Origin: a virus
Direction: 5' to 3' (one strand)
Virus record (IMG/VR): IMGVR_UViG_3300025887_000119
Location: 1 to 28,083 of that record
Length of the DNA: 28,083 nt
Below, piece after piece: positions 1 to 28,083 of this stretch. The notes under the pieces are model-generated. The model was not told the DNA's origin, made no database searches, and saw only the letters and a program-made list of their open reading frames with translations. Position 1 is the stretch's first letter, and the number at the start of each line of letters is the position of its first letter. The position numbers and the translations under genes were made by a program.

Positions 1-31
1 GTTCCCCATCAGGGATGTTTTCATTTTCCAT
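1..31 (-). CDS. Start of an unknown protein, cut by the window edge
   Basis: Only the first ten codons are inside the window; they begin MENENIPDGE. The ATG at 31 is preceded by the leader AACTGGAG (37-44 on the plus strand), the same leader found before four other left-arm genes, which supports a real start. It is the next gene of the minus-strand run after the DUF3846-like gene. CobS-like ATPases are often paired with a VWA-domain protein and none is seen here, so the missing part could be such a partner, but nothing in the sequence shows it. Confidence 0.5.
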   Translation of the reverse strand, partial: MENENIPDGE

Positions 32-33
32 AC

Positions 34-363
34 TTACTCCAGTTCAAAGTTAATTAATACGCTACACTTGCCAACAATCATGTCACCAAACGCAGTACGC
101 TTGTTCTTCTTAAGCCACTTGTACCATTTGATACTAGCCATCTTATTGATTTCATTTGAGCCATCAAACTTACCATTCTCATCTATGATCGCATGACATT
201 CCTTGCCATCATGGACAACGTGTAGTACCTCAATCGTTCCGCTCTTAGTCCACGACTGCATCGTTTCTAAGTCCGGCTTTTCATCGTACTCTACTATTTC
301 AAAGAACATGCCTTCGTCATTAGGCACATCATCAATGTGCATTACGTTGTATGTATCACTCAT
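34..363 (-). CDS. DUF3846-like phage protein
   Basis: Reading from the ATG at 363 the protein is 109 residues and begins MSDTYNVMHIDD. The open frame extends upstream to 411, but the ATG at 363 leaves only an 8-base overlap with the previous gene. The middle and C-terminal half has the pattern I associate with DUF3846, a small phage family: a strand pair ending in a request-like segment (IEVLHVVHDG), an acidic turn with ENGKF, a helix, and a final GDMIVGKCSVLI strand. The function of that family is unknown. The family assignment is from memory and moderate. It is part of the minus-strand early-type run. Confidence 0.6.
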   Translation of the reverse strand: MSDTYNVMHIDDVPNDEGMFFEIVEYDEKPDLETMQSWTKSGTIEVLHVVHDGKECHAIIDENGKFDGSNEINKMASIKWYKWLKKNKRTAFGDMIVGKCSVLINFELE

Positions 364-655
364 ATATCGCATCTTGTCCCGAATCATACGACCCTTCATC
401 TTCATCAACATACAAATCCATTGTTATCTGTGCATCATCACCAAAGTCTGTATCAATGTACGTCACTACGCATTCGACACCTTCATCCGTTATGTACTCA
501 GCCCAATCGCCTTCCTTACCAATGTCAACCGCACTAATCATATCTACAATATCTCTGTAAATATCATCACGTAACTCCTCGTTACATTCTATTGTGTAGT
601 TTCTAACGTCTACAGTAGATTCCTGTACGTTGTACACATATTTTTTATTACTCAT
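356..655 (-). CDS. Small acidic protein, unknown function
   Basis: The start at 655 (MSNKKYVYNVQE) is chosen because a strong AAGGGGG ribosome-binding site lies four bases upstream; a GTG at 661 is also open but would overlap that site. The 99-residue product is strongly acidic, especially in the second half (YIDTDFGDDAQ, DEDEGSYDSG), with no cysteine pairs or membrane segment. Its end overlaps the start of the DUF3846-like gene by eight bases, suggesting translational coupling. I do not recognise the family. The acidic character would fit a small regulator, inhibitor or DNA mimic, but that is speculation. Confidence 0.6.
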   Translation of the reverse strand: MSNKKYVYNVQESTVDVRNYTIECNEELRDDIYRDIVDMISAVDIGKEGDWAEYITDEGVECVVTYIDTDFGDDAQITMDLYVDEDEGSYDSGQDAIYE

Positions 656-665
656 AGTCACCCCC

Positions 666-1067
666 TTAGTGAATTACTTCTTCGTTAACGACACGCTCAA
701 TCATTGCATCCTGCTTTTCTTTAAGCTGTTGCGGAGTCAATGCCTCCATCTGTCCAGTGTCTGTCCTGTGCTGATTCCATTCTTCGTACCAGTTAAGCCT
801 CTCGGACACATCCTTTACCATGTCAGCTACGAATTCCTTATCGGTACGTAACATCATGTGGCAAACGAACGCAGTGAACATGTCATACCACACACCGCTT
901 GGATGATATCCCCTCTCGGTTATCTCTTCCATGCCTACAAGATTAACGAAATGATTCGTTGCCTCCCATATTCTTTCGTATGTTTCTACACTCTCTTCTA
1001 ATCCAACATCGCTTGAGCCTATAGTCTCAGCAATTTTGTTTAAGAAGTCTTTTTCTTTCTTACTCAT
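666..1067 (-). CDS. Unknown alpha-helical phage protein
   Basis: The product is 133 residues from the ATG at 1067 (MSKKEKDFLNKIAE). This start is preceded by GAAGGAG at ideal spacing, so it is preferred over the in-frame ATG at 1082, which lies upstream of that site. The composition suggests a mostly helical, soluble protein with an amphipathic first third, a Trp/Tyr/Phe-rich middle (GVWYDMFTAF) and a charged C-terminus. No catalytic motif is visible. It is the first gene after a sigma70-like promoter at 1085-1112, so it may head its own transcript with the genes to its left. Function unknown. Confidence 0.65.
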   Translation of the reverse strand: MSKKEKDFLNKIAETIGSSDVGLEESVETYERIWEATNHFVNLVGMEEITERGYHPSGVWYDMFTAFVCHMMLRTDKEFVADMVKDVSERLNWYEEWNQHRTDTGQMEALTPQQLKEKQDAMIERVVNEEVIH

Positions 1068-1084
1068 ATGTATCTCCTTCATGT

Positions 1085-1112
1085 ATTGTAAGTGTTATTA
1101 TATTCATGTCAA
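1085..1112 (-). promoter_or_regulatory. Sigma70-like promoter facing left
   Basis: On the minus strand there is TTGACA (1107-1112), a 16-base spacer and TACAAT (1085-1090). A perfect TATAAT also sits inside the spacer (1097-1102) and could serve as an alternative -10. Transcription from the first would start about ten bases before the ATG at 1067, just inside its ribosome-binding site, so the leader would be very short. The region is an intergenic gap of about 60 bases, which fits. The boxes are seen directly; activity is inferred. Confidence 0.55.
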
Positions 1113-1130
1113 CGCAATGTTTAATCACGT

Positions 1131-1340
1131 TTACACATCCTCCAAGAACCTGTCACCATAAGCCTCTACAGCCTCGATAGCTTGGTCAACCGAGTTCAAG
1201 GATATACCAATCTGTATGTATCCATGATCAGGCAGACAAGCAAGCAAGTCCCTCGTATTGTACAAATTTTGTACCGCTTGCTCATGTATCTTCTTATGAT
1301 CTTCACGTTCACCTAAGTCTGTATCGTACTCTTCACTCAT
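1131..1340 (-). CDS. Small acidic protein, unknown function
   Basis: From the ATG at 1340 (MSEEYDTDLGERED) the product is 69 residues. The ribosome-binding site AGGGGG lies five bases upstream, which decides this start over the in-frame ATG at 1355. The start is one base beyond the stop of the membrane-protein gene, so the two are probably translated together. The sequence looks helical and soluble: an acidic N-terminus, a hydrophobic centre (DLLACLPDHGYIQIG) and a C-terminal helix (VDQAIEAVEAYGDRF). I recognise no family. Confidence 0.6.
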   Translation of the reverse strand: MSEEYDTDLGEREDHKKIHEQAVQNLYNTRDLLACLPDHGYIQIGISLNSVDQAIEAVEAYGDRFLEDV

Positions 1341-1341
1341 G

Positions 1342-1542
1342 CTACCCCCTGTCATAATGTGCCTCTAATAAAGCGTTGTACAATCCAATCAAGCACACAC
1401 CTAGTCCGACACCTGATGCAAATAGGATGTACAAATCAAAGCCTGCTACGTCATAAGACAAGTGCAATGCATATTGATAAGCCAACCCAGTGAATGCAAC
1501 AATTCCCATAGCTGTTGCCACTATTACTATAATGTTTAACAT
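1342..1542 (-). CDS. Small two-helix membrane protein
   Basis: The 66-residue product has two hydrophobic stretches, about residues 2-25 (MLNIIVIVATAMGIVAFTG) and 36-58, joined by a short loop with a single aspartate pair, and a charged C-terminus (EAHYDRG). This is the shape of a small inner-membrane protein with both ends on one side. AGAGGAG lies eight bases upstream of the ATG. The start overlaps the last base of the preceding gene. It could be a small membrane effector such as a superinfection or lysis-timing protein, but its place among early-type genes argues against a main holin. Function unknown. Confidence 0.6.
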   Translation of the reverse strand: MLNIIVIVATAMGIVAFTGLAYQYALHLSYDVAGFDLYILFASGVGLGVCLIGLYNALLEAHYDRG

Positions 1543-1706
1543 TATTGTTTCTCCTCTTTATCTACAGGATACACATTGACTTGCATACCCTCGTCTGTTT
1601 GTAACACCTCAACCTTAAGAGTCTGCCCCTCTTTAAGTTTAGGTTGTTCTTCTTCAATGGCTAGTTTAATAGCCATGTTTACACGTTCCTGAATACTATA
1701 TTTCAT
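1542..1706 (-). CDS. Short protein of 54 residues, unknown function
   Basis: The start at 1706 (MKYSIQERVNMAIK) follows AAGGAAA at eight bases; the open frame runs back to 1748 but that part overlaps a stem-loop at 1726-1764 and has no ribosome-binding site. The product has an amphipathic helix (residues 5-18) followed by a probable beta hairpin (GQTLKVEVLQ, GMQVNVYPV) and a charged tail. It overlaps the next gene by one base. No family recognised. Confidence 0.55.
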   Translation of the reverse strand: MKYSIQERVNMAIKLAIEEEQPKLKEGQTLKVEVLQTDEGMQVNVYPVDKEEKQ

Positions 1707-1725
1707 AATTTTTTTCCTTGTATAT

Positions 1726-1764
1726 GTAGTAGGTATATTCATATACATTCATATACCCTACTAC
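1726..1764 (-). promoter_or_regulatory. Stem-loop between two left-arm genes
   Basis: GTAGTAGGTATAT (1726-1738) pairs with ATATACCCTACTAC (1751-1764) across a 12-base loop, giving a 13-pair stem with one bulged base. It overlaps the stop codon of the 281-residue protein gene and ends about 20 bases before the ATG at 1706. There is no T-run after it on the minus strand, so a simple terminator is unlikely. RNA processing, mRNA 3'-end protection or translational control are possible. Confidence 0.55.
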
Positions 1765-2606
1765 TTATCCTCCAGTGCAAATCCTGTCCAGTCCTTGCCT
1801 TCCGTTTGATGCTCATATATTTCTATAGTCGTAGCCATCTGATCTTCCATCGTGTCTCTGCCACTTGACATCGCATTCGTAGTGGGGAAGTACACACAGC
1901 CATGTCTCATGTGATAAGGCAACTCAATAGGTCTACCATATCCACTTGACCAACCACCCTCTGCCTTCGGCTCTGTCTCTGTCAATGCAAAGCATATCTT
2001 ACGTAGCATGGATGGATGTACCATTGCATAAGCACATCTGTCTATGTCCAATGGCTGACCTGCCTTCTTGATAGGAAACTCGATGAGGAATTTACCTTTG
2101 CCTTGTGATGCATTTGTGTATTCACACAATGTAATGGCACATGACATCCCTGCATCCTCAAGCTTGTCTATCAGCGAGAGTATGCTTGCACCTCTTCGCA
2201 TCATTGTGTCCTCTTCTACATTTGCAGATGTACTCAAGTTGACCTTGAACTCCACAACTCTGCCCATTGACGACTCATTGCCTAGAGGTGACATCATGTG
2301 TGATGGGCAACCTGATACATACAGAGGGATGTTAGGCATATAACCGGCTACATCATAGTCAAACGAGGGCAGTCTCTCAAAGGACGTAGCATTGTGAGCC
2401 ATGTCCAATTCATCTGACATGCGTTCTCGTCCTTCTTTCCACCCAAATTCTGCAAGCTTTATTGCCTCATCTAAAGACACGTTGCCACTCCAACTATCAG
2501 GTGCATCTTGTGATGCTCTCCTACCCTTCCACACAGGTACTGATTCATCAGTGACATGTCGTAACACATGGTCAAAAGAATCATAATTTTGTACAAAACT
2601 AGCCAT
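1761..2606 (-). CDS. Phage protein of 281 residues beside the CobS-like ATPase (DUF7192-like)
   Basis: The start (MASFVQNYDSFDHVLRH) is preceded by AAGGAG at good spacing. The N-terminal third carries a pattern I recall from a phage family named DUF7192: a Trp/Gly segment (DSWSGNVSLDEAIKLAEFGW with KEGRERM following) and then DVAGYMPNIPLYVSGCPSHM at about residues 84-103. The remainder is mixed alpha/beta without clear catalytic motifs. The family name is from memory and its function unknown. It follows the CobS-like ATPase gene with a 24-base gap containing GTTTAAAC, so the two are likely co-expressed and may work together as ATPase and partner. A VWA domain is not evident. Confidence 0.6.
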   Translation of the reverse strand: MASFVQNYDSFDHVLRHVTDESVPVWKGRRASQDAPDSWSGNVSLDEAIKLAEFGWKEGRERMSDELDMAHNATSFERLPSFDYDVAGYMPNIPLYVSGCPSHMMSPLGNESSMGRVVEFKVNLSTSANVEEDTMMRRGASILSLIDKLEDAGMSCAITLCEYTNASQGKGKFLIEFPIKKAGQPLDIDRCAYAMVHPSMLRKICFALTETEPKAEGGWSSGYGRPIELPYHMRHGCVYFPTTNAMSSGRDTMEDQMATTIEIYEHQTEGKDWTGFALEDK

Positions 2607-2630
2607 AATTTTCTCCTTGTTTAAACGCTG

Positions 2631-3926
2631 TTATACCTTAGCCTCGGTACGAATCCTCTTCACAGTCTCATCGTCCAAGCCACCAAACACATACTCACTA
2701 AGCACACTCTCCATGTCACATCCATCAAGCAATGCACGTCCACCTTTCAGGCTTGCTCTAGGTGATATGACACAACGTATCTTCATTTCATCCTTTGCCT
2801 TACGTAGTTTCTGCACAATCTTCGTGAAGTTTCTATCAGGACTGATAAGCAACTCAAGTTTCTCATCATAGTCAAGGCTGATCACCGGCTTGAACCTGTC
2901 AATGGTTGCACCATCTAGCTGATTCCTACCAACGTACTCCCTGTCTGCACCTCTGCCATATGTATTGGCACATGCTATCAAGCGGAAGTTCGGGTGTTTC
3001 TCGACCACTCCACATGGGAAGTCAGCTACATCATTCTCCATTGATGCATTCAGAGCCACCAGTGCTTGAGGATTTGAACCATCGATCTCATCGAATAGGA
3101 ACAAGCCACCATCACGAAAGCATTTGACGAATGAGGACTCAACGTAGTTGCCATTAGCATCCATGTATCCTCTTACCTCGTAAGCTTGGAACATAGCACC
3201 GGACATACCGAATTGATAATCATCTTGCTCAAAGGCTTTGCCTAGCATGCCAGTCAACTGGGTAGCCATCGTGGTCTTACCACTACCTGCACCACCTACA
3301 AGCAACACATTGTCACCACGTATCAAGGCTTTGAGTACCTGTGGCAACTTCTCATGCATTGTCTGCTCACCAAATTCGATCTTGCCTTTAGGCTTTTTGA
3401 TCTCAATGGTAGTCTTGCCACCGCCATGCTCATCAATCAATCTTTTGATTGTCTCCTCATCAACACCATCATGCATGCCATCGCTCAAGGTCGGATGAAC
3501 CTTTTTGATGATATCAACGATCTCCTTTTCAAGAGCATTCTTAGGCTCATACTCTTCGAGAACCTCAGGCATTCCTACCTCATCACCTGCACCATCTGCA
3601 TCATCTGCATCATCGTCAGCATCATCACTGGCATCATCTGCATCACCGGCATCAACACCATCATCATCATCAGCATCAACCGCACCATCAGTAGGCTCAT
3701 CACCTGTTGAGTCGTGATCGTTATCACTTTTGATCTCAGCGATGTCGATATTGTTATACAACTCGATGAGTTCTACATCGGACATTTGACTAGCACGTTT
3801 GCCATAGGCAACAGCCAATCGTTTGAGGATGTTGCGTTCACCGCTAGTGAGTTCATCCAATGTGCAAGGGAATCCGAACATTGCTTTAGCACTCTCAGCA
3901 ATATTAATTATCATATCTACATTCAT
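2631..3926 (-). CDS. CobS/MoxR-type AAA+ ATPase with acidic linker
   Basis: A 431-residue protein. Residues 1-60 form a small helical domain; residues 66-116 are an acidic linker made almost wholly of Asp, Ala and Gly; the AAA+ core follows. Walker A is GGAGSGKTT (211-219), Walker B is LFLFDEID (275-282), and sensor 1 is the Asn of IACANT (316-321). The core most resembles CobS, MoxR and CbbQ ATPases, which remodel partner proteins and usually work with a VWA-domain protein. In phages these are often annotated as cobaltochelatase CobS, which is probably misleading: no cobalamin genes are present. The start is preceded by the shared leader AACTGGAG (3933-3940). The biological role in the phage is not established. 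Confidence 0.88.
   Translation of the reverse strand: MNVDMIINIAESAKAMFGFPCTLDELTSGERNILKRLAVAYGKRASQMSDVELIELYNNIDIAEIKSDNDHDSTGDEPTDGAVDADDDDGVDAGDADDASDDADDDADDADGAGDEVGMPEVLEEYEPKNALEKEIVDIIKKVHPTLSDGMHDGVDEETIKRLIDEHGGGKTTIEIKKPKGKIEFGEQTMHEKLPQVLKALIRGDNVLLVGGAGSGKTTMATQLTGMLGKAFEQDDYQFGMSGAMFQAYEVRGYMDANGNYVESSFVKCFRDGGLFLFDEIDGSNPQALVALNASMENDVADFPCGVVEKHPNFRLIACANTYGRGADREYVGRNQLDGATIDRFKPVISLDYDEKLELLISPDRNFTKIVQKLRKAKDEMKIRCVISPRASLKGGRALLDGCDMESVLSEYVFGGLDDETVKRIRTEAKV
3585..3690 (-). repeat. GAT/GCT-type codon repeat encoding the acidic linker
   Basis: The stretch is a degenerate triplet repeat, on the plus strand mostly catcatctg-type units, that codes for the Asp/Ala-rich linker of the AAA+ ATPase. 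It is in frame and does not interrupt the gene. Such a tract can vary in length by slippage in multiples of three, so related phages may differ here. Confidence 0.6.
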
Positions 3927-3949
3927 AACTATCTCCAGTTAAACTGCGT

Positions 3950-4540
3950 TTAAACAACGAACAGACTATCAGTCTGCTCACAAGCAGGACATGGTGCAGT
4001 ATCCATGTCTAGCATAAGTACGTTCTTACGACTTGTACGAAAGTGAAAGTCACAACTACCACAGCATACCTTCAGCATCCTAGTGGATTGTTTCTTCGTA
4101 AAGTCAATGTCGATTGAGCCATGCGGATAGTCTCCCAAGAGACTAAGCACATCCTGTATCTGTAAGGTCAAGCGTTCACCGGCATTAGTAGCTGTAAGCT
4201 TGCCCTCAAGTCCGATTCCTCTCGCTAAGCGAGCAAATCTACCTTTGTGTCCACTCTCCATCCTATCCACTACATGAACAAGTTCATGTGCCAATACCTC
4301 CAATGCTTGAAGTCCATCATCAATCACCGGATTGATAAACACCTCGAAGTGATTATCACTTGATGCCTCTGCATTGATGCAGACACCGGCTACCTTCCCA
4401 CCTCGGTGACGAGGGGCATATCCGACAGACACTCTGTAGAGTGGCATGTCATGCCAATGATTATTGCTTTCAGCAAATGTGGCGATCATCTGATCAGCAC
4501 CTTCGGTGAGCCAAGCCTCACGATCTGTATAATTTTCCAT
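3950..4540 (-). CDS. SprT-like zinc metalloprotein
   Basis: From the ATG at 4540 the product is 196 residues (MENYTDREAWLTEG); an ATG at 4543 is directly adjacent. The zinc-protease signature HELVH lies at residues 85-89, and a second histidine in the segment ESGHKGRF at about 98 gives the third ligand, as in SprT/Spartan proteins. A C-terminal zinc ribbon is formed by CCGSC (159-163) and CPAC (184-187). Spartan-type enzymes cleave proteins cross-linked to DNA; in phages the substrate is unknown. The leader AACTGGAG is present (4548-4555), preceded by a large stem-loop. The stop codon overlaps a GTTTAAAC site. It lies immediately upstream of the CobS-like ATPase gene. Confidence 0.8.
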   Translation of the reverse strand: MENYTDREAWLTEGADQMIATFAESNNHWHDMPLYRVSVGYAPRHRGGKVAGVCINAEASSDNHFEVFINPVIDDGLQALEVLAHELVHVVDRMESGHKGRFARLARGIGLEGKLTATNAGERLTLQIQDVLSLLGDYPHGSIDIDFTKKQSTRMLKVCCGSCDFHFRTSRKNVLMLDMDTAPCPACEQTDSLFVV

Positions 4541-4561
4541 CATATTTCTCCAGTTGTTTTA

Positions 4562-4604
4562 GTTTAAATACTCCCTTCACTTAAGTTCAGGGAGTAGTTT
4601 AAAC
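4562..4604 (-). promoter_or_regulatory. Long stem-loop before the SprT-like gene
   Basis: GTTTAAATACTCCCT (4562-4576) pairs with AGGGAGTAGTTTAAAC (4589-4604) with one bulged G, giving a 15-pair stem and a 12-base loop TCACTTAAGTTC. It fills most of the gap between two minus-strand genes and lies just upstream of the AACTGGAG leader. It closely resembles the stem-loop at 5526-5565, including loop ends TCACT and GTTC. There is no T-run behind it. Confidence 0.7.
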
Positions 4605-4613
4605 AAAGGGTTA

Positions 4614-5087
4614 TTAGCAAGTCTCTACGAGACCGCCGTTCAAATCAGCAAGGTGAAACCCTGCATCATCCCATGTGAACTTATAGTTCACTATAGGGTT
4701 AATCTTCCATTCAAGCAGATGCTTGAATTCATCACCTGACACATGACCTGCACTGAGGTAGATGCCATCCTTCGTCTTACGAAGGCACAAGTCCTCATAT
4801 GCTGAGTCACACAGAGCAAATTCATCGGCTCGGTAGTAGACTTCGCCCATCACTTCCCCTATCAAGTACAACTGATCTTCATCAGTCCTGTCCCACAGTC
4901 GGAGCAGAGTGAAACCTCTGCCATCATCTGCCGGCATCATCAAAGGGTAGCCATCGACAAACAGCCATCCATTCTCGACACTGTCATTGCCACAGACGAA
5001 GGGCAAGCCCTTTATGTAGGCATCTGCCATCCTCTCTCGTGGCGAGCAAACACTGCCATTCGGTCGGTGAGTTATTACATTTTCCAT
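4614..5087 (-). CDS. Unknown phage protein of 157 residues
   Basis: The start at 5087 (MENVITHRPNGSVCSPR) is preceded by AACTGGAG (5094-5101) and, before that, a perfect short stem-loop. The sequence looks like a compact beta-rich soluble protein with several Trp and Tyr residues (GWLFVDGYPLMM, LLRLWDRTDEDQLYLIGEV). There are four to five cysteines but no regular zinc-binding spacing. I recognise no family. Position between two other unknown genes and the SprT/ATPase pair suggests an early or middle role. Confidence 0.6.
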   Translation of the reverse strand: MENVITHRPNGSVCSPRERMADAYIKGLPFVCGNDSVENGWLFVDGYPLMMPADDGRGFTLLRLWDRTDEDQLYLIGEVMGEVYYRADEFALCDSAYEDLCLRKTKDGIYLSAGHVSGDEFKHLLEWKINPIVNYKFTWDDAGFHLADLNGGLVETC

Positions 5088-5103
5088 ATCATTCTCCAGT
5101 TGT

Positions 5104-5119
5104 GAGGTCTTTAGACCTC
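5104..5119 (-). promoter_or_regulatory. Short perfect stem-loop before the 157-residue gene
   Basis: GAGGTC-TTTA-GACCTC is a perfect six-pair hairpin (seven if the inner T-A closes). It lies directly after the stop of the 124-residue protein gene and ends two to three bases before the AACTGGAG leader of the next gene. The loop TTTA is shared with hairpins at 5670-5687 and 6187-6202. Confidence 0.6.
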
Positions 5120-5120
5120 G

Positions 5121-5495
5121 TTAAGCAAAATAACCAGTGTCAGGATATTCTATCCTGTGGTCACCCAGTTCCTCGTCATAGCTTGCATAATCCTCATCAG
5201 CCTCATTTACTTCGTAAATTCGTGCATCCGCAAGATCACACTCACAATCCATGTACCTCCAAAAAGGCTCATCAGCAGAGTAGCAATCCAAGAGTTTCAG
5301 GCGCAGTCTTTCAGACTCACGCACAACTCTTGTAGCTAATCCGTTCTCTTTAAGAAAGGTGTTAACCTTTCTCATGTAGTAGTTAGACGTAACCCTGAAA
5401 GGGCTGAGCGTAACTACATCACCTCTCACTCTAGCTACGTAGCGACCATTGATCGCCATATAGTTTCCGCTACCAGTATCTTCGTAATCAATCAT
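5121..5495 (-). CDS. Unknown acidic protein, first gene of the left arm
   Basis: The 124-residue product (MIDYEDTGSGNYMAING) starts at 5495 behind the shared leader AACTGGAG (5502-5509). Its N-terminal half is beta-rich with a GRYVARVRGDVVTLSPF segment; the C-terminus is very acidic and Tyr-rich (EVNEADEDYASYDEELG). It is the first gene downstream of the promoter at 5590-5619, so it may be among the earliest expressed in this arm. Acidic first-expressed phage proteins are sometimes host-inhibitory, but nothing here demonstrates that. No family recognised. Confidence 0.6.
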   Translation of the reverse strand: MIDYEDTGSGNYMAINGRYVARVRGDVVTLSPFRVTSNYYMRKVNTFLKENGLATRVVRESERLRLKLLDCYSADEPFWRYMDCECDLADARIYEVNEADEDYASYDEELGDHRIEYPDTGYFA

Positions 5496-5525
5496 TCGTT
5501 TCTCCAGTTGTTGTTTGGGGGATAT

Positions 5526-5565
5526 GGTTTAAACCCCCTTCACTACGTTCAGGGGGTTTTAAACC
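5526..5565 (-). promoter_or_regulatory. Long stem-loop in the leader of the left-arm transcript
   Basis: GGTTTAAACCCCCT (5526-5539) pairs with AGGGGGTTTTAAACC (5551-5565) with one bulged T around an 11-base loop TCACTACGTTC. It lies between the minus-strand promoter at 5590-5619 and the first gene of the arm, so it would be part of the leader RNA. The left arm contains one GTTTAAAC octamer. With no T-run after it on the minus strand it is more likely a processing or control element than a terminator. Confidence 0.7.
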
Positions 5566-5589
5566 TATCCTCCTACCATTTCAGCCACC

Positions 5590-5619
5590 ATTCTAGTTCA
5601 TGGACATTATGCCTGTCAA
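5590..5619 (-). promoter_or_regulatory. Sigma70-like promoter for the left arm
   Basis: On the minus strand there is a perfect TTGACA (5614-5619), an 18-base spacer and TAGAAT (5590-5595), one mismatch from the -10 consensus. It lies in the divergent gap between the left-arm and right-arm genes and points at the gene starting at 5495, giving a leader of about 85-90 bases that contains the 5526-5565 stem-loop. This is the best promoter match I found in the window. Activity is inferred. Confidence 0.65.
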
Positions 5620-5669
5620 CTCGTAGGTGAATGTGGGGTTGCCGAAGGAATCGTATTGATCTACGAAAA

Positions 5670-5687
5670 GGTATGGTTTACCATACC
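5670..5687 (+). promoter_or_regulatory. Perfect inverted repeat over the small-terminase ribosome-binding region
   Basis: GGTATGGTTTACCATACC is a seven-pair perfect hairpin with loop TTTA ending three bases before the ATG at 5691. It occupies the place where a ribosome-binding site should be, and there is no good site elsewhere. It could be an operator for a DNA-binding protein, such as the terminase itself, or a translational switch. Confidence 0.6.
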
Positions 5688-5690
5688 TCT

Positions 5691-6146
5691 ATGACAGATC
5701 AAAAGACAAAGAATCCTATAGGTACACTAAGCGTCAAAGAACGCTTATTTGCTAGGTATAAGGCTAAAGGCTATTCCAATGGCAAGAGTGCCGAGTTAGC
5801 AGGTTACAAGGCAGGAACTAGCGCAGACAAGCAAGGCTACCGGTTGTCCAAAAAAGCTGATATACAAGACGAAGTCTCTAGGATATTGGCAGAGCAAGAG
5901 ACAAGAAGTCTCATTGACAGGGAATCACACCTCGATCAGTTAGCAAAGCTACGAGATAAAGCCGTTGATACAGGGCAGATAGGCTCAGCAGTAACTGCTG
6001 AACACTACAGAGGAAAGGTAGCCAACTTATATACAGAGAGACTAGAAGTCTCAGACACTAATAAGGAAACCTCAGATGAGATAATGCTACGCATCAGTAA
6101 ACTCCTTGGCAAAGATTCAGAGGATAAGGATAAATCCTTACACTAA
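5691..6146 (+). CDS. terS: Terminase small subunit (Terminase_2-like)
   Basis: Starting at 5691 (MTDQKTKNPIGTLSVKER) the product is 151 residues. Residues 13-65 match the N-terminal helix-turn-helix region of the Terminase_2 family: a leading LSVKERLFARYKAKGYS helix, then SAELAGYKAG and a helix ending ILAEQ. The rest is helical with an acidic-basic C-terminal tail (KDSEDKDKSLH). The small subunit recognises phage DNA and regulates the large terminase. The frame is open back to 5631, where an ATG follows AGGTGA very closely, so a 20-residue longer form is possible; the ATG at 5691 fits the family better. The large subunit gene follows after 405 bases. Confidence 0.75.
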   Translation: MTDQKTKNPIGTLSVKERLFARYKAKGYSNGKSAELAGYKAGTSADKQGYRLSKKADIQDEVSRILAEQETRSLIDRESHLDQLAKLRDKAVDTGQIGSAVTAEHYRGKVANLYTERLEVSDTNKETSDEIMLRISKLLGKDSEDKDKSLH

Positions 6147-6186
6147 GCTGTTTAAACTCCACTGAACTGTAGCATGTAGTTATACC

Positions 6187-6202
6187 AGAGTGTTTACACT
6201 CT
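6187..6202 (+). promoter_or_regulatory. TTTA-loop hairpin downstream of the small terminase gene
   Basis: AGAGTG-TTTA-CACTCT is a perfect six-pair hairpin, followed by TTTCCTGT. It lies 40 bases after the stop of the small terminase gene. The short pyrimidine tail makes it at best a weak terminator. The loop is the same as in hairpins at 5104-5119 and 5670-5687. Confidence 0.5.
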
Positions 6203-6413
6203 TTCCTGTAGGACTAGGCACGCAGTTCCGCACCCCCACCCCCCCTGTACACAAGCGGGACTCCGCCCACACACATATACATACTGTTCCAAATAATTAC
6301 ACAGTAAAAAATGAGTTTTATTTAACAAAGCATTTACATACCCCTACCCCCCTAGTTCAGATAAACGCTCTAGGTTCATATGGCTAGAAAAATTTTGCAA
6401 AAAAAATGGAGGT

Positions 6414-6506
6414 GAGGCTAGTCTTATTGCTCATAGGGTGATCAAACTAGCCTCTAGGGTGTGGACTGGATGTTTAGAGTGTAAGACAGTCCTCTGGAGA
6501 TACCCT
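6414..6506 (+). promoter_or_regulatory. Two inverted repeats upstream of the large terminase gene
   Basis: GAGGCTAGT (6414-6422) pairs perfectly with ACTAGCCTC (6446-6454). Directly after it, AGGGT (6456-6460) pairs with ACCCT (6502-6506), enclosing GGACTG (6463-6468) paired with CAGTCC (6487-6492). Together they form two stem-loops in a row ending 45 bases before the ATG at 6552. They may form an RNA leader structure or a DNA packaging signal. It does not match a tRNA. Confidence 0.5.
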
Positions 6507-6551
6507 TGCACTCAAGTATATAGAGTTGTAACATGGTTTACAATAATACGT

Positions 6552-8081
6552 ATGGGCATATCAAAGAAACAACTTGATAAGGTTATGAGTCAGCTTACAG
6601 AAGATAAGCTTGCTTTACTGAATGAACCTCAAAGAAAAGAACTAGACAACCTTGTGGTAGGTTTAGAGAAAGCTGTAATAAGAGAACGATCTCAAGATAG
6701 CTTTTTAGACTTTGCCGATACTGTATGGCAAGAATTCATGTGCGGTTCTCATCATAAGAAGATGGCGGATGCTTTCACACGTGTAGCTAATGGCGAATGT
6801 AAACGCCTGATGATAAATATGCCACCAAGGTTTGGTAAGTCACAGTTAACATCGTGGTTACTACCTGCATGGATAGTTGGTAGACAACCTCATAAGAAGA
6901 TTATCATGGCTTCTCATACTGCGGAACTATCTCTGCGCTTTGGTCGTATGGTCCGTAACTTAATAGATAGCGAGGACTATCAGGATATATTTCCAGACGT
7001 AACTTTAAATCTCGATTCTAAAGCTGCGGGTAGATTTGACATATCGGGTGGCGGTGAATATTTTTCAATCGGAGTTGGCGGTGCGGTAACGGGACGTGGT
7101 GCGGACTTGTTGATTATTGATGACCCTCACTCAGAACAACAAGGACAGTCTGCTGATCCAAAAATTTTCGAAAACACATATGACTGGTATCTGAGCGGTC
7201 CTAGACAGCGTCTACAGCCGGGTGGTGCAATCATTATAGTTATGACTAGGTGGGGTAAGAAAGACTTGTGTGGCTCAATACTGAAGGATGCAGCTACAAG
7301 AGACAACAGTGATGAATGGGAAGTAATTGAATTACCAGCTATATTGCCATCAGGCAGAAGTCTATGGGAAGAATACTGGAAGGTAGATGAACTAGAGAAG
7401 ATTAAGGCAACCTTACCCATATCGCATTGGGAGGCGCAGTATCAACAGAACCCTGTGTCAGAAGAAAGTGCGATTGTAAAACGTGAGTGGTGGAAAGAGT
7501 GGGAAGAGAAAGAACCACCAAGATGTGAATTCATTATTCAATCATGGGATACCGCTTTCTTAAAAACACAACGATCAGACTATTCAGCTTGTACAACATG
7601 GGGTGTATTTTATAAAGAAGGTGAGAATGGATATCCTGCACCGCAGATTATATTACTAGATGCATTCCAAGAAAGATTAGAGTTTCCTGAATTGAAACGT
7701 AGAGCCTATGAAGAACATCAACTGTGGATGCCGGATGCATTCATAGTAGAGGCTAAAGCAGCAGGCTCACCTTTGATATTTGAATTGAGAGCAATAGGTA
7801 TACCTGTACAAGAGTTTACACCTTCTAGGGGCAACGATAAGATTGCACGTGTAAACGCTGTAGCAGATTTATTTGCATCGGGTACTGTTTGGTATCCAAA
7901 GAAAAGATGGGCAGAAGAAGTTGTTGAACAGTTCGCCTCATTTCCTGTTGGCGATCACGATGACTTGGTTGACTCATCAACACAAGCTTTACTTAGATTT
8001 AGACAAGGTGGATTTATAACACTTGAACATGATGATCACGACTATGAAGAAGTATCGGATAGGGTTGCTAAATATTATTAG
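6552..8081 (+). CDS. terL: Terminase large subunit (packaging ATPase and nuclease)
   Basis: The 509-residue product powers DNA packaging into the prohead and cuts the concatemer. The ATPase half has the Walker A-like loop MPPRFGKS (90-97) and Walker B LLIIDDP (186-192). The nuclease half has the acidic residues expected of the RNase H-like fold: D333 in IIQSWDTA, E400 in IVEAK and the aspartates of GDHDDLVDS (468-475). I chose the ATG at 6552 (MGISKKQLDKV); the frame is open from a GTG at 6438, but the extra 38 residues are Cys/Trp-rich and overlap the inverted repeats. There is no strong ribosome-binding site at either start. The portal gene follows after 19 bases. Confidence 0.95.
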   Translation: MGISKKQLDKVMSQLTEDKLALLNEPQRKELDNLVVGLEKAVIRERSQDSFLDFADTVWQEFMCGSHHKKMADAFTRVANGECKRLMINMPPRFGKSQLTSWLLPAWIVGRQPHKKIIMASHTAELSLRFGRMVRNLIDSEDYQDIFPDVTLNLDSKAAGRFDISGGGEYFSIGVGGAVTGRGADLLIIDDPHSEQQGQSADPKIFENTYDWYLSGPRQRLQPGGAIIIVMTRWGKKDLCGSILKDAATRDNSDEWEVIELPAILPSGRSLWEEYWKVDELEKIKATLPISHWEAQYQQNPVSEESAIVKREWWKEWEEKEPPRCEFIIQSWDTAFLKTQRSDYSACTTWGVFYKEGENGYPAPQIILLDAFQERLEFPELKRRAYEEHQLWMPDAFIVEAKAAGSPLIFELRAIGIPVQEFTPSRGNDKIARVNAVADLFASGTVWYPKKRWAEEVVEQFASFPVGDHDDLVDSSTQALLRFRQGGFITLEHDDHDYEEVSDRVAKYY

Positions 8082-8100
8082 TATGCTTAAAATGATATAA

Positions 8101-10509
8101 ATGGCAGAAGAAAATGTTGATATAACTGTTGTCAACCCTGAAGCGGTTTCAATAGAAACTGAAGATGGGGGGATGTTAATTGATTTTGATCCTACATCTA
8201 TGGATGAGGAAATACCTTTTGATGCTGATCTCTCTGAGTTCTTAACAGAAAAAGATTTATCTTTCTTAGGACATGAACTTGTATCTGCTTTTGAATCAGA
8301 TAAAGACTCTAGGTCCGATTGGGAAAGAACTTACACAGAAGGTTTAGACAACCTCGGTTTAAAAATAGAAGAACGTAATGAACCTTGGTCGGGAGCCTGT
8401 GGTGTATACCATCCTCTTCTAGCAGAAGCAGTTGTACGTTTTCAATCACAAGCCATAACAGAAATATTCCCAGCAGCAGGTCCTGTACGAACTAACATCG
8501 TTGGCAAAGTTACAGACGAAAAAGAACAACAAGGTAAAAGAGTTCAAGACTATATGAACTATCTTCTTACAGATAGAATGAAAGAGTATAGGAATGAAAC
8601 AGAAAACATGTTGTTTAGTTTGCCACTAGCCGGCTCTGCATTTAAAAAGATTTACTATGACATAAACATGCAAAGACCATGTTCTATGTTTATACCAGCA
8701 GAAGACTTTGTAGTGAGTTATGGTGCTTCTGATTTAAGAACAGCTGCACGTGCTACACACATTATGCGAATGACTTTAAATGATATATTAAAGTTACAGT
8801 ACGCAGGATTCTATAGAGAGATAGAGTTACCTCAGTCTAGTATTGGTACAGATAGAATAAAAGCTAAGTATGCAGAACTAGCAGGTGACAGTCCTAACTT
8901 TGAATATGATTTAAATTCTTATAGCAAAGATGGATTACATACTATTCTTGAAATGCATGTTGATTTAGACCTTGAAGGTTTTGAAGATGAACGTGATGGC
9001 AATAAGACAGGTATAGCATTACCTTATGTAGTTACCATAGATCAAGGATCAGGTGAGGTTTTATCTATAAGACGTAACTATTTAGAGAACGATCCTATGA
9101 AAGAACGAAGACAACACTTTGTTCATTACAAATATATGCCGGGATTAGGCTTTTATGGCTTTGGATTGATACACATGGTAGGTGGATTAGCTAAATCAGC
9201 TACATCTTTACTCAGACAACTGGTAGATGCAGGTACTTTAGCCAATCTTCCGGGTGGTTTGAAGACAAGAGGTCTAAGAATCAAGGGTGATGACACTCCA
9301 ATCTATCCCGGAGAGTTCCGTGATGTAGATATTCCGGGTGGAAGCATCAGAGATAACATAACTTTCCTCCCATATAAGGAACCATCAGGTACTTTGTACC
9401 AATTATTGGGCAACATAGTGGAAGAAGGACGTAGATTTGCCTCTATCACCGACCTTAAGGTGTCTGATATGAACAATCAGGCTCCAGTTGGTACAACTTT
9501 AGCGTTATTAGAGCGCAATATGAAGGTAATGGGCGCAATTCAAGCTAGATTACACGCATCTATGCGCCAAGAACTAGGAATTCTGTCCGATATCATCAAA
9601 GATTACATGCCTGCGGACTATGAGTACGAGGTAGATGGGGAATCTGCTATAAAAGCAGTAGACTTTGACGAAAGAGTGGATGTAATTCCAGTATCAGACC
9701 CAAATGCAGCAACTATGGCGCAAAGAATCATGCAATACCAAGCAGCATTGCAACTTGCACAGTCTGCACCGCAGTTATACGACCTACCCAAGCTACATAG
9801 ACAGATGTTAGAGGTATTAGGCATACGTGACCCACAAGATATCGTACCTCTTGAAGATGATATACAACCAACAGACCCTGTATCCGAGAATATGGACATA
9901 CTTAACGGCAAACCTGTTAAAGCATTTGAATATCAAGACCATGCCTCGCATATTACAGTTCATATGGCTATGTTGCAGGACCCCAAGATACAAGAGATGG
10001 CTGCACAAGCACCCAATGCTGATGCAATACAAGCTGCACTAAGTAACCACATCATTGAACATATAGGTTTCGAATATAGAAGACAGATAGAAGAAGAGAT
10101 CGGAACTAAACTACCACCAGTCGGTGAACCATTGCCACCTGAGATAGAACTAAGACTATCAACTCTAGTGGCAGCAGCAGCGCAACAATTACTTGGTAAG
10201 AACATGCAAGCTGCACAGATGGAACAACAACAAGAACAAGCACAAGACCCTGTACTACAGATGCAACAACAAGAACTTGCAATCAAAGCACAAGCAGCAC
10301 AAAGTAAAGTTGAAACTGATGAAGCACGTATAGCAGCTGACTTAGAGAAAGCTAGAATGAAAGATGAACTTGAAAGAATTAAAATAGAAGCTGAGTTGAA
10401 TATGGCTGGTGCTAAGTTAGGTACTGATATATCAAAAGTATCTGCACAAGAAAGAACTAAAGGTGCAGAGATAGGAAGAAAGATAACAGAGACTTTACTT
10501 AAAGACTAA
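8101..10509 (+). CDS. Portal protein
   Basis: The 802-residue protein forms the dodecameric ring at the head vertex through which DNA passes, and docks the terminase. Position directly after the large terminase gene, the length (P22 portal is about 725 residues), and segments typical of podovirus-type portals support this: RNETENMLFSLPLAGSAFKK at about 162-181, PAEDFVVSYGASDL near 200, a GLGFYGFGLIHMVGG core near 350, and a helical crown region. The last 100 residues are Gln/Glu/Ala-rich and likely coiled coil, resembling the P22 barrel. The first 60 residues are acidic. The stop overlaps the next gene by one base. Confidence 0.9.
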   Translation: MAEENVDITVVNPEAVSIETEDGGMLIDFDPTSMDEEIPFDADLSEFLTEKDLSFLGHELVSAFESDKDSRSDWERTYTEGLDNLGLKIEERNEPWSGACGVYHPLLAEAVVRFQSQAITEIFPAAGPVRTNIVGKVTDEKEQQGKRVQDYMNYLLTDRMKEYRNETENMLFSLPLAGSAFKKIYYDINMQRPCSMFIPAEDFVVSYGASDLRTAARATHIMRMTLNDILKLQYAGFYREIELPQSSIGTDRIKAKYAELAGDSPNFEYDLNSYSKDGLHTILEMHVDLDLEGFEDERDGNKTGIALPYVVTIDQGSGEVLSIRRNYLENDPMKERRQHFVHYKYMPGLGFYGFGLIHMVGGLAKSATSLLRQLVDAGTLANLPGGLKTRGLRIKGDDTPIYPGEFRDVDIPGGSIRDNITFLPYKEPSGTLYQLLGNIVEEGRRFASITDLKVSDMNNQAPVGTTLALLERNMKVMGAIQARLHASMRQELGILSDIIKDYMPADYEYEVDGESAIKAVDFDERVDVIPVSDPNAATMAQRIMQYQAALQLAQSAPQLYDLPKLHRQMLEVLGIRDPQDIVPLEDDIQPTDPVSENMDILNGKPVKAFEYQDHASHITVHMAMLQDPKIQEMAAQAPNADAIQAALSNHIIEHIGFEYRRQIEEEIGTKLPPVGEPLPPEIELRLSTLVAAAAQQLLGKNMQAAQMEQQQEQAQDPVLQMQQQELAIKAQAAQSKVETDEARIAADLEKARMKDELERIKIEAELNMAGAKLGTDISKVSAQERTKGAEIGRKITETLLKD

Positions 10510-10706
10510 TGGAAGTTGACATAAAGTTTACAGAAGACTTGACACAGAGTTTAAACGATGAGATAAATAGAATCACAGAAGTCGTTATAGATGGAGAAAT
10601 AAAGGACCTAACAGAACTTTACCACCTTAAAGGCAAGATAGAAGGGTTACGTATTGCCCTTCGAGAGATAACTGATAAATATAATAAAGTTATTTCAGGT
10701 AGTTAA
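10509..10706 (+). CDS. Small helical protein after the portal gene
   Basis: A 65-residue protein (MEVDIKFTEDLTQSLND) starting on the last base of the portal stop codon, so translation is probably coupled. It looks like one or two long helices with regular hydrophobic spacing (LYHLKGKIEGLRIALREI), suggesting a helical pair. Small proteins of this type are common after portal genes in marine podoviruses, with no assigned role. It contains a GTTTAAAC site at 10549-10556, set in the spacer of a promoter-like TTGACA-17-GATAAA (10539-10567). Confidence 0.65.
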   Translation: MEVDIKFTEDLTQSLNDEINRITEVVIDGEIKDLTELYHLKGKIEGLRIALREITDKYNKVISGS

Positions 10707-10711
10707 TACGC

Positions 10712-10730
10712 ACCTTTCATGGTGAAAGGT
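10712..10730 (+). promoter_or_regulatory. Perfect stem-loop before the co-chaperonin gene
   Basis: ACCTTTCATGGTGAAAGGT is a perfect eight-pair hairpin with a three-base loop, five bases past the stop of the small helical gene. It is one of the few places in the head cluster where genes are not touching: the gap is 72 bases. No T-run follows, so control of message stability or translation of the GroES-like gene is more likely than termination. Confidence 0.55.
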
Positions 10731-10778
10731 AAGAGAACGTCAGACTCTTTATATATTTGACGCAACATAAGGTAACTT

Positions 10779-11165
10779 ATGACAGTAGAAGCAGTAAAAA
10801 AGGAAGAAGTAGATAAAGAAGAATCTTCAGAAGCTACCCAACTTCCCGAACCTCAAGGATATAAAATATTAATAGCACTACCTGAACACGAAGAAAAATC
10901 AGATGGTGGAATTATTATTGCAGATCAATATAGAAAAAGAGAGGAGACAGCATCCATTGTGGGTTTTGTTCTTAAGATGGGACCAGATTGTTATAAAAAT
11001 GAAAGTAGATTTCCGACAGGTCCATACTGTCAGGAAGGCGATTTCATTATTATGAGATCATATAGTGGTACTCGCATGAATATTCATGGCAAAGAATTTA
11101 GACTTATCAACGATGATACTGTTGAGGCTGTTGTAGATGACCCTAGAGGAATAGAAAAAGCATGA
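10779..11165 (+). CDS. GroES-like co-chaperonin
   Basis: The 128-residue product matches the Cpn10 fold: after a 25-residue charged N-terminal extension come YKILIALPEHEE (28-39), a mobile-loop-like segment with GGIIIADQ (43-50), ASIVGFVLKMGPD (58-70), and a C-terminal part GDFIIMRSYSGTRMNIHGKEF followed by a closing strand pair. Host GroES is about 97 residues; the extension and an insertion near 70-85 are typical of phage versions. It probably works with host GroEL to fold capsid proteins, as T4 gp31 does; the encoding site between portal and scaffold fits that. No GroEL gene is present. Confidence 0.78.
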   Translation: MTVEAVKKEEVDKEESSEATQLPEPQGYKILIALPEHEEKSDGGIIIADQYRKREETASIVGFVLKMGPDCYKNESRFPTGPYCQEGDFIIMRSYSGTRMNIHGKEFRLINDDTVEAVVDDPRGIEKA

Positions 11166-12115
11166 TGGAAGAAGCACAAGCTATGACAGAAGATTTGGAA
11201 CTTGCCCCCAGTACGGAGGTACAAGTGCCTATCCCTGATATAGAAGTAGATGTGATTGATGATCGTCCAGAGGAAGATCAGAAACCACCAAGACAAGCTA
11301 GTGATAGCGATGTCGATGAAGAGATAGAAGGCATTGGTGAAAGAACTAAAAAACGTATTGATAGACTCAAGTACGACTTTCACGAAGAAAAAAGAAGAGC
11401 AGATGCAGCGCAAAAAGTTAGGGACGAATCTATAAATGTAGCAAGACAACTACAAGAAGAAAACCAAAGACTTAAAACTACAGTTGCTCAAAGTGAAGGT
11501 GCCTTAATAAATAGTTTAAAAACTAAAACAACGACTGAAATAGATTCAGCCAAGAGTGAATACAAGAACGCATATGAGTCAGGAGACACAGACAAGCTAT
11601 TACAAGCACAAGAGAAATTAAGTGCAGCTTATGCTGATAAGTCATACGTAGAGAACTATCAACCTACTATGCAAGCACCTGCACAACCTGCACCTCAACA
11701 ACAATATTCACAACCTCAATATGCACAACCAACACCACAACAGCAGGTACAAATAGACCCATCTGCTGCTGAATATATAAGGAGCAATCCTTGGTTTGAA
11801 CGTGCAGGCGATGAGGATATGACAGCTTTAGCATATGGTATGCATGCTAAGTTAGTAAGAGAAGGTGTTGATCCTGTAAGGGATTCCGAAACTTACTATA
11901 GCAGAGTAGATGAAGCAATGAAAAATAGATTTCCCGAACGCTTTGAAGATAATACTGCATCTTCACAGCGACCCTCGACTGTGGTGGCACCTGCCAATAG
12001 AGCAAGTACCAAACAGCGCATAGTGCAGTTAACTAAGACTCAAGTAACTCTCGCCAAGAAACTTGGACTTACACCAGAGCAATACGCATCACAATATGCG
12101 AAGGAGCAAAGATAA
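11162..12115 (+). CDS. Scaffold-like capsid assembly protein
   Basis: A 317-residue protein with the composition of a phage scaffold: an acidic N-terminus with Pro, a long coiled-coil region about residues 55-110 (ERTKKRIDRLKYDFHEEKRR), a Pro/Gln/Tyr-rich linker near 165-200, and a conserved helical C-terminal domain (SNPWFERAGDEDMTALAYGM and KQRIVQLTKTQVTLAKKLGL) of the kind that binds the capsid protein. Scaffolds guide prohead assembly and then leave. It overlaps the co-chaperonin stop (ATGA); a second ATG lies at 11165. Its place two genes upstream of the decoration-like and capsid genes supports the call. Confidence 0.75.
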   Translation: MMEEAQAMTEDLELAPSTEVQVPIPDIEVDVIDDRPEEDQKPPRQASDSDVDEEIEGIGERTKKRIDRLKYDFHEEKRRADAAQKVRDESINVARQLQEENQRLKTTVAQSEGALINSLKTKTTTEIDSAKSEYKNAYESGDTDKLLQAQEKLSAAYADKSYVENYQPTMQAPAQPAPQQQYSQPQYAQPTPQQQVQIDPSAAEYIRSNPWFERAGDEDMTALAYGMHAKLVREGVDPVRDSETYYSRVDEAMKNRFPERFEDNTASSQRPSTVVAPANRASTKQRIVQLTKTQVTLAKKLGLTPEQYASQYAKEQR

Positions 12116-12594
12116 TGGATAAGTTAGAAAAAGATCAAAATAAAGATCAAGAGCGCACCCCACGTGAATTAGAATCGAGAGAATCTGATCAACGTGACAA
12201 ACCTTGGACTCCACCAAACTTGTTACCTGATCCTAATCCTGAACAGGGTTATGTTTTTCGTTGGATACGTACAGCATCAGCTGGACAGTCTGACAATATG
12301 AATGTATCTACTAAGTTCAGAGAAGGATGGGTACCAGTCAAAGCAGAGGATCACCCTGAGTTGCAAATGGTTAGGGATACTAACTCGCAATTCGATGGTG
12401 GTATAGAAGTAGGCGGACTACTTTTATGTAAAGCACCTGAAGAAGAAATCAAGAAGAGAGCCGATTATTATACTAATATGGCTGATCAACAGATGACTGC
12501 TTTAGATGCTAACTACATGAGGGAAGAAAACCCTGCTATGCCTATGTTTAAAGAAAGGAAGTCACAGGTTACTTTTGGCAAAGGTGGTAAATAA
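12115..12594 (+). CDS. Conserved-looking head-region protein, unknown function
   Basis: A 159-residue protein beginning on the stop of the scaffold gene. The first 35 residues are highly charged and look disordered (MDKLEKDQNKDQERTPRELE), followed by a compact domain with YVFRWIRTASAGQSDN and KFREGWVPVKAEDHPELQMV, and a helical, Met-rich C-terminus. The segment around FRWIR...GWVPV looks like a well-folded, conserved motif. I recognise no named family. Position between scaffold and capsid genes suggests a role in head assembly or a minor head protein. Confidence 0.7.
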   Translation: MDKLEKDQNKDQERTPRELESRESDQRDKPWTPPNLLPDPNPEQGYVFRWIRTASAGQSDNMNVSTKFREGWVPVKAEDHPELQMVRDTNSQFDGGIEVGGLLLCKAPEEEIKKRADYYTNMADQQMTALDANYMREENPAMPMFKERKSQVTFGKGGK

Positions 12595-12637
12595 TTATCA
12601 TCTTTTTTGTTTAATTTATGTATAAAAGGTATATAAA

Positions 12638-13219
12638 ATGAGTAGTTCAGCAACTCCTTACGGAGCGAGACCAGTCGGCACATTATCCGCCAATGGTTCT
12701 TTTTCTGGAAAGGTAAGACATTACAGCATAGCATCCAACTATGGCACCGCTATATTCTATGGGGACTTTGTAAAACTTGTTGCAGCCGGCGGTGTTGAAA
12801 AAGACACAGGCACAACAGCTTGCACTCCTATAGGAATTTTCCTTGGTGTTTCCTATACCGATCCAAATACAAGCCAGAAAACTTTTTCCCAGTTTTATCC
12901 AGCAAGCACAGTAGCGTCTGATATTTCAGCCTACGTGTTGGACGACCCTGATGTTCTTTTCGAAATGCAATCAGACGGCTCAGCCGCTCAGACTGTAATC
13001 GGAAATAATGTTTCTGTTGTTCAAACTGCTGGCACTACAGCTATTGGAACAAGTAAGAATGCAGTAGATATCTCTACTATAGCTGCAACAACAGCTACAC
13101 TTCCTTTGAGGATAGTAGATATTTCGCCTAAATCTGATAACACAGCCGGTGATGCGTTCACTGACTTGGTTGTTAAATTTAATGCGGGTCATCTGATGCG
13201 TAACACAACTGGCATATAA
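12638..13219 (+). CDS. Capsid decoration-like structural protein
   Basis: The 193-residue product begins MSSSATPYGARPVGTLSANG and is rich in Ser, Thr, Ala and Gly with alternating hydrophobic strands, typical of a beta-rich virion protein. The ATPYGARPVG opening and the pattern GTAIFYGDFVKLVAAGGVEK with PIGIFLGVSYTDP recall head-decoration proteins that sit just upstream of the capsid gene in many marine phages. A strong AAAGGAGAA site for the capsid gene lies in the 13-base gap after it. It probably stabilises the capsid shell; this is inferred from position and composition. Confidence 0.65.
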   Translation: MSSSATPYGARPVGTLSANGSFSGKVRHYSIASNYGTAIFYGDFVKLVAAGGVEKDTGTTACTPIGIFLGVSYTDPNTSQKTFSQFYPASTVASDISAYVLDDPDVLFEMQSDGSAAQTVIGNNVSVVQTAGTTAIGTSKNAVDISTIAATTATLPLRIVDISPKSDNTAGDAFTDLVVKFNAGHLMRNTTGI

Positions 13220-13232
13220 AGGAGAATAAGAA

Positions 13233-14147
13233 ATGGCAATTTCAAGAGCGCAGTTACTTAAAGAACTCCTTCCGGGTTTAAACGCCCTGTTTGGATTAGA
13301 GTATGCTAAGTACGAGAATGAGCATGAGCAAGTTTACGAAACAGAAACTTCAGACAGATCGTTTGAAGAAGAAGTTAAGTTAAGTGGATTTGGTCAAGCT
13401 TCAGTTAAAGACGAAGGTTCAGCAATCAATTATGATACTGCACAAGAGTCATTTAGCACTCGTTATAACCATGAAACAATCGGAATGGGCTTTAGTATTA
13501 CAGAAGAAGCAATGGAGGATAACCTCTATGACTCTCTTTCTGCTAGATACACAAAAGCACTTGCGAGAAGCATGGCTTACACAAAGCAGGTTAAAGCCGC
13601 AAATCCTCTTAACCAAGGATTTTCTGGTGGTAACTTCAATTCTGGCGATGGAGTAGATTTATTTTCAACTGCACACCCTTTGGTGTCAGGTGGAACAAAC
13701 TCCAATACATTTGCAACACAAGCAGACCTTAACGAAACTTCGTTAGAGAATGCTGTGATACAAATAGCAGGATGGACAGACGAACGTGGACTGTTAATAG
13801 CAGCAAAACCACGTAAGTTAATTGTTCCTCCAGCTGGAATGTTCACTGCTTCACGTATCCTAGAATCTGATGGAAGACCAGCATCTTCTGATAATGATCT
13901 CAACGCACTTAAAGCGAATGGTAGCATTCCTGAAGGTTACGTTGTAAATCACTTCCTCACAGATACTAACGCTTTCTTTATAATGACAGACGTACCAAAT
14001 GGCTTTAAGCACTTTGCACGTACTCCATTAGAAACAAGCATGGATGGTGACTTTGACACTGGCAATGTAAGGTACAAAGCGAGAGAAAGGTATTCCTTTG
14101 GAGTATCCGATCCACTAGGTGCTTTTGGTTCTTCGGGATCAAGCTAG
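13233..14147 (+). CDS. Major capsid protein
   Basis: The 304-residue product matches the HK97-fold capsid group related to the Mu gpT-type major head subunit: RAQLLKELLPGLNALFGLEY at residues 4-23, an E-loop region around 30-75, HETIGMGFSITEEAMEDN near 79-96, LFSTAHPL near 142-149, and a C-terminal core with RKLIVPPAGMFTASRILES and FIMTDVPNGFKHF. It lies in the expected place after scaffold and decoration genes, and has a strong ribosome-binding site. A terminator-like structure follows directly, consistent with a gene needing very high and separately tuned expression. It contains a GTTTAAAC site at 13276-13283. Confidence 0.9.
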   Translation: MAISRAQLLKELLPGLNALFGLEYAKYENEHEQVYETETSDRSFEEEVKLSGFGQASVKDEGSAINYDTAQESFSTRYNHETIGMGFSITEEAMEDNLYDSLSARYTKALARSMAYTKQVKAANPLNQGFSGGNFNSGDGVDLFSTAHPLVSGGTNSNTFATQADLNETSLENAVIQIAGWTDERGLLIAAKPRKLIVPPAGMFTASRILESDGRPASSDNDLNALKANGSIPEGYVVNHFLTDTNAFFIMTDVPNGFKHFARTPLETSMDGDFDTGNVRYKARERYSFGVSDPLGAFGSSGSS

Positions 14148-14153
14148 TAACTT

Positions 14154-14206
14154 TAGGGGAGTTGAAATGATATATACTCCCCTACCCTTTCTAGGGATAA
14201 TTTTTT
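14154..14206 (+). terminator. Terminator-like double hairpin after the capsid gene
   Basis: TAGGGGAGT (14154-14162) pairs perfectly with ACTCCCCTA (14176-14184), and a second small hairpin CCCT-TTCT-AGGG (14185-14196) follows at once, then ATAATTTTTT. The G+C stem plus T-run is the form of an intrinsic terminator. It begins seven bases after the capsid stop codon. It likely ends or attenuates the head transcript. Confidence 0.75.
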
Positions 14207-14248
14207 AATCTATTGACTGCCCTAGCAGACAAGCCAAGACAATAGATT
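14207..14248 (+). promoter_or_regulatory. Inverted repeat between the terminator and the next gene
   Basis: AATCTATTG (14207-14215) and CAATAGATT (14240-14248) form a perfect nine-base inverted repeat with a 24-base centre. A TTGACT sequence sits on its left arm, but I find no good -10 box at 16-18 bases. It may be a hairpin or a protein-binding site controlling the genes after the capsid terminator. Confidence 0.4.
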
Positions 14249-14266
14249 TATTAAGGAGACTTAATT

Positions 14267-15172
14267 ATGGCAAATTCAACTTTTAATGGACCAGTCAGGT
14301 CCGAGAATGGTTTTAAAACCATTGATATCAATTCTTCAACTGGTGCAGTTACTGATGGTTTAGTAATAAACGCTGATGGTAATATCTTTACTGATGATGG
14401 TGGACATATTCAATATGTTGCAGCATCAGGTTTTGGACCAGCTGATCTAATTGTAGGTAAAGGCGGTAGTCAATACGCTACAGCTAACCCTTATGCAGAG
14501 AGCGCAACACAGTTATTCCCATTAGGTTCTAAATTAATTTATGGTAATAATACTTATCGTTATGTTGGAATAGGTGGAACTGCGGTAACAGCAGGTAAAC
14601 TTTTACAACAACCAGCAGTAGTTTCTGACCACGCTAACATGTCTGCAACAGCAGCTGTAGCAGCAGGTGAAACTGCAATATCTGTGGAAACAGGTGGGAC
14701 TGATATAACTCTTAATCAATATGCAAATGGTTATCTTTGGGTTAATGATGTAGCAGGTGAAGGACAAATGCTTAGAGTTAAATCTAATCCAGCACATGAT
14801 CACTCAGCAGACCCTTCTATTGTTATTACTTGCTATGACGCTTTAGCAACTGCTCTTACAACTAACTCACAGTTAACACTATTAGCTGACCCTTCTAATG
14901 ACCTTATTGTTGCACCAGCAGCAGAAACAGGTGCTTTAATGGGTGCTACAGTAATTGACATGACAGCAGATTATTATGGTTGGGCAGTAATTTCAGGACC
15001 AGCAGCTTTATTAACTGTAGGAACTTTAGTTGTAGGTAATGCAGCGGTTCGTTCAGGTGGTACAGCAGGTGGCGTTGCACCGGCAACAGATAACGTATTA
15101 ATGGAAGTAGGCGATGTAATGGCTGTATCAGCTAATACAGAGTACTCACTCATTAATATGAATCTAAGTTAG
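14267..15172 (+). CDS. Beta-rich virion structural protein
   Basis: The 301-residue product (MANSTFNGPVRSENGFKT) starts behind AAGGAG. It is Gly/Ala/Thr-rich with few charges and many beta-prone stretches, and a domain around residues 120-200 (AVAAGETAISVETGGTDITL then GYLWVNDVAGEGQMLRV) that resembles the Ig-like or head-fibre modules of marine phages. The NGPVRSENGFK opening is common in proteins encoded next to capsid genes of such phages. It could be a capsid-surface or head-fibre protein. The role is inferred from position and composition; no named family. Confidence 0.65.
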   Translation: MANSTFNGPVRSENGFKTIDINSSTGAVTDGLVINADGNIFTDDGGHIQYVAASGFGPADLIVGKGGSQYATANPYAESATQLFPLGSKLIYGNNTYRYVGIGGTAVTAGKLLQQPAVVSDHANMSATAAVAAGETAISVETGGTDITLNQYANGYLWVNDVAGEGQMLRVKSNPAHDHSADPSIVITCYDALATALTTNSQLTLLADPSNDLIVAPAAETGALMGATVIDMTADYYGWAVISGPAALLTVGTLVVGNAAVRSGGTAGGVAPATDNVLMEVGDVMAVSANTEYSLINMNLS

Positions 15173-15181
15173 GAGCAATAA

Positions 15182-15616
15182 ATGGCTGATGCAGTAACAA
15201 CACAAACTATCTTAGACGATGGTGGTAAAAACTTAATAGTTAAATTAACTAATATTAGTGATGGCACTGGTGAAAGTAATGTTGCTAAAGTTGATGTATC
15301 TGCTTTAACCGCAGGTATTAATGGTCAAGCATGTTCAGGTATAAATATAAATAGAATATGGTTTAGTAATGTAGGTATGGGTTTCAAATTACTTTGGAAT
15401 GCATCCTCAAACGTATTTATATTAGAAGCAGGAGCAGATCAAACTGATACTTGGGATTTTACTTGGAGTAGTAAAAGTTTGCCGGGAATACCTAATAATG
15501 CAGGTAGTGGGAAAAATGGTGATCTATTGTTAACTACTGTTGGACATACCAGCGGAGATACCTATAGCATCATTATTTGGGCAAATAAAAGTTACGATAC
15601 TGCTACTACAGCGTAA
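15182..15616 (+). CDS. Small beta-rich virion protein
   Basis: A 144-residue protein (MADAVTTQTILDDGGKN) with alternating strands and a Trp-rich central part (IWFSNVGMGFKLLWNASSNV, TWDFTWSSKSLPGI). AGGAG lies just upstream. It is low in charge, and has the look of a folded surface or decoration protein. It follows the other beta-rich protein by nine bases and its stop touches the next gene, so all are co-expressed. Homologues are, from memory, widespread in marine phages with no assigned function. Confidence 0.65.
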   Translation: MADAVTTQTILDDGGKNLIVKLTNISDGTGESNVAKVDVSALTAGINGQACSGININRIWFSNVGMGFKLLWNASSNVFILEAGADQTDTWDFTWSSKSLPGIPNNAGSGKNGDLLLTTVGHTSGDTYSIIIWANKSYDTATTA

Positions 15617-15816
15617 TGTCGAAGTCAGTAAATACTGATAACAATTTACCTTTAGAAGCACGTCTAAGCGGTTTAGAAAGAGAATACGCTCTACGTTATG
15701 AATACATAGAGCGTAGGCTTGACGAAGGCAGTAAGAAGTTTCTTAGGATAGAAAATATGCTATGGGGTCTCTATGGTTTAGTTTCTGTTGCAGTAGCTTA
15801 TATTAAATTTATATGA
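15616..15816 (+). CDS. Coiled-coil and membrane-anchor protein (XhlA/holin-accessory-like)
   Basis: The 66-residue product has an N-terminal helical region with heptad-like spacing (LSGLEREYALRYEYIERRLD) and a C-terminal hydrophobic helix (NMLWGLYGLVSVAVAYIKFI). This design resembles XhlA-type haemolysin or antiholin proteins, which have a cytoplasmic coiled coil and a C-terminal membrane helix. It overlaps the next membrane-protein gene, so the two are probably a pair. A role in lysis is plausible but no endolysin is visible in the window. Confidence 0.6.
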   Translation: MSKSVNTDNNLPLEARLSGLEREYALRYEYIERRLDEGSKKFLRIENMLWGLYGLVSVAVAYIKFI

Positions 15817-16130
15817 TGGAAGAATCTGTAAAAAAGAAAATTAATCTTGAAGTAGAGATAGATGCTAATGCAAATACTTCTGGTGACAATCCATTTCAAA
15901 AATGGATACATCTTGCCAAGACGATAGATGCATGGAGAATATTTCCAAGAGCATTTGTTACTGTATACATCATATTGCTTTACAAAGTAGTCACATGGTT
16001 TATGGAAATACCTGAACCTAATCTTGAACAAGCAGGTCTTGTATCTATAGTTGTAGGTGCTATGGCTGCTGTCTTTGGCATTTACGCCGGCACATCTGGA
16101 CAAAGTAAAAAGTTTAAAGGAGAAGATTAA
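15813..16130 (+). CDS. Holin-like membrane protein
   Basis: A 105-residue protein (second ATG at 15816) with a charged N-terminus of about 40 residues and two membrane helices, FPRAFVTVYIILLYKVVTWF (about 44-63) and LVSIVVGAMAAVFGIYAG (about 75-92), ending in a short basic and acidic tail. Two helices, small size and pairing with an XhlA-like gene fit a class II holin. It overlaps the preceding gene by four bases. An alternative is a structural membrane protein of the ejection apparatus. Confidence 0.6.
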   Translation: MMEESVKKKINLEVEIDANANTSGDNPFQKWIHLAKTIDAWRIFPRAFVTVYIILLYKVVTWFMEIPEPNLEQAGLVSIVVGAMAAVFGIYAGTSGQSKKFKGED

Positions 16131-16411
16131 TGGCTAAAGACTCCAAGCTTAAAAATGCAGGAGTTAGTGGATACAATAAACCTAAACGTACTCCTAATCA
16201 TAAAACTAAATCACACGTAGTTGTTGCAAAGAAAGGCGAACAAACAAAAACTATTCGTTTTGGACAACAAGGTGTTAGTGGTGCAGGAAAAAATCCTAAA
16301 TCAAAAAAAGATAAAGCACGTAAGAAAAGTTATTATGCAAGACACAATGCACAAGATTCTAGCCCTGATAAATTTAGTGCTAGATATTGGAGCCATAAAG
16401 TTAAATGGTAA
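16130..16411 (+). CDS. Small very basic protein 1
   Basis: The 93-residue product (MAKDSKLKNAGVSGYNKPKR) is rich in Lys, Arg and His with very few acidic residues. It ends in a conserved-looking motif ARYWSHKVKW. I recall very similar proteins, sometimes named DUF6321, in cyanophages and pelagiphages, where the core GVSGYNKPKRTP.H.TKSH is nearly invariant; the name is from memory. AAAGGAG lies upstream and the start sits on the last base of the holin-like stop. It is the first of four such basic proteins in a row. A role in binding packaged DNA or RNA is inferred from charge only. Confidence 0.7.
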   Translation: MAKDSKLKNAGVSGYNKPKRTPNHKTKSHVVVAKKGEQTKTIRFGQQGVSGAGKNPKSKKDKARKKSYYARHNAQDSSPDKFSARYWSHKVKW

Positions 16412-16623
16412 TTAGTAGGACACAAACAAAAAAACAAATGGCAGATAAAAAAAACAAATCAAAAGTAAACGAAGCTGGTAATTATACGAAGCCTGATATG
16501 AGAAAAAAATTATTTAAAAGTATTAAGGCAGGTACTAAAGGTGGCAATGCAGGTCAATGGTCAGCACGTAAAGCACAAATGTTAGCTAAGAAATATAAAG
16601 AAAAAGGTGGAGGATACAAATGA
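16405..16623 (+). CDS. Small very basic protein 2
   Basis: 72 residues from the ATG at 16405, or 61 from the in-frame ATG at 16438 (MADKKNKSKVNEAGN), which gives no overlap with the previous gene. The C-terminal half holds the motif MRKKLFKSIKAGTKGGNAGQ followed by WSARKAQMLAKKYKEKGGGY, which I recall as widely conserved in marine and algal viruses. It is nearly all Lys, Gly and Ala with a helical centre. Its stop overlaps the next gene by an ATGA. Function unknown; see the basic-protein cluster finding. Confidence 0.7.
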   Translation: MVISRTQTKKQMADKKNKSKVNEAGNYTKPDMRKKLFKSIKAGTKGGNAGQWSARKAQMLAKKYKEKGGGYK

Positions 16624-16787
16624 AGGGAGTTAAACATTACAAAAGGGATGGTACTGAACACAAAGGCAGTTCTCACAAAATGCCTAATGGAGAGTTACAC
16701 ACTAATAAAACCCATACTAAAACTAGTGTTAAGTTATTTCACTTCAAAGACTTATCTAAGAAAGCAAAGGTAAAAGCTAAGAAGTAA
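16620..16787 (+). CDS. Small very basic protein 3, 55 residues
   Basis: A short gene fits exactly between its neighbours: the ATG at 16620 overlaps the previous stop as ATGA, and its TAA overlaps the next ATG by one base. The product starts MKGVKHYKRDGTEHKGSSHK and ends in a Lys-rich tail (FHFKDLSKKAKVKAKK). The centre has MPNGELHTNKTHT, a pattern of Gly turn and His/Thr that I recall in many marine phages. It has about 17 lysines in 55 residues. The perfect fit and the matching composition make it a real gene despite its length. Confidence 0.75.
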   Translation: MKGVKHYKRDGTEHKGSSHKMPNGELHTNKTHTKTSVKLFHFKDLSKKAKVKAKK

Positions 16788-17026
16788 TGAGCATAGCGAA
16801 GTCACAAAAATCTTTAAAGGACTGGACTAAACAAAAATGGAAAACAAAAAGTGGTAAGCCAAGTAAAGAAACAGGCGAAAGATATTTGCCTGAGAAAGCT
16901 ATTAAGGCAATGTCTAGTTCACAGTATGCTGCATCTACTAAGAAGAAAAGAGCAGATACAAAAAAAGGTAAACAGTTCTCTAAGCAGCCTAAATCTGCTG
17001 CAAAGATATCTAAGAGGTATAGGTAA
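16787..17026 (+). CDS. Small very basic protein 4 (DUF5872-like)
   Basis: The 79-residue product (MSIAKSQKSLKDWTKQKWKT) contains KSGKPSKETGERYLPEKAIK and a C-terminal segment KGKQFSKQPKSAAKISKRYR. I recall this WTKQKW.TKSGKPS pattern as DUF5872, found in phages and large algal viruses; the name is from memory. About a third of residues are Lys or Arg. It starts on the last base of the previous stop and ends on the first base of the nuclease gene. Its function is unknown; the charge suggests nucleic-acid binding. Confidence 0.72.
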   Translation: MSIAKSQKSLKDWTKQKWKTKSGKPSKETGERYLPEKAIKAMSSSQYAASTKKKRADTKKGKQFSKQPKSAAKISKRYR

Positions 17027-17442
17027 TGTATGAATATAATTGTAAAGTTGAAAAAATTGTTGATGGAGATACTATCGATGTTGTGTTGGACCTTGGCTTC
17101 GATATTCTTTATAAGTCTCGTGTTAGGCTATATGGTATTGATACTCCCGAGTCACGTACTCGTAACTTGGATGAGAAGGTTAGAGGAAAAATGGCTTCGG
17201 CTTTCTTAAAAAAAGCCATAGAAGAAGGAGAAAAGGTTTGTATACAAACAAAACTTAAAGATTCAAGAGGAAAATTTGGAAGAGTATTAGGTGATGTAGT
17301 AGTAGATGGTGTAAACATAAATCAATCAATGGTTGACAATCATCATGCAGTCAAATACTTTGGACAAAGTAAAGATGATATAGAAGAAGAACATCTTAAG
17401 AACAGACAAATTTTAATTGATAATGGTATATTGGAACTTTAA
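17026..17442 (+). CDS. Thermonuclease-like (SNase-fold) nuclease
   Basis: The 138-residue protein matches the staphylococcal nuclease fold. VKIVDGDT-like opening EKIVDGDTIDVVLDL (9-23), VRLYGIDTPESR (33-44) and KFGRVLGDV (83-91) place the catalytic set at R34, D39, E42 and R86, which matches R35, D40/E43 and R87 of the reference enzyme. All key residues are present, so it should be an active, calcium-dependent nuclease for DNA or RNA. There is no signal peptide, so it acts inside the cell or in the virion. It follows four basic proteins with touching start and stop codons, and could serve host DNA degradation or nucleotide salvage. Confidence 0.88.
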   Translation: MYEYNCKVEKIVDGDTIDVVLDLGFDILYKSRVRLYGIDTPESRTRNLDEKVRGKMASAFLKKAIEEGEKVCIQTKLKDSRGKFGRVLGDVVVDGVNINQSMVDNHHAVKYFGQSKDDIEEEHLKNRQILIDNGILEL

Positions 17443-17477
17443 AATACAATAACACGTTTAAACATAAGGAGTAAAAG

Positions 17478-17693
17478 ATGCCAAATGTAGGTAATAAAAA
17501 ATTTTCATACGATGGATCGGGTATGAAAGCAGCAAGAGACGAAAGTAAAAAGACTGGTAAAGATATGGTTATTAACTATGACGAAGGCGGAATGGTTGAA
17601 GATTATCAAGAATTAGTTAAAAAGAAAGATGGCGGTATGCTAAGTTATGGAACTGGTGGTATGGCTGGATATAAAGCACCGAAAAAGAAATAA
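17478..17693 (+). CDS. Small Gly/Lys-rich protein with GGM motifs
   Basis: A 71-residue protein (MPNVGNKKFSYDGSGMKAAR) behind AAGGAG. It has a basic helix-like start, then repeated short Gly-Met motifs: YDEGGMVEDY, DGGMLSYGTGGMAGY, and a Lys-rich end. Similar GGM/GGL motifs occur in the 543-residue late protein (25982-27613), which may point to a shared binding partner or fold. A GTTTAAAC site lies in the gap just upstream (17456-17463). Function unknown. Confidence 0.65.
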   Translation: MPNVGNKKFSYDGSGMKAARDESKKTGKDMVINYDEGGMVEDYQELVKKKDGGMLSYGTGGMAGYKAPKKK

Positions 17694-17696
17694 AAT

Positions 17697-18383
17697 ATGG
17701 CTACAGCCACTACTAATAGTTTTGATTTAGATATAGCAGAAGCAGCAGAAGAAGCTTTTGAACTAGCTGGTTTAGAAATGCGTACTGGCTATGACTTGCG
17801 TACAGCTAGACGTAGTATAAATCTTATGATGCTTGAATGGGCTAATAGAGGTTTGAATCTATGGCAAGTTGAATCAGGTGATACAACTCTTACTGCTGGT
17901 ACTTCTACATATACATTAGAAGGAGATACTATTGATTTGCTAGAACATCATCTTAGAACTAATGATGGTGAAAGCAATTCACAAAGCGATACAGCTTTAA
18001 CTAGAATATCTTTTTCACAATATTCAGATGTACCTAATAAATTAGATCAAGGTAGACCTAATGAGATATTAGTAAATAGAAATAGTGGTACTACAACATT
18101 TACTCTATATCCTATACCTGATAGTTCAGAAACTTATAAAGTAGTTTGGTATAGACTTAGACAAATATATGATGCAGGTAACCCAGCTTCTAATACTATA
18201 GATATACCTAAAGTCTTCTTGCCATGTTTAGTAGCAGGCTTAGCTTATTATTTAGCTATGAAGAATCCAGAAGCCTCACAAAGAATACCTTTTTTAAAAC
18301 AACAATACGAAGAACAATGGAAGCTTGCCTCTGAAGAGAATAGAGTCAAAGCAGCTGTAAGATTTGTTCCGGGAGGTTACTAA
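17697..18383 (+). CDS. Head-tail connector protein, P22 gp4-like
   Basis: The 228-residue product has the pattern of the P22 tail-accessory factor gp4 group: a helical N-terminal part (AAEEAFELAGLEMRTGYDLR), the segment RRSINLMMLEWANRGLNLWQ at about 40-59 that is very typical of this group, then a beta-rich middle and a helical C-terminus (PCLVAGLAYYLAMKNPEASQ). gp4 proteins bind below the portal and close the head after packaging. Position at the start of the tail cluster supports this. The gp4 assignment is from pattern and position, not a search. Confidence 0.72.
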   Translation: MATATTNSFDLDIAEAAEEAFELAGLEMRTGYDLRTARRSINLMMLEWANRGLNLWQVESGDTTLTAGTSTYTLEGDTIDLLEHHLRTNDGESNSQSDTALTRISFSQYSDVPNKLDQGRPNEILVNRNSGTTTFTLYPIPDSSETYKVVWYRLRQIYDAGNPASNTIDIPKVFLPCLVAGLAYYLAMKNPEASQRIPFLKQQYEEQWKLASEENRVKAAVRFVPGGY

Positions 18384-18384
18384 T

Positions 18385-18729
18385 ATGTCATTTGCAAAAG
18401 GCAAACATGCATATGGTATATGTGATAGAACTGGTTTTAGATATCCTTTAAAAGATTTAAGGAATCAAATTAAAGATCAAAAAAGAACTGGTCTACTTGT
18501 TGGCAAGGATGTTCTTGATAAAGATCAACCTCAACTTCAATTAGGTAGATTAAGACTCAATGATCCAGAGGCACTCAGGAATCCTAGACCACAAAACGAT
18601 TTAGAAGCTAGTAGAGGATTGTTTGGATTTAATCCTATAGGTGGATGGAACTCTGCATTTGGTGATTCAAGTTTAAGCAACATGGTACTGAAAGGTAATA
18701 TAGGAAACTTAAAAATTACAACAAGCTAA
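18385..18729 (+). CDS. Phage structural-region protein, unknown function
   Basis: 114 residues from the ATG at 18385 (MSFAKGKHAYGICDRTGFRY), which lies nine bases after GGGAGG; the frame is open to 18364 but that would overlap the connector gene. The N-terminal segment AYGICDRTGFRYPLKDLR and the following GLLVGKDVLDKDQPQLQLGR are strongly patterned and I recall them as widely conserved in marine phages. The C-terminal third is Gly/Asn/Ser-rich (FGFNPIGGWNSAFGDSSLSN). It probably belongs to the neck or tail, but no role is established. Confidence 0.7.
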   Translation: MSFAKGKHAYGICDRTGFRYPLKDLRNQIKDQKRTGLLVGKDVLDKDQPQLQLGRLRLNDPEALRNPRPQNDLEASRGLFGFNPIGGWNSAFGDSSLSNMVLKGNIGNLKITTS

Positions 18730-19379
18730 TGTCATTTACATTTACAACATTAAAAACAGCTATACAAGATTACACAGAAAATACAGAGACCACATTTGTT
18801 AACAACCTGTCTACTCTAATAAAACAAGCTGAAAATAGAATTAATGGTGCAGTACAATTACCTGATTACAGAAAAAATCAAACCGCTTCTGTTACAGCTG
18901 ATAACCCATACTTAGTATTACCTGATGATTTTTTATATCCTTACTCTCTAGCTGTTCTTGATTCTAGTAGTAACTACAGTTTTCTTTTAAATAAAGATGT
19001 AAACTTTATTAGAGAAGCTTATCCAGCTAGTGCATCTAATACAGGACTACCAGAGTTTTATGCACAGTTTGATGATACACATTTAATATTAGCACCTACT
19101 CCTGACTCAACGTATACAGTAGAACTACATTATTTTTATTTGCCACAATCAATTACTGCATCATCAGATGGAACAAGTTGGCTTGGTAATAATGCACCTG
19201 ATGCTCTTTTGTTTGGCTCTTTAGTTGAAGCATATATATTTATGAAAGGTGAAGCTGATGTTTTACAAATATATGAAACTAGATTTAAAGAAGCATTAGA
19301 AAAACTTATTATAGAAAATGATGGTAGAAATAGAAAAGATGCTTATAGAAGTGGGCAATACAAAATAGAAGGACAATAG
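18729..19379 (+). CDS. Adaptor or tail-tube-like protein (tail tubular protein A-like)
   Basis: The 216-residue protein starts on the stop of the previous gene. Its start TFTTLKTAIQDYTENTETTF and the helix LIKQAENRINGAVQLPDYRK, followed by a beta domain (NPYLVLPDDFLYPYSLAVLD and LILAPTPDSTYTVELHYFYL) and a C-terminal helix pair, resemble phage neck adaptors of the T7 gp11 kind. It would form the ring between portal and tail hub. The call rests on overall pattern and position beside the gp4-like gene. Confidence 0.65.
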   Translation: MSFTFTTLKTAIQDYTENTETTFVNNLSTLIKQAENRINGAVQLPDYRKNQTASVTADNPYLVLPDDFLYPYSLAVLDSSSNYSFLLNKDVNFIREAYPASASNTGLPEFYAQFDDTHLILAPTPDSTYTVELHYFYLPQSITASSDGTSWLGNNAPDALLFGSLVEAYIFMKGEADVLQIYETRFKEALEKLIIENDGRNRKDAYRSGQYKIEGQ

Positions 19380-20146
19380 TGTTAAAAGAAAGAATATTAG
19401 AACTAGAAGGTAAACACATAGCTATAGTTGCTATGGGAATGAGTCAAATAGATTTTCATTTTTCTTTATTGCATAGCAAGAAGTTTGACGAAGTTTGGGT
19501 TATTAACGCGATGATAGGTGTAGTTAATAAAGCAGACAGAGCATTTATACTTGATCCTATGTCAAGATTCTTTGATTCTGATGAAGCAGCATCTATGACA
19601 CAAATGATGAGAGAAGAATTACCTAAAGTAGATTATCCTATTTACTCTTGCGAACTAGATTCAAGAGTTCCTGCTGTTGAAGAATACCCAATAGAAGCTG
19701 TAATTAAAGATACAGGATGTGCTTACTTAAATAATACTGTTGCTTATGCTATAGCATTTGCATATTGGAATAATGTAGGAACAATCAGTATGTTCGGTAC
19801 AGATTTTACTTACAATACTAATGCACATTTTGCTGAAATGGGTAGAGCATGTTGTGAATATTGGTTAGGCAAATGTATGGAGAGGGACATTGATGTAGCT
19901 GTAGCTGTTAGATGTAATCTTTTAGATGCTAATGTAGATATGAAAGAAAAACTTTATGGTTACCATCGTTTAAACGATCCAGTAATTTCTTATGCAGAAA
20001 ACGGAGAATTAAAAGTTTGTAAGTATTCTGAGATAGTACAAGAAAAAATGATACCGCATGGAATAATAGGTAGAGAAAATCCTAAAGAATGGATTGTAGA
20101 TGAAAGATCAAATGGAAGTACACCACCGGAGCCTATTGTTTACTAA
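19379..20146 (+). CDS. Rossmann-like protein of unknown role (MptE/DUF115-like)
   Basis: The 255-residue protein begins with GTG at 19379, overlapping the previous TAG. A first strand-turn-helix IAIVAMGMSQIDFHF (14-28), a second strand FDEVWVINAMIG (36-47), then AFILDP (55-60), a motif CAYLNNTVAYAIAFA (114-128) and ISMFGTDFTYN (136-146) give the layout of an MptE-like or DUF115 fold, related to GT42 sialyltransferases and 6-hydroxymethylpterin pyrophosphokinase. These use nucleotide substrates. The usual GNGPS loop is replaced by AMGMSQ, so activity is uncertain. Its position inside the tail cluster is unexpected. It contains GTTTAAAC (19968-19975). Confidence 0.5.
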   Translation: MLKERILELEGKHIAIVAMGMSQIDFHFSLLHSKKFDEVWVINAMIGVVNKADRAFILDPMSRFFDSDEAASMTQMMREELPKVDYPIYSCELDSRVPAVEEYPIEAVIKDTGCAYLNNTVAYAIAFAYWNNVGTISMFGTDFTYNTNAHFAEMGRACCEYWLGKCMERDIDVAVAVRCNLLDANVDMKEKLYGYHRLNDPVISYAENGELKVCKYSEIVQEKMIPHGIIGRENPKEWIVDERSNGSTPPEPIVY

Positions 20147-20436
20147 TGCAAACAGATAAATTTGAAATATCAGTAGGCAATCTTGGTGTAAAAACTACAG
20201 ATTATAGAGGACACACAGTTGATGAGGTTGCAGATATGGCAACTGATAGACTGATTTCAATAAGCGATACAGCAGATGAAAGTATAAAAGCGCAAGCACA
20301 TATATTTAAAGATGCTGCTCGTCAGGTAATTGGATACTACATGCGTGAAGCTATTAAGAATCACATATGCACAGTATGCAATCAATTAGAACAGCAAGGA
20401 CATAAAGACCTTGCTAATATTATAAGGAGGCTATAA
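20146..20436 (+). CDS. Small helical protein in the tail cluster
   Basis: A 96-residue protein (MQTDKFEISVGNLGVKTTDY) starting on the stop of the Rossmann-like gene. After a beta-hairpin-like start it is helical (VDEVADMATDRLISISDTAD; AHIFKDAARQVIGYYMREAI), with a CTVC pair near residue 78 and a basic end. A good AAGGAGG site for the next gene lies in its last codons. I recall similar small proteins in marine myoviruses and podoviruses without a function. Tail assembly or chaperone-like role is possible. Confidence 0.62.
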   Translation: MQTDKFEISVGNLGVKTTDYRGHTVDEVADMATDRLISISDTADESIKAQAHIFKDAARQVIGYYMREAIKNHICTVCNQLEQQGHKDLANIIRRL

Positions 20437-20867
20437 TGGCTATAACACAAGCAATGTGTACTTCATTCAAAAAAGAACTATTGGAAGGTGTGCATAATTT
20501 TAAAAACTCAGGTGGAAACACATTTAGATTAGCACTGTATACAAGTAGTGCTACTATGAGTGCAGCCACTACTGCGTATACAACTTCACAAGAAGCTACT
20601 GGTACTAACTATACAGCTAAAGGAAACGCACTTACACGTGTCGATCCTGCAACTTCAGGCACAACTGCATTTACAGACTTTGCTGATCTTACATTTGGCA
20701 CTGCTACTATAACTGCTAGAGGATGTATGATCTTTAATGACACTGCTTCAGGTGATCCATCAGTAGCTGTATTTGATTTTGGTGGAGATAAAACATCTAC
20801 AGCAGGTTCATTTACTATTACGTTTCCAACTGCTGACGCATCAAACGCTGTTATAAGAATAGCATAA
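20436..20867 (+). CDS. Beta-rich tail or fibre-associated structural protein
   Basis: The 143-residue product (MAITQAMCTSFKKELLEGVH) has a pattern I know from many cyanophage and marine phage virion proteins: a helical start, then FRLALYTSSATMSAATTAYT with NALTRVDPATSG, and a strand-rich end (ITARGCMIFNDTASGDPSVA). It is rich in Thr and Ala. Proteins like this are often found in the baseplate or fibre region as small structural subunits. The exact role is unknown. Confidence 0.72.
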   Translation: MAITQAMCTSFKKELLEGVHNFKNSGGNTFRLALYTSSATMSAATTAYTTSQEATGTNYTAKGNALTRVDPATSGTTAFTDFADLTFGTATITARGCMIFNDTASGDPSVAVFDFGGDKTSTAGSFTITFPTADASNAVIRIA

Positions 20868-20875
20868 GGATTTAA

Positions 20876-21406
20876 ATGGCAACTGGTTGGGGTAGAGCAG
20901 GTTGGGGTACAGATTCTTGGGGTGTTACCTCAGTAGAGGTAGCTGTAACAGGATTAGCTGGCACATCTGCATTAGGCAATGAAACTGTTACTTGTGATGC
21001 TAATGTAACTGAAACAGGTGTAGTCGGAACATCTGCATTAAACTCAGTTGTAGCTGCTGGTTTTGCTATACAAGGTGTATCAGGTAATGCATCAACTGTA
21101 GGTCTTGGGGATGAGACAGTAACTTGTGATGCAAATGTATTTCCTACAGGAGTAGCAGGTACAAGTGCTTTAGGAAGTATAGGACTTGTCACAGTCAATA
21201 TACTTTCAATAACTGGTCTTGCCGGAACAACTGCATTAGGTACAGAAACAGTACAAGCAGATGCTAATGTAGCTGTAGACAATGTATTAGCTACAGGAGT
21301 AGTAGGAACAGTCACTGTTTGGGGTGATGTAGTTCCGGGAGTTAATAACACATGGTCTGCTGTAGATTCGTCACAAACTACAACATGGAGTGACGTAGCA
21401 GCCTAA
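20876..21406 (+). CDS. GWG-type repeat virion protein
   Basis: The 176-residue product starts MATGWGRAGWGTDSWGV, a Trp-Gly repeat often found in structural proteins of marine phages. The rest is three to four degenerate repeats of the form V.GLAGTSALG.ETVTCDANV..TGV, each with short beta strands, and a Trp-containing end (TWSAVDSSQTTTWSDV). It has few charged residues. The repeats probably form a beta solenoid or fibrous part of the tail. A long antisense reading frame here is a by-product of the repeats and is not annotated. Confidence 0.68.
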   Translation: MATGWGRAGWGTDSWGVTSVEVAVTGLAGTSALGNETVTCDANVTETGVVGTSALNSVVAAGFAIQGVSGNASTVGLGDETVTCDANVFPTGVAGTSALGSIGLVTVNILSITGLAGTTALGTETVQADANVAVDNVLATGVVGTVTVWGDVVPGVNNTWSAVDSSQTTTWSDVAA

Positions 21407-21436
21407 ATGGTTTAATATTTATACAGAGGAAAAATT

Positions 21437-23152
21437 ATGGCAACTTATGTAAATGATTTAAGATTAAAAGAAATTGCAACCGGTGATGAGTCGGGTACAT
21501 GGGGAACATCGACGAATACAAATTTGGAACTGATTGGTGAAGCTTTAGGTTATGGCACAGAAGGTATCACTACTAATGCAAACACTCACACTACTACAGT
21601 AGCGGATGGAGCAACCGATCCCGGTAGGGCTATGTATATTGAATATACAGGTACATTAGACTCAGCATGTACGATCACTATTGCACCTAATACTTTAAAT
21701 AGAGTACATATTATTGAGAATGGAACAAGTGGCTCACAGTCTATTATTATAAAACAAGGCAGTGGAGCAACTGTAACTATACCAACGGGTGCAACTAAGA
21801 TGGTTTACTTAGATGGTGCAGGTAGTGGAGCAAAGGTAACTGATGCTTTAGCATCTTTAAATTTAGAAACAAGTAAGGTAATAGAAACAACAGCATCAAT
21901 ACAAACACCATTAATAGAATTTACAGATGGTGACGATGCAATAACTATAGCAGATGGTGGTGGCACTACTTTTGCACAAACAGCTACCTTTAGTGGTGAC
22001 ATAGATTTAGCTGGTTCTATTGACGTGGATGGTACATCTAACCTAGACATAGTAGATATAGATGGTGCTGTAGATATGGCTTCTACACTAGTAGTAGCTG
22101 GAAAAATTACAGCAGATGCTGGTATAGATATTGATAATTTTAATATCGATGGAACTACTATAGCTTTAAGTTCAGGAGATATAACATTAGACTCTGCTGG
22201 TAGAGTAGATTTAAGTGCTGATGATAATGGTGAAGTTAGATTATTTGATGGTAGTTTACATTATGGGCAGTTTAAAGAAGATAGTAATCATTTTCTTATT
22301 CAAAGTATTGTAGCCGATGCTGATATTTACATACAAGGTTTAGATGATAGTACTATTGTTAATGCGGTACAATTTGATATGTCTGATGCGGGTAGGGCTA
22401 TTTTCCCTGCAGGCGTCACAGTTCACGATGCAACTGCTCTAACAAACACAACTTTTGATGCTAGGGATATTGATAACGTAACTTCACTCAACGTACAAAA
22501 TAATGCTGCAACTATACAACGAAGCCAATCTGCTACAGCAGCACCTACTTTAGTATTCAACAAAGCTAGAGGTAGTTTAGGCTCAGAAGCAAACGTTAAT
22601 AACGGAGACTTTACAGGCTCAATTGTTTTTAGGGGTTATCATACTAATGGTTTTTATCAAACAGCAACTATAGAATCTAAAGTTTCTGGTACACACGGAA
22701 CAAGTGATATGCCGGGTACTTTATTATTTGCGACTTCAAATGATGGAAATGCTACACCAACTTCAAGAATGGAAATTGATCAAGCTGGTGTTACGAAACT
22801 TACAGGTGGAGTACAAAGCGGTAGACAAGATTTAAAATTTAACAATGGCTCAATTTCATTAGCTACTGGTGCAACTTATACATTAACAGATGTTTTAAAC
22901 ACAGGTGCTTTAATTTCTATAGGACAGAATAGAAGTAATTCAGGTATAACTTATGACCATTGTTTAATATTTGCTGAAACTGGAACAGCAGCAACTGTTG
23001 TAGCAAATCCTTCAGGCAGATTTGCTATAAATAGTGCAACAACTTCTAATTCAACAAATATTTTTGTCAATAGCGGTTCTATAGTAATATTAAATGAAGT
23101 AGGCACGACAGTAACTTATAGTATTGCGGCTTTTGTGTTCCAAGGTAATTAA
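21437..23152 (+). CDS. Probable tail fibre or tail spike protein
   Basis: The 571-residue protein starts MATYVNDLRLKEIATGDESG, the N-terminus of a fibre family common in marine podoviruses; about residues 1-140 are the attachment-like head part. From about 150 to 300 there are degenerate repeats of beta-helix type (IDLAGSIDVDGTSNLDIVDI and ADAGIDIDNFNIDGTTIALS). The last third has a different, Asn/Ser-rich fold (GFYQTATIESKVSGTHGTSD), fitting a host-binding domain or trimerising tip. It is likely the receptor-binding device; the host receptor is unknown. Confidence 0.75.
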   Translation: MATYVNDLRLKEIATGDESGTWGTSTNTNLELIGEALGYGTEGITTNANTHTTTVADGATDPGRAMYIEYTGTLDSACTITIAPNTLNRVHIIENGTSGSQSIIIKQGSGATVTIPTGATKMVYLDGAGSGAKVTDALASLNLETSKVIETTASIQTPLIEFTDGDDAITIADGGGTTFAQTATFSGDIDLAGSIDVDGTSNLDIVDIDGAVDMASTLVVAGKITADAGIDIDNFNIDGTTIALSSGDITLDSAGRVDLSADDNGEVRLFDGSLHYGQFKEDSNHFLIQSIVADADIYIQGLDDSTIVNAVQFDMSDAGRAIFPAGVTVHDATALTNTTFDARDIDNVTSLNVQNNAATIQRSQSATAAPTLVFNKARGSLGSEANVNNGDFTGSIVFRGYHTNGFYQTATIESKVSGTHGTSDMPGTLLFATSNDGNATPTSRMEIDQAGVTKLTGGVQSGRQDLKFNNGSISLATGATYTLTDVLNTGALISIGQNRSNSGITYDHCLIFAETGTAATVVANPSGRFAINSATTSNSTNIFVNSGSIVILNEVGTTVTYSIAAFVFQGN

Positions 23153-23164
23153 TAGGAGAAAAAA

Positions 23165-23419
23165 ATGACACTAAAATATGAAATAAATATGTTTGAAACT
23201 GACCCAGATGATGCTTCAAAAACTTTTGTAACTCTAGTAGCGACAACAGAAACAGGAAAATCACTTGCAATTAGTAAATCTGTAACAACAGGCACTAAAA
23301 CTGATGCTAAAATAGTAAAAGCAGCACAAGCAGCAGCACAATCTGAGATTGATACATGGGTATCTCAAGTTACTAATGTAGGTAAAACTTGGAATCCAGA
23401 TACAGGGGCAATAGAGTAA
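23165..23419 (+). CDS. Small protein after the tail fibre gene
   Basis: The 84-residue product (MTLKYEINMFETDPDDASKT) has a beta start, then a helix rich in Ala and Lys (AKIVKAAQAAAQSEIDTWVS) and a Gly/Trp end. AGGAG lies just upstream. It follows the fibre gene by 12 bases. Small proteins after fibre genes are sometimes fibre-assembly chaperones, and the charged helix would suit this, but there is no recognisable motif. Function unknown. Confidence 0.6.
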   Translation: MTLKYEINMFETDPDDASKTFVTLVATTETGKSLAISKSVTTGTKTDAKIVKAAQAAAQSEIDTWVSQVTNVGKTWNPDTGAIE

Positions 23420-23423
23420 AATA

Positions 23424-23630
23424 ATGGAAGAAAATTATTTTATAAATGTACTAAAAGTATTAGATGCGTCAATAGAAAGAGGCACTTGGAAAGGTTCTGA
23501 AATAGAAGGTGTAGCAAATCTACGCAAGATTACTTTACAAGGCATTAAAAATATAGCCGAAGCTTCACAACAAGAACAAGAAGTAAAAGAAGTTGAAGAA
23601 CCAATCAATAAAAAAGCTGTAGAAAAATAA
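23424..23630 (+). CDS. Small charged protein before the gp10-like gene
   Basis: The 68-residue product (MEENYFINVLKVLDASIERG) has a helical hydrophobic first half containing TWKGSEIEGVANLRKI and a very acidic-to-basic tail (QEQEVKEVEEPINKKAVEK). It lies four bases after the previous gene and one base before the next, so it is co-translated with both. No family recognised. It could be a tail-assembly helper like those after fibre genes. Confidence 0.58.
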   Translation: MEENYFINVLKVLDASIERGTWKGSEIEGVANLRKITLQGIKNIAEASQQEQEVKEVEEPINKKAVEK

Positions 23631-23631
23631 A

Positions 23632-25476
23632 ATGCCATTAGCTAGGTATACATTTAAACCCGGCATAAACAAAGAAGGGACTTCATATAGCAATGAAGGT
23701 AATTGGTTTGATGCTGACAAAATAAGATTTCGTGCAGGTCGTCCTGAAAAAATAGGAGGATGGGTAAAGAAAAGTGTTAATAGTTTTTTAGGATCGGCAA
23801 GAAAACTACATCAATGGATTGGTTTAGACACAGATAAATTTATAGGTTTAGGTACACATATAAAATTATATTTACTTAAAGGTAATGCTTTTTATGACAT
23901 TACACCTGTAAGAGCAACAACAACTAACGGAATTACATTTGCAGCTACAGATGGCAGTTCAACTATTACAGCTACTGATTCTGATCATAAAGCAAACAAA
24001 GGGGATTTTGTTACTATTGCTGGTGCAGCAAGTCTAGGTGGTCTAATAACAGCAGCTGTATTAAATCAAGAATATGAAATTGCATCAGTTACAAATGTAA
24101 ACGTATATACATTTATTGCTAAAGATACATCAGGAGATACAGTAACTGCCAATAGTAGTGATACAGGTAATGGTGGTGCAGGAGTTGATGGTGCTTATCA
24201 AATCAATATAGGTTCTGATTTTTACACAAGTGGATTCGGTTTTGGTTCAGGTAACTGGGGTCAAAGTTCTTGGGGAGGTGGTATTAATAGTTTTTCTACA
24301 CAACTTAGATTATGGACATTAGATAATTTTGGAGAAGATTTAGTTGCTAATCCAAGAGGTGGAAGTATTTATTATTGGGACAAAACAAATGGAGAAACTA
24401 CAAGAGCAGTAGATTTTTCTACACTTACTAATGCATCTGATACACCTACAATAGCAAATCAAATAATTGTTTCAGAAATAGATAGGCATATTATTTGTAT
24501 GGGATGTAATCCTATTGGAACTACAACACAAGACCCTATGCAGGTTAGATGGTCAGATCAAGAAAATGCTGCACAATGGACACCAAAGACTAATAATACT
24601 GCTGGAGGTTTAAGGCTTTCATCAGGTTCTGAAATTATAGGAGCAGTTAGAACAAGACAAGAAATACTTATATTTACAGATACTGCTTTATATTCTATGC
24701 AGTTTATTGGTCCTCCTTTTATATTTGGTATTAATTTAATAACAGAAGGTACAAGCACAGTATCACCACAAGCATTTATAAATGCTAATAATGTGGTTTA
24801 TTTTATGGATCAAGATAATTTCTATATATATTCAGGTTCAGTTCAATCTTTACCCTGTACAGTAAGAGCATATGTATTTGAAGATTTTAATTATGGACAA
24901 ACATTTAAAGTATTTGCTACACGGAATGCACAGTTTAATGAAGTATCATGGTTTTATTGTTCAAGTACATCAGAAGAAATAGATAGATATGTTACTTATA
25001 ACTATCTTGAGCAAACATGGTCAATAGGTACATTACCAAGAACATCATGGATAGATGCTGGAGGTGCTTCAAGTAACCCTTTAGCAGCAGGTTCTAGTGG
25101 TACATCATCTAATTTTTTATATGAACATGAAGTAGGTTCTAATGATGATGGTTCAGCAATGACAGCCTTTGTAGAAAGTGCAGACTTTGATGCAGGTGAT
25201 GGTAATCAATTTATGCACATCCAAAGATTAATACCTGATGTTGCTTTTATAGGTACAGATACAGAGCCTGAACTTACATACTCAATAAAGACTAGAGACT
25301 TTCCTTTAGGTAGTTTAAACACTGCAACAACTGCAACTGTAACTAATACAACTGGTGTAGCTTATGTTAGAGCAAGAGCAAGACAGATGAGAGTTAGAAT
25401 AGAAAGCACAGATGTAGATAATAGCTGGAGACTAGGAGATACAAGGTTTGACATTAAAGCGGATGGAAGAAGATGA
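23632..25476 (+). CDS. P22 gp10-like tail protein (packaged DNA stabilisation)
   Basis: The 614-residue product has a beta-propeller-like pattern: repeated IYYW-, IICMGC- and ILIFTD-type strands, each with a Trp or Tyr marker. The N-terminal RYTFKPGINKEGTSYSNEGN and the segments MQVRWSDQENAAQW and RTRQEILIFTDTALYSMQFI match those I know from P22 gp10-like and T7 gp12-like hub proteins. An insertion near residues 90-180 (Thr/Ala-rich) looks like an extra surface domain. gp10 forms the ring that follows gp4 in the tail and seals the head. The order gp4-like then gp10-like agrees with P22-type tails. Confidence 0.78.
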   Translation: MPLARYTFKPGINKEGTSYSNEGNWFDADKIRFRAGRPEKIGGWVKKSVNSFLGSARKLHQWIGLDTDKFIGLGTHIKLYLLKGNAFYDITPVRATTTNGITFAATDGSSTITATDSDHKANKGDFVTIAGAASLGGLITAAVLNQEYEIASVTNVNVYTFIAKDTSGDTVTANSSDTGNGGAGVDGAYQINIGSDFYTSGFGFGSGNWGQSSWGGGINSFSTQLRLWTLDNFGEDLVANPRGGSIYYWDKTNGETTRAVDFSTLTNASDTPTIANQIIVSEIDRHIICMGCNPIGTTTQDPMQVRWSDQENAAQWTPKTNNTAGGLRLSSGSEIIGAVRTRQEILIFTDTALYSMQFIGPPFIFGINLITEGTSTVSPQAFINANNVVYFMDQDNFYIYSGSVQSLPCTVRAYVFEDFNYGQTFKVFATRNAQFNEVSWFYCSSTSEEIDRYVTYNYLEQTWSIGTLPRTSWIDAGGASSNPLAAGSSGTSSNFLYEHEVGSNDDGSAMTAFVESADFDAGDGNQFMHIQRLIPDVAFIGTDTEPELTYSIKTRDFPLGSLNTATTATVTNTTGVAYVRARARQMRVRIESTDVDNSWRLGDTRFDIKADGRR

Positions 25477-25640
25477 GCGAAGCATTCAATGTAAACACTC
25501 CATTAGAAATACCACCTGAAGAATATAGTGCGGATTATATACGTAGATTAATAAATCAACTGCGTTTAAACTTCGTGCAAATAGATTCACCTGATAATAT
25601 CAGAGAGGTATCACAAGCATTTGATTGGTATATTTCATAA
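25473..25640 (+). CDS. Small 55-residue protein
   Basis: A short gene fits exactly between its neighbours: ATG at 25473 overlaps the gp10-like stop as ATGA, and its TAA ends on the first base of the next ATG. The product is MSEAFNVNTPLEIPPEEYSA followed by a helix DYIRRLINQLRLNFVQIDS and an end with QAFDWYIS. It is acidic in the first part. The GTTTAAAC at 25564-25571 is within the codons of the helix. From memory, similar tiny genes occur beside gp10-like genes in other marine podoviruses. Function unknown. Confidence 0.65.
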   Translation: MSEAFNVNTPLEIPPEEYSADYIRRLINQLRLNFVQIDSPDNIREVSQAFDWYIS

Positions 25641-25972
25641 TGGCAAATAGATATACACAAGTAATAACAACACTAGCAACAACAAATGCTACTAGCGTTT
25701 ACACAGTACCTGATAATAAAACAGCCATAGTAAAAACATTAAGTGCTTACAATGTAGATGGCAGTAGTGCAATGACACTTACTGTACAGGTAACAGACAC
25801 GAGTGAAAGTGTAACAGCTACTTGGGATATAGAGTCCATAGCTGCAACAACTCGCAAAGGATTTTTAACTAACGGAGAGGTGTTAGTTTTAGATGAATTA
25901 GATATAATAAAGCTTACTGCCAGTACAGCAGATAAATTTCACATCGTAATAGGTGTGTTGGAAATAGATTAG
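25640..25972 (+). CDS. Small beta-rich virion protein
   Basis: The ATG at 25640 (MANRYTQVITTLATTNATSV) overlaps the previous stop, and is preferred over the upstream in-frame ATG at 25625, which lies inside the 55-residue gene. The 110-residue product has alternating strands (AIVKTLSAYNVDGSSAMTLT, FHIVIGVLEID) and is Thr/Ser-rich with a single acidic centre. It looks like a jelly-roll or Ig-type structural subunit of the tail. Exact role unknown. Confidence 0.65.
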   Translation: MANRYTQVITTLATTNATSVYTVPDNKTAIVKTLSAYNVDGSSAMTLTVQVTDTSESVTATWDIESIAATTRKGFLTNGEVLVLDELDIIKLTASTADKFHIVIGVLEID

Positions 25973-25981
25973 GAGACCACT

Positions 25982-27613
25982 ATGAGTAACTTTCCACTTA
26001 AAAATGCAGCAGATCAACTAGCCACACAGGGGAGATATGGCGATACTATGATGGTTCATATGAACCCCATAGAAGTCGATGCCTTGGCAAAACTATCACC
26101 GACTGGTCAGTTGACTATCAATCCACAAACAGGGCAACCAGAAGCGTTTCTGCCCCTTCTAGGATCATTGCTTGCACCAACACTATTAGGTGGCACAGCA
26201 TTAGGTGCAACACTTGGAACAGTAGGAGCATCTGCATTAGGTACAGGACTAGGTACTATTGCCGAAGGTGGTAGTTTAAAAGAAGGTATAACAGCTGGAA
26301 TAATGGGTGGACTAACAGGTGGTTTACTTAAAGGATTTATGCCAGCAACAGGTGCAGATTTAGCAGCAGAAGCTGGTCAGGAAGCAGTAACACAAGCAGT
26401 TCCAGATGTAAGTACATTATCAAAATTGCAAGCAGCCACATCACCTTCAACACAAGCATTACAAGCTGGTCAACTAGGTATGGAAGGTGGAGCAGCAGCA
26501 CAAGGTTTTTTTGATAGACTTGGAGGTAACTTAGGAATTACTCAAGGAGCATCACAAGACATGTTAACTGGTGTTGATCCAACAGGACTTACACAATCAC
26601 AAGCATTTATGAATACAGCTTTACCAGCAGCAGCATCAGGACTTGTTGGTGAAATGTATGTACCAATGGATATGGGTGGACCAGCAGAAGAACCTGATCC
26701 ATTTGGAGAATATGAAGGACCATACATGCCTACAGAACAAAGAACTATGATTCCGGGAAGTGGAGGCGATCCATTTGGTTCAGCCTTTGGTGGTGAGCAA
26801 ATGCTTATAGGAGGCAATCCTTTTCCATCTGGACCTGAGTTTGAAGATGGTGGAAAAGTATCATCGGCATTTGAAGGTTTGCCTGCAATGTCAGGATTAG
26901 CATTAGCAGGTAACATGATGCAACAAGGTGGTATGCAAGGACTATTACCATTAGCTATGGACATGTATAAAAATAATGATGACAAACCAAATACAGAAGA
27001 AGAAATGAAACGTCAGATGATAGGTACAGTACCAGCTGATATGGTTGCAGGTATGGATGCAATGCAAGTACCTACAGATATGTTAGCTGCTGGTGGTATG
27101 CCTTTACAGAATCCAAGTAAAGCTGATCTTGATAATGATGGAACACTATCTTCATATGAAAGAACAAGAGGTAAAGCTATAGAAGGCAACATGAAAAACA
27201 TGGGTGGTCTTATTAGAATGGCAACAGGTGGTATGCCTGCACAAGAAGAGATAGCACGTAGTTCAGAAACTTTAGAAAGAATGAAAATAGATCAAGCTAT
27301 ACAAGAACAATTAGCTAGAAGTATGTCAGCACCTATGATTGATCCAAGACTAGGAAGAATGGCTGACCCTATTAGTACACCTACACAAAGAACTTTAAAT
27401 GATGTAATGACACCACAGCCTTATCAAGCACCATCATTAAACGATATACGTTCAATGCAAAGTCAAGCTTTAGATGCTAGGTTTGATCCTCAAGGATTTA
27501 ACAGACAATATAATCCTGTTGTTATGGGAGTTGAAGCAGCAGCACCTGTTCTTACTAAGGGTGCTTTAGAACTTTACGAAGCTATAGACGAATACAGAAA
27601 GAGAGATAACTAA
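25982..27613 (+). CDS. Large Gly/Met-rich late protein with EF-hand-like loop
   Basis: 543 residues behind a good AGGAG site. Residues 55-115 are Gly/Ala/Leu-rich and hydrophobic (LLGSLLAPTLLGGTALGATL), a stretch that can enter membranes. The middle is Pro/Gly/Met-rich with low complexity; there is one canonical EF-hand-type loop, DLDNDGTLSSYE at 382-393, with Asp at positions 1, 3, 5, Gly at 6 and Glu at 12. After it come GG motifs (NMGGLIRMATGGMPAQEEIA) and a helical C-terminus. Hydrophobic, glycine-zipper late proteins in this position are often internal virion or ejection proteins that pass into the cell with the DNA. That role is inferred; no family name is certain. Confidence 0.6.
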   Translation: MSNFPLKNAADQLATQGRYGDTMMVHMNPIEVDALAKLSPTGQLTINPQTGQPEAFLPLLGSLLAPTLLGGTALGATLGTVGASALGTGLGTIAEGGSLKEGITAGIMGGLTGGLLKGFMPATGADLAAEAGQEAVTQAVPDVSTLSKLQAATSPSTQALQAGQLGMEGGAAAQGFFDRLGGNLGITQGASQDMLTGVDPTGLTQSQAFMNTALPAAASGLVGEMYVPMDMGGPAEEPDPFGEYEGPYMPTEQRTMIPGSGGDPFGSAFGGEQMLIGGNPFPSGPEFEDGGKVSSAFEGLPAMSGLALAGNMMQQGGMQGLLPLAMDMYKNNDDKPNTEEEMKRQMIGTVPADMVAGMDAMQVPTDMLAAGGMPLQNPSKADLDNDGTLSSYERTRGKAIEGNMKNMGGLIRMATGGMPAQEEIARSSETLERMKIDQAIQEQLARSMSAPMIDPRLGRMADPISTPTQRTLNDVMTPQPYQAPSLNDIRSMQSQALDARFDPQGFNRQYNPVVMGVEAAAPVLTKGALELYEAIDEYRKRDN

Positions 27614-28083
27614 TGGGAATGTCAGGCGGAAGCGGAAAAGGTGGCGCACCTAATATTCCTGATTTTGGATCAGATTATTTCCAACCTCAATATCCTATTG
27701 GTCCTGTAGGCGGAAGAACAGGAACAGGAGGCAAAGCAAACACAGGACAGTTTGGTGGATTCGGTAGTAAAAGAAGAATGCAAGCACCAAGACCTTCATT
27801 GCAACAACAATACGCAGGACTTAATCAAGGTGTACAAGGATTTCAACCTTTAGGTATTAGAGGATATACACCGCCACCACAGTTTCAGCCTTTTCCAATA
27901 TATGGAGGCGGACGTGGAGGTAAATCTGGAGGAGGTTTTGGAGGAGGTTACGGAGGCGGTTACGGAGGCGGTTACGGAGGCGGTTACGGAGGCGGTTTTG
28001 AAGGCGGAGGCGGATTCAATCCATTTGGATATAATTCTTTCCAAGGAAATCCTTTCTTAAATCAACCACAATTACCAACCATT
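27613..28083 (+). CDS. Gly-rich protein, cut at the window end
   Basis: The frame is open from the ATG at 27613, which overlaps the previous stop, to the last base, giving 157 residues so far. It begins MGMSGGSGKGGAPNIPDFGS, continues with a Gln/Pro/Phe-rich part (PPPQFQPFPIYGGGRGG), and then a run of GGY repeats encoded by a 12-base tandem repeat, followed by Phe/Asn/Gln-rich sequence (NPFGYNSFQGNPFLNQPQ). The composition is that of a disordered or phase-separating protein. It is likely another internal or tail protein; the true end and function are not visible. Confidence 0.55.
   Translation, partial: MGMSGGSGKGGAPNIPDFGSDYFQPQYPIGPVGGRTGTGGKANTGQFGGFGSKRRMQAPRPSLQQQYAGLNQGVQGFQPLGIRGYTPPPQFQPFPIYGGGRGGKSGGGFGGGYGGGYGGGYGGGYGGGFEGGGGFNPFGYNSFQGNPFLNQPQLPTI
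27946..27993 (+). repeat. 12-base tandem repeat encoding GYGG
   Basis: Four perfect copies of ggttacggaggc run in tandem, with degenerate copies on both sides. In frame they encode Gly-Tyr-Gly-Gly units of the late protein. The number of copies could change by slippage without breaking the reading frame. An antisense open frame across it is a by-product of the repeat. Confidence 0.85.

Follow-up and report, generated by a model that had tools for sequence, protein, structure and literature searches.

The window analysed here is the whole of a 28-kb virus record, and no similarity was found between its DNA and cultured phages. It contains a leftward operon, on the minus strand, which starts at about position 5495 and runs away from the terminase genes. 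The operon holds a series of hairpins. Three stem-loops, one in front of each of three gene leaders, had been noticed in a first-pass annotation, and all three are present (hp1, hp2 and hp3); a further one, at 1726-1764, had been overlooked. The features are as follows.

5590..5619, minus strand: promoter-like site TTGACA-18-TAGAAT, conserved in relatives
5526..5565, minus strand: hp3, G·A-capped leader hairpin at the head of the leftward operon; pairing reaches about 5520-5570
5502..5509, minus strand: AACTGGAG leader / Shine-Dalgarno of the 124-aa gene
5121..5495, minus strand: 124-aa gene behind hp3, without a family match
5104..5119, minus strand: hp2, plain-tipped hairpin GAGGTCTAAAGACCTC, within the second leader cassette TTAACGAGG..CCTCACAACTGGAGAA
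5094..5101, minus strand: AACTGGAG leader / Shine-Dalgarno of the 157-aa gene
4614..5087, minus strand: 157-aa gene, behind hp2 in the window and behind hp3 in contig L006
4562..4604, minus strand: hp1, G·A-capped leader hairpin 5' of the SprT-like gene
4548..4555, minus strand: AACTGGAG leader / Shine-Dalgarno of the SprT-like gene
3950..4543, minus strand: 197-aa gene, PHROG 6361; cultured-phage relatives are annotated as SprT-like protease
1726..1764, minus strand: third G·A-capped hairpin, GTAGTAGGGTATAT-GAATGTATATGA-ATATACCTACTAC, 19 nt before the likely start codon (1706)

The two long hairpins, hp1 and hp3, are related as had been claimed, sharing a GTTTAAA outer stem, a CCCT/AGGG inner stem and one bulged base. 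Their loop had been described by its TCACT and GTTC ends, which is correct for the plus strand; the relevant coding strand is the minus strand, on which the order is GTTTAAA outer stem, one bulged base, G/C-rich stem and U-GA-AC-loop-GU-GA-A. Here the opposed GA/GA, a tandem G·A mismatch, stacks on two base pairs and a loop of 3-4 bases. On the sense strand the cap has the general form 5'-YGA-AC-NNN-GU-GAR-3', in which the tandem G·A is followed by two base pairs and then a small loop. While hp1 and hp3 are thus one design, hp2 has no cap and is a separate plain-tipped type, present in relatives as a conserved, covarying cassette.

Folded together with its leader, hp3 reaches -28.6 kcal/mol (z -4.8) and hp1 reaches -19.2 kcal/mol (z -3.6), with none of 200 dinucleotide shuffles as good in either case; for hp2 the values are -9.3 kcal/mol and z -2.3 (4/200 shuffles). 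The pairing of hp3 starts 19 nt downstream of the -10 box of the promoter-like site. Neither long hairpin was listed, on either strand, by a test for intrinsic terminators (a G/C-rich hairpin followed by a T-run), which bears out the earlier view that they are not simple terminators. At the gathering cut-off, nothing in Rfam 15 matches the window or the hairpins of 16 further loci, and a search of positions 3900-6500 at a relaxed level returned nothing convincing.

Several other sequences in the window deserve mention. The AACTGGAG word is not rare, having 6 exact minus-strand matches, one of them within a plus-strand gene, and 31 matches with one mismatch where 23 are expected. A GACA..TGTC inverted repeat between the -35 and -10 elements at 5590-5619, and in the counterparts of this site in relatives, is a possible operator. 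An extra minus-strand hairpin, GAGCAGACTGATAGTCTGTTC, is found at 3958-3979, overlapping the 3' end of the SprT-like gene and preceding a AACTGGAG leader at 3933. The palindrome GTTTAAAC, which makes up the outer stem of hp1 and hp3, is strongly over-represented, with 11 copies against 0.75 expected in the window (at 2619, 3948, 4597, 5527, 6150, 10549, 13276, 17456, 19968, 25313 and 25564), and likewise in the relatives G001 (58.6 kb; 30 against 1.7) and G002 (28 against 1.6). It occurs in coding and non-coding DNA, and most copies lie outside hairpins.

Is the fold of these hairpins maintained by selection? Leaders of SprT-like orthologues, which were fetched by protein similarity and not by the hairpin, contain it in 22/22 of those extracted; in two (L022 and L023) GA is opposite AA instead of GA. 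Of the cells in the 8 distinct sequences of the hairpin, 98.5% are paired, and four pairs are changed on both sides, giving a covariation score of 0.193 compared with 0.072 when shuffled (0/500). The two arms therefore do change together, as had been suggested. The covariance-model search proposed in the first-pass annotation was run with a model seeded from sequences chosen to leave out the close relatives of the window. It recovered both long hairpins (5534-5556, E 1.1e-7; 4571-4594, E 1e-4) and a match at 1733-1756 (E 0.036); the 1726-1764 hairpin also has counterparts in G001, G002, G009, G010 and G011.

A count of 2x2 internal loops on the sense strand gave 55 of the GA/GA type and 5 for any other type, a roughly tenfold difference; the 52 TC/TC loops are the mirror of the same sites. 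Because most of the contigs had been selected for one such hairpin each, the fair excess is about 30 further copies. Most of the GA/GA hairpins (45/55) lie no more than 70 nt 5' of an ATG frame, and GA/GA is not among the 2x2 loop types listed for control terminase-relative phages. In an alignment of 35 sequences all 8 pairs covary; since these sequences were selected for pairing, the orthologue leaders and the loop count carry more weight. Two pattern scans of IMG/VR, both conditioned on a sequence core and with public contigs as the search space, extended the set. The core flanked by TTTAAA is found in 82 stretches, many of which are perfect stems with differing sequences and others chance matches; the second pattern, without TTTAAA, added more phages among the matches listed, together with clear chance matches inside coding frames.

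Capped hairpins are present in several phage groups with dissimilar terminases, many of them marine and including HMO-2011, and the terminases of some bearers are only about 23-24% identical. Among the matches listed, 79 distinct capped hairpins precede a reading frame, with the tip AC/GT in 68, AT/AT in 9 and a T-A closing pair in 71. Their triloops are mostly R-N-A, the total stem is 9-32 bp and a bulge is frequent. They usually lie 15-60 nt ahead of a start codon, and the linker, mostly of 10-59 nt, is A/C-rich in many. Most start 2-16 nt after the upstream stop codon, on the sense strand; in the window, HMO-2011 and G009 a sigma-70-type promoter (TTGACA-18-TAGAAT in the window), 13-21 nt upstream of the hairpin, takes the place of the stop codon. 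Given these starting points, the hairpin is an element of the gene that follows it. One contig, G013, has ten capped copies, which lie mostly along consecutive genes and in which the inner pairs covary too.

The cultured SAR116 phage HMO-2011 has one capped hairpin, before gp74, and a wider search from gp74 matched HMO-2011 itself only. No capped hairpin is present in the 50,000 bases scanned of each of the cultured terminase relatives DSL-LC04, HTVC027P and 023Pt_psg01, nor within the 28,501 bases scanned of the SprT-bearing Microbacterium phage Floof. Microcystis phage Mvi-JY20 contains a bulged, weaker relative of the hairpin, which failed the strict scan. We found no description of the motif in the literature searched, which covered few subscription journals.

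Similar sequences were also seen in other contexts. Among the matches listed, a SAR116 single-cell contig (L347, CACHEI010000065.1) contains a capped hairpin of the phage type, its stem 21 bp long, which may link such phages to a host. One phage contig with a capped hairpin, L192, also has a match to the type II hammerhead ribozyme at 353-428 on the minus strand, at 37.7 bits against an Rfam cut-off of 37. Bacilli/Tenericutes MAGs (L310, L320, L323, L338, L339, L353, L366 and others, among the matches listed) have a repeated leader, TAATTCCTATGTGTG-CCTTGAACGTAGTGAAAGG-AATGRAACTTAGTATG, directly 5' of different genes and often at contig ends. In the Gemmataceae MAG JAIEPT01 (L308, L312, L319, L335 and L373) CACGCCCTGAACGTAGTGAAGGGCGTG is highly repeated, and the copies are often paired in inverted orientation at a spacing of about 79 bp.

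Within the window's family the leaders and the genes behind them vary separately. The promoter and hp3 are fixed and the next gene varies, and hp1 accompanies the SprT-like gene despite variable sequence upstream of the hairpin. The second leader type, that of hp2, reads AACGAGG(N)CCTCACAACTGGAG, and its stem covaries. Four gene families are preceded by hp3 in one contig and by an hp2-type leader in a different one: THRPNG (hp3 in L006, hp2 type in the window), ATEVAT (L011 and L016), NISADKL (L017/L021 and L020) and MAKANQERI (L025 and L022). Genes have therefore been swapped while the leaders stayed in place, and recombination could happen within the sequence that the leaders share. The suggestion that stem-loop and leader form a repeated control cassette has thus held up, as the cassettes are found again in relatives, with genes moving from one to another. 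In the window's family and in relatives of G013, plain-tipped hairpins stand in similar positions. A strict requirement for the cap, which had been considered, was dropped on finding these plain-tipped leaders; the cap looks like an interchangeable stable tip.

What kind of control would such cassettes exert? We infer that the hairpins act in the mRNA, with a role in stability or processing, and that they confer translational independence. The explanation that we favour, with a probability of about 0.5, is that they are portable 5'-leader modules of phage mRNAs, which affect mRNA stability or processing and make translation independent. Each module would open with a long hairpin and continue through an unstructured A/C-rich linker to a Shine-Dalgarno sequence and start codon. 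The hairpin would form near the 5' end of the primary transcript for the first gene, or right after the previous stop codon for later genes, where it may protect the 5' end of each coding unit from ribonucleases, or define that end, and keep the ribosome-binding site open, independent of the upstream gene. Any gene placed behind the leader would thereby be expressed. The G·A mismatches and small loop would provide a stable cap that can be swapped with plain tips. Several features favour a structural role in the 5' leader: the hairpins are on the sense strand, between the stop codon and the Shine-Dalgarno sequence, there is one copy per gene, and they interchange with plain hairpins, whose presence in comparable places fits such a role. 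Against this explanation, G-U pairs are near absent (9 G·T against 1411 Watson-Crick pairs), which is unusual for selection on RNA only, and the same tip is present, among the matches listed, in bacterial REP-like repeats.

The tip is also more uniform than mechanics alone would call for, although that sequence had been used to retrieve most of the contigs, and this leaves room for a binding protein. The capped hairpin might be the site of a specific host or phage RNA-binding protein which represses or activates translation of the bearer genes. The near-uniform tip on covarying stems and the several capped copies per genome fit this proposal, which we nonetheless consider unlikely; an all-against-all comparison gave no protein family common to all the bearers compared, and plain-tipped hairpins are found in comparable positions. 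A further reading, in which a widespread, undescribed phage RNA motif is recognised by a conserved bacterial factor, serves unrelated phages as a tag on individual genes for coordinated post-transcriptional control and doubles as a unit of cassette exchange, is speculative and a little less probable still. Are the hairpins instead RNase III-type processing sites, splitting the polycistronic mRNA into gene units as in T7? They lie between genes and in the first leader, like those of T7, and their long stems are interrupted by a bulge and an internal loop. No match to a phage-encoded RNase III was found, and the host enzyme would serve. However, the stem is variable (9-32 bp) and the tip conserved, when a cut in the stem would need the reverse, and we think this explanation rather improbable.

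The few G·U pairs, the likeness of the C-RNA-G loops to the sheared-G:A loop of N4 virion RNA polymerase (vRNAP) promoters and the occurrence of the tip in REP-like repeats give a small chance to a role in DNA, where the element, in a single-stranded or supercoiled state, would act as a REP-like mobile palindrome or an extruded hairpin. This we judge very unlikely, as the hairpins are strongly oriented with the sense strand of the next gene, the stem sequence differs from copy to copy, the hairpins of N4 have short stems and belong to the template strand, and the Y1/RAYT transposase profile PF01797 was not found in 18 records, with positive controls, though a host might supply such an enzyme. 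Least credible is a nut/put-like antitermination signal modifying RNA polymerase. It would suit the place of hp3 just behind the operon promoter, and lambda boxB has a CCCU/AGGG stem with U-A closure beside a sheared G·A; however, antitermination would make one copy per gene unnecessary and the loop architecture is different.

On the favoured reading as portable 5' leaders, these results point to a gene-expression module that is absent from the RNA-family catalogue searched (Rfam). It would be a searchable RNA element for phages, including uncultured marine ones in which most early genes are unnamed, marking 5' leaders and start codons and revealing the slots of accessory-gene exchange. The leader is amenable to test in a cultured phage, HMO-2011, which has one copy.

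The closest known arrangements share some of these features. T7, with its RNase III sites and gene-10 leader hairpin, has hairpins both between genes and in its first leader, leading into a linker and Shine-Dalgarno sequence. The present hairpins have the same positions, open linker and Shine-Dalgarno sequence, with a conserved G·A cap that T7 lacks. The boxB hairpin of lambda resembles them in its C/G stem, U-A closing pair and sheared G·A in the tip. Its loop is of five bases and GNRA-like, which is not the case here, where the tip is GA-AC-NNN-GU-GA, with tandem G·A, two pairs and a loop of 3-5 bases.

The start-associated sequences (SAS) of cluster K mycobacteriophages consist of a fixed stretch of 13 bp, GGGATAGGAGCCC, at the start codon, and the extended-SAS repeats have a fixed consensus (PMC3203893). 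The likeness lies in a conserved start-codon sequence, an inverted repeat just upstream of it, which is present here, and the association with a subset of non-structural genes (PMC3203893). The GGGATAGGAGCCC sequence itself was not encountered, the leaders here being AACTGGAG and similar. Whereas the SAS authors found little support for RNA pairing (PMC3203893), the stems here covary. The N4 vRNAP promoter is a short-stem hairpin on the template strand, with a 3-base loop and a G:A pair closed by C-G (PMC4496689). The three-base loop, G:A pair and C-G closure are shared, whereas the present total stems are long, at 9-32 bp, and the cap is on the sense strand. The single-subunit RNA polymerase profile PF00940 was silent in all records, and in the controls as well. 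Some bacterial REP-like palindromes have the same tip, for example CACGCCCTGAACGTAGTGAAGGGCGTG in the Gemmataceae MAG. In these it is the entire element that recurs, frequently in inverted pairs, whereas in the phage leaders the tip alone does so and the stems vary by copy.
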